The notes beneath the pieces are model-generated. The model saw only the letters and a list, made by a program, of their open reading frames with translations. It had not been told where the DNA came from and ran no database searches. From contig NZ_QTQI01000009.1 in the NCBI RefSeq assembly GCF_003853705.1, positions 170,932 through 234,931 of the forward strand: a stretch of 64,000 bases of DNA, in the 5' to 3' direction. The stretch comes from Burkholderia sp. Bp8992 (GTDB taxonomy: Bacteria > Pseudomonadota > Gammaproteobacteria > Burkholderiales > Burkholderiaceae). Shown here one piece after another: positions 1 to 64,000 of this stretch; positions within the stretch are counted from its first letter, which is position 1; every line of letters begins with the position of its first letter. The position numbers and the translations under genes were made by a program.

Positions 1-1769
1 ACCGCGCCGCTCAGGTATTCCGAGCCCGGCGTCAGCGTTTCGCTCTGGTGCGTGAACTGCGCGCCGAAGCCGATGCCAACGTCACCGGTCGGCAGGTGGA
101 ACAGGTTCGGCGTCGACAGCGTCGCGTCGATCGTGTCGAGCTTCGAGATGCCGAGGTTGTTCGCTTCCTGGTACAGGCCGTTGAATGCGTTCGGCGTCGC
201 GGCCGGGTTCGCGAAATTCAGCGTGCCGTTCTGGTAGATGTTGTTCAGCGCGTTCACGTTCAGCTGGTTCGTGAACACGTTCGACACCGTGCTCTGCGAA
301 TGGCTGACCGACGTCGCCCAGTCCCAGTCGCCGTACGGCAGCGTGAACGAACCCTTGATGCCGGCGGCCGCGCGCCAGTAGTTGGCCCAGGTCTTTTGCG
401 CAACCGTGTTCGGAAACGCGTAGGTTAGCGGCGTGGCCGCGCCCGTCGTGTTGTACGGGTTGCTGGCCGGTACCGTGTAGTTGAACGGCGACAGCAACTG
501 CGTCTGCGGATTCCACACCAGCGCCGGGTTCTGCGGGTTGCCGATCACGTTGTTCCACAGGCCGTCGTTGGTCGTGGTCGTGTTGTAGCTTTCCAGGAAG
601 TCCGCGAAGGCCGTCGTCGTGTCGTTGATCTTGAAGTCGCCATGCAGCTTCGCGTTCAGGCGCTCGGTCATAGGCAGGATCGACGTGCTTTCCGCCGTGT
701 TGTACCCGCAGATGGTGCCCGGCAACCCGGCCGACAGCGAGTTCGTCGCGGCCTGGTGCACCGCTCCGCCGAACGGGCAGCCGTTCAGCGCCTGCGCACT
801 GCCGTCGGGCATGTTCCAGTAGGACGGCGCGAGCAGCGAGAAGCCGCCCGGCTTGCCCGTGAAGTCCTGGTTGCGCGTGGAATCGCGGTCAGCCAGCGTG
901 AAGCCGTTCGACTTGTAGTAGCTGAGTGCGGCCGTCACGTTGAAGCGGTCGGCGTTCAGGTCGCCGAAGCCGCCGAGCACGCCGAACTTCATCGTGCCGT
1001 CGCCGTTACCGGCGTTGATCGCGCTGCCGAGGCTGCCGTCGAGCTGCAGGCCGCGGAAATTGTGTTTCGTGATGATGTTGACGACACCGCCGATCGCGTC
1101 CGAACCGTACTGCGACACCGCGCCCGTCTTCACGATTTCGATCCGCTCGATATCGTTGAGCGGCAGCGTGTTGAGGTCGAAGAACGAATCGACGCTGTTC
1201 GAGAAGAATGCGTACGGCGCGACGCGCTGGCCGTCGACCAACACGAGCGTGTACTTCTCCGAGAGGCCGCGCAGTGCAATGCCGGCCGCGCCGGCCGCGA
1301 AGTTGCCCGACTGCCCTTCGCCCCAGCTGTTCGCCGAGTTGGCCGTCGCATTGCGCAGGAAGTCGGTCACCGTCACCGCGCCGCTGGCCTGGATCTCCTT
1401 CGGCGTGATCGTCTGCACCTGCTGAAAGCCGGTCTTGTCGGATTGCCGGATCAGCGAGCCCGTCACTTCGAACCGCTTGATCTGCGCGACCTTGCCCTGC
1501 CCGTTCGCGGCGGGTGCGGCAGGCGTCGCCTCGGCCGCTGCACCGGGTGCCGCATCGGGCGCCGCAGCGTCCGGTGCAGCGGCGCTGCCCGCCGTGCCGC
1601 CCGCCTGCGCGACGGTCACGGGTGCGCCGTTCGCGACCGCATCGGCGATCGCGACGGCGCCCGGCGCCGGCTGGCTCTGGGCGAACGCCGGCGGCACCAG
1701 TACGGCCGTCAACGCGAGTTCCGCCCAGACTATCCTCTTGATGGCCAACGCCAACACTCTCTGCTTCAT
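1..1769 (-). CDS. TonB-dependent outer-membrane receptor (C-terminal part outside window)
   Basis: Takes up an unknown substrate across the outer membrane using TonB energy. The first 589 codons are present; the barrel continues past the left edge. A signal peptide covers about residues 1-30 (cleavage after AFA). An unusually long Ala/Pro-rich linker runs to about residue 95. The plug then starts at FEVTGSLIRQ (100-109) and carries the hallmark ERIEIVKTGAVSQYGSDAIG (208-227) followed by GVVNIITK. The GS-x-IR style of plug is common in proteobacterial receptors for sugars, peptides or organic compounds, so a siderophore is not implied. A complete tonB-exbB-exbD set lies 4-5 kb upstream on the same strand, and an XRE-cupin regulator lies between. 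The start ATG at 1769 is chosen because the signal peptide begins there. Family assignment is firm; the substrate is unknown. Confidence 0.93.
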   Translation of the reverse strand, partial: MKQRVLALAIKRIVWAELALTAVLVPPAFAQSQPAPGAVAIADAVANGAPVTVAQAGGTAGSAAAPDAAAPDAAPGAAAEATPAAPAANGQGKVAQIKRFEVTGSLIRQSDKTGFQQVQTITPKEIQASGAVTVTDFLRNATANSANSWGEGQSGNFAAGAAGIALRGLSEKYTLVLVDGQRVAPYAFFSNSVDSFFDLNTLPLNDIERIEIVKTGAVSQYGSDAIGGVVNIITKHNFRGLQLDGSLGSAINAGNGDGTMKFGVLGGFGDLNADRFNVTAALSYYKSNGFTLADRDSTRNQDFTGKPGGFSLLAPSYWNMPDGSAQALNGCPFGGAVHQAATNSLSAGLPGTICGYNTAESTSILPMTERLNAKLHGDFKINDTTTAFADFLESYNTTTTNDGLWNNVIGNPQNPALVWNPQTQLLSPFNYTVPASNPYNTTGAATPLTYAFPNTVAQKTWANYWRAAAGIKGSFTLPYGDWDWATSVSHSQSTVSNVFTNQLNVNALNNIYQNGTLNFANPAATPNAFNGLYQEANNLGISKLDTIDATLSTPNLFHLPTGDVGIGFGAQFTHQSETLTPGSEYLSGA

Positions 1770-2072
1770 CTTGTTCCCTCTCGCTCGTAGTAAGACCCCA
1801 CCTGCTGTGCGCCGGAACCTTGTGAATTCCTTGCGCGTCCTGGGTGCCCGTGTACCGGAACCCGCGATTGCCACGCTTTCGACTGCCATGATTCGAACGG
1901 ATCGGCCTCGGGGCACCAGTGCCATTCAGCACGACCGCTATTTATTGTTTTGCTTTGTCATACTAATTACCTACATTGAGCGCGCTACCTGCCTCTTCCC
2001 GATTCGACGGATGGCGCGTCGTGGTGCCGGCCCTTCCTTCGATCGGATACTTCTTCCTTGCGGCCGCCGCCG
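1770..2072. other. intergenic region upstream of the TonB-dependent receptor
   Basis: About 300 bases between the regulator's stop and the receptor's start. I see no credible gene. The stretch around 1935-1980 is AT-rich and is the likely promoter area of the receptor, but I cannot point to a convincing -35/-10 pair or a Fur box. Confidence 0.5.
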
Positions 2073-2648
2073 CTAGAACAGCCGCGGCGTGCCGACCCAG
2101 ACGATTACCGCCTCTTCGTCGGCCGTGTTGTGCCACGCGTGCGGCATCGTCGACTCGTAGTGCGCGGTATCGCCTTCGTTCAGCGTGAACGTGCAGTCCT
2201 CGAGTGTCAGCGCGACCTGCCCGCGCATCACGTAGACGAACTCCTCGCCCGCATGCGTGGTCATCTCGGACGACAGCTGCCCTGCCGGCATCCTGACGAG
2301 GATCGCGTCGAGCTTGCGGCCGTCGACCAGGTTCGTCAGCCGCGCGAACAGGCTCGTCGAGTTCGCGAACTGGAAATACTGCAGCGCGTTGCCGCGGCAC
2401 ACCGAGCGCGCTTCCGTCGGCGTGTCGATGAAGTACTGCATCGTCACGCCCAGCGCCTTCGCGATCCGGACCAGCGACGTGATCGACGGCGTTGCCCGCC
2501 CGCGCTCGACCTGCGACAGGAACGGCTTCGAAATGCCGGCGATGCCGGCCGCTTCGTCGAGCGTGAGTTTCAGACGCTGGCGCAGCGCCCGGATCTTGTT
2601 GCCGAGCGACACGGCGACGAGCACCGACTCATCAGGGGGCACAACCAT
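2073..2648 (-). CDS. XRE-family regulator with C-terminal cupin domain
   Basis: DNA-binding regulator of the HTH_3 plus cupin_2 class (191 aa). Residues about 17-70 form the helix-turn-helix (GNKIRALRQRLKLTLDEAAG, then ISKPFLSQVERGRATPS). Residues about 115-186 form a cupin barrel, with HAGEEFVYVMRG at 132-143 and a second His cluster at PHAWHN (169-174). Family members of this architecture usually sense a small ligand through the cupin and repress a nearby catabolic or transport operon. Here the neighbours are the TonB-dependent receptor downstream and the TonB energising operon upstream, so control of one of these is a reasonable guess. The frame is open to 2840, but the ATG at 2648 fits the family length and begins just before the HTH. 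Confidence 0.88.
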   Translation of the reverse strand: MVVPPDESVLVAVSLGNKIRALRQRLKLTLDEAAGIAGISKPFLSQVERGRATPSITSLVRIAKALGVTMQYFIDTPTEARSVCRGNALQYFQFANSTSLFARLTNLVDGRKLDAILVRMPAGQLSSEMTTHAGEEFVYVMRGQVALTLEDCTFTLNEGDTAHYESTMPHAWHNTADEEAVIVWVGTPRLF

Positions 2649-2956
2649 GGAAGAACTGAGCCTCGCAGTCGAAATCGGTTTGATGTCGGCGATCCGTGAT
2701 CGATGCAACGATGCGCACGGCCCGGCGCGATACCCGCTCGCGCGCGGCAGCCGCGTGCGGGTGGTGCGCGGCGCAGGACGGCACCATCGCGGCCTGTCCG
2801 CACACGTCTCGCATATTTCATTCGGTTTACTAACTAACAAGGCTGCTCCTTTTCCTCGTCGAACCTGAACGTCATGCTGTCATGCACCGGCACTGTCGCG
2901 GCGGCGCACCGCTTGCCGATCGCGCCTGCAGCGTGCGCCGCCACCCCGTCGTTGCG
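2649..2956. other. intergenic region, likely regulator promoter
   Basis: About 300 bases between the TPR-like gene and the XRE-cupin regulator. No supported gene. A short AT-rich patch at about 2815-2840 containing a tandem TTAG element (GTTAGTTAGTAAAC on the minus strand) is the likeliest promoter or operator of the regulator. Confidence 0.4.
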
Positions 2957-4147
2957 TTACCGGGACGCCACCGCCGTCCACAGCCTGGCCAGGTCGCCGG
3001 AACCGTCGGTTCCCTTGACCGTGCGCAGCACCTGTACTGCATGTGCCTTCTGGCCGGCCACGTAGTACGCCTCGCCGAGCCGCAGTCGCGCCGCGTCGGG
3101 ATGCTCGAGGCCGCCCTTCGCGATTGCCTGCTCCATCATCGGCAGCCCCTGCTGCGCGCGGCCCGCAAAGACGAGGTTCATGCCCGTGTCGAGCGGCGTC
3201 GCCGGCGTGGCGGCATCTGCGCCCGATTGCGCGCGCTTCGCGGCGAGCGCCTGCAGCCGCTTCTCGCGGTCCGCCTGCGCGTCCTTGCCGAGTACGCCGG
3301 ACGCGAACCCCTGGTCGATTACCTGCTTGCCCTCGGCGGGCGATCCCGCCACCAGCGCGAGCTGCGTCATCTCCATGTATGCGTCGGCCGTCGCAAGCGA
3401 TCCCGTCGCGCGGCGCAACCGGTAGATGTCGAGGTCGAGCGACGACAGATACCCGGGCGTGCCGCGAATGGCCGTGATCATTTCGTCCCAGTACGCGGGG
3501 CTCGGATGGTAGGTCACCAGCAGCCCGAGCGCACTGCGATACGCGTTGCCGTCCTTCACTTTCTGCGCGCACGTCGCGAGCATCTGCAGTTGCCCTTCGT
3601 CCGGTGCGCGTCCGCTGTTTGCCTGTGCGTCGGTGCTCGCCTTCAACTGGCTCACGACCGGCGCGCAATCGTTCGACAGGTAATACGACTGCGTGAGCAG
3701 CGTGCGCATTTCAGGGTCCGTGCCGCCTGCCTTCAGGTAGCGCTGCGCGATCCGGATCGCCAGCGGATAGTTCTTCTGCTGGAAATAGATGCCGGCCAGT
3801 GCCGCTGTCGTCCGCTGCTCGTCCTCGCCCGACAGCCGCCCCGAGTTCAGCACGGTTTCGTACGCCTGCGCAGCCGTGCCCGAGTCGCCGGCCGCGATTG
3901 CCGCCGCGCCGCGCATCTCTTCCACCATGTACGTTTCATACGGTGTCCGGTTGGGCACGGCGGCCGCCTGGCCGATCTTGCCGAGCGCGTCGCGATACTT
4001 GTGCGCGCGGTACAGCTCCTGCGCCGCTGCGAGCGGTTTCGCCACGTCCGGCCGCAGCGCGTCTGCCGGCAGCGCCGGCCGGCCGAGCATGCAGGTCGCG
4101 CCGAGCGCCGTCACCGCCAGGATCCGTTTCCATCGTCGCTGGTTCAT
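2957..4147 (-). CDS. secreted tetratricopeptide-like protein of the TonB-ExbBD operon
   Basis: Product of 396 aa with a signal peptide (about residues 1-28, ending RPALPA) followed by degenerate TPR-type helical hairpins. Examples are the segments around AAAQELYRAHKYRDALGKIG, GIYFQQKNYPLAIRIAQRYL and LRLGEAYYVAGQKAHAVQVL. No enzyme motif is visible. It is the last gene of the operon tonB-exbB-exbD-exbD, starting 16 nt after the second exbD. A periplasmic TPR protein in this position is seen in other beta-proteobacterial TonB operons. A scaffold role for the Ton complex or the receptor is possible, but I infer this only from location. Confidence 0.75.
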   Translation of the reverse strand: MNQRRWKRILAVTALGATCMLGRPALPADALRPDVAKPLAAAQELYRAHKYRDALGKIGQAAAVPNRTPYETYMVEEMRGAAAIAAGDSGTAAQAYETVLNSGRLSGEDEQRTTAALAGIYFQQKNYPLAIRIAQRYLKAGGTDPEMRTLLTQSYYLSNDCAPVVSQLKASTDAQANSGRAPDEGQLQMLATCAQKVKDGNAYRSALGLLVTYHPSPAYWDEMITAIRGTPGYLSSLDLDIYRLRRATGSLATADAYMEMTQLALVAGSPAEGKQVIDQGFASGVLGKDAQADREKRLQALAAKRAQSGADAATPATPLDTGMNLVFAGRAQQGLPMMEQAIAKGGLEHPDAARLRLGEAYYVAGQKAHAVQVLRTVKGTDGSGDLARLWTAVASR

Positions 4148-4163
4148 CGGCTCGTCCGTTTCG

Positions 4164-4595
4164 TCATTGCATGAACTGTTCGTTACCGATCAGGCCGATC
4201 TTGGTCGCGCCCACGCGTTGCGCGGACGCCAGCACGGCCGCCACGTCCTTGTACGGCACCAGCTTGTTCGGTCGCAGGTGGATCTCTGCCTGCACGGGTT
4301 CCGCCGCGACCTGGGTCAGTTTCGCCTCGAGTGCCGAACGGTCCGGCACCGGTGTGCCGTTCCACGTCGTCGTGCCGTCGAAGTCGATATCGATCTGCAC
4401 GACTTCCGGCGGCGCGGCCGGCGGCGGCGGGTTGCCGACCGGCAGGTCCATCTTCACCGAATGCATCTGGATCGGAATGGTGATGATCAGCATGATCAGC
4501 AGCACCAGCATCACGTCGATCAGCGGCGTGGTGTTGATGTCGACCATCACTTCCGGTTCCGCGTTGCTTCCGCCCGAAGGCACATTCATCCCCAT
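4164..4595 (-). CDS. exbD: ExbD-family energy-transducing protein (second copy)
   Basis: Inner-membrane subunit of the proton-driven ExbB-ExbD motor that energises TonB (143 aa). The single N-terminal membrane helix carries the proton-pathway aspartate at residue 27 in DINTTPLIDVMLVLL. The C-terminal part is the periplasmic ExbD domain. An AGGAG six bases before the ATG at 4595 supports the start. It follows a first exbD after a 176-nt spacer built of three hairpin repeats. Tandem, non-identical exbD genes are known in Xanthomonas and Burkholderia TonB loci, where the second copy can be specific for certain receptors. Confidence 0.93.
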   Translation of the reverse strand: MGMNVPSGGSNAEPEVMVDINTTPLIDVMLVLLIMLIITIPIQMHSVKMDLPVGNPPPPAAPPEVVQIDIDFDGTTTWNGTPVPDRSALEAKLTQVAAEPVQAEIHLRPNKLVPYKDVAAVLASAQRVGATKIGLIGNEQFMQ

Positions 4596-4606
4596 CTTCG
4601 ACTCCT

Positions 4607-4753
4607 GTCGACCCGCGTTAGCGCTTTAGCGCTTACGCGGGTCCCATGCTTTGCGGTCGACCCGCGTTAGCGCTTTAACGCTTACGCTGATCCCATGCTT
4701 CGCGGTCGACCCGCGTTAGCGCCTCAGCACTGACGCGAGCCCCATGCCCTGCA
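4607..4753. repeat. three tandem 49-bp hairpin repeats between the two exbD genes
   Basis: Three imperfect copies start with GTCGACCCGCGTTAGCGC at 4607, 4656 and 4705, giving an exact period of 49 bp. Unit 1 contains the near-perfect palindrome CCCGCGTTAGCGCT / AGCGCTTACGCGGG with a two-base loop, so the transcript between exbD and exbD would fold into stem-loops. Unit 3 is more diverged. A related fourth copy lies at about 20033-20083. Such structures inside an operon could stabilise or separate segments of the mRNA; that is inference. Confidence 0.9.
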
Positions 4754-4771
4754 GCCGATCCGCTCGGGCGC

Positions 4772-5194
4772 CTAACCGCCGCGTGCCGGCGGCTCCGTAA
4801 TGAACGACAGCTTCGCGATCCCCGCACGCTCGCACATCGTGACCACCCGGCCGATGAACTCGTAGCGTGTGTTCTGGTCGCCCCGCACGTGGACGCTCGG
4901 CTGCGGCTGCTGTTGCGACACGCCTTTCAGCTTTGCGAGCAGTGTCGGTGCGTCCACCAGCTGCTCGCCCCAGAAGAAATCGCCGTCGCGATTCACCGCG
5001 ATCTCGATGCTTTTCGGCGTCGTCTGCAGCGGCTGCACCGTCTCCTTCGGCAGCTGAAGCTGGATCGTGTGCGTCACGACCGGAATCGTGATCAGGAAGA
5101 TGATCAGCAACACCAGCATCACGTCGACGAGCGGCGTCGTGTTGATGTTGGCGATCACCTCGTCGCTATCGTCCTGCCCGACGTTCATGGCCAT
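4772..5194 (-). CDS. exbD: ExbD-family energy-transducing protein (first copy)
   Basis: ExbD subunit of the Ton motor (140 aa), with the membrane helix at about 22-42 and the conserved aspartate at residue 24 in NINTTPLVDVMLVLL. The C-terminal periplasmic domain ends in KLSFITEPPARGG. It starts 20 nt after the exbB stop with a GGAG Shine-Dalgarno, so it is the cognate partner of the upstream exbB. It is clearly diverged from the next gene, which is also an ExbD, so this is an old duplication rather than a recent one. Confidence 0.94.
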   Translation of the reverse strand: MAMNVGQDDSDEVIANINTTPLVDVMLVLLIIFLITIPVVTHTIQLQLPKETVQPLQTTPKSIEIAVNRDGDFFWGEQLVDAPTLLAKLKGVSQQQPQPSVHVRGDQNTRYEFIGRVVTMCERAGIAKLSFITEPPARGG

Positions 5195-5214
5195 CGCGCG
5201 TCTCCGTCAGCCGG

Positions 5215-6108
5215 TCAGTTCGCGAGCGATGCCGCCGGCGATGCCGCACGCACCGGGCGCCGGTTGCCGGCCAGCAGCACCGTGTGCAGTTGCGCGCCGA
5301 AGTTGCGCACCCGCTCCATCACCGACTTGTTGCGCCGAACCAGGAAGTTGTAGCCGAGCACCGCCGGCACTGCGACGGCAAGGCCGATCGCGGTCATGAT
5401 GAGCGCCTCGCCCACCGGGCCTGCGACCTTGTCGATCGACGCCTGCCCCGCGATGCCGATCGCGGTCAGCGCGTGATAGATCCCCCAGACCGTGCCGAAC
5501 AGCCCGACGAACGGGGCCGTCGACCCCACCGTGGCCAGAAACGCGAGCCCGTCCTGCATCCGGTTCGACACGTTCGTGATCGAGCGCTCGACCGATACGT
5601 CGATCCACGTGTTGCGGTCCACCGCTTCGAGCAGCGCGTCTTCGTGATGTTCGCCGGCTTCGATCGCGGTTTCGGCGATGAACCGGAACGGCGACGCCTC
5701 GTCGAGCAGCTTGGCGCCTTCGGCCAGCGACGGCGCGGTCCAGAGCTGCGCGTCGGCCAGTTTCGCGCGACGATTCGCACGCAACTGCTCCAGGAACTTG
5801 GTGATCATGATGTACCAGCTTCCCATCGACATGATCACGAGCAGGATCAGCACGAAACGGGCGACGAAGTCGCCGTTCTTCCAGAGCGCGCCGAGCCCGT
5901 ACGGATTCTCGACTGCGACCGACGTGGCCGGCGCGGGCGGCGGCGCCGGCTCGGCGGCGGCCGGTGCCGGAGCCGGCGCGGCCTGCGCCGACGTATCGGC
6001 CGCCCCGCTGGCCTGCGCGTGGGCGAGCTGCGGCGCAACGAACCCGTCGACCACGACGACGGACATCAACATGCTTGCCGCCAGCGCGGCCAGTAAACGC
6101 TTCGTCAT
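5215..6108 (-). CDS. exbB: ExbB-family proton channel (TonB motor)
   Basis: MotA/TolQ/ExbB channel protein (297 aa) forming the proton channel that drives TonB. The N-terminus has a signal-like hydrophobic segment (about 4-31) and an Ala/Pro-rich periplasmic extension (about 32-68). The first core membrane helix is at about 83-104. The conserved pore region GLFGTVWGIYHALTAIGIAG and the third helix (IGLAVAVPAVLGYNFL) follow. The N-terminal extension is typical of the longer ExbB class. GGAGTGGGG just before the ATG at 6108 fixes the start. It lies between tonB and exbD in one operon. Confidence 0.95.
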   Translation of the reverse strand: MTKRLLAALAASMLMSVVVVDGFVAPQLAHAQASGAADTSAQAAPAPAPAAAEPAPPPAPATSVAVENPYGLGALWKNGDFVARFVLILLVIMSMGSWYIMITKFLEQLRANRRAKLADAQLWTAPSLAEGAKLLDEASPFRFIAETAIEAGEHHEDALLEAVDRNTWIDVSVERSITNVSNRMQDGLAFLATVGSTAPFVGLFGTVWGIYHALTAIGIAGQASIDKVAGPVGEALIMTAIGLAVAVPAVLGYNFLVRRNKSVMERVRNFGAQLHTVLLAGNRRPVRAASPAASLAN

Positions 6109-6194
6109 ACCCCACTCCAGTTCTTTCGTTGAACTTAATACACAAGTTCGAGACGGTTTTCCCCGACCCGGCTCGTGCCGGGCCGCCCACTGCA

Positions 6195-6902
6195 TCAATT
6201 CAGATTGAACGAGAACGGCACCTGGACCCGCACCGACTGGCCCTGAGCGACGCATTTGAACCGTTTCACGGTGTTGAACGCGGCGCGATCGAGGATCGGA
6301 TCCGCCGACTGTGCGACGCGCTCGTTCGTGATGTTCCCTTCCGCATCCACGACGAACTCGATCGTCACGTCACCCGTGATGTTGTTTTCCTGTGCTTCCT
6401 TCGGATACTGGATCGACGCGCGCAGCGTGTCCGAATTCGGGCAGACGACCCCGACGTCATGGCTGACCGGCTTGGCCGGTGCCGGAGGCGCCACCACCGG
6501 CGCCTGCACGGCCGGCGCAGAAGGCACCGGGGCCGACTGGTGCGTGATCGTGGCCTGCGGCGGCGCCTGCACCTGGACTTCCGGCGGCGGCACGAACGGC
6601 GGCGGCGGCGGCGCGAATTTCGGCGGCGGGAGTTTGACCACGGGCATCGGCGGTGGCGGCGGCGGCTTGACCGGCTCGATGATGCGGGTTTCGATCGGAT
6701 GCTGGATCACCTGCACGACTTTCGTCGCGAGGCCGTTGAGCAGTGCGTAGATCAGCACTGCATGCAGCACCAGGACGATCCCGATGCCGCCGAACCGGCG
6801 CACCGGGTTCTGCTGCTTCTTGCCGAACTCTCTCGGACGCCCCAGCGTGGCCAGTCCGCTGTTCGAAGTAGCCAGATGTTCCTCGACTTTCATGCCCACC
6901 AT
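6195..6902 (-). CDS. tonB: TonB energy transducer
   Basis: Couples the inner-membrane ExbBD motor to outer-membrane receptors (about 235 aa). There is a single N-terminal membrane helix (GGIGIVLVLHAVLIYALLNG, about residues 32-51 from this start). A long proline-rich periplasm-spanning region follows (VKPPPPPPMPVVKLPPPKF and PPPPPFVPPPEV). The C-terminal TonB domain contains ASIQYPKEAQENNITGDVTI and VAQSADPILDRAAF. It is the first gene of the operon. The start is uncertain between ATG 6902 and ATG 6893 (MKVEEHL); both lie close after GGGGGATGG. Upstream DNA is AT-rich, but I found no convincing Fur box. Confidence 0.94.
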   Translation of the reverse strand: MVGMKVEEHLATSNSGLATLGRPREFGKKQQNPVRRFGGIGIVLVLHAVLIYALLNGLATKVVQVIQHPIETRIIEPVKPPPPPPMPVVKLPPPKFAPPPPPFVPPPEVQVQAPPQATITHQSAPVPSAPAVQAPVVAPPAPAKPVSHDVGVVCPNSDTLRASIQYPKEAQENNITGDVTIEFVVDAEGNITNERVAQSADPILDRAAFNTVKRFKCVAQGQSVRVQVPFSFNLN

Positions 6903-7737
6903 CCATCCCCCAAGCGATTCGCCCAGTTTCGGGTTGCGGCCGGCAGCGCAGCCAGGTCGGCATCGCCACCGCATCATCCCGAAAATTTCATTTCAAATTC
7001 AATTAGCAATCCGAATTGAAAGAATCACATTCGAATTCCAATTAATTCTTTATCAAGGAATCGTTCCGGCCGGCGCGGCCCGGCTTTACACCGGTAAACC
7101 ACGCGCCCGCACGGTCAGGCAATTGTTAGCTGAGCAGACGCCCCTCGTATTTCGTATGACGAATCGCCGATCGTTACGCGGTGATGTCAATGGCGCCGTT
7201 CACTTGGGTGCAGAAGATAGCAAGGAAAAAATTTTGCCGTCAAACTTTATTTGATGCCCAAATACAAAGTTTGGAGGCTTTATTCAAATAATATTCCGGT
7301 AAGCACAAATCAAGTATTTATTATTCAAACGGTAATTGATTTGTATGGATATATCAAAATCCGGATATCAAACCCTTTTCGACATAAATATTCGCGTATT
7401 TCCTGCGCTGCACCAGAATGGTTGGTCCCGGAGACGACGGGCTGGCGCGTCGCGTCATCTCGGCAACGCCGGCATCCGTCGTTCGACGTCCCTCTTCACC
7501 TGCTCGGAACGCGGCCGGCGTCACATGCCGCGAGACGCCGGCGGCACGATCCGGTCTCGTAAATATAAATAGGAATCCGATACAACTAGAATGAGATGAC
7601 GATCTATCGAATCATCACGAAACAACTTCGCACATCAAATTAACATTCCGGGAAAACGCGTCCGAAAGGCACACGCCCCCCTCCTCGGCGCGCACGCATG
7701 CGCGCCGCCCTCGCGTGTCACCGCATGCGCCGTCTCG
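6903..7737. other. AT-rich region without a supported gene
   Basis: More than 800 bases, much lower in GC than its surroundings (especially 6970-7060 and 7220-7400). Short open frames here, such as 7251-7562 on the plus strand, have no family signature and no Burkholderia-like codon use. The left end must hold the tonB promoter. The rest may be a decayed insertion or a regulatory or H-NS-bound segment; nothing definite can be assigned. Confidence 0.5.
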
Positions 7738-8226
7738 TCAGGACAGCATCATCCCCTGCATCTTGTGCGAGAAATGCGCGCGCTCCGCCGTCTCCATCAG
7801 CATCAGGAATTCGTCCTGCATCATGTGGATCAGCGCTTCGTGGTCGCCGGCCTCGAAATAGACTTCCGGCTGCTGCGCGAGACGTTCCTCGAGGAAGGTC
7901 TTCATCCCGTACGCCATGCAGACCGGCGGCAGCGCGCCCATGTCGCAATCCTTGAACAGCTCGCGCAACTCGACCTCCCGGGCGAGCACGAGATGGCGTC
8001 CCGTCTTCACCCAGAGATCCGACAGGCGCACCGCGTGCGTCGTCGGCAATACGGCGGCGACGTAGCCCTCGTCGTCCTCGAGGAGCACGGTTTTCGCGAG
8101 GCGATCGCCGGGAATATGCGCGGCGGCGGCCGTCTCCATGCTCGTATGGCTATAGGGGTGGTACACGACTTCGTACCGCGATGACTTCTGGCGCAGGCAA
8201 TCCTGCAGGGTGGCGGATACAGGCAT
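7738..8226 (-). CDS. YbaK/ProX-type aminoacyl-tRNA deacylase family protein
   Basis: Likely trans-editing hydrolase of misacylated tRNA (162 aa). The YbaK/prolyl-tRNA editing domain occupies about residues 15-140. It includes the SMETAAAAHIPGDRLAKTVLL segment, with the strategic lysine of AKTVLL, and the central GDHEALIHM region. The preceding frame is open to 8268, but ATG 8226 is preceded by GAGGTG at the right distance. It is monocistronic, divergent from the YciI-like gene. The exact mischarged amino acid cannot be told from sequence alone. Confidence 0.82.
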   Translation of the reverse strand: MPVSATLQDCLRQKSSRYEVVYHPYSHTSMETAAAAHIPGDRLAKTVLLEDDEGYVAAVLPTTHAVRLSDLWVKTGRHLVLAREVELRELFKDCDMGALPPVCMAYGMKTFLEERLAQQPEVYFEAGDHEALIHMMQDEFLMLMETAERAHFSHKMQGMMLS

Positions 8227-8685
8227 GGCACACCTCGTCTGGGCGAATCGGGCGAACGGCGTTCGCACCGGATTCGTTCAGCATAGGTCGCATTCCGGCC
8301 AATGGAAACGCCGTCGCGCAGCGACCGTCCGGACGGCCCGACGCGCGGTTCCGGTCCTTTTTCGCGCGGCCCGCGCGCCGAAGCCGGCATGTGAAATCCG
8401 GGCCCGGAATACGCTTCGCAGACCCTCTTTTCCTGTAGACGAACCCGGGCAGTGCATATGGCGGGCGCGGCCGCGCGTATCGATCCGCAGGCGCTGCAAA
8501 GCCGGACCGTTAGTTGCGTTTACGAGAAGACGCCAACGGAAAGCGCGCGTGTGCGCTCCATTCCGCAGGCACGCGAAAGGCCGCCTTGGCGCCGCCCGAA
8601 CCGCGCCACCAAGGCGCCGCACACTGCCCTATACTGAGTCGGCCGCACGCGAACCGGCGGCACCCACCGACTCCGGGAGCGACAC
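8227..8685. other. divergent intergenic region, nothing recognised
   Basis: About 460 bases between the divergently transcribed YbaK-like and YciI-like genes. Base composition is close to that of the chromosome. I see no gene with a family signature, no terminator and no clear operator. It presumably holds the two promoters. Confidence 0.4.
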
Positions 8686-8973
8686 ATGCATTACCAGTTG
8701 ATCTACGAACTCGTCGACGATTACCTGACGCGACGGGAACCGTTCCGTGCGCAGCATCTCGCGCTCGCGCAGGCCGCGACCGAGCGCGGCGAACTCGTGC
8801 TCGCCGGCGCGCTGGCCGATCCGGCCGACCAGGCCGTGCTCGTGTTCGAAGGCGATTCGCCGGAAGCGGCCGAATCGTTCGCGCGCGCCGATCCGTACGT
8901 GCAGAACGGCCTCGTGAAATCGTGGCGCGTGCGGCCGTGGCGCGTCGTGATCGGCAAGCACGCGCCAGGCTAG
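8686..8973 (+). CDS. YciI-family protein
   Basis: Small (95 aa) ferredoxin-like-fold protein of the YciI/YCII family. It shows the characteristic N-terminal strand MHYQLIYELVDDYL, the RAQHLALAQAATERGELVLAG helix-strand unit and the ESFARADPYVQNGLVKSW signature (D at about residue 69). Members are small, cytosolic and possibly enzymatic, with mostly unknown substrates. GGGAGCGAC precedes the ATG. It stands alone, convergent with corA. Confidence 0.88.
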   Translation: MHYQLIYELVDDYLTRREPFRAQHLALAQAATERGELVLAGALADPADQAVLVFEGDSPEAAESFARADPYVQNGLVKSWRVRPWRVVIGKHAPG

Positions 8974-8986
8974 GCGCGCGGGATGT

Positions 8987-9964
8987 CTACAGCCACCCTG
9001 CCCGCTTGAAACGCCACCACAGCGCGAAGTCGGCCACGACCATCACCGCGATGCAGCCGTAGAAGCCGTACTTCAGGTGCAGTTCGGGCATGTTCGCGAA
9101 GTTCATCCCGTAGATGCCGGCGATCATCGTCGGTATCGCGAACAGCGCGGCGAACGAGCCGAGCCGCTTCGTCACTTCGCTCTCCGCGAGCGAAATCATC
9201 CCGAGGTTGACCTGGATCGCCGTGACGACCATCTCGCGGCGCCCTTCGATCGTCTTCACGATCCGCTGCAGATGGTCGTACACGTCGCGAAAATATGCGG
9301 CCATGCCGCTGCAGACCTGCGGCACGCGCCCGCCGGTGAGCTTCGCGAGCGGCTCCATCAGCGGCGCCGTATGCTGGTACAGCAACACGAGCCGGCGTTT
9401 CAGCGAATAGAGATCCTCGATGATCGCGCGCGACGACGCGGGCGTCGCCTTCGCGAAGATGCGGTCCTCGAGTTCCTCGAGCTCGGTGCCGAGCGTTTCG
9501 AGGATCGGAAAATAGCGGTCGACGACCTGATCCATCAGCGCATAGAACACGAACGCCGATCCTTCCTGCAGCAGATGCGGCTCGCGCTCGCAGCGCTTGC
9601 GCACTTCGCGGAAATCCTGCTCGGTATGGTTGCGGATCGACAGCACGTAGTTCGGGCCGACGAACACGTTCAGTTCGCCGACCTTGAATTCGCCGTCCTC
9701 GTCGAGCTCGACCGTATGCAGCACGGCGAACAGCGAATCGCCGTATTCCTCGATCTTCGGCCGCTGATGCCCTTTGCGGGCATCCTCGAGCGCGAGTTCG
9801 TGCAGACCGAACTCCTCGCCCATCAGGTCGATTTCGTCGGGCGTCGGATCCTTCAGCGCGACCCACACGAAGCATTCGGGCTTCGACACGTAGTCGCTGA
9901 TGGCATCGATATCGATGTCGGCCAGCTTGCGGCCGTCCTGGTATGCAGCGCAGTTGATCAGCAT
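8987..9964 (-). CDS. corA: CorA-type magnesium/cobalt transporter
   Basis: Homopentameric divalent cation channel of the inner membrane (325 aa). It has a large N-terminal cytoplasmic domain and two C-terminal membrane helices. The selectivity signature YGMNF follows the first helix (IPTMIAGIYGMNF, about residues 280-292), and the last helix ends in WWRFKRAGWL. Length and layout are normal for the family. It is monocistronic. Mg, Co or Ni preference cannot be decided from this sequence. Confidence 0.95.
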   Translation of the reverse strand: MLINCAAYQDGRKLADIDIDAISDYVSKPECFVWVALKDPTPDEIDLMGEEFGLHELALEDARKGHQRPKIEEYGDSLFAVLHTVELDEDGEFKVGELNVFVGPNYVLSIRNHTEQDFREVRKRCEREPHLLQEGSAFVFYALMDQVVDRYFPILETLGTELEELEDRIFAKATPASSRAIIEDLYSLKRRLVLLYQHTAPLMEPLAKLTGGRVPQVCSGMAAYFRDVYDHLQRIVKTIEGRREMVVTAIQVNLGMISLAESEVTKRLGSFAALFAIPTMIAGIYGMNFANMPELHLKYGFYGCIAVMVVADFALWWRFKRAGWL

Positions 9965-10164
9965 GTTGTCCGTGATGTTGCGGTTTGCGCATCAGTTTAC
10001 CGCTTTGCTGCGCGGACGGCCCGGCTTGCACGGCACGCCGTTATTGGTCATGATCGGGCTGCGTGCGCCGCAGCACGCGCACCGCGGTACGTCGACAGGC
10101 CCGCGGCACCTGCGTTGCGCGATGCACAACGCCCGCGCGATCCAACCGTCAAGGAGGCAGACCT

Positions 10165-10311
10165 ATGTGGTATTTCTCGTGGATACTCGGCATCGGCGTG
10201 GCGCTCGGCTTCGGCATCATCAACGCGATGTGGCTGGAAGCGGAGGTATTCTCGCGCGGCGACAAGCGCAACGACACGTCGAGCCCGCGGCCGGGAGGCA
10301 AGGCTTCGTGA
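10165..10311 (+). CDS. cydX: CydX/YbgT-like small membrane subunit of a bd-type oxidase, orphan
   Basis: A 48-aa peptide whose first 30 residues, MWYFSWILGIGVALGFGIIN followed by AMWLEAE, match the CydX/YbgT pattern: WYF at the start, a single membrane helix, then WLE. In bacteria with cytochrome bd, CydX is the third subunit that stabilises haem d. Here no cydA or cydB lies nearby: corA is upstream on the opposite strand and a P-loop kinase is downstream. A perfect AAGGAGG lies 7-8 bases before the ATG. Its stop overlaps the GTG start of the kinase (GTGA), so the two are translationally coupled. Confidence 0.82.
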   Translation: MWYFSWILGIGVALGFGIINAMWLEAEVFSRGDKRNDTSSPRPGGKAS

Positions 10312-10925
10312 CGCACCTGGTGTTCTTTTGCGGTCACGCCGGCACCGGCAAGACCACGCTCGCGAAGCGGCTCATCGGGCCGCTGATGCGCGCGACCGGC
10401 GAAGCGTTCTGCCTGCTCGACAAGGACACGCTGTACGGCCGCTACAGCGCGGCCGCGATGGGCGCGCTCACGGAAGATCCGAACGATCGCGACAGCCCGC
10501 TCTACCTGAAACACCTGCGCGATCCCGAATACCAGGGCCTGCTCGATACGGCCCGTGAAAATCTCGCGCTCGGCATCGGCGCGATCGTCGTCGGCCCGCT
10601 GTCGCGCGAAGTGCGCGACCGGCGCATCCTCGACCGCGCATGGCTCGGCATCGCACCCGACGTCGCGCTGACGGTCGTCTGGGTCCACACGTCGGAAGAC
10701 GTCGCACATGCGCGGATCGTCGCACGCGGCAACCCGAACGATGCGTACAAGCTCGCGCATTGGGACGAATACCGGCAGCGCCGCTTCGTGCCGACCGGCC
10801 GTGAATGCGACGGCATCGTGATGTTCGACAACACAGCGCCGTCCGACGCGGACGTCGACGCGCTGCTGTACCGCATCGTGCCGCCCCCCCAACCCGCGAC
10901 GATCGTCCCGCCGCTGCCGGCCTGA
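10308..10925 (+). CDS. P-loop kinase/ATPase of the zeta-toxin-like AAA_33 type
   Basis: Cytosolic P-loop protein of about 205 aa starting with GTG at 10308, overlapping the CydX-like stop by four bases. The Walker A motif GHAGTGKTT is at residues 9-17. A kinase-like layout follows, with LLDKDTLYGRY, a substrate-domain helix and TVVWVHTSEDVAHARIVARG (a Walker B/lid-like region with arginines). This resembles predicted small-molecule kinases of the AAA_33 class. No substrate can be assigned. Coupling to a CydX-like peptide suggests either chance or a role in oxidase assembly or regulation. Confidence 0.78.
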   Translation: MTHLVFFCGHAGTGKTTLAKRLIGPLMRATGEAFCLLDKDTLYGRYSAAAMGALTEDPNDRDSPLYLKHLRDPEYQGLLDTARENLALGIGAIVVGPLSREVRDRRILDRAWLGIAPDVALTVVWVHTSEDVAHARIVARGNPNDAYKLAHWDEYRQRRFVPTGRECDGIVMFDNTAPSDADVDALLYRIVPPPQPATIVPPLPA

Positions 10926-10964
10926 GCGCGCCGCCCGCCGCCGCCCCGCTTTCTGCTTTCCCCC

Positions 10965-11003
10965 AAAAAAACAACGCCGGAAGCGCTGCTGCGCTCCCGG
11001 CGT
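10965..11003 (-). terminator. Rho-independent terminator after the saccharopine-dehydrogenase-like gene
   Basis: Read on the minus strand, ACGCCGGGAGCGCAGCAGCG pairs with the following CGCTTCCGGCGT-type arm and is followed by a run of seven T. It ends the gene that stops at 11037. Confidence 0.88.
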
Positions 11004-11036
11004 CGTACGGCCCTCGTGCCAGAGGCTGGCGGTCGG

Positions 11037-12137
11037 TCAGGCGACCGCGTGCACGCGCTCCATCGTGCCGCCTTCGTACAGCTTGCCGAAGCGGTTCGAC
11101 AGGAACGCCTTCAGCGACACCTTTTCCTGCGGGATGAAACCGCTCTGCGGCAGCTTCTTCTCGCGGAACAGATCCAGCACCGCGCACATCGCGCCGGCCG
11201 TCGTGATCTGGATCGCGCTCATGTGCATCCCGCACACGTCCTTCGCGAAGATCTTGCGCGTGAACACGTCCTGCACGAGCTGGCCGTCCTTCACGCCCGT
11301 CACCGTGACGAACACGAGCACGACGTCCTGCTTCGTCGACGGCACCGCGCGGCGCATGATCGACTTCAGCGTGTCGCGATCGGTCGACAGGCGCAGGTCT
11401 TCCAGCAGGAACTGGACGAGCTCGCGGTGGCCTGGATAGCGCACCGACTTGTAGTCGAGCGTCTCGACCTTGCCCGACAGCGTCTCGCACAGCGTGCCGA
11501 GGCCGCCGGACGTGTTGAACGCTTCGTATTCGGTGCCGTCCAGCGAGAAGTGCTCGAGGCCTTCGAGCGGCTGCACCCACTGCTTGCGGCCGTCGCGGAT
11601 CGCTTCGCACGGCTGGCAGTATTCGTTGATCAGGCCGTCGACGCTCCACGTCAGGTTGTACTTCAGCGCGTTGGTCGGATACTCGGGCAGCGCGCCGACG
11701 CGCATCTTCACGTCGCGCACTTCGCTGAAGCCGTTCACGAGTTCGTGAGCGGCGATGCCGATGAAGCCCGGCGCGAGGCCGCACTGCGGCATGAACGCGC
11801 GGTCGGAGCCGTCGGCCAGTTCGCGGATCGCGTGGGTCGCGCGCACGTCTTCGGTCAGGTCGAAGTAATGGACGCCGGCAGCCTTCGCGGCGGCGGCGAC
11901 GTTGACTGCGAGGTAGTACGGCAGCGCGTTGACGAGCGCATCGAAGCCCTTCACCGCTTCGCGAATCGCATTCGCGTCGGCCGAATCGACCCGTTGCGTC
12001 GCGATGCCTTCGCGCGACAGCTTCGCAAGCGCATCCGCGTCGCGGTCGAACGCAACGACTTCGTAGTCGCCCGTTTCACGCAGCATGTGAGCAATGGTGT
12101 GGCCGATCAGACCTGCGCCGACGATGGCGATTTTCAT
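11037..12137 (-). CDS. saccharopine dehydrogenase family protein
   Basis: NAD(P)-dependent oxidoreductase-like protein (366 aa). The N-terminal Rossmann fold begins MKIAIVGAGLIGHTIAHMLR (GxGxxG at residues 7-12). The saccharopine-dehydrogenase C-terminal domain includes QCGLAPGFIGIAAHELVNGF. Relatives act in lysine degradation or on related imino acids; the substrate here is not determined. AGGAGATA before ATG 12137 supports the start, although the frame is open to 12272. The promoter region contains a 10-bp inverted repeat with a 20-bp spacer. It is monocistronic and ends at a strong terminator. Confidence 0.88.
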   Translation of the reverse strand: MKIAIVGAGLIGHTIAHMLRETGDYEVVAFDRDADALAKLSREGIATQRVDSADANAIREAVKGFDALVNALPYYLAVNVAAAAKAAGVHYFDLTEDVRATHAIRELADGSDRAFMPQCGLAPGFIGIAAHELVNGFSEVRDVKMRVGALPEYPTNALKYNLTWSVDGLINEYCQPCEAIRDGRKQWVQPLEGLEHFSLDGTEYEAFNTSGGLGTLCETLSGKVETLDYKSVRYPGHRELVQFLLEDLRLSTDRDTLKSIMRRAVPSTKQDVVLVFVTVTGVKDGQLVQDVFTRKIFAKDVCGMHMSAIQITTAGAMCAVLDLFREKKLPQSGFIPQEKVSLKAFLSNRFGKLYEGGTMERVHAVA

Positions 12138-12250
12138 GCGCTTATCTCCTGATGATGGGTTGGTGTTGTGAACGGCGTTGAGCCATGAACACAGTTTAGG
12201 GACGCTCAAAATCAGTTCCAAGACGAAGAATGATGCGAAACGACCGATAA

Positions 12251-12290
12251 TTTCGACGTTATGACGACACATTTCGCCGAAACGTCGAAA
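12251..12290. promoter_or_regulatory. large inverted repeat upstream of the saccharopine-dehydrogenase-like gene
   Basis: Arms TTTCGACGTT (12251-12260) and AACGTCGAAA (12281-12290) are perfect 10-bp inverted repeats. The smaller element TTTCGCCGAAA lies inside the spacer. They sit about 115-155 bp upstream of the ATG at 12137 and about 95-135 bp upstream of the divergent operon at 12385, in an AT-richer patch. This is a likely operator for a dimeric or tetrameric regulator; which gene it controls is unclear. Confidence 0.6.
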
Positions 12291-12384
12291 CGAGGGTTTT
12301 TCACCCGCTGCGGCCTGCTATGGCTGGCCTAAGTTTCGCGATTCAGACTGCATGCCGGTCACCCGATTTCCATGGAGGCATCGC

Positions 12385-13167
12385 ATGCAATCCCTGCCCG
12401 TCAACCGCGCGTCGCACTGGCTGAACAAGGTGCCCGACGTCGCCCTGTCGTTCTGGATCATCAAGATCATGTCGACCACGGTCGGCGAAACCGGCGCGGA
12501 CTTTCTCGCGGTCAACGCGGGACTCGGCCAGACCGTCACGCGCGTCGCGATGGCGTCGCTGCTCGCGATCGCGCTGTGGCTGCAGTTGCGCACGCGTCGC
12601 TACGTGCCGTGGATCTACTGGCTCACGGTGGTGCTCGTCAGCATCGTCGGCACGCAGATCACCGACCTGCTCACCGACGGCCTGAACGTCAGCCTCTACG
12701 CGAGCACCGCCGCGTTTGCCGTCGCGCTCGCTGCGATCTTCTTCGTCTGGCATCGCGTCGAAGGCACGCTGTCGATCGACACGATCGTCACGCCGCGGCG
12801 CGAGCTGTTCTACTGGGCCGCGATCCTCTGCACGTTCGCGCTCGGCACCGCCGCCGGCGATCTCGCGACCGAGGCGCTCGGGCTCGGCTTCACCGTCGGT
12901 GCGCTTGCCTTCGGCGCGTTGATCGCGGCCGTGTTCGCCATGTGGCGGTTCGGCGCGAACGCGGTGCTGGCGTTCTGGATCGCGTACATCCTGACACGTC
13001 CGTTCGGCGCGTCGCTCGGCGATCTGCTCACGCAGGCCCGCGCGTACGGCGGGCTCGGTTTCGGCGCCGCGTGGACGAGCCTGCTGTTCCTGACCGTGAT
13101 CGTGCTGCTCGTCGCCGTCGCGCAATTCGGCAGCGGCGCGCAGACGCGTGCCGGCGCCGCCGATTGA
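12385..13167 (+). CDS. multi-pass membrane protein, COG4705-like
   Basis: Hydrophobic protein of 260 aa with about seven or eight predicted membrane helices (for example FWIIKIMSTTVGETGADFLA, WIYWLTVVLVSIVGTQITDL). The repeated G(E/D)xxx(D)F/L-type motifs (STTVGETGADFL, GTAAGDLATEALGLG) are typical of the COG4705 membrane-anchored family of unknown function. GGAGG lies seven bases before ATG 12385. It starts an operon with a small lipoprotein and a two-component system. Confidence 0.8.
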   Translation: MQSLPVNRASHWLNKVPDVALSFWIIKIMSTTVGETGADFLAVNAGLGQTVTRVAMASLLAIALWLQLRTRRYVPWIYWLTVVLVSIVGTQITDLLTDGLNVSLYASTAAFAVALAAIFFVWHRVEGTLSIDTIVTPRRELFYWAAILCTFALGTAAGDLATEALGLGFTVGALAFGALIAAVFAMWRFGANAVLAFWIAYILTRPFGASLGDLLTQARAYGGLGFGAAWTSLLFLTVIVLLVAVAQFGSGAQTRAGAAD

Positions 13168-13204
13168 CACCCCCTATTTCCCTTCATCGCATCGAGGACA
13201 TCCC

Positions 13205-13642
13205 ATGACCATCCCGAATTCCGTTTCCCGTCTCGTCATGACCGCAGCCGCGATGGCCGTGCTCGGCACCGCCGCCGGCTGCTCGAAGCAGGATGCGAGC
13301 GCATCGACCGCGGTACCCGCCGCGGCCGCCGCGTCGTCCGCAGCACCGCGCGCCTCGAAGCTCGGCGACCTGTCGCAATTCCGCACGATCGCCGCCGACG
13401 TGAACACGCTCGTCGCCAAGGGCGACCTGCCCGGCGCGAAAACCCGCATCAAGGATCTGGAGATCGCGTGGGATTCGGCCGAGGCCGGCCTCAAGCCGCG
13501 CGCTGCCTCCGACTGGCACATGGTCGACCAGGAGATCGACCGCGCCCTCTCCGCGTTGCGCGCCGACCATCCGACCCAGGCCGATTCGGCCGCCGCGATG
13601 AAGAGCCTGCTCGCGGCCTTCGACCGGTTCGGCGGCAAGTAA
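13205..13642 (+). CDS. small lipoprotein of unknown function
   Basis: A 145-aa predicted lipoprotein. The signal peptide ends in the lipobox LGTAAGC, with the modified Cys at about residue 26. A low-complexity Ala/Ser linker and a helical domain of about 90 residues follow (FRTIAADVNTLVAKGDLPGA, then KTRIKDLEIAWDSAEAGL). No family name can be given with certainty. It lies 37 nt after the COG4705-like gene and about 90 nt before the response regulator. It could therefore be a periplasmic accessory or sensor of the two-component system; this is positional inference. Confidence 0.75.
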   Translation: MTIPNSVSRLVMTAAAMAVLGTAAGCSKQDASASTAVPAAAAASSAAPRASKLGDLSQFRTIAADVNTLVAKGDLPGAKTRIKDLEIAWDSAEAGLKPRAASDWHMVDQEIDRALSALRADHPTQADSAAAMKSLLAAFDRFGGK

Positions 13643-13734
13643 GCGCGGATCGGCGATGCGCCGGGCGCGCCGCACGTGACGGGCGCGCGGGAATCGCATA
13701 CGCTGGCGGCGATCGCGCAGCACGGAGAACACGC

Positions 13735-14400
13735 ATGCGAATACTGCTCGTCGAGGACGACCCGATGATCGGCGAGGCGGTCCATGCCGCGCTGAAGGAC
13801 GCGTCGTACGCCACCGACTGGGTCGACGACGGCGGGCGCGCGCTGGCCGCGTTCGCCGCGCAGCCCTACGACCTGGTCCTGCTCGACCTCGGCCTGCCCG
13901 GCCGCGACGGGCTCGACGTACTGGCCGGCATCCGCGCGAAGGACGCCGGCACGCCGCTGCTGATCGTCACCGCGCGCGACGGGCTCGACGATCGCCTGCG
14001 CGGCCTCGACGGCGGCGCCGACGACTACATCGTCAAGCCGTTCGACATGGCCGAGCTGCTCGCCCGGATTCGCGTCGCGATCCGGCGCCGCGCCGGTTCG
14101 GCCGCGCCGCTGCTCGGCAACGGAATCGTGTCGCTCGACCCCGCCACGCGCGAGGCGACCGTCGACGGACAGCCGCCGGTCGCGCTGTCGAACCGCGAGT
14201 TCTCGCTGCTGCGTGCGCTGCTGGTCCGCCCCGGCGCGATCCTGTCGCGGCGCGAGCTCGAGGATCGGCTGTACGGCTGGGGCGAGGAAGTCGAAAGCAA
14301 CGCGGTCGAATTCCTGATCCATTCGCTGCGCCGCAAGCTCGGCAGCACCGTGATCAAGAACGTCAGGGGGGCCGGATGGATGGTTTCAAGAAGCGCCTGA
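13735..14400 (+). CDS. OmpR/PmrA-type response regulator
   Basis: Transcriptional regulator of 221 aa. The receiver domain (residues 1-115) has acidic residues D8/D9, the phospho-acceptor D51 in LVLLDLGLPG and the lysine in IVKPFDM. The winged-helix DNA-binding domain (about 125-218) contains LSNREFSLLRALLVRPGAIL and EFLIHSLRRKLG. It is closest in style to QseB/PmrA/BasR regulators. The 3' end overlaps the histidine kinase start by 25 nt, so the pair is translationally coupled. Confidence 0.94.
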   Translation: MRILLVEDDPMIGEAVHAALKDASYATDWVDDGGRALAAFAAQPYDLVLLDLGLPGRDGLDVLAGIRAKDAGTPLLIVTARDGLDDRLRGLDGGADDYIVKPFDMAELLARIRVAIRRRAGSAAPLLGNGIVSLDPATREATVDGQPPVALSNREFSLLRALLVRPGAILSRRELEDRLYGWGEEVESNAVEFLIHSLRRKLGSTVIKNVRGAGWMVSRSA

Positions 14401-15773
14401 ACGAGTCGATCGGGTTCCGCCTGTCGGTCGCGCTGTCGGCCGCGATCCTTGTCGTCGCCACCATTGCGGCCGCGTTCGCGTTTTCATCGGCGTTCGATGA
14501 AGCGCACGAATTGCAGGACGACGTGCTGCGCGAGGTCGCGACGCTGCTCGACCGCCAGCGTGCGCCTGCGCCGCATGCGGCGGGCGCCGGGCCCGCACGC
14601 GAAAGCGACGAGCTGTCGCGCGTGATCGTGCAGCCGCTCGGCGCCGATCCGCAAGCACGGCAACCGCGCACCGACGGCTCGCCTCAGCTCGCGCTGCCGC
14701 CGACGCTCGCCGACGGGCTGCATACGGTCGATGCCGGTGGCAGCGCCTATCGCGTGATGGTCCGTACGTTCGCGAACGGCGAGCGCATCGCGGTCGCCCA
14801 GGCAGCCGGCATGCGCGACGACGTCGCGCGCGAGAGCGCGTGGCGTACCGCGTTGCCGCTGCTGATCCTCGTGCCGATCCTGCTGCTGCTCGTCGCCGAT
14901 CTCGTGCGCAAGCTGTTCCGTCCGGTCGCCGCGCTGTCCGCCGGGATCGACGCGCGCGACGAACACGACCTGCGCCCGGTGCCGGCCGAGCACGTGCCGG
15001 TCGAGGTGCGGCCGTTCGTCGTCGCGATCAACCGGATGCTCGCGCGCGTCGCGCAATCGGTCGATGCGCAGCGCCGCTTCGTCGCCGACGCCGCCCACGA
15101 ACTGCGCTCGCCGCTCACCGCGATGTCCCTGCAGGCCGAGCGGCTGGCCGACATCGACCTGCCGGACGACGCGCGCGCACGGCTCGCCGCGCTGCGCGGC
15201 GGGCTCGACCGCAGCCGCCACCTGATCGGGCAGCTCCTCGCGCTCGCGCGGGCGCAAAGCGCGCCGGCCGCGCCGCCCGGCGCCGTCTCCGTGCATGCGA
15301 TCTATCGCCGCGTGCTGGAAGACCTGATGCCGCTCGCCGAGGAGAAGGCGCTCGACATCGGCATCGACGACGGCCCGGACGCCCGCGTGAGCGTCGACGA
15401 GCTCGAACTCGCATCGCTGGTCATGAACCTGGTCGACAATGCGATCCGCTACACGCCGGCCGGCGGTCGCGTGGACCTGTCGACGTCATGCACCGATACG
15501 CATGCGTGCGTGACGATCGTCGACAGCGGGCCGGGCATCGCGCCGCAGGAGCGCGAGCGCGTGTTCGATCCGTTCTACCGCGTGCCCGGCAACGCGCAGA
15601 TCGGCTCCGGGCTCGGCCTGTCGATCGTGAAGATCCTCGCGGACCGGATGGGCGCCGACATCACGCTCGCGCATGCGGACGAGCGGGCCGCGCACGGATT
15701 GCGCGTATCGGTGCGGATTCCGCTCGCGCGGCCGTCACGCGCAGCGCAGCCGCGCGACCGGACCGACGGCTGA
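14376..15773 (+). CDS. sensor histidine kinase
   Basis: Inner-membrane sensor kinase of 465 aa. Membrane helices lie at about 15-38 and 158-178 around a periplasmic domain of about 120 residues. A HAMP-like linker follows, then the H-box FVADAAHELRSPLTAM with phospho-acceptor His241. The N-box is NLVDNAIRYTP and the G-boxes are VDSGPGIAP and GSGLGLSIVKIL. It partners the overlapping OmpR-type regulator. A run AGGGGGG precedes the ATG. The signal is unknown; QseC/PmrB-type kinases are the nearest architecture. Confidence 0.94.
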   Translation: MDGFKKRLNESIGFRLSVALSAAILVVATIAAAFAFSSAFDEAHELQDDVLREVATLLDRQRAPAPHAAGAGPARESDELSRVIVQPLGADPQARQPRTDGSPQLALPPTLADGLHTVDAGGSAYRVMVRTFANGERIAVAQAAGMRDDVARESAWRTALPLLILVPILLLLVADLVRKLFRPVAALSAGIDARDEHDLRPVPAEHVPVEVRPFVVAINRMLARVAQSVDAQRRFVADAAHELRSPLTAMSLQAERLADIDLPDDARARLAALRGGLDRSRHLIGQLLALARAQSAPAAPPGAVSVHAIYRRVLEDLMPLAEEKALDIGIDDGPDARVSVDELELASLVMNLVDNAIRYTPAGGRVDLSTSCTDTHACVTIVDSGPGIAPQERERVFDPFYRVPGNAQIGSGLGLSIVKILADRMGADITLAHADERAAHGLRVSVRIPLARPSRAAQPRDRTDG

Positions 15774-15810
15774 TCGAGCCGCTGCGTGCGATACAAATGC
15801 GACCGAAGCG

Positions 15811-16275
15811 TCAGCCGCCGATCGTCCCGCGATCGATCTTGCGCGACAGGATGATCGACGTCGTCGTGCGCTCGACGCCTTCGAGCGTGCCGATCTGGTC
15901 GAGCAGGTCGTTGAGCCGTTCGGGCGAATCGGCGCGCAGCCACGCGACGTAGTCGTACTCGCCGCTCACCGCGCACAGCAACTGCACTTCGGGCATCCGG
16001 TCGAGCTTGCGCAACACGTCCTTGCCGAACTTCGGCGTGAGGATGATGCCGACGTACGCGTAAATGCTCGCGTCGAGCACGTCCTGCCCGAGCCGGACGC
16101 TGTAGCCGGCGATCACGTTGGTGCGTTCGAGCCGCGCGATGCGTGCGACGACCGTCGTGCGCGCGACGTCGAGCTGGCGCGCGAGATCCGCGACACTGGC
16201 GCGCGCATCGGCTTGCAGCAGCGCGACGAGTTGCCGGTCGAGATCGTCGAGTTGGTCGAGGCGAGGTGGACGCAT
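15811..16275 (-). CDS. Lrp/AsnC-family transcriptional regulator
   Basis: Small feast/famine regulator (154 aa). The N-terminal HTH (DDLDRQLVALLQADARASVA through VARTTVVARIARLERTNVI) is followed by the RAM ligand-binding domain (about 65-145, IYAYVGIILTPKFGKDVLRK and VSGEYDYVAWLRADS). Length is typical. The frame stays open to 16419, but ATG 16275 begins right before the HTH, matching the family. It is convergent with the histidine kinase gene and has no obvious target beside it. Confidence 0.9.
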   Translation of the reverse strand: MRPPRLDQLDDLDRQLVALLQADARASVADLARQLDVARTTVVARIARLERTNVIAGYSVRLGQDVLDASIYAYVGIILTPKFGKDVLRKLDRMPEVQLLCAVSGEYDYVAWLRADSPERLNDLLDQIGTLEGVERTTTSIILSRKIDRGTIGG

Positions 16276-16525
16276 GAGACTGGGCCGGTGCGCAACGCGC
16301 CGGCTGAGTGGAAGGTGACGCGATGATAGCGCCGAACGCCGGTGCGCCCAACCGCCATCGCCCGGGTTCGAACCTTTCGATTTCGATTCGTATCGGATGT
16401 AAGCAAGTGTCGCATTCACTGCTGCGCCGCACGCGGCGTGCTACTAATAGCGTGCGACGCGAGATGCGCGCTTGCGGCAGCAGCCGCCGCGCCCGCTCGC
16501 ACGACATCACCCCGGAGAGCCAACC

Positions 16526-17077
16526 ATGAAGAAAATCTCGCTCACCCTCGCTACGCTCGCCGTTGCAGCCAGTGCGTTCGCGCAAACCCCGGCCCAGCCG
16601 CAAGCGCCCGCCCCGGCTCCGGCCACGACGGCCGCTGCGTCGGCCCCGAGCGCCGAGCAGCGCGCGGCACGCCATGAAGCGCGCATCGAGCAGCGCATCA
16701 AGTACCTGCACGATCAGTTGAAGATCACGTCGGCGCAGGAACCGCAATGGAAGACGTTCGCCGATACGATGCGCGACAACGGCGAAACGATGGGCCGCCT
16801 CTACAGCGAACGGATGGCCAAGCACGACGTCTCCGCGATCGACGACATGAAGCAGTATGCGGAACTGTCGCAGGCGAACGCCGACGGCGCGAAGAAGCTT
16901 GCCGAAGCCTTCGCCCCGCTCTACCAGAGCTTCCCGGCCGAACAGAAGGCGCTGGCCGACACGACCTTCCGCGGCTGGCTGCACCACGGCGGCGAGCACG
17001 GCGGCAAGGGCAAGACGAAGGGCAAGGAAGGCAAGGCGGCGGCCGCGCCGGCCGCCAGCGCACCCGCGCAGCCCTGA
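16526..17077 (+). CDS. Spy/LTXXQ-like periplasmic protein
   Basis: Periplasmic protein of 183 aa. The signal peptide is about 1-19 (ASAFA|Q), followed by an Ala/Pro linker. The helical region HEARIEQRIKYLHDQLKITS, with AQEPQWKTFADTMRDN, resembles the LTXXQ motif family of Spy/CpxP-type chaperones. The C-terminal tail is Gly/Lys/Ala-rich. GGAGAG precedes ATG 16526. Such proteins buffer envelope stress; function here is inferred from fold similarity only. Confidence 0.78.
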   Translation: MKKISLTLATLAVAASAFAQTPAQPQAPAPAPATTAAASAPSAEQRAARHEARIEQRIKYLHDQLKITSAQEPQWKTFADTMRDNGETMGRLYSERMAKHDVSAIDDMKQYAELSQANADGAKKLAEAFAPLYQSFPAEQKALADTTFRGWLHHGGEHGGKGKTKGKEGKAAAAPAASAPAQP

Positions 17078-17214
17078 CGCCCGCCGCGCCGGCGCCGTGC
17101 CGTGCCCGCCCGGGCCGGACGGCGCCGCGCCCCTGCCGGCGACCGGCGCGCCACACGGCGCGCCGAATTCGGGATAAGCTCCCGGCTTTTCCAGCTTTCC
17201 CGCTCCTTCCCGCC

Positions 17215-17646
17215 ATGCTCGAACTCAAGCAACTCGATCTGCGTACCGACCCGCAGGCCCGTCGCGTCGTCAAGGACGAAACCGTCGCCGTGGATTTCGC
17301 GGATGTCGATGGCGAACTGATGAGCCTCGAAGGCCCGAACCGCTATGTGGCGGGCGACGCATTGATCACCGGCTCGACCGGCGACCGCTGGGTCGTGTCG
17401 CGCGCCCGCTTCGACGCCAAATACCTGCCCGCCGATCCGGCACTCGCGCACGGCACGCCGGGCGCCTACCGGAACCGGCCGGCCGTCGTGCTCGCACGCC
17501 GAATGGACGAGCCGTTCACGATCGCCCGCTCGGAAAACGGCGACACGCTGCGCGGCGTCGCCGGCGACTGGGTCATGCAGTACGCGCCCGGCGACTATGG
17601 CGTCGTGCAGGCGCAGCGCTTCGCGCAGGTGTACCGCGACGCATGA
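17215..17646 (+). CDS. PGDYG-motif protein
   Basis: Cytosolic protein of 143 aa ending in VMQYAPGDYGVVQAQRFAQV, which contains the PGDYG signature that names a small uncharacterised family. It begins MLELKQLDLRTDPQARRVVK. The composition is soluble, without membrane segments. It is preceded by a GC-rich spacer of 137 nt and is convergent with the DUF3022-like gene. Function unknown. Confidence 0.75.
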   Translation: MLELKQLDLRTDPQARRVVKDETVAVDFADVDGELMSLEGPNRYVAGDALITGSTGDRWVVSRARFDAKYLPADPALAHGTPGAYRNRPAVVLARRMDEPFTIARSENGDTLRGVAGDWVMQYAPGDYGVVQAQRFAQVYRDA

Positions 17647-17679
17647 TTCGCCGCGCCGGCGCGATGCCGGCGCCGTCGC

Positions 17680-18042
17680 TCACGCGAAGTCTTCGTCGAG
17701 TTCGAGTTCCGCGTCGCGCTCGACGGCCTCGCCGGCCGCGTGCCGCTCCTCGAGCGACCCGAGCATCGCTTCCGTATACGCATGCAGCACCGCATGACTG
17801 CGCGCGCGCTGCATCGGCTTGAGCGCCAGGTAGCGCGCGAGTGCCGCCGGCACGATGCGGATCGCGAGCGTCATCCGCTTCGGCGTCGCGCCGAAACGCA
17901 TCGCGAGCCAGTGCACGGACAGGAAGCGCCCGCGCGCATCGCTGCTTTCGGCAAAGCGCGTCTGTTCCGGAAAGAGATCGCAGATCACGCGCGCGAGCGC
18001 GTCGAATTCCGCGCTCTGGCATTCGATCAGATAGTCGTCCAT
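17680..18042 (-). CDS. small DUF3022-like protein
   Basis: Product of 120 aa with a folded N-terminal domain (MDDYLIECQSAEFDALARVI to about residue 95) and an acidic C-terminal tail (AELELDEDFA). It resembles the Burkholderia-restricted DUF3022 family as far as I can recall; that label is tentative. GGGAG precedes the ATG, and it starts 12 nt after the YhfC-like gene's stop, so the two are probably cotranscribed. Function unknown. Confidence 0.65.
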   Translation of the reverse strand: MDDYLIECQSAEFDALARVICDLFPEQTRFAESSDARGRFLSVHWLAMRFGATPKRMTLAIRIVPAALARYLALKPMQRARSHAVLHAYTEAMLGSLEERHAAGEAVERDAELELDEDFA

Positions 18043-18054
18043 TCCGCTCTCCCG

Positions 18055-18843
18055 TCAGGCCGCCGCGCGCGACGGCCGGCACGTCTTCACCAGCACGACC
18101 ACCAGGGCCGCGGCCAGCACGAAATACAAGGCCTCGACCCACGCGGCCGGCAGCGCGCGCACCTGGTACAACAGCGCCGGCACGGCCGCGAGCGCATGCA
18201 GAACGATCGCGAGCGGCAACACGCCCGCGCGGCCGGCACGCACGCCGCGCCACACCAGCACCGACAGCGCCACCTGCACCGCGAACGCCGAGCAGCGCTC
18301 GAGCAGCAACAGCAGGATCGACTGTGCCGACAGCGTCGCGAGCATCATGTGCAGCCGCACCACGGTGTCGACCGGCAGGTCGGACAGCTGCGTCTCGAGC
18401 TGGCCGCGGCCCGCGAGCCATGCGAGATACGACCACTGGCCCCACACGAGCACGCCGACGAACCATGCTTCGGCACCGGCGTGACCGATCCCGTAGCCGA
18501 TCCCGCGACCGTCGCCGGCCGATTCGCCGTAGCGGCGGTTCAGGAAACGCATCCCGAGATAGCGGCCGACTTCCTCGAAGACGGCCGTCGCGAGCGCACC
18601 GTACGCGACGAACGCGAGCGGCTGCGTCAGCCAGCCGTCCTCAGGCGTGTGGCTCAGCACGAGCCCGTGGAACGCACGCTCGACGATCATCGCGAACAGC
18701 GTGAAGACGGCGACACCGACGATCGTGTCGCGGCGGTTGAGTGCAAGCGGCTTGCGCAGGATGCGGAAGAGGACGAGCGGCAGTAGCGCGATGATCAGCG
18801 TGGCGGCGATCAGCAGCGCCAGCGTGACGGGAGCGACAGTCAT
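18055..18843 (-). CDS. YhfC-family putative intramembrane metalloprotease
   Basis: Polytopic inner-membrane protein of 262 aa with seven or eight hydrophobic helices. Motifs of the YhfC/CAAX-protease-like group are visible inside membrane segments: TAVFEEVGRYLGMRF (paired glutamates and Arg) and YGIGHAGAEA (His plus Glu). These are the candidate catalytic residues of a glutamic or metal-dependent intramembrane protease. It is followed directly by a small DUF3022-like gene. The substrate is unknown. Confidence 0.8.
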   Translation of the reverse strand: MTVAPVTLALLIAATLIIALLPLVLFRILRKPLALNRRDTIVGVAVFTLFAMIVERAFHGLVLSHTPEDGWLTQPLAFVAYGALATAVFEEVGRYLGMRFLNRRYGESAGDGRGIGYGIGHAGAEAWFVGVLVWGQWSYLAWLAGRGQLETQLSDLPVDTVVRLHMMLATLSAQSILLLLLERCSAFAVQVALSVLVWRGVRAGRAGVLPLAIVLHALAAVPALLYQVRALPAAWVEALYFVLAAALVVVLVKTCRPSRAAA

Positions 18844-18897
18844 GTATTTCCTTGATCGGGGCAGCGCACCTGGCGCGCTGCGTGCCCCGAATGATAC

Positions 18898-19941
18898 TCA
18901 GCTTGCGGTCGACGCGCGCGCACACAGCGCGCCGGGCAGCATCGCGACGCGCACGTCGCCCGCCGCGCCGTCGATCCGCTCGTGCACGAATTCGACGGCC
19001 TTGTAGCCGATTTCGTAGGTCGGCTGACGGATCGTCGTGATGCCGATCAGCTCGGCCCATTCCGGATCGTCGATCGACAGCAGCGCCGCCTTCTGCTGCC
19101 ACGCGGCGCCGAAACGCGCACGCAGGTGGCGCGCGATCGCGAGCGCAACCGGCGCGTTCGCGGCGAACAGCGCCGCGCGCACGCCGCGCCGGGCCGCGGC
19201 GTCGATGCGGGTGTCGATGTCGGCAAGCGCCGCGGCAGCCGCGTCGGGCGCGTTCAGGTCGAGCACGACCGTCGGCGGCACCGGCAGCCCGCGCGCGTCC
19301 AGCGCCGCGCGGAACGCGGCCTCGCGCGCGCGCCGCGAGCTGACGCGCTCGAACGGCTGCACGACGAAATGGATCGCGTCGAAGCCGTGTTCGACCAGGT
19401 GCGCGAGCGCCATCTCGATCGCGTCGGCGTTGTCGAGGCCGATCAGGTCGGCCTCGAAGCCCTCGACCGTGCGGTCGACGAGCACGGCCGGAATGCCCGC
19501 GCCGCGCAGCGGGCGCAGCACGTCTTCGTCGGCACCGAGCGCGTTGACGATCAGCCCTTCGACGCGGTAGGTCGTGAGCAGCTGCAGGAAGCGCCGCTCC
19601 ATCTCGACCTCGTTCGCCGCGTGACAGATGAGCGGCATGTAGCCGAGCGCATGGCACGCGGCCTCGACGCCCTGCAGCACTTCGACGGTGTAAGGATTGG
19701 TCAGGTCGGCCGCGAGCATGCCGAGCAGCCGGTTGCGGCCGCGCTTGAGCCCGCGCGCCATCTGGTTCGGCCGGTAGTTGAGCCGCGCGATCGCCGACTC
19801 GATCCGCTGGCGCAGATCGACGGACAGCACATGCGTCTCGCCGTTCAGGTAGCGCGACACGCTGGTCTTGCCCGTGCCGGCCTCGCGCGCGACGTCGCTG
19901 ATCGTCGCCGGACGCGTCGTGGAAGGTTGCGAATCGGTCAC
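18898..19941 (-). CDS. ptxS: LacI-family repressor PtxS of the 2-ketogluconate operon
   Basis: Repressor of 347 aa, starting with GTG at 19941. The N-terminal LacI HTH is ISDVAREAGTGKTSVSRYLN, followed by the hinge region and a periplasmic-binding-protein-like sensor domain to the end. In Pseudomonas, PtxS senses 2-ketogluconate and represses the kgu operon and its own gene. Here the gene lies on the same strand just downstream of kguE-kguK-kguT-kguD, and the PtxS-type palindrome is found at the kguE promoter. Its own 332-nt upstream region does not show an equally good palindrome. Confidence 0.88.
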   Translation of the reverse strand: MTDSQPSTTRPATISDVAREAGTGKTSVSRYLNGETHVLSVDLRQRIESAIARLNYRPNQMARGLKRGRNRLLGMLAADLTNPYTVEVLQGVEAACHALGYMPLICHAANEVEMERRFLQLLTTYRVEGLIVNALGADEDVLRPLRGAGIPAVLVDRTVEGFEADLIGLDNADAIEMALAHLVEHGFDAIHFVVQPFERVSSRRAREAAFRAALDARGLPVPPTVVLDLNAPDAAAAALADIDTRIDAAARRGVRAALFAANAPVALAIARHLRARFGAAWQQKAALLSIDDPEWAELIGITTIRQPTYEIGYKAVEFVHERIDGAAGDVRVAMLPGALCARASTAS

Positions 19942-20273
19942 TGTCGTGCCTCGCGACGTGCGATCCGCGCCGCTTCGTGAGCAGACGGACCTTTGTTGTT
20001 GGAAACGTAAGCCACCCGGCGGACTCCCCTGTCTGAGCGCTTCTGCGCCTGCACTGATCCCGTGCTTCGCGGTCGATCAGCGCCCGCGAGTCGCGTGCGT
20101 CGGCAGTCGGCCGCCCGGACCTGGCGCGGATACCCGCCGCGCGACGCCACCAGCCATGCAGCCGGGTTGTCGACGCGACGAGAGCGGGCGATCATAACGC
20201 AGCCAGCCCTCCCGCACCAAGATCATCGACTCTAACCGCGCCGCCGCCGCGCCGGGCGGTCGCCGGATGCGGC
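19942..20273. other. intergenic region between kguD and ptxS with a dispersed repeat
   Basis: 332 bases without a gene. It must hold the ptxS promoter. It also contains a copy of the hairpin repeat found between the exbD genes (see the entry at 20033-20083). I see no second perfect PtxS palindrome here. Confidence 0.5.
20033..20083. repeat. fourth, diverged copy of the 49-bp repeat
   Basis: The segment TGATCCCGTGCTTCGCGGTC (20055-20074) with its flanks matches the exbD-exbD spacer unit TGATCCCATGCTTCGCGGTC (about 4688-4707) at 19 of 20 positions. The preceding AGCGCTT..GCGC..GC arm is also recognisable. This shows that the unit is dispersed in the genome and is not only a local tandem array. 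Confidence 0.72.
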
Positions 20274-21239
20274 TCACGCGTGCGCGAGCGCGTCCGGATT
20301 GACGAGATTCGTGCGCAGCGTGCCGGCCAGCGCGCCGACCAGGTTTTCCGCCGCGCAGCGCGCCATCGCATGGCGCGTCTCGTGCGTCGCCGAGCCGATA
20401 TGCGGCAGCGCGACGACATTCTTCATCTGCAGCAGCGGCGAATCCGCCGGCAGCGGCTCCTGCTCGAACACGTCGAGCCCCGCACCGCGGATCGTACCCG
20501 CGCGCAGCGCATCGACCAGCGCGGCTTCGTCGACGACGGGCCCGCGCGACGCGTTGATCAGGATCGCGCCGCGCTTCATCTTCGCGAATTCGGGCGCACC
20601 GACCAGATGGCGCGTTTCCGGCGACAGCGGCACCTGCAGGCACACGAAATCCGACTGTGCGAGCAGTTCGTCGAACGTCACGCGCCGCGCGCCGTACTGC
20701 GTCTCGGCTTGCGCGTGCGCGGAGCGGTTCGCGTACAGCACCTGCATCCGGAAGCCGAGCGCCGCGCGGCGCGCGACCGCGCCGCCGATCCGCCCGAGCC
20801 CGACGATGCCGAGCGTCTTGCCCTGCACGTCGGTGCCGTACAGGTCGGAGCCGATGCTGCGATGCCAGTTCCCTGCCTTGACCCACTCGGCCAGCTCGAC
20901 CACGCGCCGCGCGGACGCCAGGATCAGCGAAAACACCGTATCGGCGGTCGACTCGGTCAGCACGTCCGGCGTATGCGCGAGCACGATGCCGCGGCGCGTC
21001 AGGTCGGCGACGTCGAAGTTGTCGTAGCCGACCGAGATCGTCGACCACGCCTTCAGCCGCGGTGCGCCGTCGAGCATCCGCGGCGTGACCTTCAGGCTCG
21101 CGCCGATCGCGCCGTCCGCGTCGCCGAGTGCGGCGGCAAGCGCGTCGGCGCCGTCGGCCTGCACGACGTCCGCATGCTCGCGCAGGTACGCGAGAACGTC
21201 ATCGGGCAGCGGCTTGTACGCGACGATACGGGGCTTCAT
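20274..21239 (-). CDS. kguD: 2-ketogluconate (D-isomer 2-hydroxyacid) reductase
   Basis: NAD(P)H-dependent reductase of 321 aa in the 2-hydroxyacid dehydrogenase family. Visible features are the cofactor motif GKTLGIVGLGRIGGAVARRA, the catalytic Arg in NASRGPVVDEAALVDAL, the Glu in GAGLDVFEQEPLP and the His in LPHIGSATHETR. In the kgu pathway it reduces 2-keto-6-phosphogluconate to 6-phosphogluconate. It starts 3 nt after the kguT stop with an AAGGA Shine-Dalgarno inside the kguT end. Family alternatives (glyoxylate/hydroxypyruvate reductase) are excluded mainly by context. Confidence 0.9.
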   Translation of the reverse strand: MKPRIVAYKPLPDDVLAYLREHADVVQADGADALAAALGDADGAIGASLKVTPRMLDGAPRLKAWSTISVGYDNFDVADLTRRGIVLAHTPDVLTESTADTVFSLILASARRVVELAEWVKAGNWHRSIGSDLYGTDVQGKTLGIVGLGRIGGAVARRAALGFRMQVLYANRSAHAQAETQYGARRVTFDELLAQSDFVCLQVPLSPETRHLVGAPEFAKMKRGAILINASRGPVVDEAALVDALRAGTIRGAGLDVFEQEPLPADSPLLQMKNVVALPHIGSATHETRHAMARCAAENLVGALAGTLRTNLVNPDALAHA

Positions 21240-21242
21240 GTT

Positions 21243-22523
21243 TCATTTTCCTTGCAGCGGCGCGGCGAGCGGATGCGCATCGCGCGCCTGGGGTTTGACG
21301 GACAGCGTGAGGATCACCGCGGCGACGAGCGCGGCACTCATGAACGCATACGACGCGACGGGCGACCCGGTCGCACCGTTCAGGTAGCCGACGAAGTACG
21401 AGCCGACGAACGAGCCGAGCGCGCCCATGCTGTTGATCAGCGCCATCGCGCCGCCCGCGACGTTCTTCGGCAGCAGCTCCGGCACGATCGCGAAGAACGG
21501 GCCGTACGGCGCATACATCGCGGCGCCCGCGACGACCAGCAGCGCATACGAGATCCAGAAATGCGACGAGCCGAGCGCGTACGACGCGGCGAATGCGGCT
21601 GCGCCGATCAGCAGGAACGGCCACACGAAGCCGCGGCGCGAGCCGACCTTGTCGGACGCCCACGATGCGGCGAGCATCGCGATCGTCGCCGCGAGATACG
21701 GCAGCGCGGACAGCCAGCCGGTCGCGACCATCCCGAGGTCGGACCCGTTCTTGACGATCGACGGCAGCCACAGCACGAAGCCGTACACGCCGATGCTCCA
21801 GCAGAAATACTGCGCGCACAGCTTGATCACGGCCGGCGAGCGGAATGCCTCGCCGTAGTTGCGCACGGGCTTGATCGCTGCCTGCTCGGCCACGAGCGCG
21901 GCGTCGAGGTCGCGCTTTTCCTGCGCGGTCAGCCACGGCGAATCGGCCGGCTTGTCCTGCACGAGGAACCACCAGCACACGGCCCAGATGATGGCCGGCA
22001 CGCCTTCGGCGATGAACATGTGGCGCCAGCCGAATTCATGCACGAGATAACCCGACACGATCGACATCCACAGCACGGTGACCGGGTTGCCGAGGATCAG
22101 GAACGTGTTCGCGCGCGAGCGCTCGTTCTTGGTGAACCAGTTGCTGATGTAGATCAGCATCGCCGGCATCACGGCCGCCTCGACCACGCCGAGCACGAAG
22201 CGGATCGCCATCAGCGACGGGATGTTGCTGACCACGCCCGTGAGCGCCGCGCAGCCGCCCCACAGGATCAGACTGACGAACACGAGCTTCTTCACGCTGC
22301 GGCGTTCCGCATAGATCGCGCCGGGGATCTGGAAGAAGAAGTAGCCGAGGAAGAACAGCGCGCCGATCAGCGACGACAGGCCCTTGCCGATGCCGAGATC
22401 CTGGTTGATGCCGGCCGCTGCCGCGAACCCGTAGTTCGCGCGGTCGAGGTAAGCGAGGCTGTACGTGATGAACACGATCGGCATGATCGTCCACCAGCGA
22501 CGGGCTGCGAGATTGGTTGCCAT
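21243..22523 (-). CDS. kguT: 2-ketogluconate transporter, MFS anion:cation symporter family
   Basis: Twelve-helix major facilitator of 426 aa. The N-terminal sequence RWWTIMPIVFITYSLAYLDR and the loop 2-3 region GALFFLGYFFFQIPGAIYAE followed by RRS are typical of the ACS (phthalate/hexuronate/ketogluconate) subfamily. It imports 2-ketogluconate. GGAGAC precedes ATG 22523. It lies between kguK and kguD in the operon, separated from kguK by a 116-nt spacer that contains a strong hairpin. Confidence 0.9.
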   Translation of the reverse strand: MATNLAARRWWTIMPIVFITYSLAYLDRANYGFAAAAGINQDLGIGKGLSSLIGALFFLGYFFFQIPGAIYAERRSVKKLVFVSLILWGGCAALTGVVSNIPSLMAIRFVLGVVEAAVMPAMLIYISNWFTKNERSRANTFLILGNPVTVLWMSIVSGYLVHEFGWRHMFIAEGVPAIIWAVCWWFLVQDKPADSPWLTAQEKRDLDAALVAEQAAIKPVRNYGEAFRSPAVIKLCAQYFCWSIGVYGFVLWLPSIVKNGSDLGMVATGWLSALPYLAATIAMLAASWASDKVGSRRGFVWPFLLIGAAAFAASYALGSSHFWISYALLVVAGAAMYAPYGPFFAIVPELLPKNVAGGAMALINSMGALGSFVGSYFVGYLNGATGSPVASYAFMSAALVAAVILTLSVKPQARDAHPLAAPLQGK

Positions 22524-22552
22524 GAGAGTGTCTCCGTATGTCGACCGGACTT

Positions 22553-22586
22553 GGCGCTTCAGCGCCCGTCCGGCCTCCAGCAAAAC
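22553..22586 (-). promoter_or_regulatory. hairpin in the kguK-kguT spacer
   Basis: On the minus strand GGCCGGAC-GGGCGC, a TGAA loop, then GCGCC-AA-GTCCGGTC can form a long GC-rich stem-loop. There is no T run, so it is more likely an mRNA processing or stability element than a terminator. Confidence 0.55.
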
Positions 22587-22639
22587 TACGTGTGCGTCGT
22601 GCACGAAATGGATCCGCGGATTGTGCCGTGTCCGGCCTC

Positions 22640-23632
22640 TCATTGCGCGGTGACGATTTCCTCTAAGCGATCGGCGCGATTGCTGACATTTTCGAGCCGG
22701 TCGAGGGCTTCGCGCGTCGGCAACCCTTCCGAATCGCCGATCACCTGGATCGCGAGCGCGCCGATCCGGTTGCCGCGCGCGACCGCCTGCTCGACGCTCC
22801 GGCCTTCCAGCAACGCGCTGACCACGCCGACCGCGAAACCGTCGCCGGCGCCGACCGTGTCGACCACCCGTTCGACACGCTCACCCGCGACCGTGCCCTC
22901 GCGGCCGTCGGCCGTGCGGAAATATGCGCCTTGCTCGCCGAGCTTGATCACGACGCCGCGCGCGCCCCGCGCGAGATAGAAGCCCGCGATGTCGGCCGGC
23001 GTGTCGTGCCCGGTGAGCTGGCGCCCTTCGGCGAGGCCCGGCAGCACCCAGTCGGCGAGCGTCGCGAGCGCGTTCAGCGTCTTCGCCATCACGTCGGCGG
23101 ACGGCCACAGCGTCGGGCGCAGGTTCGGATCGAACGAGATCGTCTTGCCGGCCGCGCGCATCTCGCGCGCGAGCCGGAACGCCAGTTCGCACGAGGTCGC
23201 GGAGATCGCCGGCGCGACGCCCGTCAGGTGCAGGTGGCGCGCGCCGAGCACGTAGTCGGCCACGTAGTCGTCGCACGACAGGTAGCTCGCGGCCGAACCC
23301 TTGCGGAAATATTCGACGGTCGGGTCGCTGCCGTCGTCGTTGCGCGACTTCAGCTGGAAACCGGTCGGGTAACGCGGATCGACGGTCACGCACGACGCGT
23401 CGATGCCTTCGCGCGCCAGCGTGTCGAGCACGTAGCCGCCGAACGAATCGCGGCCCACGCGGCTCATCCAGCCGACCCGGAAACCGAGCCGCGACAGGCC
23501 GATCGCGACGTTCAGGTCGGCGCCCGCGATCCGCTTCGTGAATTGCCCCGCGTGCGCGAGATGGCCGGGCTCGGTCGCGACGAACATCGCCATCGCCTCG
23601 CCGTAGGTCACGACATCGAGTGCTGCTTTCAT
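22640..23632 (-). CDS. kguK: 2-ketogluconate kinase, PfkB family
   Basis: Ribokinase/PfkB-type sugar kinase of 330 aa. It begins MKAALDVVTYGEAMAMFVAT, has GGYVLDTLAREGIDASCV near residue 65, and the C-terminal anion-hole/catalytic motif VDTVGAGDGFAVGVVSALL (catalytic Asp in GAGD). It phosphorylates 2-ketogluconate to 2-keto-6-phosphogluconate. GAGGAG six bases before ATG 23632 supports this start, though the frame continues to 23767. It lies 28 nt downstream of kguE. Confidence 0.9.
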   Translation of the reverse strand: MKAALDVVTYGEAMAMFVATEPGHLAHAGQFTKRIAGADLNVAIGLSRLGFRVGWMSRVGRDSFGGYVLDTLAREGIDASCVTVDPRYPTGFQLKSRNDDGSDPTVEYFRKGSAASYLSCDDYVADYVLGARHLHLTGVAPAISATSCELAFRLAREMRAAGKTISFDPNLRPTLWPSADVMAKTLNALATLADWVLPGLAEGRQLTGHDTPADIAGFYLARGARGVVIKLGEQGAYFRTADGREGTVAGERVERVVDTVGAGDGFAVGVVSALLEGRSVEQAVARGNRIGALAIQVIGDSEGLPTREALDRLENVSNRADRLEEIVTAQ

Positions 23633-23660
23633 GAATGAACTCCTCGGGATCCTTTTGCGG

Positions 23661-24425
23661 TCAAGCGGTCGCGAGCCATGCGACACGGCGGCAGGCATCG
23701 CCCGCCAGATCGGCAGCGTCGAACGGGAACTCGATGCCGCGCGGCACATGCGGCGGCAGCGCCGCAAGCACGCCGGTCACGAGCGCGTCGTTCGGCGCCG
23801 GCGCGACCGCGAAGCGGCGCGCGCCCTCACCCTCGACGGCCTTGCAATGAATGTATTCCACGTGCGGCGCGAGCACTTGCGCGCAGTCGAGCGGCGCTTC
23901 GCCCGGCCACTGCCAGTTGCCGATGTCGAACGTCATCCCGAGCGCATCGCGCTGGCCGGCCGCGGCCAGCGCGTCGAACAGCCCGCGAAACTGCGCGAAC
24001 GCGCCGCCGACCTGGAGCTGGCCGTTCTCGACCACCACACGCGCGTTCGCGCCGCGCGACAGCGCGACGATCTCGGCCGCGTGCGCGTCGCCGGCAAAAC
24101 CGCCGAGCTGGAATTTCACGAAGCGCGCGCCGAGCGCGTCGGCTTCCGCGAGCGCGTCGCGCAATGCGTCGGCATCCAGCGCACCCGTTTCCGTATACAG
24201 CGTGGCCGGCGTCGAATAGACCGACCACAGCCCGTGGCCGGCGATCTGCGCGCCGAGCGCGGCCAACGCGCCGGGGGCCGTGTCGTCGTCCGACGCGAAC
24301 AGTTCGCGCCGCACCTCGAATCCGGTCGCACCGGATGCCGCCACGGTCGAGATGAATGCGCTGTGGCCCTCCTGGCGCACGCGGTCCATCCCGAATGCGC
24401 TCGCCACGATCACGATGTCTGCCAT
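23661..24425 (-). CDS. kguE: 2-ketogluconate utilisation epimerase/isomerase-like protein
   Basis: TIM-barrel protein of 254 aa of the AP_endonuc_2 (xylose-isomerase-like) family. It shows GARFVKFQLGGFAGDAHAAE and a metal-binding region DALGMTFDIGNWQWPGEAPL, with a terminal Glu in GIEFPFDAADLAG. KguE is the first gene of the kgu operon in Pseudomonas; its precise biochemical step remains uncertain. An AAAGGG element precedes the ATG, and the PtxS-like palindrome lies 20-35 bp upstream. Confidence 0.88.
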   Translation of the reverse strand: MADIVIVASAFGMDRVRQEGHSAFISTVAASGATGFEVRRELFASDDDTAPGALAALGAQIAGHGLWSVYSTPATLYTETGALDADALRDALAEADALGARFVKFQLGGFAGDAHAAEIVALSRGANARVVVENGQLQVGGAFAQFRGLFDALAAAGQRDALGMTFDIGNWQWPGEAPLDCAQVLAPHVEYIHCKAVEGEGARRFAVAPAPNDALVTGVLAALPPHVPRGIEFPFDAADLAGDACRRVAWLATA

Positions 24426-24444
24426 GTTGCCCTTTTTTACCGGA

Positions 24445-24460
24445 ATGGAACCGGTTCCAT
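24445..24460. promoter_or_regulatory. PtxS-type operator upstream of kguE
   Basis: The 16-bp perfect palindrome ATGGAACCGGTTCCAT differs from the Pseudomonas PtxS site TGAAACCGGTTTCA by one symmetric change (TGGAACCGGTTCCA). It sits directly upstream of the kgu operon start, where a repressor would block transcription. Confidence 0.85.
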
Positions 24461-24585
24461 TTGCTTGAGACGGATGGTGCGCCTCGCGTCAGGCCCACGC
24501 CATAGAGGAAATCCCTAAGATAGTGCACCGCGCCAGCACGCGCCCGACGGCGTGCAACGCACGTTCCCGGCGCGGCTGCGGCCGC

Positions 24586-25479
24586 TCAGGCGAGGTCTTG
24601 CGCGAGACTCATGTCGAGGAACTGCGCGGCGACCCGCGACGGCGCACCGCCGTGCGGCACGAGAATGGAGAAATGACGCGTGAGCGGCGCCGGCGCGAGC
24701 GAGCGCAGCACGAGCGCCGCATCCTGGTGGCGCAACGACATCGCGGACACGAACCCGACGCCCATCCCGGCGCGCACGGCCTCCTTGACGGCCTCGACGC
24801 CGGCGATCTCGAACGCGACGCGCATCGGCGCGCCGCCGTGCGCGAACGCGCGTTCGACGAGCTGCCGCACGGCGGAGCCCGCCTCGCGCAGCACGAGCGG
24901 GTGCGCGGCGAGCGCGTCGAGCGTCACGCCCGCGTCGTAGCCGGGCGCGGCCAGCGGATGGCCGGCCGGCACGATCGCGACGATCTCGTCCTCGTGCCAG
25001 GCATGGACGGCCGTGCCCGGCGGCAACGCCTCGCCGGGCGGCCCCTCGATCAGCGCGATGTCGAGCGACGGCAGCGCGGCCACCACGTCGGCCGTATTGC
25101 CGCTCATCGTCTGGATCGTCACGCGCGGCGCGAGCGGCTGGAACGCCGCGATCAGATATGGCAGCAGGTAGCTCGCGGGCGTCGTGCTCGCGCCGATGCG
25201 CAGCGTGCCGGCTTCCAGCCCGCGCACCGCGTCGCGAAACGCACGCGCCTGCGCGAACGTATCGCGCTGCGCCTTCGCGTACTGCGCGAGCTGCTCGCCG
25301 ACCGGCGTCAGGCGGATGCCGCGGCCGTCGCGCTGGTACAGCGGCTCGCCGAATTCGTCCTGCAGCAGCCGCAGCTGGCCCGACACGGCCGGCTGCGACA
25401 GATGCAATGCCACGGCGGCGCGGCTGATGTTCAGGTGTTCGGCGACGGCGGCGAACGTTATCAGTTGATCCGGGGTCAT
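24586..25479 (-). CDS. LysR-family regulator, probably of the adjacent YeiH-like transporter
   Basis: LTTR of 297 aa. The N-terminal HTH is FAAVAEHLNISRAAVALHLS, followed by QPAVSGQLRLLQDEFGEPLY. The C-terminal effector domain (about 90-290) contains LRIGASTTPASYLLPYLIAA. It is transcribed divergently from a yeiH-like gene, a common pairing in which the LysR protein (YeiE type) activates the transporter. The shared intergenic region has an AT-rich dyad. It lies about 160 nt downstream of the kgu operon start on the opposite side of the PtxS site, so it is not part of kgu. Confidence 0.9.
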   Translation of the reverse strand: MTPDQLITFAAVAEHLNISRAAVALHLSQPAVSGQLRLLQDEFGEPLYQRDGRGIRLTPVGEQLAQYAKAQRDTFAQARAFRDAVRGLEAGTLRIGASTTPASYLLPYLIAAFQPLAPRVTIQTMSGNTADVVAALPSLDIALIEGPPGEALPPGTAVHAWHEDEIVAIVPAGHPLAAPGYDAGVTLDALAAHPLVLREAGSAVRQLVERAFAHGGAPMRVAFEIAGVEAVKEAVRAGMGVGFVSAMSLRHQDAALVLRSLAPAPLTRHFSILVPHGGAPSRVAAQFLDMSLAQDLA

Positions 25480-25524
25480 GGGGATGAATTATCGGCTTTC
25501 CGGATAGTTTACGTCACAAATCAC

Positions 25525-25551
25525 AATTTTTCATATCGATATAACGAAATT
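25525..25551. promoter_or_regulatory. probable LysR operator between the LysR gene and yeiH
   Basis: An AT-rich patch with the perfect decamer palindrome ATATCGATAT (25533-25542), embedded in an imperfect dyad TTTCATATCG / TATAACGAAA. It is located 50 bp upstream of the yeiH-like ATG and 50 bp upstream of the LysR start. Confidence 0.55.
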
Positions 25552-25591
25552 AGGATTACAGCATCGCAACACGCTCCATCACGGTGCTTCC

Positions 25592-26659
25592 ATGTCCACT
25601 GCCCCGACTCCCCATCTCAGCCATGCCGCGCCGTCGATGCGCGGCCAGTTGAACGGCGTGCTGTTCGTCGCGCTGTTCGCCGCCGCCGTCACGAGCCTGT
25701 CCGAGCTGCCCGCGGTCGCGGCGCTCGGCCTGTCGCCGCTGATCGTCGGCATCGTCGCAGGCGCCTTGTACGGCAACGCGCTGCGCGACGGCATGCCGGC
25801 CAGCTGGGCGGCCGGCGTCAATTTCTCCGCGCGCAAGCTGCTGCGCATCGCGGTCGCGTTCTTCGGGTTGCGCGTGAGCCTGCAGGAAATCGCGCAGGTC
25901 GGCCTGCCGGGCCTCACGGTGTCGGTGCTGGTCGTCGTCAGCACGCTCGTGATCGGCACCTGGGCCGGCATGAAGCTGATGAAGCTCGACCGCGACGCGG
26001 CGCTGCTGACCGCCGCCGGCAGCGCGATCTGCGGCGCGGCCGCCGTGCTCGCGTTCGAATCGACGCTGCAGTCGAAACCGCACCAGAGCGCGATGGCCGT
26101 GGGCAGCGTCGTGCTGTTCGGCACGCTGTCGATGTTCCTGTACCCGCTCGCGTATCACGCCGGGCTGCTGAACCTCGATCCGGCCGGCCTCGGCCTGTTC
26201 TTCGGCGGCACGATCCATGAAGTCGCGCAGGTGGTCGGCGCGGCGAGCGACATCAGCCCCGAGGTCGCGCACGTCGCGACGATCGTGAAGATGACGCGCG
26301 TGATGCTGCTGGTTCCCGTGCTGCTGGTGCTCGGCTGGTGGCTCGCCCGCTCGGCCCGCGCAACGGCCGGCGGCGCGCAGGGCAAGCGCAAGGTGGCCGT
26401 GCCCTGGTTCGCGCTCGGCTTCCTCGGCTTCGTGATCGTCAATTCGCTGAACGTGCTGCCGACCGCCGTCACGCATACGCTGAACGTGCTCGACACCTTC
26501 GCGCTGACGATGGCCATGACGGCACTCGGCATCGAGACGCGCGTCGCGCAGATCCGCGCCGCCGGCCCGCGGGCGCTGATGACCGGCCTGATCCTGTATG
26601 TGTGGCTGATCGCCGGCGGCTACGCGATCACCTGGGCCGTGCAGCACTGGCTTGGCTGA
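25592..26659 (+). CDS. YeiH/UPF0324-family putative sulfate exporter
   Basis: Polytopic inner-membrane protein of 355 aa with about ten helices. It includes the conserved segments LSPLIVGIVAGALYGNALRD, AAGSAICGAAAVLAFES (the GSAICG family signature) and GLFFGGTIHEVAQVVGA. The family is annotated as putative sulfate exporter with little biochemical proof. It is divergent from a LysR gene. A purine-poor leader gives no strong Shine-Dalgarno, but the ATG at 25592 starts at the family's usual position. Confidence 0.88.
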   Translation: MSTAPTPHLSHAAPSMRGQLNGVLFVALFAAAVTSLSELPAVAALGLSPLIVGIVAGALYGNALRDGMPASWAAGVNFSARKLLRIAVAFFGLRVSLQEIAQVGLPGLTVSVLVVVSTLVIGTWAGMKLMKLDRDAALLTAAGSAICGAAAVLAFESTLQSKPHQSAMAVGSVVLFGTLSMFLYPLAYHAGLLNLDPAGLGLFFGGTIHEVAQVVGAASDISPEVAHVATIVKMTRVMLLVPVLLVLGWWLARSARATAGGAQGKRKVAVPWFALGFLGFVIVNSLNVLPTAVTHTLNVLDTFALTMAMTALGIETRVAQIRAAGPRALMTGLILYVWLIAGGYAITWAVQHWLG

Positions 26660-26726
26660 GCCGCACGTCCGTGACGGTTCGCACGCCGCGCCCGACGGGG
26701 AAGTCCCGCGGGCGCGGCGCAGTGCT

Positions 26727-28496
26727 ATGCTTCGCGTCGTTTTCCATCGCCCTCTTTCAGCCGTGCTCTCGTTCCTGCTGAAGCTGCGCACTCGCGCCCA
26801 AAAGCTGTTCCGCCTGTCGGACGCCCATACGATGCTGATCTGGTCGGCGATCGTCGGCGTCGGCGGCGCCTTTGCCACGATGGCGTTCCGCGAAGGCATC
26901 GACCTGATGCAGCGCCTGGTCTCCGGGCAAAGCGGCAGCTTCGTGCAGATGGCCAAGAGCCTGCCGTGGTACGTACGGTTCTGGATGCCGGCAGCCGGCG
27001 GCTTCCTCGCCGGCTGCGTGCTGCTGCTCGCGACGCGCGGCGACAGGCAGGCCGCCAAGACCGACTACATGGAATCGGTCGCACTCGGCAACGGCGTCGT
27101 GCCGGTCCGGCAGAGCCTGTGGCGCAGCGTGTCGTCGCTGCTGACGATCGGCAGCGGCGGCTCGATCGGCCGCGAAGGCCCGATGGTGCAGCTCGCGGCG
27201 CTGGCCGCGTCGCTGGTCGGCCGCTTCGCGCACTTCGACCCGCCGCGCCTGCGCCTGCTGGTCGCCTGCGGGGCCGCTGCCGGCATCACGTCCGCGTACA
27301 ACGCGCCGATCGCCGGCGCATTCTTCGTGTCGGAAATCGTGCTCGGCACGATCGCGATGGAAAGCTTCGGGCCGATGGTCGTCGCGTCGGTCGTCGCGAA
27401 CATCGTGATGCGCGAATTCGCCGGTTACCGGCCGCCGTACGAAATGCCGGTGTTTCCGGCCGTCACGGGCCCCGAGGTCCTGCTGTTCGTCGTGCTCGGC
27501 GCGCTGTGCGGCGTGCTTGCGCCGCAGTTCCTGCACCTGCTCGACGCATCGAAGAACCAGTTCAAGCGGCTGCCGGTGCCGCTGCCCGTGCGGCTCGCGC
27601 TCGGCGGCCTCGTCGTCGGCGTGATCTCGGTATGGATTCCGGACGTCTGGGGCAACGGCTACAGCGTCGTGAACCACATCCTCCATTCGCCGTGGACCTG
27701 GCAGGCGCTCGTCGCGGTGCTCGTGTTCAAGGTGATGGCGACGGCCGCGACGGCCGGCTCGGGCGCGATCGGCGGCGTGTTCACGCCGACGCTGTTCGTC
27801 GGCGCGGTGTTCGGCTCACTGTTCGGGCTCGCGATGGAAGCGCTGTGGCCCGGCCATACGTCGGCCTATTTCGCTTACGCGATCGTGGGGATGGGGGCGT
27901 TCATGGCCGGCGCCACGCAGGCGCCGCTGATGGCGATCCTGATGATCTTCGAGATGACGCTGAGCTACCAGGTCGTGCTGCCGCTGCTGGTGTCGTGCGT
28001 GTTCGCGTATTTCGTCGCGCGCGCGACGGGCACGACGTCGATGTACGAGATCACGCAGCACCACTACCAGGACGCGCAGGAGCGGCTGCGGCTGCGCACC
28101 ACGCAGATGCGCGAGCTGATCCAGCCCGCGCAGACGGTCGTCCCGCTCACGGCGAGCGTTGCCGACATGACGCGCGTGTTTCTCGAATACCCGGTGAAGT
28201 ACCTGTACGTGACGGACGACGCCGGGCGCTTCCGCGGCGCGGTCGCGCTGAAGGACATCACGTCGGACCTGCTCGACAAGCGCGACACGACCGACAAGAC
28301 GGCCGCGCACTATGCGCATACGCCGTTTCCGCTCCTCACGCCCGACATGCCGCTCGCGACCGCGCTCGAACGCTTCATGGCGTTCCAGGGCGAACGGCTG
28401 CCGGTGATCGAAAGCGAAGCCGAGCCGACGCTCGCGGGCGTCGTCTACAAGACCTCGCTGCTCGACGCGTACCGGCGGATGACCGGCGAGCGCTGA
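26727..28496 (+). CDS. ClC-type chloride channel/transporter with C-terminal CBS domains
   Basis: Inner-membrane voltage-gated chloride channel family protein (about 589 aa). The anion-selectivity signatures are visible: GSGGSIGREGPMVQLAALAA near the middle of the first half and AGSGAIGGVFTPTLFVGAVF in the second. The glutamate of REGP is the gating residue. The last 150 residues form a pair of CBS domains (MTRVFLEYPVKYLYVTDDAG and MPLATALERFMAFQGERLPV), which usually bind adenine nucleotides. The start is uncertain: ATG 26727 has no clear Shine-Dalgarno, and the frame is open from 26652. Confidence 0.92.
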   Translation: MLRVVFHRPLSAVLSFLLKLRTRAQKLFRLSDAHTMLIWSAIVGVGGAFATMAFREGIDLMQRLVSGQSGSFVQMAKSLPWYVRFWMPAAGGFLAGCVLLLATRGDRQAAKTDYMESVALGNGVVPVRQSLWRSVSSLLTIGSGGSIGREGPMVQLAALAASLVGRFAHFDPPRLRLLVACGAAAGITSAYNAPIAGAFFVSEIVLGTIAMESFGPMVVASVVANIVMREFAGYRPPYEMPVFPAVTGPEVLLFVVLGALCGVLAPQFLHLLDASKNQFKRLPVPLPVRLALGGLVVGVISVWIPDVWGNGYSVVNHILHSPWTWQALVAVLVFKVMATAATAGSGAIGGVFTPTLFVGAVFGSLFGLAMEALWPGHTSAYFAYAIVGMGAFMAGATQAPLMAILMIFEMTLSYQVVLPLLVSCVFAYFVARATGTTSMYEITQHHYQDAQERLRLRTTQMRELIQPAQTVVPLTASVADMTRVFLEYPVKYLYVTDDAGRFRGAVALKDITSDLLDKRDTTDKTAAHYAHTPFPLLTPDMPLATALERFMAFQGERLPVIESEAEPTLAGVVYKTSLLDAYRRMTGER

Positions 28497-28523
28497 CACG
28501 CGCCGCCGATCCGCCCGCGCCGG

Positions 28524-29144
28524 TCAGTCCGGCGCGCGCCCCAGCACGACCCGCGCGAAGAATCCCGCGAGCACCGATTCGGCCACGTCGACCGATACGT
28601 GCTGCGGATCGGCCGTGTAATACGACTGCACGCCGTCGCACAGGCACATCAGCCCGAACGCGAGCGTATCGGCCGGCAGCAGCAGCGGCGTACCCGAGCG
28701 CTCGGCGAAGCGCTCGATGAATTCCGCCATCTGTACGCGCTTGCCGTGCAGGAACTGATTGAAGCGCACGCGGAACTTCGCGTCGCGCGCCGCCTGCAGC
28801 TTCGCCTCGCCCCATAGCAGCGAGTATTCGTCGTCGCGAAACAGCGTCCGGTAATACGCGAGCGCCATCGATTCCATCTGCTCGCGCGTGCCCCCCTCTT
28901 CGAAAATCGCCTGGAAGTCGGACCGCACCTCCTCGTGGTTGCGCTCCAGCAACTCCAGCAGCAGGTCGGACTTGCTGCGGAAATTCGAATAGAACGCACC
29001 GCGCGTATAGCCGGCCGCCGCCGCGATGTCTTCGACACTCGCGGCCACATAGCCTTTCTTCAGAAAAATGCGATGCGCGGCCGTCAACAGACGTTCACGC
29101 GTCTGGTCCCGGCTCTGCTCGCGGGTTAAGCGCTGTGGTTTCAT
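28524..29144 (-). CDS. TetR-family repressor of the adjacent RND efflux operon
   Basis: TetR regulator of 206 aa. The HTH is in residues about 15-62 (RERLLTAAHRIFLKKGYVAA, then SVEDIAAAAGYTRGAFYSNF and RSK). The C-terminal ligand domain resembles the AcrR/TtgR group. It is divergent from a tripartite RND operon, and a 26-bp inverted repeat overlaps the efflux promoter between them, so it most probably represses the pump until a drug or metabolite binds. Confidence 0.91.
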   Translation of the reverse strand: MKPQRLTREQSRDQTRERLLTAAHRIFLKKGYVAASVEDIAAAAGYTRGAFYSNFRSKSDLLLELLERNHEEVRSDFQAIFEEGGTREQMESMALAYYRTLFRDDEYSLLWGEAKLQAARDAKFRVRFNQFLHGKRVQMAEFIERFAERSGTPLLLPADTLAFGLMCLCDGVQSYYTADPQHVSVDVAESVLAGFFARVVLGRAPD

Positions 29145-29183
29145 GGCGCGCAGTCTAGCACCATTCCCCTTTCATATTCATCT

Positions 29184-29213
29184 TTGCATTCAGATACAGG
29201 TGTGTATTAGAAT
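29184..29213 (+). promoter_or_regulatory. RND efflux promoter with overlapping TetR operator
   Basis: A -35 element TTGCAT (29184-29189) and a -10 element TAGAAT (29208-29213) are 18 bp apart. The inverted repeat ATTCAGATAC / GTATTAGAAT (29188-29213) covers the spacer and the -10, which is the arrangement of a repressor-controlled promoter. Confidence 0.7.
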
Positions 29214-29322
29214 TCGCCACAGTTTCTGAATGTGCCGTCCGCACGCCCGTGCCGACGCCGCCTGGGGCAAGCGCCCGCCGCGCTTGCCGACCTCGTTCCG
29301 CTCCACCTCACCTGGGGGTTTC

Positions 29323-30432
29323 GTGAATCGCTCCGGTTTCCGCGCCACGCTGCTGATCGGCGTCGCGCTCGTCCTTGCCGCCTGTCATCCCAAAGAATCC
29401 GCGCCGCCCGCCCCGCGCCCCGTCGTCGCGCTGCCCGCGCGGGCCGATACCGCCGCGACCGCACGCACGCTCCCCGGCGACATCCAGCCGCGCTATGCGA
29501 CGCCGCTGTCGTTCCGCATCGCCGGCAAGATCATCGAGCGCAAGGTGCGGCTCGGCGATACGGTCAAGGTCGGCCAGGTCGTCGCGCTGCTCGATCCGTC
29601 CGATGTCGAGAAGAACGCCGCGAGCGCGCAGGCGCAGCTCGATGCCGCGACGCACAGTCTCGCGTTCGCGAAGCAGCAGCTCGACCGCGACCGTGCGCAG
29701 GCGCATGAAAACCTGATCGCGACCGCGCAGCTCGAACAGACCCAGAACAGCTATACGTCGGCGCTCGCGCAGCGCGACCAGGCGCAGCAGCAGCTCGCGC
29801 TCGCAAAGAACCAGCTCCGCTACGCGACGCTCGTCGCCGATCACGCGGGCTTCATCACCGCCGAACAGGCCGACACCGGCCAGAACGTGTCGGCCGGCCA
29901 GCCGGTCTACCAGCTCGCGTGGTCGGGCGACGTCGATGTCGTCAGCGACGTGCCCGAGGCTGCGCTCGCCTCGCTCGCGCCCGGCCATGCGGCGACCGTC
30001 ACGCTGCCGTCGCTGCCGGGCCGCCAGTTTGCCGCCAAGGTGCGCGAAATCGCGCCGGCCGCCGATCCGCAAAGCCGCACCTATCGCGTGAAGCTCACGC
30101 TCGCCACGCCCGATCCGGCGATCCGCCTCGGGATGACCGCGAACGTCGCGTTCGACGGCGCACCGGCCGCCGACAACGCGCAGCCGATCACGCTGCCCGC
30201 GACCGCGCTGTTCCACGACGGCGCGCAACCGGCCGTGTGGGTCGTGCGCACGAAGGACGACACGCTCGAACTGCGCCGCGTCGACGTCGCGCGCTTCAAC
30301 GAGCGCACCGTGACCGTGTCGCACGGGCTGCAGCCGGGCGAGCGCGTCGTGCTGCAGGGCGTGCATACGGTCAGCGCGGGCGAGAAAGTGCGCGCGATCG
30401 CGCCGCTGCATCCGGAGGACTTCGCATCGTGA
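29323..30432 (+). CDS. RND efflux periplasmic adaptor (membrane fusion lipoprotein)
   Basis: HlyD/AcrA-type adaptor of about 369 aa. The GTG at 29323, preceded by GGGGG, begins a lipoprotein signal (RSGFRATLLIGVALVLAAC), so the Cys at about residue 20 would be lipidated. The barrel-sandwich half (LGDTVKVGQVVALLDPSDVE), an alpha-hairpin rich in Gln/Ala coiled coil and the beta-barrel (LRYATLVADHAGFITAEQAD) follow in order. It bridges the pump and the outer-membrane channel. Its stop overlaps the next start by four bases. Confidence 0.93.
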   Translation: MNRSGFRATLLIGVALVLAACHPKESAPPAPRPVVALPARADTAATARTLPGDIQPRYATPLSFRIAGKIIERKVRLGDTVKVGQVVALLDPSDVEKNAASAQAQLDAATHSLAFAKQQLDRDRAQAHENLIATAQLEQTQNSYTSALAQRDQAQQQLALAKNQLRYATLVADHAGFITAEQADTGQNVSAGQPVYQLAWSGDVDVVSDVPEAALASLAPGHAATVTLPSLPGRQFAAKVREIAPAADPQSRTYRVKLTLATPDPAIRLGMTANVAFDGAPAADNAQPITLPATALFHDGAQPAVWVVRTKDDTLELRRVDVARFNERTVTVSHGLQPGERVVLQGVHTVSAGEKVRAIAPLHPEDFAS

Positions 30433-33400
30433 GTACTCCGCATGAAGAAGGCCGCTTCAACCTGTCGGCGTGGGCGTTGCGCCACCAGGCGCTCGTCGTC
30501 TACCTGATCGCGCTCGCGACGCTCGCGGGCATTCTCGCGTACACGCGGCTCGCCCAATCCGAAGACCCGCCGTTCACGTTCCGCGTGATGGTGATCCGGA
30601 CGTTCTGGCCCGGCGCGAGTGCGCGGCAGGTGCAGGAACAGGTGACCGACCGGATCGGCCGCAAGCTGCAGGAAACGCCGGCCGTCGACTTCCTGCGCAG
30701 CTATTCGCGCCCCGGCGAATCGCTGATCTTCTTCACGATGAAGGATTCGGCGCCCGTGAAGGACGTGCCCGAGACCTGGTACCAGATCCGCAAGAAAGTC
30801 GGCGACATCGGCTACACGCTGCCGCCCGGCGTGCAGGGCCCGTTCTTCAACGACGAGTTCGGCGACGTCTACACCAACATCTGGACGCTCGAGGGCGACG
30901 GCTTCACGCCCGCGCAACTGCACGACTACGCGGACCAGTTGCGCACCGTGCTGCTGCGCGTGCCGGGCGTCGGCAAGGTCGACTACTTCGGCGACCCCGA
31001 CCAGCGGATCTTCATCGAGGTCAACAACGCCCAGCTCACGCGCCTCGGCATCTCGCCGCAGCAGCTCGGGCAGGCGATCAACGCGCAGAACGACATCTCG
31101 TCGGCCGGCGTGCTGACGACCGCCGACGATCGCGTGTTCGTGCGGCCGAGCGGCCAGTTCGACAACGTCGACGCGATCGCCGACACGGTGATCCGCATCA
31201 ACGGCCGCACGTTCCGGCTCGGCGATCTCGCGACCGTGAAGCGCGGCTACGACGACCCGGCCGTCACGCAGATGCGTACGAACGGCAAAGCCGTGCTCGG
31301 CATCGGCGTCACGATGCAGCCGGGCGGCGACGTGATCCGGCTCGGCAAGGCGCTCGACGCGGAATCGAAGGACCTGCAGGCGCAGCTGCCGGCCGGCCTC
31401 AAGCTGACGCTGGTGTCGAGCATGCCGCACGCGGTCTCGCATTCGGTCGACGACTTCCTCGAAGCCGTCGCCGAAGCCGTTGCGATCGTGCTGGTCGTGA
31501 GCCTCGTGTCGCTCGGCCTGCGCACCGGGATGGTCGTCGTGATCTCGATTCCGGTCGTGCTCGCGGTCACCGCGCTCTTCATGTACCTGTTCGACATCGG
31601 GCTGCACAAGGTATCGCTCGGCACGCTCGTGCTCGCGCTCGGGCTGCTCGTCGACGACGCGATCATCGCGGTCGAGATGATGGCCGTGAAGCTCGAACAG
31701 GGTTACAGCCGCGCACGCGCCGCCGCGTTCGCGTACACGAGCACCGCGTTCCCGATGCTGACGGGCACGCTCGTCACGGTGTCGGGCTTCCTGCCGATCG
31801 CGCTCGCGAAATCGAGCACCGGCGAATACACGCGCTCGATCTTCGAAGTGTCGGCGATCGCGCTGATCGCGTCGTGGTTCGCAGCCGTCGTGCTGATCCC
31901 GCTGCTCGGCTATCACATGCTGCCCGAGCGCAAGCGGCACGCGCACGAGGCACACCTGCCCGACGACCACGAGCACGACATCTACGACACGCGTTTCTAC
32001 CGGCGGCTGCGCGGCTGGATCGACTGGTGCATCGAGCGGCGCTTCGTCGTGCTGCTGGTTACCGGCGCCCTTTTCGTCGTCGCACTGATGGGCTTCACGC
32101 TCGTGCCGCAGCAGTTCTTCCCGAGCTCCGACCGGCCCGAGCTGCTGGTCGACCTGCGGCTGCCCGAAGGCGCGTCGTTCGCGGCGACGCTGCGCGAAAC
32201 CGAGCGCCTCGAGAAAGCGATCGACAAGCGCCCCGAGATCGACCATTCGGTGAACTTCGTCGGCAGCGGCGCGCCGCGCTTCTACCTGCCGCTCGACCAG
32301 CAGCTGCAACTGCCGAACTTCGCGCAGTTCGTGATCACCGCGAAATCGGTCGAGGATCGCGAGAAGCTCGCGACCTGGCTCGAAACCACGCTGCGCGACA
32401 CGTTCCCGGCCGTGCGCTGGCGGCTGTCGCGGCTCGAGAACGGCCCGCCGGTCGGCTATCCGGTGCAGTTCCGCGTGAGCGGCGACAGCATCGCGACGGT
32501 CCGCTCGATCGCCGAGAAGGTCGCGGCGACGATGCGCGGCGATGCGCGCACGGTCAACGTGCAGTTCGACTGGGACGAGCCGGCCGAGCGCTCGGTGCGC
32601 TTCGAGATCGACCAGAAGAAGGCGCGCGAGCTGAACGTCACGTCGCAGGACGTGTCGAGCTTCCTCGCGATGACGCTGTCCGGCACGACCGTCACGCAGT
32701 ATCGCGAGCGCGACAAGCTGATCGCGGTCGACCTGCGCGCGCCGCGCGCCGACCGCGTCGATCCGGCGAAGCTCGCGGGCCTCGCGCTGCCGACGCCGAA
32801 CGGCCCCGTGCCGCTCGGCTCGCTCGGCCGCTTCACGCCGACGCTCGAATACGGCGTCGTATGGGAGCGCGACCGCCAGCCGACCATCACCGTGCAGTCG
32901 GACGTGCGCGCCGGCGCGCAGGGCATCGACGTCACGCATGCGGTCGACGCGAAGCTGAACGCGCTGCGCGCGCAGCTGCCGGTCGGCTATCAGATCAACA
33001 TCGGCGGCTCGGTCGAGGAAAGCGCGAAGGCGCAGACGTCGATCAATGCGCAGATGCCGCTGATGGCGATCGCCGTGTTCACGCTGCTGATGATCCAGCT
33101 GCAGAGCTTCTCGCGCGTGCTGATGGTCGTGCTGACCGCGCCGCTCGGGCTGATCGGCGTGGTCGCGACGCTGCTGCTGTTCGGCCAGCCGTTCGGCTTC
33201 GTCGCGATGCTCGGCGTGATCGCGATGTTCGGGATCATCATGCGCAACTCGGTAATCCTCGTCGACCAGATCGAGCAGGACATCGCGGTCGGCCACGGGC
33301 GCGTCGACGCGATCATCGGGGCGACCGTGCGGCGCTTCCGGCCGATCACGCTGACGGCCGCGGCCGCCGTGCTCGCGCTGATCCCGCTGCTGCGCTCGAA

Positions 33401-33575
33401 CTTCTTCGGGCCGATGGCGACCGCGCTGATGGGCGGCATCACGAGCGCGACCGTGCTGACGCTGTTTTACCTCCCCGCGCTGTACGCGACGTGGTTCCGC
33501 GTGAAGCGCGACGAACGCGACCCGCAGGACGGGCCGCCGCCAGGCGCCACGCCTGCCGCGCCGTCGGGAGCTTGA
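30429..33575 (+). CDS. RND-family multidrug efflux permease
   Basis: Proton-driven inner-membrane efflux pump of 1048 aa, starting with GTG at 30429 and overlapping the adaptor stop as GTGA. It has the RND twelve-helix plan with two large periplasmic loops. TM4 carries the paired aspartates of the proton relay in LGLLVDDAIIAVEMMAVKLE. TM10-11 show PLGLIGVVATLLLFGQPFGF. The length is normal. It belongs to the HAE1/CusA-like branch whose N-terminus begins NLSAWALRHQALVVYLIALA. The substrates are unknown. Confidence 0.94.
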   Translation: MSTPHEEGRFNLSAWALRHQALVVYLIALATLAGILAYTRLAQSEDPPFTFRVMVIRTFWPGASARQVQEQVTDRIGRKLQETPAVDFLRSYSRPGESLIFFTMKDSAPVKDVPETWYQIRKKVGDIGYTLPPGVQGPFFNDEFGDVYTNIWTLEGDGFTPAQLHDYADQLRTVLLRVPGVGKVDYFGDPDQRIFIEVNNAQLTRLGISPQQLGQAINAQNDISSAGVLTTADDRVFVRPSGQFDNVDAIADTVIRINGRTFRLGDLATVKRGYDDPAVTQMRTNGKAVLGIGVTMQPGGDVIRLGKALDAESKDLQAQLPAGLKLTLVSSMPHAVSHSVDDFLEAVAEAVAIVLVVSLVSLGLRTGMVVVISIPVVLAVTALFMYLFDIGLHKVSLGTLVLALGLLVDDAIIAVEMMAVKLEQGYSRARAAAFAYTSTAFPMLTGTLVTVSGFLPIALAKSSTGEYTRSIFEVSAIALIASWFAAVVLIPLLGYHMLPERKRHAHEAHLPDDHEHDIYDTRFYRRLRGWIDWCIERRFVVLLVTGALFVVALMGFTLVPQQFFPSSDRPELLVDLRLPEGASFAATLRETERLEKAIDKRPEIDHSVNFVGSGAPRFYLPLDQQLQLPNFAQFVITAKSVEDREKLATWLETTLRDTFPAVRWRLSRLENGPPVGYPVQFRVSGDSIATVRSIAEKVAATMRGDARTVNVQFDWDEPAERSVRFEIDQKKARELNVTSQDVSSFLAMTLSGTTVTQYRERDKLIAVDLRAPRADRVDPAKLAGLALPTPNGPVPLGSLGRFTPTLEYGVVWERDRQPTITVQSDVRAGAQGIDVTHAVDAKLNALRAQLPVGYQINIGGSVEESAKAQTSINAQMPLMAIAVFTLLMIQLQSFSRVLMVVLTAPLGLIGVVATLLLFGQPFGFVAMLGVIAMFGIIMRNSVILVDQIEQDIAVGHGRVDAIIGATVRRFRPITLTAAAAVLALIPLLRSNFFGPMATALMGGITSATVLTLFYLPALYATWFRVKRDERDPQDGPPPGATPAAPSGA

Positions 33576-33577
33576 CC

Positions 33578-35152
33578 ATGGATCGATCGATGACCCTGAA
33601 AACGAAAGCCGTGCGGGCGCTTGCCGTGGCGAGCCTCGCCGGCCCGCTCGCGGGCTGCGCGTGGTTCGCGCCGAGCGGCGAGCCGCCCGCAATGCCGTCG
33701 CCCGCGCACTACGGCAGCGTGCCGCAAGTCCAGCAGACCGTGTCCGCGCAAGGCGTCGCGCAGCAGTTCGACGTCGGCGCGCAGCCGGTGCCCGACTGGT
33801 GGAAGCAGTACCGCTCCGATGCGCTGAACGCGCTCGTCGACGAAGGGCTGCGCAACAGCCCGACGCTGAGCGCGGCGTCGCATTCGCTCGATGCCGCGCG
33901 CGAACAGCTGCGCGGCCAGATCGGCAGCTCGATGCTGCCGTCGATCGACGCAGTCGGCCAGGCCACGCGCCAGCGCGCGCTCGGCGTGCCGATTCCCGCG
34001 CTCGGCGCGCCGACGCTGCTGTACGACACGTTCGTCGGGCAACTGCAGGCGAGCTACACGGTCGACCTGTTCGGCGTGTCGCGCTTCGCGAACCGTTCGC
34101 TCGCGAAACGCGTCGACGTCAGCGCGTTCCAGCTCGAATCCGCGCGGCGCGCGCTCGCCGCGAACATCGTCACCGCGTCGATCACCGTGTCGGTGCTCAA
34201 TGCGCAGATCGACACGACCGAGCGGCTCGTCGCGCTCGCGAACGACCAGGCGCACGACGCCGAACGCCGCCATGCGCTCGGTTCGGCATCGCGCAGCGAC
34301 GCGCTGAACGCGCGGCAAAGCGCCGACACGTTCGCGGCGAGCCTGCCCGCGCTGCGCCAGCAGCGCGACTCGGCGCGCCATGCGCTCGCGGTACTGGTCG
34401 GCCGCACGCCCGACCGGCCGCCGGCCGACCTCACGCTCGCCGATCTGCACCTGCCCGAACAGGTGCCCGTCGTCGTGCCGTCCGACCTGCTGAAAAGCCG
34501 GCCGGACATCCAGGCGGCCGATGCGGGGCTGAAGGCAGCAGCAGCCGAAGTGGGCCTCGCGACCGCACAGATGTTCCCGCAGCTGTCGCTGTCGGCGGCC
34601 ATGGGCAAAGGCGGCTTCAGCTGGCCGACGATGCTGTCGGGTGCCGGCGCGATCTGGAACGTCGGTGCGTCGCTGAGCCAGCCGATCTTCCACGGCGGCG
34701 CGCTGCTCGCCCAGCGCCGCGCGGCGAAGGCGACCTACGAGGCCGCGGTCGACCAGTACAAGCAGGCCGTGCTCGGCGCGTTCCAGAACGTCGCCGATTC
34801 GCTGGCGGCGCTCGAACACGATGCGGAAGCGCTCGATGCGTCGTCGCGTGCCGCACTTTCCGCGCGCGGCGCCTACGACGACGCGGCCGCCCGCGTGCGG
34901 CTCGGCGCACTGCCGCCGTCGGCCGCGCGTGCGAGCGAACTGCAGTACCGCAATGCGCGGCTCGACGAGATCCGCGCGACCGGCGCGCGGTTCGCGGATA
35001 CCGCGCGCCTTTACCAGGCGATGGGCACGCCGCCGACCGGCAAGGACGACAAAGCCGGCCAGCCCGGCCAGAACGGCAACGCGGCCGGCGACGGCACAGG
35101 CGGCCGCGAAGCCCGCGCGGCCACGCCCGACACCACGCCTTCGCCGCAATAA
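33578..35152 (+). CDS. RND efflux outer-membrane lipoprotein (OprM/NodT family)
   Basis: TolC-like outer-membrane factor of 524 aa. The signal ends in the lipobox LAGPLAGC (about residue 26). It contains the two repeated OEP domains, seen in LRNSPTLSAASHSLDAAREQ and LLKSRPDIQAADAGLKAAAA, the latter being the hallmark R-P-D-I motif. The Gly/Lys/Gln-rich C-terminal tail (about 40 residues) is unusual but plausibly periplasmic. GGGAG before ATG 33578 supports this start, two bases after the pump's stop. It is the last gene of the operon. Confidence 0.93.
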   Translation: MDRSMTLKTKAVRALAVASLAGPLAGCAWFAPSGEPPAMPSPAHYGSVPQVQQTVSAQGVAQQFDVGAQPVPDWWKQYRSDALNALVDEGLRNSPTLSAASHSLDAAREQLRGQIGSSMLPSIDAVGQATRQRALGVPIPALGAPTLLYDTFVGQLQASYTVDLFGVSRFANRSLAKRVDVSAFQLESARRALAANIVTASITVSVLNAQIDTTERLVALANDQAHDAERRHALGSASRSDALNARQSADTFAASLPALRQQRDSARHALAVLVGRTPDRPPADLTLADLHLPEQVPVVVPSDLLKSRPDIQAADAGLKAAAAEVGLATAQMFPQLSLSAAMGKGGFSWPTMLSGAGAIWNVGASLSQPIFHGGALLAQRRAAKATYEAAVDQYKQAVLGAFQNVADSLAALEHDAEALDASSRAALSARGAYDDAAARVRLGALPPSAARASELQYRNARLDEIRATGARFADTARLYQAMGTPPTGKDDKAGQPGQNGNAAGDGTGGREARAATPDTTPSPQ

Positions 35153-35162
35153 GCCGGCTCCT

Positions 35163-35201
35163 CGATCGGGCGCGTGCCGCACGGCCCCGCGCGCCCGATC
35201 G
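35163..35201 (+). terminator. hairpin after the RND operon
   Basis: Perfect 12-bp stem CGATCGGGCGCG / CGCGCCCGATCG with a 15-nt loop, ten bases after the outer-membrane factor stop. There is no T run, so either a Rho-assisted end or an mRNA 3' stabiliser. Confidence 0.65.
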
Positions 35202-35213
35202 CCGAACTTCCGC

Positions 35214-35244
35214 TTGACCCTCACGTAGCGTAACGTTCGAGACT
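35214..35244 (+). promoter_or_regulatory. MerR-type promoter of the downstream regulator
   Basis: TTGACC (35214-35219) is followed by a partial dyad containing two ACGT elements (CTCACGTAGCGTAACGTTCG) in the long 19-bp spacer position. This is the layout of promoters activated by MerR-family dimers. The -10 element is weak (about GAGACT). Autoregulation by the MerR protein 30 bp downstream is inferred. Confidence 0.5.
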
Positions 35245-35272
35245 CCAGTGTGCGTACCGAACGGAGGAACGA

Positions 35273-36301
35273 ATGCGACTGAAAGTGGGAGAACTGGCGA
35301 AACGCAGCGGGCTGACCGTCCGCACGCTTCATCACTATCACGCGATCGGTTTGCTGACGCCTTCGGCGCGCGCCGACAACGGTTACCGGCTGTACGACCG
35401 CCACGACATCGCCCGGCTCCACCAGATCCAGGCGTTGCGTCGCTTCGGCCTGTCGCTCACCGAAATCGGCGACCACCTGAACCAGCCCGGCACCCCGCTC
35501 GTCGAGCTCGTCGCGAAGCAGATCGCGCTGCTCGACCGCCAGCTTGCGCAGACCGCGCAGCTGCGCGAGCGGCTCGTGAACCTGCATGCGCAGCTCGCGG
35601 CGGGCACGGAGCCGGAACTGGCCGATTGGCTCACCACACTGGAGTTGATGACCGTGTACGACAAATATTTCTCCGAGGAAGAACTCGCGCGCATGCCGAT
35701 GTACCGGAAGAGCCAGACGGGCGACGCGGAATGGATCGCGCTCGTCGGCGAGGTCCGTGCGCTGCACGACGCGGGCGTGCCCGCCGAGGACGAGCGCGCG
35801 CGTACGCTCGCGTCGCGCTGGATGGCGCTGCTCGTGCGCGACACGAACAACGATCCGCGGCTGCTGGCGAAGCTGAACCTGATGCACGAGCACGAGCCGG
35901 CGATGCAGTCGAAGATCGGCATTTCGACCGAACTGCGCGACTATGTGCTGCGCGCGTCGGCGGAAACGAAGATGCGGATCTTCGAGAAGTATCTTGCGCC
36001 GGACGAGATCCGCTTCATGCGGGCCCACTACGGCGAACGCGCGATGGAGTGGCCGCAGCTGATGGGCGACGTGCGCGACGCGATCGACACCGACGTGAAG
36101 CCCGATTCGCCGCAAGGCCGCGCGCTCGCGCAGCGCTGGCTCGAGCTGTTCTGCAGCTATGCGGGCCACGATCCGGCCACGCATGCGAAATTCCGCCAGG
36201 CGCTGATGAACGAGCCGGCGCTCACGAAGGACTCGTGGACCGACGACACGCTGATCGGTTTCGTGCGCGAGGCGATGGCGCAGCTTGCGCCGGTGCGTTG
36301 A
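35273..36301 (+). CDS. MerR-family regulator with TipAS-like drug-sensing domain
   Basis: Regulator of 342 aa. The MerR HTH is LKVGELAKRSGLTVRTLHHY, followed by HAIGLLTPSARADNGYRLYD. A dimerisation coiled coil (about 75-120) and a long TipAS-type antibiotic-recognition region, apparently duplicated (VYDKYFSEEELARMPMYRKS and KMRIFEKYLAPDEIRFMRAH), follow. Such regulators sense thiopeptides or other amphipathic drugs. Here it follows an RND efflux operon, which could be its target besides its own gene. The length is larger than that of classic TipAL because of the second TipAS-like unit. Confidence 0.9.
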   Translation: MRLKVGELAKRSGLTVRTLHHYHAIGLLTPSARADNGYRLYDRHDIARLHQIQALRRFGLSLTEIGDHLNQPGTPLVELVAKQIALLDRQLAQTAQLRERLVNLHAQLAAGTEPELADWLTTLELMTVYDKYFSEEELARMPMYRKSQTGDAEWIALVGEVRALHDAGVPAEDERARTLASRWMALLVRDTNNDPRLLAKLNLMHEHEPAMQSKIGISTELRDYVLRASAETKMRIFEKYLAPDEIRFMRAHYGERAMEWPQLMGDVRDAIDTDVKPDSPQGRALAQRWLELFCSYAGHDPATHAKFRQALMNEPALTKDSWTDDTLIGFVREAMAQLAPVR

Positions 36302-36448
36302 GCGTGTGACGGGGCGGGCGGCGGCCGAATTGCTCGCGTGCCGCCCGCGTCGCCACTGACGCTCGGTCGCGCACTTGCCAGTCGGGCCGGCCGTCGAGCG
36401 TTGCCGTCACCTTCCGCTCGACGCCGCCGAACGCGGCTCTGGCGGGCG

Positions 36449-37831
36449 TCACCGATCGCGCGTACCGAGCCCGAGCGCCTTCATCCGCCGGTACAGCGTC
36501 CGCTCGCTCATCCCGACCTGCTCGGCAAGCGCCTTGCGCGTGCCGTCGAACGTGCGCGCGATGCGCACGAGTTCCGCATCCGACAGCCCGCGCCCGTCCG
36601 CCGCGCGATCCTGCGGCGCCGCCGCGGCCGCGACGAGTTCGGCCGGCAGATGCTCGACGCGGATCGTCCCGTCGTCCGCGAACAGGCACGCGCGTTCGAG
36701 CACGTTGCGCAGTTCGCGGATGTTGCCGGGCCATGCATACGCATCGAGGCACGCTCGCGCGCGCTCGGTCAGCACGTACGGCCGCGCGCTCGCATCGCCC
36801 GCCTTGCCGCGCGCATTCGCGATGCGCCGCAGGATCGATTCGGCCAGCAGCGCGACGTCGCCGCGCCGCTCGCGCAGCGCCGGCAGCGGAATCGGAAACG
36901 CGTTGATCCGGTAGTAAAGATCCTGCCGGAACCGGCCGTCGTCGATCATCTCGCGCAACGGCTTGTGCGTGGCCGCGACGAGCCGGAAATCGGCGCGCAG
37001 CGCCTCGACGCCGCCCACGCGCCGGAACGTGCCCGACTCGATCAGCCGCAGCAGCTTCACCTGCATCGGCAGCGGCACGTCGCCGATCTCGTCGAGAAAC
37101 AGCGTGCCGCCCTGCGCGGTTTCGACGAGGCCCGGCTTGCGCTGGTTCGCGCCCGTGAACGCGCCTTTCTCGTAGCCGAACAGTTCGCTCTCGAACAACG
37201 TCTCGGCAATCCCCGAGCAATCGACGACGACGAACGGCCCCATCGCACGATCGCTCGCCTCGTGCAGCGCGCGGGCGAACAGCTCCTTGCCGGTGCCCGA
37301 TTCGCCGAGCAGCAGCACCGGCAGCGTCGACGGTGCCACGCGCTGCAGCGCGCCGAGCGCCGCATTGAACGCGTCGGCGCCGCCGACGAGCCCTTCCGCA
37401 CTCGGCTGCGCGGACGCGCTGCGCACCGTCGTCAGCCGCTCGACATAGGCGATCACGTTGCCGTCCGCATCGAAGATCGGCCGCAGCTCGACGTCGACGT
37501 GCTCGGGGCCGCGCGGCGTGTGATGGATGTGCAGCACGCGATTCAGCCCGCGTGACTCGAGCGCCTGCTTCATCGGGCAATGCTCGCCGGCCTGGTCGCA
37601 CGGCACGTCGTAGTGATGCGACACCTGGAAGCAGTGCCGGCCCACGTGCTCGACGCCCGCCACGCCGAACTGGCGCCGGTACGCATCGTTCGCCGCGAGG
37701 ATGCGGTAGTCGGGATCGACGACGATCATCGGCTGCGGGTCCTGCTCGAGATACGCGACGAGCGCGCGCACGTCGGGCATCGCGTCGCGACGCGGCGCGG
37801 GAACGATCGGGATGGTGTCGTGCGGATTCAT
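36449..37831 (-). CDS. fisR: sigma54-dependent persulfide-sensing activator (FisR type)
   Basis: Activator of 460 aa. The N-terminal PAS-like sensor (about 22-125) contains cysteines C67, C78 and C85, whose spacing of 11 and 7 equals that of C53, C64 and C71 in FisR of Cupriavidus pinatubonensis (as I recall it). The AAA+ domain follows, with Walker [15 protein letters not shown], the sigma54-contact loop [11 protein letters not shown] and Walker [11 protein letters not shown] Fis-type HTH closes the protein ([20 protein letters not shown]). It is divergent from a persulfide dioxygenase-SQR operon with a sigma54-like promoter. ATG 37831 is chosen because the PAS domain starts just after it. 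Confidence 0.9.
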
Positions 37832-37866
37832 GCGGCGGCTCGCTCGGTGAAGAGGCGCCCGGGCGG

Positions 37867-37916
37867 ACTGCCAGGCTGACTGCCAATTCTGCCACGACAC
37901 TGCCAGTTATGGCAGT
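37867..37916. promoter_or_regulatory. upstream activator site array of the sulfide module
   Basis: A perfect inverted repeat ACTGCCA-GTTA-TGGCAGT (37899-37916) is preceded by two more ACTGCCA half-sites (37867 and 37879) and a TGCCA (37890). It lies about 110-160 bp upstream of the sigma54-like promoter, the normal place for an enhancer bound by a Fis-HTH activator. Confidence 0.75.
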
Positions 37917-38023
37917 CCTCATCCTCGAGCGGACGCCAGCGACACCTTCATGCTACCGCCGGCACGCCGGAAATCCGAGTCGAATCAAGCCGCTGGCACA
38001 TCGGCGAGTGCCTTGTCGCAGCC

Positions 38024-38038
38024 TGGCACGCTTCTTGA
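38024..38038 (+). promoter_or_regulatory. sigma54-type promoter of the sulfide-oxidation operon
   Basis: TGGCACGCTTCTTGA matches the -24/-12 consensus TGGCAC-N5-TTGC(A/T) except that the -12 C is A. GG to GA distance is the required ten bases. It ends 46 bp before the first gene and faces away from fisR. Confidence 0.72.
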
Positions 38039-38084
38039 GACAAAGACCCCGATTGCAGATGCAGAACCCGATCGAGGACACCCC

Positions 38085-38969
38085 GTGAGCAACGCCCCCG
38101 CCCTGTCGGTCGAAGGCTTTTTCGACCCGGCGACCCACACCGTCAGCTATCTCCTGCTCGATACCGAGAGCCGCGCGTGCGCGCTGATCGACAGCGTGCT
38201 CGACTACGATCCGAACTCCGGCCGCACGCGCACCACCAGCGCGGACCGGCTGATCGCCCGCGTAGCCGAACTCGGCGCGACCGTGCACTGGCTGCTGGAA
38301 ACGCACGTGCACGCCGATCACCTGTCGGCCGCGCCCTACCTGAAAGCACGGGTCGGCGGCCGGATTGCGATCGGCTCGCACGTGCGCCGCGTGCAGCACG
38401 TGTTCGGCACGCTGTTCAACGCGGGCCCGGGCTTCGCGGAAGACGGCCGCCAGTTCGACCGGCTCGTCGACGACGGCGACACGCTCGCGCTCGGCGCGCT
38501 GACGATCCGCGCGCTGCATACGCCGGGCCATACGCCCGCCTGCATGACCTACTGCGTGGACGACGCGACGCAGCGCGCGGCGTTCGTCGGCGACACGCTG
38601 TTCATGCCCGACTACGGCACGGCCCGCTGCGACTTCCCCGGCGGCGATGCGCGCACGCTGTACCGCTCGATCGCGCGCGTGCTCGCGCTGCCGCCCGACA
38701 CGCGCCTGTATCTGTGCCACGACTACCAGCCGGGCGGCCGCGACGTGCAGTTCGTGACGACCGTCGCCGAGCAGCGCCGCGCGAACGTGCACGTGAAGGA
38801 CGGCGTGACCGAGGACGATTTCGTCGCAATGCGCACCGCGCGCGACGCGACGCTCGACATGCCCGTGCTGATGCTGCCGTCGGTGCAAGTCAACATGCGC
38901 GCCGGCCACCTGCCCGAACCCGAGAACAACGGCGTGCGCTACCTGAAGATCCCGCTCGACGCGATCTGA
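38085..38969 (+). CDS. persulfide dioxygenase, metallo-beta-lactamase fold
   Basis: ETHE1/Blh-like non-haem iron enzyme of 294 aa that oxidises glutathione persulfide to sulfite. The metal-binding motif THVHADHLSA (H74, H76, D78, H79) is followed by HTPGHTPACM, GDTLFMPDYG and LCHDYQPGGRD. It starts with GTG at 38085 after GAGGA. The next gene is an SQR fusion, giving the usual H2S to persulfide to sulfite route. Context and the divergent FisR-like activator support sulfide detoxification. Confidence 0.9.
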   Translation: MSNAPALSVEGFFDPATHTVSYLLLDTESRACALIDSVLDYDPNSGRTRTTSADRLIARVAELGATVHWLLETHVHADHLSAAPYLKARVGGRIAIGSHVRRVQHVFGTLFNAGPGFAEDGRQFDRLVDDGDTLALGALTIRALHTPGHTPACMTYCVDDATQRAAFVGDTLFMPDYGTARCDFPGGDARTLYRSIARVLALPPDTRLYLCHDYQPGGRDVQFVTTVAEQRRANVHVKDGVTEDDFVAMRTARDATLDMPVLMLPSVQVNMRAGHLPEPENNGVRYLKIPLDAI

Positions 38970-38997
38970 GCGCCTGCACCCCACCGAGAACCCCGAC

Positions 38998-40668
38998 ATG
39001 ACGACCATCCGCAAGCTGACCGACACGCTGTCGGTCTCGCCGCAGATCGCGGCAGCCGACCTGCCCGCGCTTCACGCGGCCGGCATCCGCGCGATCATCT
39101 GCAACCGGCCCGACGGCGAAGGCGCCGACCAGCCGACCGTCACCGAGATCCGCGCGGCCGCCGCGCCGCTCGGCATCGACGTGCATGACCTGCCGGTCGA
39201 TACCGGCAAGGTGACCGACGAACAGGCCGCGCGGTTCGGCGCGCTGCTCGCGTCGCTCGACGGGCCGGTGCTCGCGTACTGCCGCAGCGGCACGCGGTCG
39301 GCCACGCTGTGGGCGTTGTCGCAAGCGGCGCTGCGTCCGCTGAGCGACATCGTCGCCACCGCCGGCGCAGCCGGCTACGACCTGAGCGCGCTGGCATCGC
39401 GTATCGCACCGGGTGGCCGTCAGGCGGCACCGGCCGTCGACGCGCGCCACGACATCGTGATCGTCGGCGCGGGCGCGGCCGGCATCGCGGTTGCATCGAG
39501 CCTGCTCGCGCGCGACGCGTCGCTCGACATCGCGGTGATCGATCCGGCCGACATCCACTACTACCAGCCCGGCTGGACGATGGTCGGCGCGGGCGTGTTC
39601 CAGCCGGAAACCACCGCGCGCCGGATGACCGACGTGCTGCCGCGCGGCGTACACCGGATCCAGGCCGCCGTCGCGGGCTTCGAACCCGACGCGCACACGG
39701 TCGTGCTCGACGGCTGCCGCCGCATCGGCTATCGCAAGCTCGTCGTGTGCCCGGGGCTCAAGCTCGACTGGCACGCGATCGACGGTCTCGCCGACACGCT
39801 CGGCCGCAACGGCGTCACGTCGAACTACCGCTACGATCTCGCGCCGTACACGTGGGCGCTCGTGCGCGCGTTCCGCGGCGGCAATGCACTCTTCACGCAG
39901 CCGCCGATGCCGATCAAGTGCGCGGGCGCGCCGCAGAAGGCGATGTACCTGTCGTGCGATCACTGGCGTCGCGCGGGCCGCCTCGAAGCCGCGAACGTCG
40001 AGTTCCTGAATGCGGGCGGCGCGCTGTTCGGCGTCGCCGACTACGTGCCCGCGCTGATGGAGTACGTGAGAAGCTACGACATCGCGCTGTCGTTCGGCCA
40101 CAACCTCGTCGCGATCGACGGCCCCGCGCGCCAGGCGACGTTCACGCGCGCGCTGCCGGATGGCGGCAAGGAAACCGTCGTGCGTGCGTTCGACATGATC
40201 CACGTCGTGCCGCCGCAGAAGGCGCCCGATTTCGTGCGATCGAGCCCGCTCGCCGATGCGGCCGGCTGGATCGACGTCGATCCGGCGACGCTGCGGCACA
40301 AGCACTTTCCGGACATCTACGCGCTCGGCGACGCCACCAACACGACCAACGCGAAAACGGCCGCGGCCGCCCGCAAGCAGGCGCCCGTCGTTGCGCACAA
40401 CCTGCTCGCGTCGCTCGGCCGCGCGCACGGCGACGCCGCATATGACGGCTACGGCTCGTGCCCGCTCACCGTCGAGCGCGGCAAGATCGTGCTCGCCGAG
40501 TTCCTGTACGGCGGAAAGGTCGCGCCGACCTTCCCCGCGTGGCTGATCGACGGCAAGCGCCCGTCGCGGCTCGCGTGGCTGCTCAAGGAACGCGTGCTGC
40601 CGCCGCTCTACTGGAAGGCGATGCTCAAGGGCCGCGAATGGCTCGCGAAGCCCGCCGTCGCACGTTGA
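38998..40668 (+). CDS. sqr: DUF442-SQR fusion: type II sulfide:quinone oxidoreductase
   Basis: Protein of 556 aa. Residues 1-115 are a DUF442/TIGR01244 phosphatase-like domain with the active-site loop YCRSGTRSA (C95, R100). From about 150 the FAD-binding SQR domain begins, HDIVIVGAGAAGIAVASSLL. It carries C251 (VCPG) and C308 (IKCAGAP), the latter matching Cys201 of human SQOR. The position of human Cys379 is alanine here (GDATNTTNAKTAA, A446), so C251 is the likely redox partner. It transfers H2S electrons to quinone at the inner membrane. It lies 28 nt after the dioxygenase gene. Confidence 0.9.
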   Translation: MTTIRKLTDTLSVSPQIAAADLPALHAAGIRAIICNRPDGEGADQPTVTEIRAAAAPLGIDVHDLPVDTGKVTDEQAARFGALLASLDGPVLAYCRSGTRSATLWALSQAALRPLSDIVATAGAAGYDLSALASRIAPGGRQAAPAVDARHDIVIVGAGAAGIAVASSLLARDASLDIAVIDPADIHYYQPGWTMVGAGVFQPETTARRMTDVLPRGVHRIQAAVAGFEPDAHTVVLDGCRRIGYRKLVVCPGLKLDWHAIDGLADTLGRNGVTSNYRYDLAPYTWALVRAFRGGNALFTQPPMPIKCAGAPQKAMYLSCDHWRRAGRLEAANVEFLNAGGALFGVADYVPALMEYVRSYDIALSFGHNLVAIDGPARQATFTRALPDGGKETVVRAFDMIHVVPPQKAPDFVRSSPLADAAGWIDVDPATLRHKHFPDIYALGDATNTTNAKTAAAARKQAPVVAHNLLASLGRAHGDAAYDGYGSCPLTVERGKIVLAEFLYGGKVAPTFPAWLIDGKRPSRLAWLLKERVLPPLYWKAMLKGREWLAKPAVAR

Positions 40669-40686
40669 CCGGAGCGCGATGACGTC

Positions 40687-41493
40687 ATGTTGATTTCCCT
40701 CGTACTGGGCGGCTTCGTCGGCGCCGTGCTCGGCCTGACCGGTGCCGGCGGCGGCATTCTCGCGGTGCCCGCGCTCGTCGTCGGGATGAGCTGGCCGATG
40801 CAGCAGGCCACGCCCGTCGCCCTCGTCGCGGTGGCGGGCAGCGCCGCGCTCGGCGCGCTCGAAGGCTTCCGCCGCGGGCTCGTGCGCTATCGCGCGGCGC
40901 TGCTGATGGCCGTGGCCGGCGTGCCGCTGACCACGCTCGGCGTGCGGCTCGCGCACGTGCTGCCGCAGCGCCTGCTGCTCACGCTGTTCGCGTTGACGAT
41001 GCTGGTCGTCGCCGGCCGCTTGCTGCGGCAGGCGCTGCGGCACGCCCCCGCCGATGCGGACGCGTCGCCGCTGTGCGTCGGCCGCATCAACCCCGACACG
41101 GGCCGGCTCGTCTGGTCCTGGCCGGTCGGTGTCGCGCTCGCGTCGACCGGCGCGGTGACGGGCCTGATGACGGGGTTGCTCGGCGTCGGCGGCGGCTTCG
41201 TGATCGTGCCGATGCTGCGCAAGTTCACGAACGTGTCGATGCACGGCGTGGTCGCGACGTCGCTGATGGTGATTGCGCTGGTCGGCACGGGCGGCGTACT
41301 CGCGACGCTCTTGGCAGGCACGCGCGCGCCGCTCGACGTGACGCTGTGGTTCACCGTCGCGACCGCGCTCGGCATGGCCGCCGGCCGCGTCGCGTCGCAC
41401 CACCTCGCCGCGCGGCACGTGCAGGCCGGCTTCGCGGCCGTGCTCGTCTGCGTGGCACTCGGGTTGCTGGCGAAGGCGGCGTTCGGCGCTTGA
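40687..41493 (+). CDS. TauE/SafE-family sulfite or sulfur-compound exporter
   Basis: Inner-membrane protein of 268 aa with about eight helices. The two repeated halves carry the family glycine motifs VLGLTGAGGGILAVPALVVG and TGLLGVGGGFVIVPMLRKFT. It is the last gene of the sulfide module, 18 nt after the SQR stop. In this context it is likely to export sulfite, thiosulfate or another product of persulfide oxidation; the substrate is inferred from position. Confidence 0.9.
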   Translation: MLISLVLGGFVGAVLGLTGAGGGILAVPALVVGMSWPMQQATPVALVAVAGSAALGALEGFRRGLVRYRAALLMAVAGVPLTTLGVRLAHVLPQRLLLTLFALTMLVVAGRLLRQALRHAPADADASPLCVGRINPDTGRLVWSWPVGVALASTGAVTGLMTGLLGVGGGFVIVPMLRKFTNVSMHGVVATSLMVIALVGTGGVLATLLAGTRAPLDVTLWFTVATALGMAAGRVASHHLAARHVQAGFAAVLVCVALGLLAKAAFGA

Positions 41494-41526
41494 GCCGAAT
41501 GCGGCAACGGATCCACGCCCCCAAAC

Positions 41527-41568
41527 AAAACGCCCGGCCCGACTCGTCGTCGGCACCGGGCGTTTTTC
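41527..41568 (+). terminator. terminator of the sulfide module, probably bidirectional
   Basis: AAAACGCCCGG, a loop of about 18 bases, then CCGGGCGTTTTT: an eight-pair stem with a T run on the plus strand and an A run on the other side, so it can also serve the potI end at 41590. Confidence 0.88.
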
Positions 41569-41589
41569 ATTGCGGCCGCAACCTGTGGA

Positions 41590-42411
41590 TCAGGCCGCGT
41601 ATCCTGCCATCCGCTTGCGTTCCTGGCGCAGCATCACGAAGTTCGCGATCACGACGCCGGCCGTCACCGCGACGATGAACAGCGTCGCGAGCGCGTTCAT
41701 CTCCGGGTTCAGGCCGAGGCGCACACGCGAGAACACGACGAGCGGCAGCGTCGTCGAGCCGGGGCCCGACAGGAACGCCGACAGCACGAGATCGTCGATC
41801 GACAGCGTGAACGACAGCAGCCAGCCGGCGATCAGCGCCTGCGAGATCAGCGGCAGCGTGATCGTGAAGAACACCTTCAGCGGCGTCGCACCGAGATCGA
41901 GCGCAGCTTCTTCCAGCGACGGGTTCAGCTCGCGCACGCGCGACTGCACGATGATCGCGACGTACGAGATGCACAGCATCACGTGGCCGAGCCAGATCGT
42001 GAACACGCCGCGCTCGGCCGGCCAGCCGATCCACTTCGCGAGCTCGATGAACAGCAGCAGCAGCGAGATCCCCTGGATCACCTCGGGGATCACGAGCGGC
42101 GCGTTGATCATCCCGCTGAACAGCGCGAAGCCGCGAAAGCGTCCCATGCGCGCGAGCACGAAACCGGCCCATGTACCGATGAACACGGACGCGAACGCGG
42201 TCAGCACGCCGATCTTCAGCGACAGCCATGCGGCCGTCAGCAGCTCGTCATCCTCCACGAGCGCCGCGTACCAGCGGAACGAGAAACCCGACCACACGGT
42301 GACGAGCTTCGACTCGTTGAACGAGTAGACGATCAGGCTGAGGATCGGGATGTACAGGAACGCGAAGCCGGCAAACAGCGCCGCGAACTGCAGGTAACGA
42401 TTCGGCTTCAT
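41590..42411 (-). CDS. potI: putrescine/spermidine ABC transporter permease
   Basis: Inner-membrane permease of 273 aa with six helices. It carries the EAA loop contacting the ATPase (SLEEAALDLGATPLKVFFTI, followed by TLPLI). It begins MKPNRYLQFAALFAGFAFLY, and its start overlaps the potH stop by four bases (ATGA). It is the last gene of potFGHI and imports putrescine with PotH, PotG and PotF. Confidence 0.94.
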   Translation of the reverse strand: MKPNRYLQFAALFAGFAFLYIPILSLIVYSFNESKLVTVWSGFSFRWYAALVEDDELLTAAWLSLKIGVLTAFASVFIGTWAGFVLARMGRFRGFALFSGMINAPLVIPEVIQGISLLLLFIELAKWIGWPAERGVFTIWLGHVMLCISYVAIIVQSRVRELNPSLEEAALDLGATPLKVFFTITLPLISQALIAGWLLSFTLSIDDLVLSAFLSGPGSTTLPLVVFSRVRLGLNPEMNALATLFIVAVTAGVVIANFVMLRQERKRMAGYAA

Positions 42412-43334
42412 CGACGGCCTCCCTGTTCCTTCGCCTGGAAGTGCTGGAACATCGCCATCGGCACGAGCAGCAGCAGCACCATCGCGCAGGTCACGGCCGA
42501 CGCCATCGGCCAGTCTGCGTTGTTGAAGAACTCGTTCCACATCACGCGGCCGATCATCAGCGTGTTCGCGCCGCCGAGCAGCTCCGGAATCACGTACTCG
42601 CCGACCGCCGGGATGAACACCAGCAGGCAGCCCGCGATGATCCCGTTCTTCGACAGCGGCAGCGTGATCTGCACGAACGCCTTCCACGGCTTCGCGCCGA
42701 GGTCGTACGCGGCCTCGAGCAGGCGCAGGTCCATCTTCACGAGGTGCGCATAGAGCGGCATCACGAGGAACGGCAGGTACGAATACACCATCCCGATGTA
42801 GACCGCGTAGTTCGTGCGGTACAGCTCGATCGGCGTATGCGTGAGGCCGACCCACATCAGGAAGTTGTTCAGCAGCCCGTTGTTCTTCAGGATGCCGATC
42901 CACGCGTACACGCGGATCAGGAACGACGTCCAGAACGGCAGCATCACGCCCATCATCAGCAGGTTGCGGGTCGCCGGATTCGAGCGCGCGATGTAGTACG
43001 CCATCGGATAGCCGACCAGCAGGCACAGCAGCGTCGTGATCGCGGCCACCCACACCGAGTTCACGTAGGTCGCGAAATACAGGCTGTCCGTGAACAGGAA
43101 CGCGTAGTGCGACAGGTTCAGCGCGACGTGCACGACGCCGTCGGTGTACGACGCGAGTTCCGTGTACGGCGGAATGCCGAGCTGCAGCTCCGCGAAGCTG
43201 ATCTTGACGACCAGCACGAACGGCACGAGGAAGAACAGCACGAGCCACGTGAAGGGCCCGGCGACGACCGCCGACGCGCCCGTCAGGTTGAAGCGCCGCA
43301 CCGGCCACTCGAGCAGGGACTTGAACGCATTCAT
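42408..43334 (-). CDS. potH: putrescine/spermidine ABC transporter permease
   Basis: Inner-membrane permease of 308 aa. The helices include VVAGPFTWLVLFFLVPFVLV, followed by the signature periplasmic loop and the EAA motif LLEAAYDLGAKPWKAFVQIT. It overlaps potG upstream and potI downstream by four bases each, so the three are translationally coupled. Confidence 0.94.
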   Translation of the reverse strand: MNAFKSLLEWPVRRFNLTGASAVVAGPFTWLVLFFLVPFVLVVKISFAELQLGIPPYTELASYTDGVVHVALNLSHYAFLFTDSLYFATYVNSVWVAAITTLLCLLVGYPMAYYIARSNPATRNLLMMGVMLPFWTSFLIRVYAWIGILKNNGLLNNFLMWVGLTHTPIELYRTNYAVYIGMVYSYLPFLVMPLYAHLVKMDLRLLEAAYDLGAKPWKAFVQITLPLSKNGIIAGCLLVFIPAVGEYVIPELLGGANTLMIGRVMWNEFFNNADWPMASAVTCAMVLLLLVPMAMFQHFQAKEQGGRR

Positions 43335-44491
43335 GACGTCAGCACCACACCGGCCGTCGCGCTCCAGCGCACGTAGATCTCGTCGCCGAGCGCCGGCGTG
43401 TCGAGCTCGGAAATCGCGAGGCTAGACACGTTCGCGATCACCGTCTTGCCGCCGTCGAGCTTCACGTGATACAGCGAATAGCCGCCCATGTACGCGACGT
43501 TGCTGATCCGGCCGCGCGCCCAGTTGAACGCGCCTTCGGGCGGCTTGCGCGTGAGCGCGATCCGCTCGGGGCGCACCGACACCGTGACCGGCATCCCGAG
43601 CGGGCCCGAGATCCCGTGGCTCACGTACAGCCGGCTCGGCAGCTCCGGCGATTCGATGTACACGTGGTCGGGCTCGTCCTCGACGGTCACGCCGTCGAAC
43701 AGGTTCGTCGAGCCGATGAACTCGGCCGAGAAGCGGCTGTTCGGGTATTCGTACACTTCGTTCGGCGAGCCGATCTGCACGATCTGGCCTTCGCTCATCA
43801 CCGCGAGGCGATTGGCCATCGTCATCGCTTCTTCCTGGTCGTGCGTGACCATGATGCAGGTGACGCCGACCTTGTTCAGGATGTTGACGAGCTCGATCTG
43901 CGTGCGCTGGCGGATCTGCTTGTCGAGCGCGGACATCGGCTCGTCGAGCAGCAGCAGCTTCGGGCGCTTGACCAGCGAACGCGCGAGCGCGACGCGCTGC
44001 TGCTGGCCGCCCGACAGCTGATGCGGCTTGCGCTTCGCGTACTTGCTCATCTGCACGAGTTCGAGCGCGGACGCGACGCGTTCCTTCAGCTCGGCCTTCG
44101 GCGTGCCTTCCTGCTTCAGCCCGAACGCGACGTTCGACTCGACCGACATGTGCGGGAACAGCGCGTACGACTGGAACATCATGTTCACGGGCCGCTTGTA
44201 CGGCGGCATCTGCGCGAGATCCTCGCCGTCGATCAGGATCTTGCCCGACGTGACCGTCTCGAGGCCCGCGAGCATCCGCAGCAACGTCGACTTGCCGCAG
44301 CCCGAGCTGCCGAGCAGCGCGAACAGCTCGCCCTGGCGCACGGTCAGGTTGACGCTGCGCACGGCTTCGGTGTCGCCGAATTTCTTGACGACGTCGACGA
44401 TCTGGACAAAATTCTCGGCGCGCGCATCGGCGCCGGAGGAGGAAACGGAGAACGGCGCGGCCGCAACCGGCGCACCCGACTGGCTATTCAT
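43331..44491 (-). CDS. potG: putrescine/spermidine ABC transporter ATP-binding protein
   Basis: ATPase subunit of 386 aa. The Walker A is FALLGSSGCGKSTLLRML, the ABC signature is PHQLSGGQQQRVALARSLVK, and the Walker B is LLLLDEPMSALDKQIRQ. The Q-loop and His switch are in place. A C-terminal TOBE domain occupies about residues 290-380 (VTVSVRPERIALTRKPPEGA). AGGAGAG precedes the ATG. It lies 86 nt after potF, behind a hairpin. Confidence 0.95.
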   Translation of the reverse strand: MNSQSGAPVAAAPFSVSSSGADARAENFVQIVDVVKKFGDTEAVRSVNLTVRQGELFALLGSSGCGKSTLLRMLAGLETVTSGKILIDGEDLAQMPPYKRPVNMMFQSYALFPHMSVESNVAFGLKQEGTPKAELKERVASALELVQMSKYAKRKPHQLSGGQQQRVALARSLVKRPKLLLLDEPMSALDKQIRQRTQIELVNILNKVGVTCIMVTHDQEEAMTMANRLAVMSEGQIVQIGSPNEVYEYPNSRFSAEFIGSTNLFDGVTVEDEPDHVYIESPELPSRLYVSHGISGPLGMPVTVSVRPERIALTRKPPEGAFNWARGRISNVAYMGGYSLYHVKLDGGKTVIANVSSLAISELDTPALGDEIYVRWSATAGVVLTS

Positions 44492-44523
44492 GATGTGCTG
44501 CTTCTCTCCTGCGTTAGACGAAC

Positions 44524-44550
44524 AAAGCCCCCGGGGGCACCAGGGGCTTC
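44524..44550 (-). terminator. attenuator-like hairpin between potF and potG
   Basis: On the minus strand GAAGCCCCTGG-TGCC-CCCGGGGGCTTT forms a GC-rich stem followed by a short T run. As in many ABC importers, it probably lets some transcripts end after the binding-protein gene, giving more PotF than channel subunits. Confidence 0.7.
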
Positions 44551-44577
44551 ATGACTGCTGGTTCACTTCGGCTCGCG

Positions 44578-45672
44578 TCAGCGGCCCGACTTCAGCTCGG
44601 TCCACAGACGCGTCTGCAGACGCTGGATTTCAGGCGGCAGCGGCTTGAGCAGGAACAGCGTCTTCACGACGTCGGCCGGCGGGTAGACGGCCGGGTCGTT
44701 CGCCACGTCGGGCCGCACGTACTTGCGGGCCTCGGCGTTGGCGCTCGGGTAGTACACCGCGTTCGTGATCGCCGCGTGCACCTTCGGATCCTCGATGTAG
44801 TTGATCCACTGCAGCGCGGCATCCTTGTTCTTCGCGTCCTTCGGGATCGCCATCACGTCGAACCACACCGGCGCGCCGCCCTTCGGAATGTAGTACTCGA
44901 CCTTGTACGGCTTCTTCGCCTCGATCGCGCGATGCTTCGCGATCACGACGTCGCCCGACCAGCCGAACGCGAAGCAGATGTCGCCGCCGACCAGGTCGTT
45001 GATGTAGCCCGACGAGTTGAATTGCGTGATGTACGGACGGATCTTCTTCAGCACTTCCATCGCGGCCTTGTAGTCGGCCGGGTTCGTGCTCATCGGATCC
45101 TTGCCGATGTAGTGCAGCGTCGCCGCGAACATCTGGTCGGGCGCGTCGAGCACCGACACGCCGCAGCTCTTCAGCTTCGAGATGTTTTCCGGCTTGAACA
45201 GGATGTCCCAGTTGTCGAGCGGCGCCTTGCCGAGCGCCTGCTGCGCCTTCGTCAGGTTGTACGCGAGACCGGTCGTGCCGTACGCCCAGGGCACCGAGTA
45301 CTTGTTGCCCGGATCCGCGCCGGCGACGAGCGCCATCAGTTGCGGATCGAGATACTTGAGGTTCGGCAGCTTCGACTTGTCGAGCGGCGTGAAGATGCCG
45401 GCGGCGATCTGCTTGCCCGCGTAGTTGCTGGTCGGCACGACGATGTCGTAGCCCGAGCTGCCGGTCAGCAGCTTCGCCTGCAGCGTGTCGTCGCTGTCGT
45501 AGTTGTCGTAGCGGACCTTCACGCCCGCCTGCTTCTCGAAGTTCGGGATCGTGTCCTTCGCAATGTAGTCCGACCAGTTATAGACATTGAGCTGCGTATC
45601 CTTCGCCGCTGCCGCCGACGCACCCACGCACAGCGCGAGCGCTGCGAACCGGCCCACTACCTTTGCTTTCAT
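44578..45672 (-). CDS. potF: putrescine-binding periplasmic protein
   Basis: Substrate-binding protein of 364 aa with a signal peptide (about 1-22, ending SAAAA). The family signature LNVYNWSDYIAKDTIPNFEK follows, with the SBP_bac fold to the end. GGAGGGAG precedes ATG 45672. It is the first gene of the pot operon. Putrescine is preferred over spermidine by analogy with PotF; the binding residues were not checked one by one. Confidence 0.93.
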   Translation of the reverse strand: MKAKVVGRFAALALCVGASAAAAKDTQLNVYNWSDYIAKDTIPNFEKQAGVKVRYDNYDSDDTLQAKLLTGSSGYDIVVPTSNYAGKQIAAGIFTPLDKSKLPNLKYLDPQLMALVAGADPGNKYSVPWAYGTTGLAYNLTKAQQALGKAPLDNWDILFKPENISKLKSCGVSVLDAPDQMFAATLHYIGKDPMSTNPADYKAAMEVLKKIRPYITQFNSSGYINDLVGGDICFAFGWSGDVVIAKHRAIEAKKPYKVEYYIPKGGAPVWFDVMAIPKDAKNKDAALQWINYIEDPKVHAAITNAVYYPSANAEARKYVRPDVANDPAVYPPADVVKTLFLLKPLPPEIQRLQTRLWTELKSGR

Positions 45673-46044
45673 CCCGTTCTCCCTCCGGCCGGACGCGTTG
45701 CCCGGCTGCCGTCTGCCTCGTCATGGCGGCGCATTCTGGCGCGCCGCCCCTCGAAAACCCCGAAAACTACCATCATTCGCGCCCCGTCACAAAAAAATCA
45801 TGCCGGTGTCGCGCAAACGGAACAGATTCCCGCCGCCGGCCCGTCGGGCCGCCCGTGCGGCGGGGCGTTCCGGGGGAATTCTATCGGGTAATCGGCGTCT
45901 GTCCACCGGGAAAAACAGGCGATGGCGAAACCGCGTTCGCGCACCGGGCGCGCGGCCGGACAGCATGCCGGCCGGCGTCGCCCGACCCGGCGGCTGCGAT
46001 GCATTAAAATGGCGGTTGACGATTCAACTGCGCGAACCCTTCCG
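45673..46044. other. divergent intergenic region upstream of potF and the DUF1289 gene
   Basis: About 370 bases without a supported gene. The AT-richer part around 45770-45810 is the likely pot promoter zone. Nothing else is recognised. Confidence 0.4.
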
Positions 46045-46248
46045 ATGGCCTCCAATCTCCACGACCTGCCCGACAGCCCCTGCATCGGCGTGTGCTCGAC
46101 CCTCTTCGACGAAGTCTGCAAGGGTTGCGGCCGCACGGCCGCCGAAGTGTCGAACTGGGTATTCCTGAGCGACGAGGAAAAGCGCGCGGTGTGGGAGCGC
46201 ATCTCGCGCGAAGGCACCGCGATGCGCTTCCAGTACGACAAGCTGTAA
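46045..46248 (+). CDS. DUF1289-family small cysteine-rich protein
   Basis: A 67-aa protein with the family pattern SPCIGVCSTLFDEVCKGCGR, that is two CxxxC/CxxC-like cysteine groups suited to binding a metal or Fe-S cluster. The fold then runs to EEKRAVWERI. Members are small, widespread in proteobacteria and of unknown function, with a suggested Fe-S link. ATG 46045 is favoured over ATG 46009 because family members start near this point; neither has a strong ribosome-binding site. Confidence 0.82.
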   Translation: MASNLHDLPDSPCIGVCSTLFDEVCKGCGRTAAEVSNWVFLSDEEKRAVWERISREGTAMRFQYDKL

Positions 46249-46261
46249 ATCCGCCGGACAT

Positions 46262-46293
46262 AAAAAAAGCGGCATGCCGACCGCCATGCCGCC
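46262..46293 (-). terminator. terminator of the OmpW-like gene
   Basis: On the minus strand GGCGGCATGGCGGTCGGCAT-GCCGC followed by a run of seven T. The mirror orientation may also end the DUF1289 gene. Confidence 0.88.
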
Positions 46294-46322
46294 AACCCCA
46301 ACTCTGTTCTTTTCCTGCCGCG

Positions 46323-46964
46323 TCAGAACTTCATCCCGACGCCCACGCCGACGATCAGCGGATCGATGTGCAGCGTGCCGATGCCCTTGTCGCCCAGCGT
46401 CGCATCGGTGCTCATCCAGATCTTCTTCACGTCGACGTTCATGAACACCTTCTTCGTCAGCTGCACGTCCACGCCGAACTGCAGTGCGGGACCGAAGCTG
46501 CTCTTGTTGATCGACACGCCTTCCCCGCCGACGTTCAGCCCGTTGTTGTAGAAGTACGTGTAGTTCAACCCGGCGCCGACGTACGGACGCACCTTGCCCG
46601 CATGGTTGAAGTGATACTGCAGCAGCAGCGTCGGCGGCAGCACGCCCACGCCGCCGAGATTGCCGAGGCTCGACGTCAGCTGGTGCCGCGACGTGCCGAG
46701 GATCAACTCGACACCGAGGTAGTCGCGGATCATGTACGTGAAGTCGAGCTCCGGCACGATCGCGTTGTTCACGCCCGTGTTGATTGCGCCGAGCGTGTCG
46801 CTCGCGCGCTCGTTCGGCTGGATGCTGATCGCGCGAAGCCGAACCAGTACGTCACCCTGGTTGATGCCGTCGCCCGGCGATGCCGCGTGCGACAGCGAGG
46901 GCATCGCGAGCAGACTCGCCGCGAGAGCGGCAGCGGTGACACAAGTTCGAATCGTTTTATGCAT
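46323..46964 (-). CDS. OmpW-family outer-membrane protein
   Basis: Eight-strand beta-barrel protein of 213 aa with a signal peptide (about 1-28, ending SLSHA). The OmpW pattern includes GDVLVRLRAISIQPNER, YMIRDYLGVELILGTSRHQL, PPTLLLQYHFNHAGKVRPYV, GAGLNYTYF and the final aromatic residue GVGVGMKF. Such porins let small hydrophobic molecules pass and respond to stress. GGGGG lies upstream of ATG 46964. It is monocistronic with a strong terminator. Confidence 0.92.
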   Translation of the reverse strand: MHKTIRTCVTAAALAASLLAMPSLSHAASPGDGINQGDVLVRLRAISIQPNERASDTLGAINTGVNNAIVPELDFTYMIRDYLGVELILGTSRHQLTSSLGNLGGVGVLPPTLLLQYHFNHAGKVRPYVGAGLNYTYFYNNGLNVGGEGVSINKSSFGPALQFGVDVQLTKKVFMNVDVKKIWMSTDATLGDKGIGTLHIDPLIVGVGVGMKF

Positions 46965-47029
46965 GGTACGGACCCCCAAAGAATGGTTTCCATTCTCTCC
47001 GTAGGGTCTTTTCGCCATCTTGATATTCA

Positions 47030-48220
47030 TCAAGCCAGCGTAAACGTGGGACGGTTTGCCGCAGGCTCGGTCGCATTGCCGGTCAGCAGCAGGTCGAGCA
47101 GATCGCGCACGCTGCGGATCGCACGGCCGAACGGCAACGCTTCGCGGCCGCGGAAGAACAGCCCGTTCGCGACGTCGCCGCGCAGCGCGGCCGCGAGCCG
47201 CGTGTCGATGCAGAAGTGGCCGAACTTCTCGATGCCGTCGCGCAGGCCGCAAACGCTCAGGCATTCGAGCGCGGTCGGGCAGCGCTGCTTCAGCGCGCCG
47301 AGCTTGGTGCGGATGCGCGTCTCGTTGCGCAGGTAACGATCGAGCCACGGCGTCTTCACCGCGCGTGCGGGCAGCCCCGTCACGCTGACGAATTCGACGA
47401 TGTCGTCGGGCGTCGCGTCGGCGAGCACGCGCTTGAAGTGCGGATGCGCATCGCCCTCTTCCGTCACCGCGAACGGCGTACCGACCTGCACGCCGTTCGC
47501 GCCGGCCGCGAATGCCGCGCGCACCGTGTCGTGACTGTTGACGCCGCCCGCAACGATCAACGGAATCGTTTCGCGCTCGAGACCGAGCGACGCCATCACC
47601 TGCGCGGTCTCGTCGAGCACGCGCGCAAAGTCGAAACGGTGATCGTGCATGTCGTCGATCTGCGTGACGCCGAGGTGGCCGCCCGCATGCGCCGGATGCT
47701 CGATCACGATCGCATCGGGCAGGCGTCCCTTCTTCATCCACTTCTTCAGCACCAGCGCGATCCCGCGGCTGTCCGACAGGATCGGGATCAGCGCGATGTC
47801 GTGCCCTTGCGTGAGGTCGGGCAGATCGAGCGGCAGGCCCGCGCCCATCACGATCGCGTCCGCGCCCTCGTCGCACGCGACACGCACGTAGTCGGCGTGC
47901 GCGCTCACCGCCTTCATCACGTTGACCGCGATCATGCCGCGCCCTTCGCCGTAGGTCTTCGCGAGACGGATCTCGCGTGCGAGCGCCTCGAGGTTCGCGG
48001 CTTCGAGCGTCGCGCGATCGGGTTGCGCGCGGCAGCGGGCGAGCAGGTCCGCGTGATGGTGGCGCAGGTCGATGCTCGCGATCGTGCCGACCGCGCCTTC
48101 GCGCGCGACGCTGCCGGCCAGCCGGTGCGCGGAGATGCCGACGCCCATGCCGCCCTGCACGACCGGCAGCAAGGTGCGGCCGCGAATCGTCAGCGGCGGA
48201 AAGGAAGTGCGTACGGTCAT
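47030..48220 (-). CDS. NAD(P)H-dependent flavin oxidoreductase, nitronate monooxygenase-like
   Basis: FMN-dependent TIM-barrel enzyme of 396 aa in the 2-nitropropane dioxygenase family. It shows LPVVQGGMGVGISAHRLAGS near the N-terminus, HPAHAGGHLGVTQ and the FMN-phosphate site AGGVNSHDTVRAAFAAGANG. It may oxidise nitronates or act as an NADH:quinone reductase; the family contains both. GAGG precedes the ATG. It is monocistronic, next to the aldehyde dehydrogenase but separated by the latter's terminator. Confidence 0.88.
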   Translation of the reverse strand: MTVRTSFPPLTIRGRTLLPVVQGGMGVGISAHRLAGSVAREGAVGTIASIDLRHHHADLLARCRAQPDRATLEAANLEALAREIRLAKTYGEGRGMIAVNVMKAVSAHADYVRVACDEGADAIVMGAGLPLDLPDLTQGHDIALIPILSDSRGIALVLKKWMKKGRLPDAIVIEHPAHAGGHLGVTQIDDMHDHRFDFARVLDETAQVMASLGLERETIPLIVAGGVNSHDTVRAAFAAGANGVQVGTPFAVTEEGDAHPHFKRVLADATPDDIVEFVSVTGLPARAVKTPWLDRYLRNETRIRTKLGALKQRCPTALECLSVCGLRDGIEKFGHFCIDTRLAAALRGDVANGLFFRGREALPFGRAIRSVRDLLDLLLTGNATEPAANRPTFTLA

Positions 48221-48291
48221 CTGAAACCTCGTCGGAACATCGGAACCGCGATGATCGACGATCCAGCGACGCGCACCTTGACGGCCGTCAA

Positions 48292-48322
48292 TAAAAAAAC
48301 GGCGCGCGCGCGCCGTTTCCGT
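48292..48322 (-). terminator. terminator of the aldehyde dehydrogenase gene
   Basis: On the minus strand AAACGGCGCGCGCGCGCCGT followed by seven T: a self-complementary GC stem plus U-tract, 20 bases after the stop at 48342. Confidence 0.88.
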
Positions 48323-48341
48323 TTCATGCCACGCGAAGCGC

Positions 48342-49778
48342 TCAGGCGGGCTTCGCCGGCTTCAACTGCATCGACTTGTACTCGAGATACTCTTCGAGCC
48401 CGTACACGCCGTTCTCGCGGCCGTGCCCCGACTGCTTGTAGCCGCCGAACGGCGCGGCCATGTTCCACGTGCCGCCGTTGATGTCGACCTGTCCCGTGCG
48501 GATGCGGCGCGCGACGCGCATCGCGCGTTCGTCGCTGCCGGCCCACACCGCGCCGCCGAGCCCGTACGGCGAATCGTTCGCGATGCGCACGGCCTCGTCT
48601 TCATCGCGATACGTGATGATCGACAGCACCGGCCCGAAGATCTCCTCCTGCGCGATCGTCGATTTCGGATCGACGCGGCCGAACACCGTCGGCTTCACGA
48701 AGAAGCCCTGCGCCACGCCTTCCGGCAGGCCCGTGCCGCCCGTCACGAGTTCCGCGCCTTCGTCGATGCCGCGCTGGATGTACGCCTGCACGCGCTGCTG
48801 CTGCACGGCCGACGCGAGTGCGCCGAGGCGCGTCGCGTCCTGCCGCGGATCGCCCGCGACGTACGTTTCGGCCGCCGCTTTCGCGATCGCGCGCGCTTCG
48901 TCGTAGCGTGCCTCCGGCACCAGCATCCGGGTGTGTGCCGAGCAGGTCTGTCCCGCGTTCAGGTAGCACGCGTTGACCGTGCCCTTCACGGCCGCCGCGA
49001 AATCGGCGTCGTCCAGGATCACCGACGCCGACTTGCCGCCCAGCTCCAGCGCGACGCGCTTGACGCCCGCGGCCGCCAGTTCGGCCACGCGCTTGCCCGC
49101 GCGCGTCGAGCCCGTGAACGACACCATGTCGACGTCCGGATCGGTGGCCAGCACCTCGCCGACGACCGGCCCATAGCCGCACACGAGGTTGAACACCCCG
49201 GCCGGCAGCCCGGCCTCGTGAATCGCTTCGGCGAGCATGAACGCGTTGAGCGGCGCGACTTCGGACGGCTTCAGGACGACCGTGCAGCCGGCCGCGAGCG
49301 CCGGCGCGACCTTCAGCGTGACCTGGTTCAACGGGTAGTTCCACGGCGTGATCGCCGCGACCACGCCGACCGGCTCGCGCACGACGAGCGAGTTGCCGAC
49401 CTGTGCCTCGAATTCGAACGACTCGGCAAGCTTCACGTACGCCTTCCAGTTGTAGATCGGGCCGCCGACCTGGATCGCGCGCGACAGCTTGATCGGCATT
49501 CCGACTTCGCCGGTGATCGATTGCGCGAGTTCCTCGCTGCGCGCCTGCAGGTGTTCGACGATCTTGCGCAGATAGCCCGCGCGCGTCGCGGGCGGCGTGG
49601 CCGCCCATGCATCGAAGGCCGCGCGCGCCGCGCGGATCGCGTCATGTGCGTCGGCTGCGACGCCTTCGGGAATCCGCCCGATCACGGCCTCGGTGCCCGA
49701 GTCGATCACATCGATCGTGCCGGTTCCGGCCGGTTTGCGCCATGCGCCGTCGATGTAGAACTGGTCGTAGATTTTCAT
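48342..49778 (-). CDS. NAD(P)-dependent aldehyde dehydrogenase
   Basis: ALDH-superfamily enzyme of 478 aa. It contains [51 protein letters not shown] and the general-base motif [12 protein letters not shown]. The catalytic cysteine is in [14 protein letters not shown], with [11 protein letters not shown] near the end. It is closest to the group annotated as betaine- or 3-succinoylsemialdehyde-like dehydrogenases; the substrate is open. GGAGG nine bases before ATG 49778 supports this start. Confidence 0.93.
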
Positions 49779-49902
49779 CGCTTTCCGCCTCCAGGAAAGC
49801 CGACATTCTAGCGAGCGTTCCGGTCGGCCGGCGTGTCGATTGACAGCCATTCGAAAGGACCTTAGCCTCGGCGCCTCATTCATCATAAGAAAGGAGAATG
49901 CC

Positions 49903-50661
49903 TTGAGCATCCTGACCAGAATCGAGGGCGGCTATCTTCAGGTACTGCGCGTGATCGTGCTGCTGTTCGCGACCGCCGTGCTGATCGGCGGGGTCATTTT
50001 CGGCGCGGTCGCACTCGACGCACGCCTGTCGAAGCCACAGAAAGTCGAATCGGCCATCCAGGTCGATCCCGCATCGTTCGCGTGGGAGAACGACGCACCC
50101 GCCAAGGCCGCGCCGGCCGCCGGCGGCGCCGCCACGGACGACAGCGCGTCGCCCGCGCTGCGCCTGTCGACGCAGTTGTCCGCCATCGTGCAGAAGCACG
50201 GCCGCACGGCCCTGTCGCCCGACTACGCGGTCGACCGCGACGCGTACGAGCCGTCGTTCCAGCGCGTGCTCGGTGACGACGACCACCCGGATATCGGCTA
50301 CTTCGAGCAGCAGATCGCGTATCTCGACAAGGTGCTGTCGCGCACCGATGTCGCAGCCGGCGTGAAGAAGAAGGTCACCGCACACGGCGACGAGTATGCG
50401 CGCGAGCAGGCGTACACCGGCATCGTGTCGGCCGTCATGCGCGATTTCTCCGAGCGCTACGACGCACGCCGCACCGCGATCGAGAACGAGAAGAAGGCCG
50501 CGGAAGACACGGCCGCCGAGAACGGCCAGACCGCGCGCTACGCCGGCGCCGCCGCGCTCGTCGCACTGTATTCGTTCGTGTCGCTGGCGGTGCTGATCAT
50601 CCTGATCCGCGTCGAGCGCAGCATCCGCTCGATCGCGCGCGCCACGCACACGCCGACCTGA
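49903..50661 (+). CDS. membrane-anchored protein of unknown function, TTG start
   Basis: Product of 252 aa. It has one N-terminal helix ([20 protein letters not shown]) and one near the C-terminus ([20 protein letters not shown]), with a helical, charged periplasmic or cytoplasmic domain of about 160 residues between them. An AAGGAG six bases before TTG 49903 is the best start; no ATG with a ribosome-binding site exists in frame. No family recognised. Two-TM topology with a short cytoplasmic end suggests an envelope-associated role. Confidence 0.72.
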
Positions 50662-50943
50662 ACCCCGCCCGCCGGGCTGCGGCGGGCCCGGCGACGGGCC
50701 CGCTTCGCGGCGAAAGCGGCCGCGCCCGGCCGTCCGTTCCTGCGCTTTCGCGCACTTTCCGTTCCCGCTCCCCCCTTCCTCTGCCGCAGGCCATGAACGC
50801 ACGCGCCGCGTCCGTCTCGCCGCCGCCACGTCAGCATCCACCCGGGTGCGCGGGCGGGCCCGCATCGTGCTATGTTTTTATTATCGGCACCGGCCCATTG
50901 CAACCGGCGCCGCCCGGAATCGACGCATTTCGTGAGCGCTGCC

Positions 50944-51309
50944 ATGACCGACGCACCCCATCTCCTCGGCTCGCAAGATCGCCTTGAACTGCTTTGCTGG
51001 CTCACCTGCGGCAACCTCGGCGCGTTTTACCTCAACGAATCGTGGCCGGACGCCGCGTTCCAGGTCCAGGCCGCGCACCGCTGGCTCGACCGCCATCACC
51101 GCCAGGCCGACTGGCTCGCGGTCGCGAAGCTCGCGGCGCTGGCGCAGGACATCGCGAAGCGGCATGCGGGGTTCGTCGACGCGTCGTGGGCGCGCGACGC
51201 AGTCGAGGAAATCGTCGATACCGACGATCTCGACTACCGCGCGAAACTCGTGCAATGGGTGTACGAAGACTGCTGCAAGGCGCTCGCGGACAAGCGGCTG
51301 GCCGATTGA
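50944..51309 (+). CDS. small cytosolic protein of unknown function
   Basis: A 121-aa protein rich in Trp, Ala and Asp (for example LLCWLTCGNLGAFYLNESWP and HRWLDRHHRQADWLAVAKLA). It is all helical by composition, without signal or membrane segment. Codon use is that of the chromosome, which supports it as real. I do not recognise a family. The start is uncertain because no strong ribosome-binding site precedes ATG 50944. Confidence 0.6.
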   Translation: MTDAPHLLGSQDRLELLCWLTCGNLGAFYLNESWPDAAFQVQAAHRWLDRHHRQADWLAVAKLAALAQDIAKRHAGFVDASWARDAVEEIVDTDDLDYRAKLVQWVYEDCCKALADKRLAD

Positions 51310-51459
51310 GCCGTCCGTCGCGGCCGCGTGCGCGCGGCCACGGCATCGCTTTGCGCGATGGTCGTTCCACCGTGCCGGACGTCACAGTCTGAATTGCTGA
51401 CGCGTTACGGTGCACGCGCGCCCCTCTGGTGCCGGCACGCACGTGGCGTGCCGCTGCGC

Positions 51460-51936
51460 TTACAGCAGCGACTTCGCCTGCGTCAGCACCTTGTCGCAGA
51501 TCTGCCTGGTCACCTGCTGCTTCAGCCCGCCGCCGCTCAGGTCGAGCTTGCCGCCGTTGCCGGCGTCGAGGATCCCGCTCGCGCCGCTCGTATAGCCGCT
51601 GTCCGACGACGCATTGCCGCCGAGCTTGCCCATCAGCGCGTCCTTCACCGACGCTGCGCCGCCGGACGCGCCGCCGAGATAGTTGTTCTGGATGCAGAAC
51701 TGCAGCAGGCCCGCGACGTTGCCGGTGCTGCCCGGTGTCAGCGACGCACCGCCGCCGCCCGTCAGCGCGCCGCCCAGGCCGCCGAGGTTGCCGAGCGCAC
51801 CGCCCGCGCTGCCGCCCGAATCGCCGCCGCCGACCTGTTTCAGGACATCGCCAAGCTGCGCATGGGCCACCGAAAACGGTGCGAGCAATCCGATCAGCGC
51901 GCCGGCAACGGTCGCGCGGCATAGACGTGCATTCAT
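51460..51936 (-). CDS. DUF2501-family secreted protein (YjjA-like)
   Basis: Protein of 158 aa with a signal peptide (about 1-26, ending SVAHA). A Gly/Ser/Ala-rich middle (GGGDSGGSAGGALGNLGGLG) and a conserved C-terminal domain with cysteines follow (GLLQFCIQNNYLGG and VTRQICDKVLTQAKSLL). This is the layout of YjjA/DUF2501 proteins. GGGAGG precedes ATG 51936. Function unknown. Confidence 0.82.
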   Translation of the reverse strand: MNARLCRATVAGALIGLLAPFSVAHAQLGDVLKQVGGGDSGGSAGGALGNLGGLGGALTGGGGASLTPGSTGNVAGLLQFCIQNNYLGGASGGAASVKDALMGKLGGNASSDSGYTSGASGILDAGNGGKLDLSGGGLKQQVTRQICDKVLTQAKSLL

Positions 51937-52219
51937 GTGAAGCCTCCCGGTTGTGACTGAGTGAGTGCCGCGAATCGAATCCAAGGATACTCAATCGACC
52001 CGTGCATGACAGCCTTCACGCATGGGCCGAAACGTCAGGCATCGTGATATCGCGGCGATTTGACAATGCTTGACGGCGTGCCGGCCGGCATCGCAGGCTC
52101 GACAAGCGATCGAATGCGCGTACCGGCGATCGTCATCTCGTCTCGCCGGCGCACATGAAGCGCCTTAGAATCATCGTCGCCGGCCGTTCGGACCCTCCGG
52201 CCCGATCTCAACCTCGACC

Positions 52220-52774
52220 ATGAAGGATGCTCGCGTGGCGCTTGCCCATCGATTTCTGCGGATCGCCGGCGCATCGGCCGCGCTGCTCGCCGGTTGCGGC
52301 ACGGCCGCCGCGGCGCCCGCCCCTGCATGCCCGTCACCTTCGTTCGACCGTTATCCGGCACCGGCCGCCAGCGCGCCGCGCAAGCCGGCCGCATCGCCCC
52401 GGTTGACCAGCAAGGAAGCGCGCCTGTACCGCACCGTGATTCGCGACGCATTCACGCAACCGGCCAATTTTGCCGGTCACTATCGCGTGGCGATCTGGGG
52501 TTGCGGCACGGATTGCCGGAATTTCGCGATCGTCGACAAGGTCACCGGCGCGACCTATACGATGCCGGGCGTGACGGCCATCTCGGGCGTGATGGGCAAC
52601 GACGACGAGCGCGTCGAGTTCCGCGCCGGCAGCACGCTGCTGATCGTCGCCGGCTGCTTCAACGACGCTTGCGACGACAACCATGCGAAGGCGGCCCGGT
52701 TCTTCTACGAATGGACCGGCACGCGCTTGCGCCCGATCGGCACCTGTCCGCTGGCCATCGAGCCGGTTCAGTGA
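52220..52774 (+). CDS. predicted lipoprotein or secreted protein of unknown function
   Basis: A 184-aa product. The N-terminal signal ends at LLAGCGTAAAA, so Cys26 could be lipidated. The mature part has several cysteines (WGCGTDC, AGCFNDACDD) probably forming disulfides. It includes FAGHYRVAIWGCGTDCRNFA and VTAISGVMGNDDERVEF, a pattern I have seen only in hypothetical proteins. It ends 17 nt before the NodB-like gene, so the two may be cotranscribed. Confidence 0.72.
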   Translation: MKDARVALAHRFLRIAGASAALLAGCGTAAAAPAPACPSPSFDRYPAPAASAPRKPAASPRLTSKEARLYRTVIRDAFTQPANFAGHYRVAIWGCGTDCRNFAIVDKVTGATYTMPGVTAISGVMGNDDERVEFRAGSTLLIVAGCFNDACDDNHAKAARFFYEWTGTRLRPIGTCPLAIEPVQ

Positions 52775-52790
52775 GCGACGCGGTCGATCC

Positions 52791-53369
52791 ATGACATCCA
52801 TTCACCTCAGCTTCGACGACGGCCCCGGCCCGTCGACACCCGCGTTGCTCGACGTCCTGCGCGACGCATCGTGCAAGGCAACCTTCTTCCTGCTCGGTAA
52901 AAATCTGGCGGGCGCACTCGACGTCGCCGCGAGAATGGCGCGCGAAGGCCACCGGCTCGGCAATCACACGCATTCGCACGCAAGGCCGGGCGCCCTGGCG
53001 AACGACGCACTGATCGACGAGATCGAGGCGACCGACGCGCTGATCCGCGATGCCTGTCGCATGGCCGGCGTGGCCTCGCCGGACGCGATCCCGCTGCGTC
53101 TTCCCTACGGGCTGATGCCGCAGGACGATCGCGCCGGCGTGCTGGCGCGATTGCAGCGCGAACACACGGGCTGGACCGCGATACTGGACGACTGGCAGCG
53201 GCCCGCGCCGTCGCCGCAGGCGCTGTTCGACGCGATGTGCGCGCATGTCGACGCCAGCCTGGCGAAACATCGCGACGTGCTGTTCTGCATGCACGACGGG
53301 TCGCGACATGGCGAAGCGCGGCCCAACACCGTCGAAGCCGTACGCCTGTTCCTGAATCGGCAGGACTGA
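52791..53369 (+). CDS. polysaccharide deacetylase (NodB/CE4) family, cytosolic
   Basis: CE4 enzyme of 192 aa without a signal peptide. The catalytic motifs are SFDDGPGPSTPALLDVL (Asp-Asp), GNHTHSHARPG (the metal-binding His pair), RLPYG and, near the end, FCMHDGSRHGE. It should hydrolyse N- or O-acetyl groups. The lack of an export signal and its position next to glycosyltransferase, phosphotransferase and CmcI-like genes suggest an intracellular small-molecule or nucleotide-sugar substrate rather than cell-wall polymer. Confidence 0.88.
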   Translation: MTSIHLSFDDGPGPSTPALLDVLRDASCKATFFLLGKNLAGALDVAARMAREGHRLGNHTHSHARPGALANDALIDEIEATDALIRDACRMAGVASPDAIPLRLPYGLMPQDDRAGVLARLQREHTGWTAILDDWQRPAPSPQALFDAMCAHVDASLAKHRDVLFCMHDGSRHGEARPNTVEAVRLFLNRQD

Positions 53370-53381
53370 AGCAGCGGCCGG

Positions 53382-54347
53382 TCAGCGTCCCGGTGCCGCG
53401 CTGTCCAGCAACTGCCGCCAGCCACCGAGAAAGCCGATGCCGGGCCCCGGCACCCACAAGCCGCGCTGTGCGGCTTCCAGATGAATCAGCGTCTGGTCCG
53501 CGCAGAACAGCATCGCCAGCGCATCGCGATTGGTGCGCATCCAGCCCGGCACGGCATCGGACCGCGTCGCCGCATAGGCGAGCAAGCCGGCCTCCCATCG
53601 CGGCGCATCGAACACGAAGCAATCGTCCCGGCCCGCATCACGCGACAGCGCGAACAGCGCAAACGCCGCCTCGAGCCACTGCGCACCCTGCCCCGCATCG
53701 TCGAAATCCAGCACGCCGTTCACCGCGTGCCCGACATACAGCAGGTTGCCCGCGTGATAGTCGCCGTGCAGCCAGTGCACCGGCCCTGTCAGCCAGTGCG
53801 CGGCGGCATCGAGATGTGCGCCGATCCGCCCGATCGCCGTGGCGTAATCGCCGCTCAGGCCGCCCGGCAGCGACGGCATCGAGCGCGACGCCACGCGCGC
53901 ATGGCGCGAGGAGAGCCACGCCAGCGGCGTCGATGCGTTCACGGGTATCGCGGCCAGTGCCGCATGCAGATGTGCCAGCGCGCGCATCGCATCGATCGCC
54001 CCCGCGTGAGCGTCATGCGGCAGGCCGGGCTGGCCGTCGATATGTTCGAACAGGTGCAGCCAGCGTCCATCGTCGACCTGCACGCCGGCTTGCGCATCGA
54101 CGGTCGGCCGCAGCCGCGGCAGCGCGGGCAAGATCGGCCCCGTGCGCGAATCGCCGAGACGACCGAGTATCGACGCCTCGCGATGCACCTGCTCGACCGG
54201 CTTGCCGGGCCACGACACGCGCAGCACCGCGCGCCCCGCGTCGCACTCGACGAGATACGTTTTGTTAGTATGGCCCGATGCCAGCGCGTGCACGCGTGCC
54301 GGCACGATGTTCCAGTACCGGCGCAGCCACGGTTCCAGCGTTTTCAC
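53382..54347 (-). CDS. aminoglycoside phosphotransferase-family kinase (first copy)
   Basis: APH/choline-kinase-fold protein of 321 aa. The catalytic loop is LHGDYHAGNLLYVGHAVNGV and the metal site is LDFDDAGQGAQWLEAAFALF. GTG 54347, preceded by TAGGAGTGA, is the better start; an in-frame ATG at 54374 would overlap the divergent CmcI-like start at 54373. Such kinases phosphorylate hydroxyls of small molecules such as homoserine, choline, aminoglycosides or sugars. A second, unrelated APH-fold gene lies in the neighbouring operon. The substrate is unknown. Confidence 0.85.
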   Translation of the reverse strand: MKTLEPWLRRYWNIVPARVHALASGHTNKTYLVECDAGRAVLRVSWPGKPVEQVHREASILGRLGDSRTGPILPALPRLRPTVDAQAGVQVDDGRWLHLFEHIDGQPGLPHDAHAGAIDAMRALAHLHAALAAIPVNASTPLAWLSSRHARVASRSMPSLPGGLSGDYATAIGRIGAHLDAAAHWLTGPVHWLHGDYHAGNLLYVGHAVNGVLDFDDAGQGAQWLEAAFALFALSRDAGRDDCFVFDAPRWEAGLLAYAATRSDAVPGWMRTNRDALAMLFCADQTLIHLEAAQRGLWVPGPGIGFLGGWRQLLDSAAPGR

Positions 54348-54372
54348 GTCACTCCTACTCGTTGCATTGACC

Positions 54373-55062
54373 ATGTCAGAGCGTCCTTCGGCCCGCATGC
54401 GGGACATCAATATCGAATGGCTGACGCGCGCTGCCGAATTCGATCATCTGTTCCAGACGCGCTGGCTCGGCGAGCGCTTCTTCCATCTGCCCGGCGACAT
54501 GCTCGCGCTCCAGGAGCTGATCTGGCGCGAGCGCCCCGACTGCATCGTGCAGACCGGCATCGCGGCGGGCGGCGGCGTCGTGTTCTCCGCGTCGATGCTG
54601 GAACTGGCCGGCGAGCACGGCCGCGTCGTCGCGATCGAACCGCACCTGCGCAACGAAGTCAGGCAGCGCCTGCAATCGCACCGGCTCGCCCATCGCATGA
54701 CGCTGATCGAAGGCGATTCGTGCGCAGCCGGCACGCTCGCGTCGGTACGCGCGCAGATCGGCGACGGCGCGCGCGTGATGGCGATCCTCGACCTCACGCA
54801 TACGCATGCGCACGTGCTGCGCGAACTCGAATGCTATGCGCCGCTCGTGACGCCCGGCAGCTACGCGATCGTGATGGATACCATCATGGAGTATCTGCCC
54901 GAGTCGATGTTCGACGGCAAGCCTTACGGCCGCGGCAACAACCCGGCGACGGCCGCGCGTGAATTTCTCGCGCGCGACGACCGGTTCGAAGCCGACTTCG
55001 ACATCGAGGACCGCGTGCTCATGACGCTGTCGCCAGGCGGTTTCCTGAAGCGAGTGCGCTGA
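54373..55062 (+). CDS. CmcI-like methyltransferase/hydroxylase family protein
   Basis: SAM-dependent enzyme of 229 aa resembling cephalosporin hydroxylase CmcI and related rhamnosyl O-methyltransferases. The SAM-binding segment is TGIAAGGGVVFSASMLELAG. Acidic residues follow in IEPHLRNEVR, IEGDSCAAG and LDLTHTHAHVLRELE. The metal site is suggested by MDTIMEYLPESMF. It begins 25 bp from the divergent APH-like gene and ends with a 44-nt antisense overlap of the glycosyltransferase. The family acts on natural products or cell-surface sugars; function here is unassigned. Confidence 0.85.
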   Translation: MSERPSARMRDINIEWLTRAAEFDHLFQTRWLGERFFHLPGDMLALQELIWRERPDCIVQTGIAAGGGVVFSASMLELAGEHGRVVAIEPHLRNEVRQRLQSHRLAHRMTLIEGDSCAAGTLASVRAQIGDGARVMAILDLTHTHAHVLRELECYAPLVTPGSYAIVMDTIMEYLPESMFDGKPYGRGNNPATAAREFLARDDRFEADFDIEDRVLMTLSPGGFLKRVR

Positions 55063-56224
55063 TCAGGCGCGCAGCCTCCGCCGAGCCGTCGCGCACGTAG
55101 CTGTCGCGGATGCGCGCCGCGTGCTCGCGCAGCGAACCGGGACGCAACAGGCGTTCGAGCGCATCGGCAATCGCCGCGACGCCGGCCTGCTGCAGATCGA
55201 GCACGCACCCCGCACCGGCCCGCTCGACGAAGTGCGCCGAATGGAACTGGTCGTTGCAGAACGGCGACAGCAGCATCGGCACGCCGCACGCGAGCGACTC
55301 CATCACCGAATTCGCGCCGCCGTGGCTGACGAACGCGTGCGTGTGCCGCAGCAGCGCCAGTTGCGGCGCATAACGCACGGCGATCACACGCTCGTCGGCG
55401 GCCGGCAGCAGGTCCGAGTCGACCAGTTCGCCCACCGACAGCACCAGTTGCGCCGACGTCGCGCGCGTCGCGTCGATCACCTTCGCGAACAGGTCCGGGT
55501 GGTAGTAAAGCTGGCTGCCGAGCGACATGTAGACGAGCGGGCGAGCGGCGTCGATCCGCTCCCACGGGAACGCCGTCTCGTCGCCGCGCGGGCCCGACGG
55601 CATCGCGGGGCCGACCAGCTCGACACCCGGCGGCGGCGCACCGACCAGCGCGTCGGTCGTGAACGCGAGCGTCAGGTGCGGCGACAGGACATCGCAACCG
55701 CGAAAGCGCGCATCGAGCCCGTAGCGCGCAAACAGATCGGCACGTTCCGGCGCGAGCCAACGCACCGTGCGCAGCAGTTCCGAATCGAGATCGTCCGGCA
55801 GCACCGGGTTCAGCGAATTCGACATCGACACCCACGGCAGCCTTTCCAGTTCGGCGGCAATCGCGGCCGCATAAAGCAGCGGATCGATCACGACCACGTC
55901 GGGCCGCCAGTCGCGCAGCACCGCGCGGATGCCGTCCACCTGCGACGGTGCCAGGTCGATCAGCAGCGTACGGATCCAATGCCGCAGCCAGCCGGCATCG
56001 CGAATGTTCGCGGCGAAGCTCTCGCCGCGCGACAGGTCGTGGCGCTCGGGCGTCTCGCGCGGCCCGACGAACGCGAAGTCGCCGGCGCCGTCGAGCTGTG
56101 CGCTGATGTCGGCCGGCGCGTAGAACGCGACGTTGCAGCCCGCGGCGCGCAGGTGCTGGGCCGGACCGATGCACGGATTGACGTGGCCCTTCTCGGGCAC
56201 CACGCAGAACAGGATGCGTTTCAT
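55019..56224 (-). CDS. UGT/MGT-like glycosyltransferase
   Basis: GT1-type glycosyltransferase of about 401 aa with GT-B fold. It has an N-terminal acceptor domain (KRILFCVVPEKGHVNPCIGP and AQHLRAAGC) and a C-terminal nucleotide-sugar site HGGANSVMESLACGVPMLLS, followed by PFCNDQFHSAHFVERAG. This is the macrolide- or small-molecule-glycosylating class, not a polymer-forming enzyme. ATG 56224 lies 7 nt after the previous gene's stop and has no Shine-Dalgarno of its own, so it is probably translated by coupling. Last gene of the five-gene operon. Confidence 0.9.
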   Translation of the reverse strand: MKRILFCVVPEKGHVNPCIGPAQHLRAAGCNVAFYAPADISAQLDGAGDFAFVGPRETPERHDLSRGESFAANIRDAGWLRHWIRTLLIDLAPSQVDGIRAVLRDWRPDVVVIDPLLYAAAIAAELERLPWVSMSNSLNPVLPDDLDSELLRTVRWLAPERADLFARYGLDARFRGCDVLSPHLTLAFTTDALVGAPPPGVELVGPAMPSGPRGDETAFPWERIDAARPLVYMSLGSQLYYHPDLFAKVIDATRATSAQLVLSVGELVDSDLLPAADERVIAVRYAPQLALLRHTHAFVSHGGANSVMESLACGVPMLLSPFCNDQFHSAHFVERAGAGCVLDLQQAGVAAIADALERLLRPGSLREHAARIRDSYVRDGSAEAARLISALASGNRLATAS

Positions 56225-56231
56225 GAGCAGT

Positions 56232-57299
56232 TCAGGCTGGGCGATGCACGGCATCGACGTGAAGGTGCGCGAGATGATCGAGGATCAGCGCCAGCGTCGC
56301 CCACAACACGCGTTCGGTATCGGCCTGCAACGTGGGCGCGGCAAGCCCGAGCGAGTCGGCCAGCGCATGCGTGCGGTCGCGATCGAGCAGCACGCCGAGA
56401 TCCATCGCCGGCGCGAGCCGCCCGCGCTTGGGGCCGTGCACCAGACGATCGGGCAGGTTCAGCCGCGCACCGAGATCGCGCAGGCATCGCTTGTCCGGGT
56501 CGGGCGCGATGCTCGTCAGATGGGCGACGACGGCCGCATCGACGAACGGCGGATGCAGGTCGACCGACGCCGCATCGAACAACGCGTGGCACAGCGGCAG
56601 ATAGTTGGCCGACTGGTCGCGGCGCAACACCTGATCCGCGCCGTCGCCGGTAATCGCGACCTCGATGCCGTCTGCCGCCATCGCCTCGGCCAGCAACAGC
56701 TTCGCGACCGGATGCAGATTGAACATCGGCTCCTCGACCGCATGGGTCGTTCTCGGCAGCGCCGCGACGAAATCGGCCTCGGTCGCGCGCACGATCTTCA
56801 CGTTCGCCTGCATCTGCATGGCGAGTTCGAGCGCCGCGTCGAGTTCGCAGTAGTCGGGCATGTCGGTCGCGAGGATGTACGCCGTCACGTGCGGCAGCGC
56901 GCCGAGTTCGCGCAGCAACGCAAGCAGCAGCGCCGAATCGAGCCCGCCGCTCAGCGCCAGCGCGACGCACTTGCCGCTGTCGAGCGCGCGCTGCAGCGAC
57001 GCGCGCAGCACGGCGTCCAGGTCGGCGTGCTGCGGCCGTTCCGGCGACGGCTGCACCGTCAGCCCTTCCGGCGAACGGATCAACGCGTGCCCGGGCGGCA
57101 CCGCGAGCACGTCGCGCAGCACGGTGCGGCCGACGCGACGCTCGCCGCTCAGGTAGCCCGCGATGGCGGCCGTGTCCGGCGCACCGGCCGGTTGTTCCGC
57201 CGCACGCAGCGTGGCGCGAATGCCGGATGCCGACACGCCGCTGCGCGGATGGTAGTGCAGACGATCGAAACCGAACGGGTCGCGCGTGCCGACGATCAT
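56232..57299 (-). CDS. asparagine-synthase-like ATP-dependent amidotransferase lacking the glutaminase half
   Basis: Protein of 355 aa. The P-loop pyrophosphatase motif LALSGGLDSALLLALL (S117-S122) and the downstream site AITGDGADQVLRR mark the AsnB synthetase domain, which activates a carboxylate as an acyl-adenylate. The N-terminus begins IVGTRDPFGFDRLHYHPRSG, which corresponds to the last third of the glutaminase domain. The catalytic Cys and most of that domain are absent. It would use ammonia or an amine, as beta-lactam synthetase or lasso-peptide cyclase does. The ATG overlaps the radical SAM stop (ATGA). Confidence 0.85.
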   Translation of the reverse strand: MIVGTRDPFGFDRLHYHPRSGVSASGIRATLRAAEQPAGAPDTAAIAGYLSGERRVGRTVLRDVLAVPPGHALIRSPEGLTVQPSPERPQHADLDAVLRASLQRALDSGKCVALALSGGLDSALLLALLRELGALPHVTAYILATDMPDYCELDAALELAMQMQANVKIVRATEADFVAALPRTTHAVEEPMFNLHPVAKLLLAEAMAADGIEVAITGDGADQVLRRDQSANYLPLCHALFDAASVDLHPPFVDAAVVAHLTSIAPDPDKRCLRDLGARLNLPDRLVHGPKRGRLAPAMDLGVLLDRDRTHALADSLGLAAPTLQADTERVLWATLALILDHLAHLHVDAVHRPA

Positions 57300-58174
57300 G
57301 GAAAACGAGCCTTCAAGGTGTCCACTTCAATGCGTTTCAGGATGCGATGCGGCGCCACCGGCGCGCTGCCGCCCTGGCAATGCAGGCACGCTTCGAGCGG
57401 CGCCTCGCGTTGCAGATACGCGAGCATCGCGTCGAGCATGCCTGCGTCGTCGCGCAGCGGCAGGCCGTCGGCCTGAAAATCCTTCTCGCCCTTGTAGAGC
57501 GTATGGAAATGCGCGGGACGCGTGCACGTGTAGAACATGCCGTCGCGAATCATATGGCAGCGCTCGCGGATCCAGCAATCGTGATAGAGGCGCTGCGCTT
57601 CGTCGCGGTCCGTGCCGGGCTGCGCGCGATTCATCGTCGTGAACACGTCCTGCACCTTCCAGTTCAGGCGCACGTCGAAACGGGCAGCCTGGTGTTCGAC
57701 ATGCGCGATCAGGTCGGGCGAAAGCGCCGGCTTCGGATAGCGCGAGATCGTCAGCGCATCCACCGCCTGCCAGAACGCGTCAGGCATCTCGCCGAGTTTC
57801 AGCCCGTTCGTCGTGACGGAGATCACGGGCGCAATGCCCGTCGCGCGCACGCGTTCGATCAGTTCGACGAGCGCCGGATGCAGCAGCGGTTCGCCGCCGA
57901 CCAGCTTGAACATGCGTGGGCTCAACACTTTCGCGGCCTGGCGCAGATCGGCCTCGATCGACTCGGGGCGCGCATGCCACTCGGGCAACAGCGGCGACAG
58001 CGAGCAGCATTCCGCGCAGGTCAGGTTGCAGTGATCGACGATATGCGCTTCCAGCGAGCGCGTCCGGATGCGGCCGTTTTCGACGCGGTAGTCGCGATCG
58101 AGCGGCGGCGGAAAGACATGCTGCCGCTCGCCGGACGGCGACGGATTCGGGATCTTGTTCGGATTCGCACTCAC
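57296..58174 (-). CDS. radical SAM enzyme with SPASM-like C-terminal cysteines
   Basis: Iron-sulfur enzyme of about 292 aa. The CxxxCxxC motif is VDHCNLTCAECCSLSP (C49, C53, C56 from this start), and the SAM site LVGGEPLLHPALVELIERVR follows. The C-terminal cysteines (YHDCWIRERCH, MFYTCTRPAHF, CLHCQGG) suggest auxiliary clusters. GTG 58174 lies two bases after the upstream stop, preceded by AGGAA, and is preferred to ATG 58231. It is the third gene of the operon. It could epimerise, dehydrogenate or cross-link a small molecule or peptide; no substrate is seen. Confidence 0.88.
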   Translation of the reverse strand: MSANPNKIPNPSPSGERQHVFPPPLDRDYRVENGRIRTRSLEAHIVDHCNLTCAECCSLSPLLPEWHARPESIEADLRQAAKVLSPRMFKLVGGEPLLHPALVELIERVRATGIAPVISVTTNGLKLGEMPDAFWQAVDALTISRYPKPALSPDLIAHVEHQAARFDVRLNWKVQDVFTTMNRAQPGTDRDEAQRLYHDCWIRERCHMIRDGMFYTCTRPAHFHTLYKGEKDFQADGLPLRDDAGMLDAMLAYLQREAPLEACLHCQGGSAPVAPHRILKRIEVDTLKARFP

Positions 58175-58175
58175 T

Positions 58176-59171
58176 TCAGGTTCCTGCTTCCACACAACGG
58201 GAAAAGAAATCGACGAGATGGCCACGCGCATCCACCATCGCGGACGCCATCGTCACCGCGCCGTTCAGGTGCGACGCGAAGCGCGACGGATCGTCGAGCC
58301 AGCCTTGCACGACCCACAGCTTGAGCGCGTGCTGCAGGCACGCGGCATCGACCGCCCATGCGACGCATGCGGGATTCACCGGCCGCACGCGCCGGTATCC
58401 GCGCACGAACGCTTCCGCCAGCTGCGGCGCTTCCAGCGGCAGATGATTCAGGCACCGCACCAGTTCGTACTCGCGCGGCGCGCCGATCGACGCTTCCCAG
58501 TCGAGGATCAACGGCGGCAGCGTGCCCGTGAACAGATAGTTGAACTGGTTGTAGTCGTTGTGGATCGGGCGCTGCGGATCGTCCGCGGGAAACGCGTCGA
58601 TGCTGCCCGGATAGTAGCGGTCGAGCATGCGCAGCGCGAGATCGACATAGCGGCGCAGGTTCTCGGCGCTGTCGTTCGAGCGTGCGCGATTCAGCGCGTC
58701 GAGCAGGCTGCCGCGCACGGCATCGGCGTCGATCGCGGTCAGCCGCGCGCGGATCGTGTCGAGCGACGGCAGATGCAGGTGTTCGAGGCTCAGATGCAAT
58801 GCTGCCAGACTCGCGCCGAGCGCATCCCATTCGGCCGGCGAGAACGTATCGTAGGTCCTGAACTGCCCGGCTTCCCAGCGCGTCACCATCGCATGCGAAT
58901 TTTGCCCCGTCCACAGCGGTTCGCCGGACGTCGTGCGCTTCAGCGTCTGCACATGGAATCGGGTATCGCCGTGCGTTTCCAGATGAGCGAGGACAGCGGC
59001 TTCCTTGGCCGCGCGTGCATGGTGTCCGGACGCGTAGAGCTTGACCGCCACATCGCCGCCGCTGCCGGTCGGCAGATGCCACACGCGTTCGCTGACCTGG
59101 CGCGGCGCCTTGCCCCGGCCGAGCGCATAGGCATCGCGAATCTCGTCGAAGGTGGCGGCAAGCGCGTCCAT
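58176..59171 (-). CDS. aminoglycoside phosphotransferase-family kinase (second copy)
   Basis: APH-fold protein of 331 aa. Catalytic loop QRPIHNDYNQFNYLFTGTLP (HNDYN replacing HGDxxxxN) and metal site LILDWEASIGAPREYELVRC. It is clearly different from the APH-like gene at 53.4 kb. Its ATG directly follows the FkbM-like stop, so the two are translationally coupled. It is expected to phosphorylate a hydroxyl of an intermediate or to protect the producer. Confidence 0.88.
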   Translation of the reverse strand: MDALAATFDEIRDAYALGRGKAPRQVSERVWHLPTGSGGDVAVKLYASGHHARAAKEAAVLAHLETHGDTRFHVQTLKRTTSGEPLWTGQNSHAMVTRWEAGQFRTYDTFSPAEWDALGASLAALHLSLEHLHLPSLDTIRARLTAIDADAVRGSLLDALNRARSNDSAENLRRYVDLALRMLDRYYPGSIDAFPADDPQRPIHNDYNQFNYLFTGTLPPLILDWEASIGAPREYELVRCLNHLPLEAPQLAEAFVRGYRRVRPVNPACVAWAVDAACLQHALKLWVVQGWLDDPSRFASHLNGAVTMASAMVDARGHLVDFFSRCVEAGT

Positions 59172-59921
59172 TCAGATGTGCTCGGCCGGCCCGTGCCGAT
59201 ACGGATGACCGGTCAGGAACGTGTTGTGCCCGACGTAGCGCAGCTTGTACATCGCCGGCCGGAACAGCACCGAAGGATCGTTGTTCGCGATGCCGAGCAA
59301 CGGATACAGGTCCTGCCGCACGAAGAACGCGTTGTTTCCCATGTCGTCACAGCAGACGAGTTCATAGCCCTTCTGCCGGCCGAGATGCACGAGCGATTCG
59401 AGGCTCGCGCCGTAATAGGTCGAGCCGTCCCATTCGTGGTCCGGGTTGAAGCACATGACCCAGCGTTCGGGGGGCGTGTAGTACGGGTTGTATTCGATCA
59501 CGACGATGCGCGGCTGGAACGCCTGCAGGCCGCGCCAGACCCAGTAGTCGTTGCCGTCGATGTCGATCGACAGCAGGTCGAAGTCGGCCGGTACGTTCGC
59601 CTCGGCGAGCAGTTGGTCGACCGTGTCGGGCTGGACGCGGTCGTGGTGCAGGCGCACGCGCTCTGCGCCCGCGTAGTGCGCGGCCAGCTTGCCGAACCGG
59701 TATGCGCTGCCTTCCACCAGCACGCCGGCCCAATCCTGCTCACGCAGCAGCCGCGCGGTGTTGCTGTTGCGCAGGCCGTCGCTCGCGCCGATATCGACGC
59801 AGAAGCGGTTGATCGGCACGATCCGCTCCATCAGGCGCGACAGGATGGCCTCCTCGGTGCCCTGCGCATACAGGCTTGGCGCAAGGCCGGACAGGTCGAG
59901 CGGGAGAGGATGGTCCTGCAT
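59172..59921 (-). CDS. FkbM-type methyltransferase-like protein
   Basis: SAM-dependent methyltransferase-like protein of 249 aa. The first glycine-rich element is RFCVDIGASDGLRNSNTARL, and the second is DLLSIDIDGNDYWVWRGLQA, with IVVIEYNPYYTPPERWVM after it. These correspond to FkbM family motifs (DIGA, D-I-E/D-G). It is the first gene of the five-gene operon, transcribed away from the ABC-F remnant. Target unknown. Confidence 0.82.
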   Translation of the reverse strand: MQDHPLPLDLSGLAPSLYAQGTEEAILSRLMERIVPINRFCVDIGASDGLRNSNTARLLREQDWAGVLVEGSAYRFGKLAAHYAGAERVRLHHDRVQPDTVDQLLAEANVPADFDLLSIDIDGNDYWVWRGLQAFQPRIVVIEYNPYYTPPERWVMCFNPDHEWDGSTYYGASLESLVHLGRQKGYELVCCDDMGNNAFFVRQDLYPLLGIANNDPSVLFRPAMYKLRYVGHNTFLTGHPYRHGPAEHI

Positions 59922-60046
59922 CGAAAACGGCTCCGGAGCGAAATGGGGAATGATGGGTGGCGTTCGGTGGGTAATTTACCTGAAGTCGATTAAGCAGAGG
60001 AAACGGGAATGCGCGGCGCTGGCGAGCGTCGACATGATGCGGAAAT
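59922..60046 (-). promoter_or_regulatory. upstream region of the five-gene operon
   Basis: 125 bases between the operon start and the ABC-F terminator. GAAATGGGGAATGATGGG-type sequence on the plus strand and a short AT-rich part (GGGTAATTTACCTGAA) are the only candidates for the promoter. GGTAATTTACC is a near-palindrome. Confidence 0.4.
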
Positions 60047-60047
60047 G

Positions 60048-60077
60048 AAAAAGCCCGCCAAGTACGACTTGGCGGGC
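60048..60077 (-). terminator. terminator copy 1 of the ABC-F gene
   Basis: Perfect 10-bp stem GCCCGCCAAG / CTTGGCGGGC with a five-base loop. On the minus strand it is followed by five T. The same structure recurs at 63799-63828. Confidence 0.9.
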
Positions 60078-60114
60078 CTCCCGGATACATCAGATCAGGT
60101 ACGACTCAGGACAC

Positions 60115-60239
60115 TTACTCCTGCCCCCGACTCGTCAGGAACTCTTCATAATTCCCGCCGAAGTCGAACAGCGTGCCGTCCGTGCGCACTTCGATGATCC
60201 GGTTCGCCAGCCCGCTCACGAATTCGCGGTCGTGCGACA
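60115..60239 (-). pseudogene. 3' fragment of YbiT-like ABC-F ATPase gene (left copy)
   Basis: Encodes only the tail [20 protein letters not shown] through [15 protein letters not shown], the last 40 or so residues of an ABC-F protein. The second ATPase domain's H-loop (SHDREF) is visible. Beyond 60239 the reading frame runs into unrelated island DNA, so it has no start. It differs from the right copy by one amino acid (SRGQE here, SQGQE there). Confidence 0.85.
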
Positions 60240-60358
60240 GCCATAGCCGCCCCGATAGCTGGGGCCGTGTAACCAATGTAGTTCGGCGGCTCCTTCGTCA
60301 TATCCGGACCACTGCGGACAGCAACGCATATCAACTTCCGAAACTTCTTTTCGTCCAT
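60146..60358 (-). CDS. small ORF reading across the island junction
   Basis: Possible 70-aa product. AGCGAGG precedes ATG 60358, and the first part MDEKKFRKLICVAVRSGPDM, TKEPPNYIGYTAPAIGA looks like a genuine small phage or plasmid protein. From about residue 38 the frame enters the ABC-F repeat out of register (arginine-rich tail). It is best read as a gene truncated by the integration junction. Low confidence that it is expressed. Confidence 0.4.
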   Translation of the reverse strand: MDEKKFRKLICVAVRSGPDMTKEPPNYIGYTAPAIGAAMAVARPRIRERAGEPDHRSAHGRHAVRLRREL

Positions 60359-60596
60359 ACAACCTCGCTGTTGGTTAGCACTAAATCTCCATACTAAACA
60401 AGGCTTCAAATTTCAATCGTTATGCGAAATTAATTACAGATCCCTTGAACCCTATGCCGTACGCACCAGTGCTCTTAGTCCTTCCCTGGTTGCAGCCAGT
60501 CCACGTAGATTGCTCTAGCGATACGCCCTATTGCCAAGATACTTGGTACGGGTGTGAAATAACGGAAGGTCGCGTCAGATCAAAACGGGGAATACG

Positions 60597-61046
60597 ATGC
60601 CGGACGTAACAACAATAGCCACGGTGCTCACAAGCCTAAAAACCGCGACGGACATCGCGAAGTTCTTACGCGAGAGTGATCTATCAATCGAACGAGCAGA
60701 GTTGAAACTAAAACTCGCGGAGCTCATTGGCGCGCTGGCTGAGACGAAAATTGAACTAGCCGAACTACAAGAGATTATTTCGGGAAAAGAAAAACGCATC
60801 GCAGAGCTCGAGGAAGCATTCGAAGCGAGAGACTTACTCATTCGCTATCGTGACGCCATGTACTGTATCGATGAAAATGGCAAAGCGACTGGAGTGCCGT
60901 ATTGTCTCCGGTGCTGGGAAAATGATCGCAAGCAAAAACAACTTGTCTCAGTAGCATCCGCAGTTCGACCCACGAATACCTGTACGAATTGCGGCCAACA
61001 ATACAACGCGCACAACACGCACGAAATCCGCCCCAGCCAATCGTAA
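60597..61046 (+). CDS. coiled-coil protein with C-terminal zinc ribbon, unknown function
   Basis: A 149-aa protein. Residues about 25-80 form a heptad-rich coiled coil (LSIERAELKLKLAELIGALA, then ETKIELAELQEIISGKEKRI). Two CxxC pairs at C103/C106 and C129/C132 make a zinc ribbon. GGGGA lies six bases before the ATG. Composition is much more AT-rich than the chromosome. First gene of a three-gene cassette in the island. Family not recognised; the layout suits a small adaptor or nucleic-acid-binding protein. Confidence 0.75.
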   Translation: MPDVTTIATVLTSLKTATDIAKFLRESDLSIERAELKLKLAELIGALAETKIELAELQEIISGKEKRIAELEEAFEARDLLIRYRDAMYCIDENGKATGVPYCLRCWENDRKQKQLVSVASAVRPTNTCTNCGQQYNAHNTHEIRPSQS

Positions 61047-61062
61047 CCATGACGATCCAGTT

Positions 61063-61353
61063 ATGAATTCAGCCATCTGCTCTGCGATTAGCAATAAGCA
61101 CCTCCTTGAACTTCGCTACCACGGATATTCCCGCTTGGTAGAACCTTACGCGTACGGCCGCGAAGGAGGTGGCGTAATACTGCTACGCTGCTACCAACAG
61201 TCCGGCGGCAGCGAAAGCGGGCAGACCACTGGGTGGAAATTACTCAAAGTAGCCGAAATATTTTTGATTCAAGAAATTAATAAATCATTCAATCCACGTC
61301 AAACATACAGGCACAATGATAAAGCAATGAAGTTTATTTTTTGCCAGATCTAA
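61063..61353 (+). CDS. small WYL-like domain protein
   Basis: Single-domain protein of 96 aa. Its core LELRYHGYSRLVEPYAYGRE, followed by GGGVILLRCYQQSGGSESGQ and TTGWKLLKVAEI, has the beta-strand order and Tyr/Trp pattern of WYL (SH3-like) ligand-sensing domains. The end RHNDKAMKFIFCQI matches a widespread family of small WYL-like proteins. It has no HTH. It begins 16 nt after the upstream gene and 48 nt before the membrane protein gene. WYL domains are common in regulators of defence systems. Confidence 0.7.
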   Translation: MNSAICSAISNKHLLELRYHGYSRLVEPYAYGREGGGVILLRCYQQSGGSESGQTTGWKLLKVAEIFLIQEINKSFNPRQTYRHNDKAMKFIFCQI

Positions 61354-61401
61354 TTCATAAAATTACCAACCCAATAAACTCGATTGCATTACAAGGAAAA
61401 A

Positions 61402-62709
61402 ATGACCACAACCCCATTGACCGATCGACTCAGAAAAGCCAAGGAAAAATGGGACACCCTTTTCCCGAACATATCCGAGACCGTACAAGGGCAGAGCAAC
61501 ATTCAAATACCAAAGGAAACAATTACACTCTGGTTTTCGAGCGTAATCGCCAGCATGGATCGCGTTGAGCAAACAAATCCAGATCCTGGTCTCAAATCAA
61601 TCTTTTGGCAAACGATAGAAAGTTCCGTCGCCTCGACCGAAAATCACTTAAATGCCGCAATGCAAAATGGCGCCCCATGGATTCAACAAACCTCTAACAC
61701 CTTACTTAGCTACCTTTGGAGCATTAGGTCCTCAGTTGCGTGGCTCCTACCGACACCCATTGATATCGACGCGAGTACCCAAATTCCACGTTTTGCGGAA
61801 CTAGAGGCACAAGCAGCGGGTGTTCTTGCCACCTTCTCAAGAACAAGCGAAGCAGAGCGAAAAATGGGGCTAATACTTTCAAACAGCGAAACAGTAAATA
61901 CCGAGATAGCAGCTCTTTCCGAAAAAATAATCAGTTACGAGCGGGCATCCCAGACGTCAAGTATCAACGCCGCTGCCAGCGCAACGGCATCCGAAGCAGA
62001 AAAATTAAAAGTCGACAGCTACGTCCAAGACCTGAGCGTAGCCACCATTAAGCAACAGGAGCTTTTTGATTATTTTGAGAACAAGCGAGCCGAGGTAGAT
62101 GCGACATTGCAAGGTGCAAGCAGGGTCGCCCTGGCAAAATCTTTCGAAGATAGACGCAAAGAATTGACAAAGATCCAGTACTTTTGGGCGATATTGTTCT
62201 TCGTTGGAATTTGCACTCTGACCGGAGTTGGTGTTTATTTGGGAATTAGCGTCCTACAAGAAGCGAAGGCCGCAACAGCCGCTGTCGCGGCTGCTCCCGC
62301 CGCTGCTTCCACTTCAGCGGCGGCCGCTACCGCCAGCGTCAAAGCAAGTCAATCCAACCTACTATTCTCGTTATTGCGATTCCTAATTCTCGCACCGGTC
62401 GTATGGTTTACTTGGTTTGCAGCAAGACAATATGGTCACAGCCAACGACTCGGGGAAGATTATGCATTCAAATCAGCCGCCGCACACGCATACGTTGGAT
62501 ACAAAGAAGAAATGGACGGCGACGAGAATATGATTAAAATGCTACGCGAGTATGCAGTAAAGAATTTCGGGGCAAATCCGATTCGCGTTTTATCAAAAAA
62601 TGAACCAGCATCTCCGCTTCATCAAGTTTTCGATAAGATACTAGACAAAGCCAGCCCAGATAAACTCATTGATTTAATTAAAGATACCCTTGAAAAAGGA
62701 AAAAACTGA
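61402..62709 (+). CDS. two-TM coiled-coil membrane protein, candidate defence effector
   Basis: A 435-aa protein. A cytosolic N-terminal helical region (1-255) with coiled coil (about 150-255) is followed by TM1 (about 259-283), an alanine-rich linker (about 287-315), TM2 (about 320-341) and a cytosolic C-terminal domain. That domain holds GEDYAFKSAAAHAYVGYKEE and the amphipathic end LDKASPDKLIDLIKDTLEKG. AAGGA precedes ATG 61402. Base composition is AT-rich and foreign to the chromosome. Family not recognised. Membrane effectors of this general layout occur in phage-defence operons; that role is inference. Confidence 0.75.
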   Translation: MTTTPLTDRLRKAKEKWDTLFPNISETVQGQSNIQIPKETITLWFSSVIASMDRVEQTNPDPGLKSIFWQTIESSVASTENHLNAAMQNGAPWIQQTSNTLLSYLWSIRSSVAWLLPTPIDIDASTQIPRFAELEAQAAGVLATFSRTSEAERKMGLILSNSETVNTEIAALSEKIISYERASQTSSINAAASATASEAEKLKVDSYVQDLSVATIKQQELFDYFENKRAEVDATLQGASRVALAKSFEDRRKELTKIQYFWAILFFVGICTLTGVGVYLGISVLQEAKAATAAVAAAPAAASTSAAAATASVKASQSNLLFSLLRFLILAPVVWFTWFAARQYGHSQRLGEDYAFKSAAAHAYVGYKEEMDGDENMIKMLREYAVKNFGANPIRVLSKNEPASPLHQVFDKILDKASPDKLIDLIKDTLEKGKN

Positions 62710-63036
62710 TCAAACCATACTAAGCACCTGCCATAAGCTCCACGCGGGCGGCCAATTGCTCCGGGGACGCTCGCTTGCCCTGCTGAATTTTCGGACAAGA
62801 CAGCCGCCGCTCTTATTGTGACCGACAAACAGGGGCGACGCGATGCCAAGAGAAACCTATTGAATGAGGTACGGGCTTGGCTGGATGCGGATAGTGAACG
62901 TGGGAAAACCGCCCTGCCAACTTCCGCCAAGGAAATTATTGATGATCTACAGCGGATCGAAACACAGCTACTAGGCAGCGTATGACGCGCGTCGAAGCTG
63001 TACGGGACGGCGATTCACTGCCGTCCCGCTCCGGCC
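62710..63036. other. island region with a gene remnant
   Basis: About 330 bases. Besides the fragment at 62776-62985 it holds a perfect 8-bp stem GGGACGGC-N8-GCCGTCCC at 63004-63027, just beyond the end of the tape-measure remnant. No intact gene. Confidence 0.5.
62776..62985 (+). pseudogene. 3' remnant of an unidentified gene
   Basis: The frame ending TAVLP-like..RIETQLLGSV (more exactly LPTSAKEIIDDLQRIETQLL, GSV) is open for about 70 codons with chromosome-like codon use. It has no start codon with a ribosome-binding site and is closed upstream by a TAA. It looks like the C-terminus of a mobile-element or phage protein. Family not recognised. Confidence 0.5.
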
Positions 63037-63720
63037 TTAGATTTGTCCGTATTTGATTTGAGCTGCGTAGCCTCCTTGGCCTCGCATGTTCTGCGAATGC
63101 GCCAGTCTACGAACGCTTGCATATGCAGCCTGCATTGCCTTGAGGTCTTCGGGAGACCAGCCGCCGCCCGGAACGTGCAAGCGCACATCACCACCGCCTG
63201 AGCTTCCCGAACTGCCACCGCTCGAACCGACGTAACCGCCGGTAGCGAAGTGGGACATTTGGCCTCGGTTGATAGATTCCAACAGGCCGCGATACCGGAA
63301 CGTGCTAGCGGCGTTATCAACGAATTCCCCGTTGGAGAGCATCGCGGGAATGACTGTCGCTAGTACCGGTCCCCGCCCGTGACGTGGCCGCCGTCCGCGA
63401 GGTGGAACGCGCCGGCAAAGCTTGTTGCGCTACCGCCGGCAGACGCACCGAAACCCAGCAGCGAGGAGAACGCCTGATTAGCCGCGATCTTTGCGAAGTC
63501 CGGGAGAATAAACGCCGTAAGGTCGGCCATGCTGAGCTTTCCCGTGGTAATGAACTTATCCATTGCGCTCCGAACCCGCCCGAACGCCTGGTTAAATCCT
63601 CCCGCGAACGCCTCCGCGTTGGTCTTGCCGTTGGCAGTGAGGCTCGTTACGGCGATGCTCAATTGATCGCTATACGAGTTGCGGATTTGGTTCTGTTATT
63701 GCTCGTATGACGCGTAGACC
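63037..63720 (-). pseudogene. decayed phage tail tape-measure protein, C-terminal part
   Basis: Reading from the right, an in-frame TAA follows YASYEQ. The frame then resumes NQIRNSYSDQLSIAVTSLTA and continues to AFHLADGGHVTGG. There a one-base shift and, a few codons later, a second one-base shift are needed to recover GTGTSDSIPAMLSNGEFVDN, followed by AASTFRYRGLLESINRG. ADGGxVTGxGTxTSDSIPAMLSxGEFVxNA is the hallmark of lambda-type tape-measure C-termini. So it is a broken prophage gene, with at least one nonsense codon and two frameshifts. Confidence 0.85.
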
Positions 63721-63798
63721 GCGAGCCCAAACACATAATTTTGCATCGCGTTTTCTCGATCGAATCGGCCGTGACGCCCTCGGCGGCGTGGGTACAAC

Positions 63799-63828
63799 AA
63801 AAAGCCCGCCGAGTACAACTTGGCGGGC
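63799..63828 (-). terminator. terminator copy 2 of the ABC-F gene
   Basis: GCCCGCCGAG, TACAA loop, CTTGGCGGGC with the A run before it (T run on the minus strand). Same as the left copy except for one wobble pair and the loop. Confidence 0.88.
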
Positions 63829-63875
63829 CTCTTGGGTACAATTAGGTACGTCAGATTGGGTACAGGCTAGGACAC

Positions 63876-64000
63876 TTACTCCTGCCCCTGACTCGTCAGG
63901 AACTCCTCGTAATTCCCGCCGAAGTCGAACAGCGTGCCGTCCGTGCGCACTTCGATGATCCGGTTCGCCAGCCCGCTCACGAATTCGCGGTCGTGCGACA
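63876..64000 (-). CDS. YbiT-like ABC-F ATPase, C-terminal end (rest beyond window)
   Basis: Only the last 41 codons are in the window: [20 protein letters not shown] and the tail [12 protein letters not shown]. The SHDREFV H-loop and the GN(Y)xxYLxSxG(I/Q)E ending are typical of ABC-F proteins of the YbiT type, which act on ribosomes. The gene's 3' end served as the integration target of the island to its left. Completeness beyond the edge cannot be seen. Confidence 0.8.

Follow-up and report, generated by a model that had tools for sequence, protein, structure and literature searches.

What might eight tightly packed genes encoding two kinases, two methyltransferases, a glycosyltransferase, a deacetylase, a radical SAM protein (rSAM), and a truncated AsnB-like synthetase produce in Burkholderia sp. 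Bp8992? We analyzed a stretch of 64,000 nucleotides (the window, in whose numbering all positions are given). All eight open reading frames were found at 52791-59921, and in a Pfam search each of the eight proteins matched the family for which it is named (Table 1). On balance, we favor the view that the genes are a self-contained cassette for a small, hydrophilic, sugar-based metabolite that is aminoglycoside-like. Literature searches found no paper matching this gene cluster; one hit, PMC3684757, was rejected, as it treats a biofilm system of Rubrivivax.

Table 1. The cassette genes and their two neighbors, in window coordinates.
Feature	Position	Strand	Evidence and remarks
FkbM-family methyltransferase	59172..59921	-	PF05050 1.7e-7; opens five-gene operon
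APH1, APH-fold small-molecule kinase	58176..59171	-	PF01636 1.1e-15; motifs HxDxxxxN and DWE
HygY-related radical SAM protein	57296..58174	-	PDB 7wzv 2.6e-38; start revised to GTG 58174
AsnB-like synthetase without N-terminal catalytic glutaminase half	56232..57299	-	PF00733 6.6e-25
GT1 glycosyltransferase (UGT), macrolide/UGT type	55019..56224	-	PF00201 4e-21
CmcI / rhamnosyl O-methyltransferase family protein	54373..55062	+	PF04989 1.1e-60
APH2, second APH-fold kinase	53382..54350	-	PF01636 2.4e-21; ORF reaches 54410
NodB-type (CE4) deacetylase	52791..53369	+	PF01522 3.8e-23
ABC-F ATPase gene, 3' end remnant	60115..60246	-	43/47 residues match FkbM-adjacent gene of genus loci
hyp52, NodB-side chromosomal flank, outside cassette	52220..52774	+	borders empty site in locus L135

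The genes are packed with almost no space between them. A sequence-only reading had described five genes fused with minimal gaps or overlaps (59921 to 55019), and the junctions agree: FkbM and APH1 directly abut, APH1 and rSAM are separated by 1 nt (given the revised rSAM start), rSAM and AsnB overlap by 4 nt, and AsnB and UGT are 7 nt apart. The 3' ends of UGT and CmcI overlap by 44 nt, those of NodB and APH2 are 12 nt apart, and CmcI and APH2 are divergent and 22 nt apart if APH2 begins at GTG 54350, which is preceded by AGGAG and is its likely start. The largest intergenic gap among the eight genes is thus 22 nt, which leaves no space for a precursor peptide gene; we rejected a RiPP cluster, in keeping with the earlier remark that no precursor peptide was obvious. 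No Rfam family reached the gathering threshold anywhere in the window, and the yield of promoter and terminator scans was not above that from shuffled sequence.

The eight genes form one cassette that is either present or absent as a whole. FkbM, rSAM, and NodB are each present in 31 of 65 Burkholderia genomes, and these are the same 31 for each gene (the three sets were matched against one another by eye). The order and orientation of all eight genes were unchanged in 30 of the 31 loci fetched from the genus, and all eight were also found in cassette order in six further genera and one MAG. The order was intact in all three loci from outside the genus whose FkbM match was strong (3/3) and in 27 of 38 loci of a named scan, some of which are from the same genomes as the other locus sets. 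Outside Burkholderia, the cassette genes were the only families common to most neighborhoods. Median dN/dS values of 0.12-0.30 across the eight genes indicate purifying selection, and together with the fixed gene order across genera they place the arrangement beyond chance. These results settle whether the families co-occur elsewhere: they do, and the genes move as one unit.

The cassette is maintained within Burkholderia and scattered through other lineages, and its carriers include many soil and opportunistic bacteria. Hosts include B. cenocepacia, B. cepacia, B. lata, and B. arboris, and, outside the genus, some Bordetella, Achromobacter, and Paraburkholderia. FkbM was 92-97% identical in 29 of the 31 genus loci and 82% and 87% identical in the remaining two. 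APH2 aligned only piecewise in two Bordetella loci (L088 and L091). NodB and APH2 were both looked for in Paraliomyxa and neither was found, indicating that deacetylation is not universal.

A cassette-negative genome (L135) has an empty site, with hyp52 bordering its NodB side, and comparison with this site shows that only the eight genes lie between hyp52 and the ABC-F gene. When sought, hyp52 was not found in roughly one-third of loci from the genus; in L032 it lies 1.4 kb from NodB, so the NodB-side neighbor is not constant. On the FkbM side, the ABC-F remnant is both the chromosomal neighbor and the junction with inserted DNA. We rejected its identification as ettA: NF011646 was matched above its threshold and the EttA model was not, indicating another ABC-F ATPase. 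From about position 60247 there is low-GC DNA with matches to tail tape-measure proteins, a separate insertion that adjoins the cassette. We also rejected the cassette as phage or plasmid cargo, based on the empty allele and on plasmid matches that were few or remote: AsnB had no match at 1e-5 among 72,556 plasmid records, all FkbM matches were under 60% identity, and rSAM had five, all remote.

The rSAM protein passes Fer4_12 and just misses Radical_SAM (28.8 bits against a cut-off of 29.5). Its true start is later than that of the open reading frame; in the alignments, homologues have stops at residues 6 or 14, and all stops seen there precede the revised start, so we rejected decay of the gene. 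The protein is 37% identical to a Streptomyces homologue and, more generally, 35-37% identical to HygY-like relatives over 80-86% of its length. The CxxxCxxC motif (C68, C72, and C75, P0003 numbering) and five further cysteines (219, 225, 236, 282, and 285) were all retained in 45/45 loci. C219, C236, C282, and C285 align with cysteines of the actinobacterial proteins and, by analogy with BtrN, are presumably ligands of an auxiliary cluster. Residue 183 of the SAT1 protein is the counterpart of C225 in the alignment; we take residue 183 of HygY to be the hydrogen donor. All five downstream positions align in HygY and its relatives. HygY belongs to the Streptomyces hygromycin B pathway, from which the cassette differs in having no 2-deoxystreptamine genes. 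The best solved relative is the radical SAM protein of PDB 7wzv, 7wzx, and 7x0b, presumably the spectinomycin enzyme SpeY, a dehydrogenase. That protein has a serine where P0003 has Cys225, as would fit the cassette enzyme being an epimerase and not a dehydrogenase.

The cassette enzyme probably works like HygY and is probably not HygY. In a tree in which 11 of 20 inner branches were left open, the cassette rSAMs and the actinobacterial HygY-type proteins formed two clades (100/100 support) separated by a long branch, placing the cassette enzyme outside the HygY clade; given this separate clade, its substrate may differ from that of HygY. The actinobacterial loci, fetched with up to 10 kb on either side, contained no other cassette gene. 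The relationship to HygY favors aminoglycoside-like sugar chemistry, and of the two products suggested by the sequence-only reading, a modified sugar or an amino-acid-derived metabolite, it points to the sugar.

The AsnB-like protein lacks the catalytic half of its glutaminase. It has 355 amino acids against a model of 517 positions (TIGR01536), matches that model from position 137 onward with 83 bits (below the equivalog cut-off of 267.1), and has no GATase match in the Pfam search. It had been called glutaminase-less, which is correct for the front half with the catalytic cysteine; the amidotransferase domain keeps its back half. The spacing between the rSAM and AsnB matches was at most 74 nt in 43/43 loci, leaving no room for the front half in any of them. 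The motifs SGGLDS, GDGxDQ, and C-terminal GxK were retained in the same proportion (43/43). The AsnB family includes beta-lactam synthetase, lasso cyclase, and the moenomycin proteins MoeF and MoeH. The cassette protein has these motifs in common with synthetases of the family and, unlike them, starts partway through the glutaminase domain.

In several hosts the cassette has a ninth component linked to it, a full-length AsnB, which recurs but is often absent. A close full-length AsnB was found in 4/31 cassette-positive versus 0/34 cassette-negative Burkholderia genomes (one-sided hypergeometric p ~0.05, calculated by hand, with genomes that are not independent). It was not found in the other 27 of the 31, nor in 10 of 14 other cassette genomes. 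Based on gene order and a UGT scar, and not on the tree with its many open branches, the nine-gene form is probably the older.

The catalytic His, Asp, and Asn of APH1 and its DWE motif were retained in 45/45 loci, and the NodB motifs FDDG, HxxxH, RLPYG, and HD in 42/42. APH1 and APH2 have only a 28-residue motif match to each other, and we rejected the idea that they are recent paralogues. The UGT matched TIGR01426 at 3.6e-39, under the curated cut-off. The NodB protein scored 80.3 bits against an equivalog cut-off of 240 and, from its sequence, seems assignable only as a CE4 deacetylase.

From this gene set we infer a series of reactions, in which the order as well as the individual steps are predicted. 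The UGT would transfer a hexosamine, probably GlcNAc, onto an acceptor drawn from primary metabolism, and NodB would remove the acetyl group to give a free amine. The 5'-deoxyadenosyl radical of rSAM would take a hydrogen and one carbinol carbon would be inverted, with the conserved Cys225 as the likely source of the hydrogen given back. FkbM and CmcI would O-methylate two hydroxyls. The truncated AsnB would adenylate a carboxylate and couple it to an amine or, alternatively, to ammonia that does not come from its own glutaminase; the full-length AsnB of some hosts may add an amidation that depends on glutamine. Both APH kinases would phosphorylate the sugar, one of them possibly for biosynthesis or self-protection. 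The predicted product is a small, O-methylated, phosphorylated, epimerized amino-sugar compound with an amide.

None of the eight cassette genes encodes a transporter or a regulator or forms a scaffold, which is unusual for an exported antibiotic. The product might instead be a small molecule that stays inside the cell, such as a protective solute or mycothiol-like cofactor, although we consider this unlikely. The lack of an exporter and regulator, the isolation of the genes between the empty-site flanks, and a NodB protein with no signal peptide apparent by eye would all fit. Mycothiol and bacillithiol are made by a glycosyltransferase, a deacetylase, and an amide ligase, a logic that the cassette recalls; it differs in having an additional epimerase, kinases, and methyltransferases, and the mycothiol and bacillithiol enzymes presumably belong to other families. 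For a solute, radical epimerization plus two methylations would be elaborate, and the patchy distribution (31/65 genus genomes) suits an accessory product more than a core cofactor.

It is improbable that the genes modify the repeat of a capsule, exopolysaccharide, or O-antigen, for example as an epimerized, methylated, and amidated uronic or amino sugar. Polysaccharide loci hold FkbM, CmcI/rhamnosyl O-methyltransferase, AsnB amidotransferase, and NodB domains, and remote FkbM relatives are on plasmids of Rhizobium, Sinorhizobium, and Azospirillum. However, in the Pfam search no Wzx, Wzy, or ABC exporter, lipid-linked glycosyltransferase, or nucleotide-sugar gene was found among the eight, which are the only genes lying between the hyp52 and ABC-F flanks, and the glycosyltransferase is of the macrolide GT1 type. 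Cassette flanks compared between genera had nothing in common beyond small groups of related loci. With no flippase, polymerase, or such enzymes in the cassette and with mostly unshared flanks, a role in capsule or LPS is not supported.

Two other proposals have very little probability. The APH domains and the resemblance of the UGT to macrolide-inactivating glycosyltransferases could suggest a set that phosphorylates, glycosylates, methylates, and deacetylates foreign antibiotics, but resistance models were far under their cut-offs (Mgt, 90.5 bits against 700; APH(3')-IVa, 16.3 against 530), and an rSAM epimerase, a truncated AsnB, and five coupled genes in fixed order would be unexpected. 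Equally remote is a glycolipid or lipid-linked signal like a Nod factor, which the NodB and sugar O-methyltransferase domains might recall; the eight genes include no acyltransferase, acyl carrier, or chitin synthase, and the curated NodB model was missed.

We return to the aminoglycoside-like metabolite. More tentatively, the cassette may define a new class of natural product in Proteobacteria and a myxobacterium, in which an aminoglycoside-like compound is made by eight or nine genes with an rSAM epimerase and a truncated AsnB in tandem and with no dedicated scaffold, exporter, or regulator. If the reading is correct, many Burkholderia and some Bordetella, Achromobacter, Paraburkholderia, and others would have a common pathway to a polar metabolite, one that could escape mining based on PKS and NRPS genes. 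The cassette would also be a testable system for radical sugar epimerization outside the actinobacteria, and for how an AsnB synthetase functions once half the glutaminase domain is gone.

The sequence-only reading had placed eight open reading frames of a biosynthetic-type cluster in the window, and all eight were at the positions it gave and in the families it named.

Coordinates of the eight cassette genes in the window
Gene	Position	Strand	Family source
FkbM	59172-59921	-	Pfam
APH1	58176-59171	-	Pfam
Radical SAM (rSAM)	57296-58174	-	Pfam
AsnB-like	56232-57299	-	Pfam
UGT	55019-56224	-	Pfam
CmcI	54373-55062	+	Pfam
APH2	53382-54350	-	Pfam
NodB	52791-53369	+	Pfam

With the preferred starts of rSAM (58174) and APH2 (54350), intergenic gaps among the eight genes were 22 nt or less. 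The rSAM frame is open from 58231, and in some homologues that frame has stops at residue 6 or 14; the likely start is the GTG at 58174, 1 base past the APH1 stop. For APH2 the probable start is the GTG at 54350, before which stands AGGAG.

The eight genes are one unit. Genus-wide presence counts were based on FkbM, rSAM and NodB, with rSAM scored as present at an identity of at least 79% and weak hits from other radical SAM proteins disregarded. Each was found in 31 of 65 Burkholderia genomes, the same 31 for all three (sets compared by eye), and in none of the remaining 34. All eight genes, alike in order and orientation, were present in 30 of the 31 neighborhoods of the positive genomes; at the 31st locus (L051) the contig ended after four cassette genes. 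A search of 299 genomes of the family with FkbM gave 24 matches with at least 80% identity (21 in Burkholderia) and three remote ones (29-32%). The three strong matches outside Burkholderia (L063-L065) had the full cassette, and the other cassette genes were absent from the 20 kb fetched for the three remote matches.

Among the matches listed, with at most five candidates scored per genome, rSAM was found at E 1e-15 in one of 398 phylum-wide genomes, a Burkholderia. A scan of genome contigs that took the rSAM alignment as its query yielded 38 loci; several of these contigs are from genomes already counted, so the counts are not additive. All eight genes were in order at 27 of the 38 loci, from Burkholderia, two Paraburkholderia, Trinickia, Chitinasiproducens, Achromobacter, Verticiella, four Bordetella (two ansorpii, genomosp. 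13 and LUAb4) and a proteobacterial MAG (L096). The APH2 alignment was fragmented in L088 and L091. Two loci ran into contig ends (L082 and L097, a Luteibacter MAG), and rSAM was the sole cassette gene at eight (six actinobacterial, two Rickettsiales). The Rickettsiales MAGs (L105, L106) have remote rSAM relatives (28-31%) with cysteines placed differently.

One locus, from the myxobacterium Paraliomyxa miuraensis, had only FkbM-APH1-rSAM and CmcI, and the truncated AsnB and UGT were both at one place on a second contig (L101 and L110: FkbM-APH1-rSAM-CmcI and AsnB-AsnB-UGT). This division between two contigs suggests two functional modules. Searches without a positive control found no match to APH2 or NodB in the Paraliomyxa genome or in the Luteibacter MAG, whose cassette contig stops short of their place.

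The cassette genes are under selection and keep their characteristic residues. Median dN/dS between the window and Burkholderia (30 or 31 loci per gene) ranged from 0.115 (FkbM) to 0.299 (APH2). Exact residue counts were made over 45 loci, 42 to 45 of which have each gene. The rSAM cysteines and the APH1 His, Asp, Asn and DWE were kept in 45/45, SGGLDS of AsnB in 43/43, and the APH2 catalytic residues (as in APH1), UGT HGG and NDQ, and NodB FDDG, HxxxH, RLPYG and HD in 42/42. The first D of the NodB DDW motif was kept in 40 of 42.

The cassette AsnB starts in the middle of its glutaminase domain, a truncation that is old and fixed. At 43 of 43 loci the AsnB match began at residue 1 or 2 and lay within 74 nt of the rSAM match, leaving no space for the absent glutaminase half (~130 residues). 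In MAG L096 and Paraliomyxa a second AsnB, of full length and with its glutaminase domain intact, sits between truncated AsnB and UGT; in the Luteibacter MAG it comes immediately past truncated AsnB and runs to the contig end, and in Trinickia it is next to NodB. At E 1e-60, 4 of 14 genomes outside Burkholderia had a full-length AsnB and 10 did not. Of the 31 positive Burkholderia genomes, 4 carried a homologue (66-67%) elsewhere in the genome, three of them on contig C3; none of the 34 negative genomes had one. Directly behind three of these four homologues (L122-L125, from G007, G027, G041 and G012) was a decayed UGT N-terminus, a scar of the cassette gene order; none was seen behind the fourth (L122). 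We read the full-length AsnB as a ninth component that is often lost. Its separate position in Burkholderia could reflect relocation, or the gene could be a relic of a second cassette.

In Burkholderia the cassette has recurrent flanks. An ABC-F ATPase gene (NF011646) had its 3' end within ~300 nt of FkbM at 26 of 31 loci and within 3 kb at two more, and hyp52 was on the NodB side at 21 of 31, with just a quarter of it in L045. We inspected the corresponding place in 8 of the 34 cassette-negative genomes and found no cassette genes in the 18-20 kb fetched from each. The ABC-F gene was near hyp50 in seven; the L130 stretch was without it. In L135, ~110 bp separate hyp52 from the ABC-F gene, where positive genomes carry the eight genes. 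Outside Burkholderia, flanks were common only to small groups of loci. At 60115-64000 of the window, a 43-codon remnant is what stands beside FkbM as the ABC-F 3' end, and the DNA past it is low in GC and has phage tail tape-measure matches. At four loci (L022, L028, L043, L047) a second 3' end of the ABC-F gene lies ~1.3-5 kb farther out, so mobile elements seem to use the gene as an integration site.

The best solved relative of rSAM was PDB 7wzv (2.6e-38). The cassette enzyme also shared 37% identity with a Streptomyces sp. SAT1 protein, which we take to be HygY; an APH(7'') hygromycin phosphotransferase is encoded within the same 21-kb stretch as the SAT1 protein. HygY is reportedly a twitch radical SAM epimerase that acquires dehydrogenase activity when one cysteine, presumably Cys183, is mutated. 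Cassette C225, present in 45/45 loci, aligned with the cysteine at SAT1 residue 183, whereas 7wzv has a serine there, leading us to predict an epimerase rather than a dehydrogenase. The enzyme is HygY-like but distinct: cassette rSAMs formed a clade of their own in the tree, so their substrate is likely a different one.

The data show the gene set, its unity, the selection on it and its kept residues; we infer the reactions, their order and the product. A sugar-based small molecule would be built by radical epimerization, deacetylation, amide formation and two O-methylations, and would be glycosylated and phosphorylated. There was no transporter, regulator or scaffold gene within the eight-gene unit, and because the cassette has no exporter, an intracellular metabolite is still a live alternative for its product. 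Literature searches by combinations of enzyme-family names found no paper on the eight-gene cluster. We believe that it is best called a small saccharide-type biosynthetic cluster with a distinct HygY-like epimerase.
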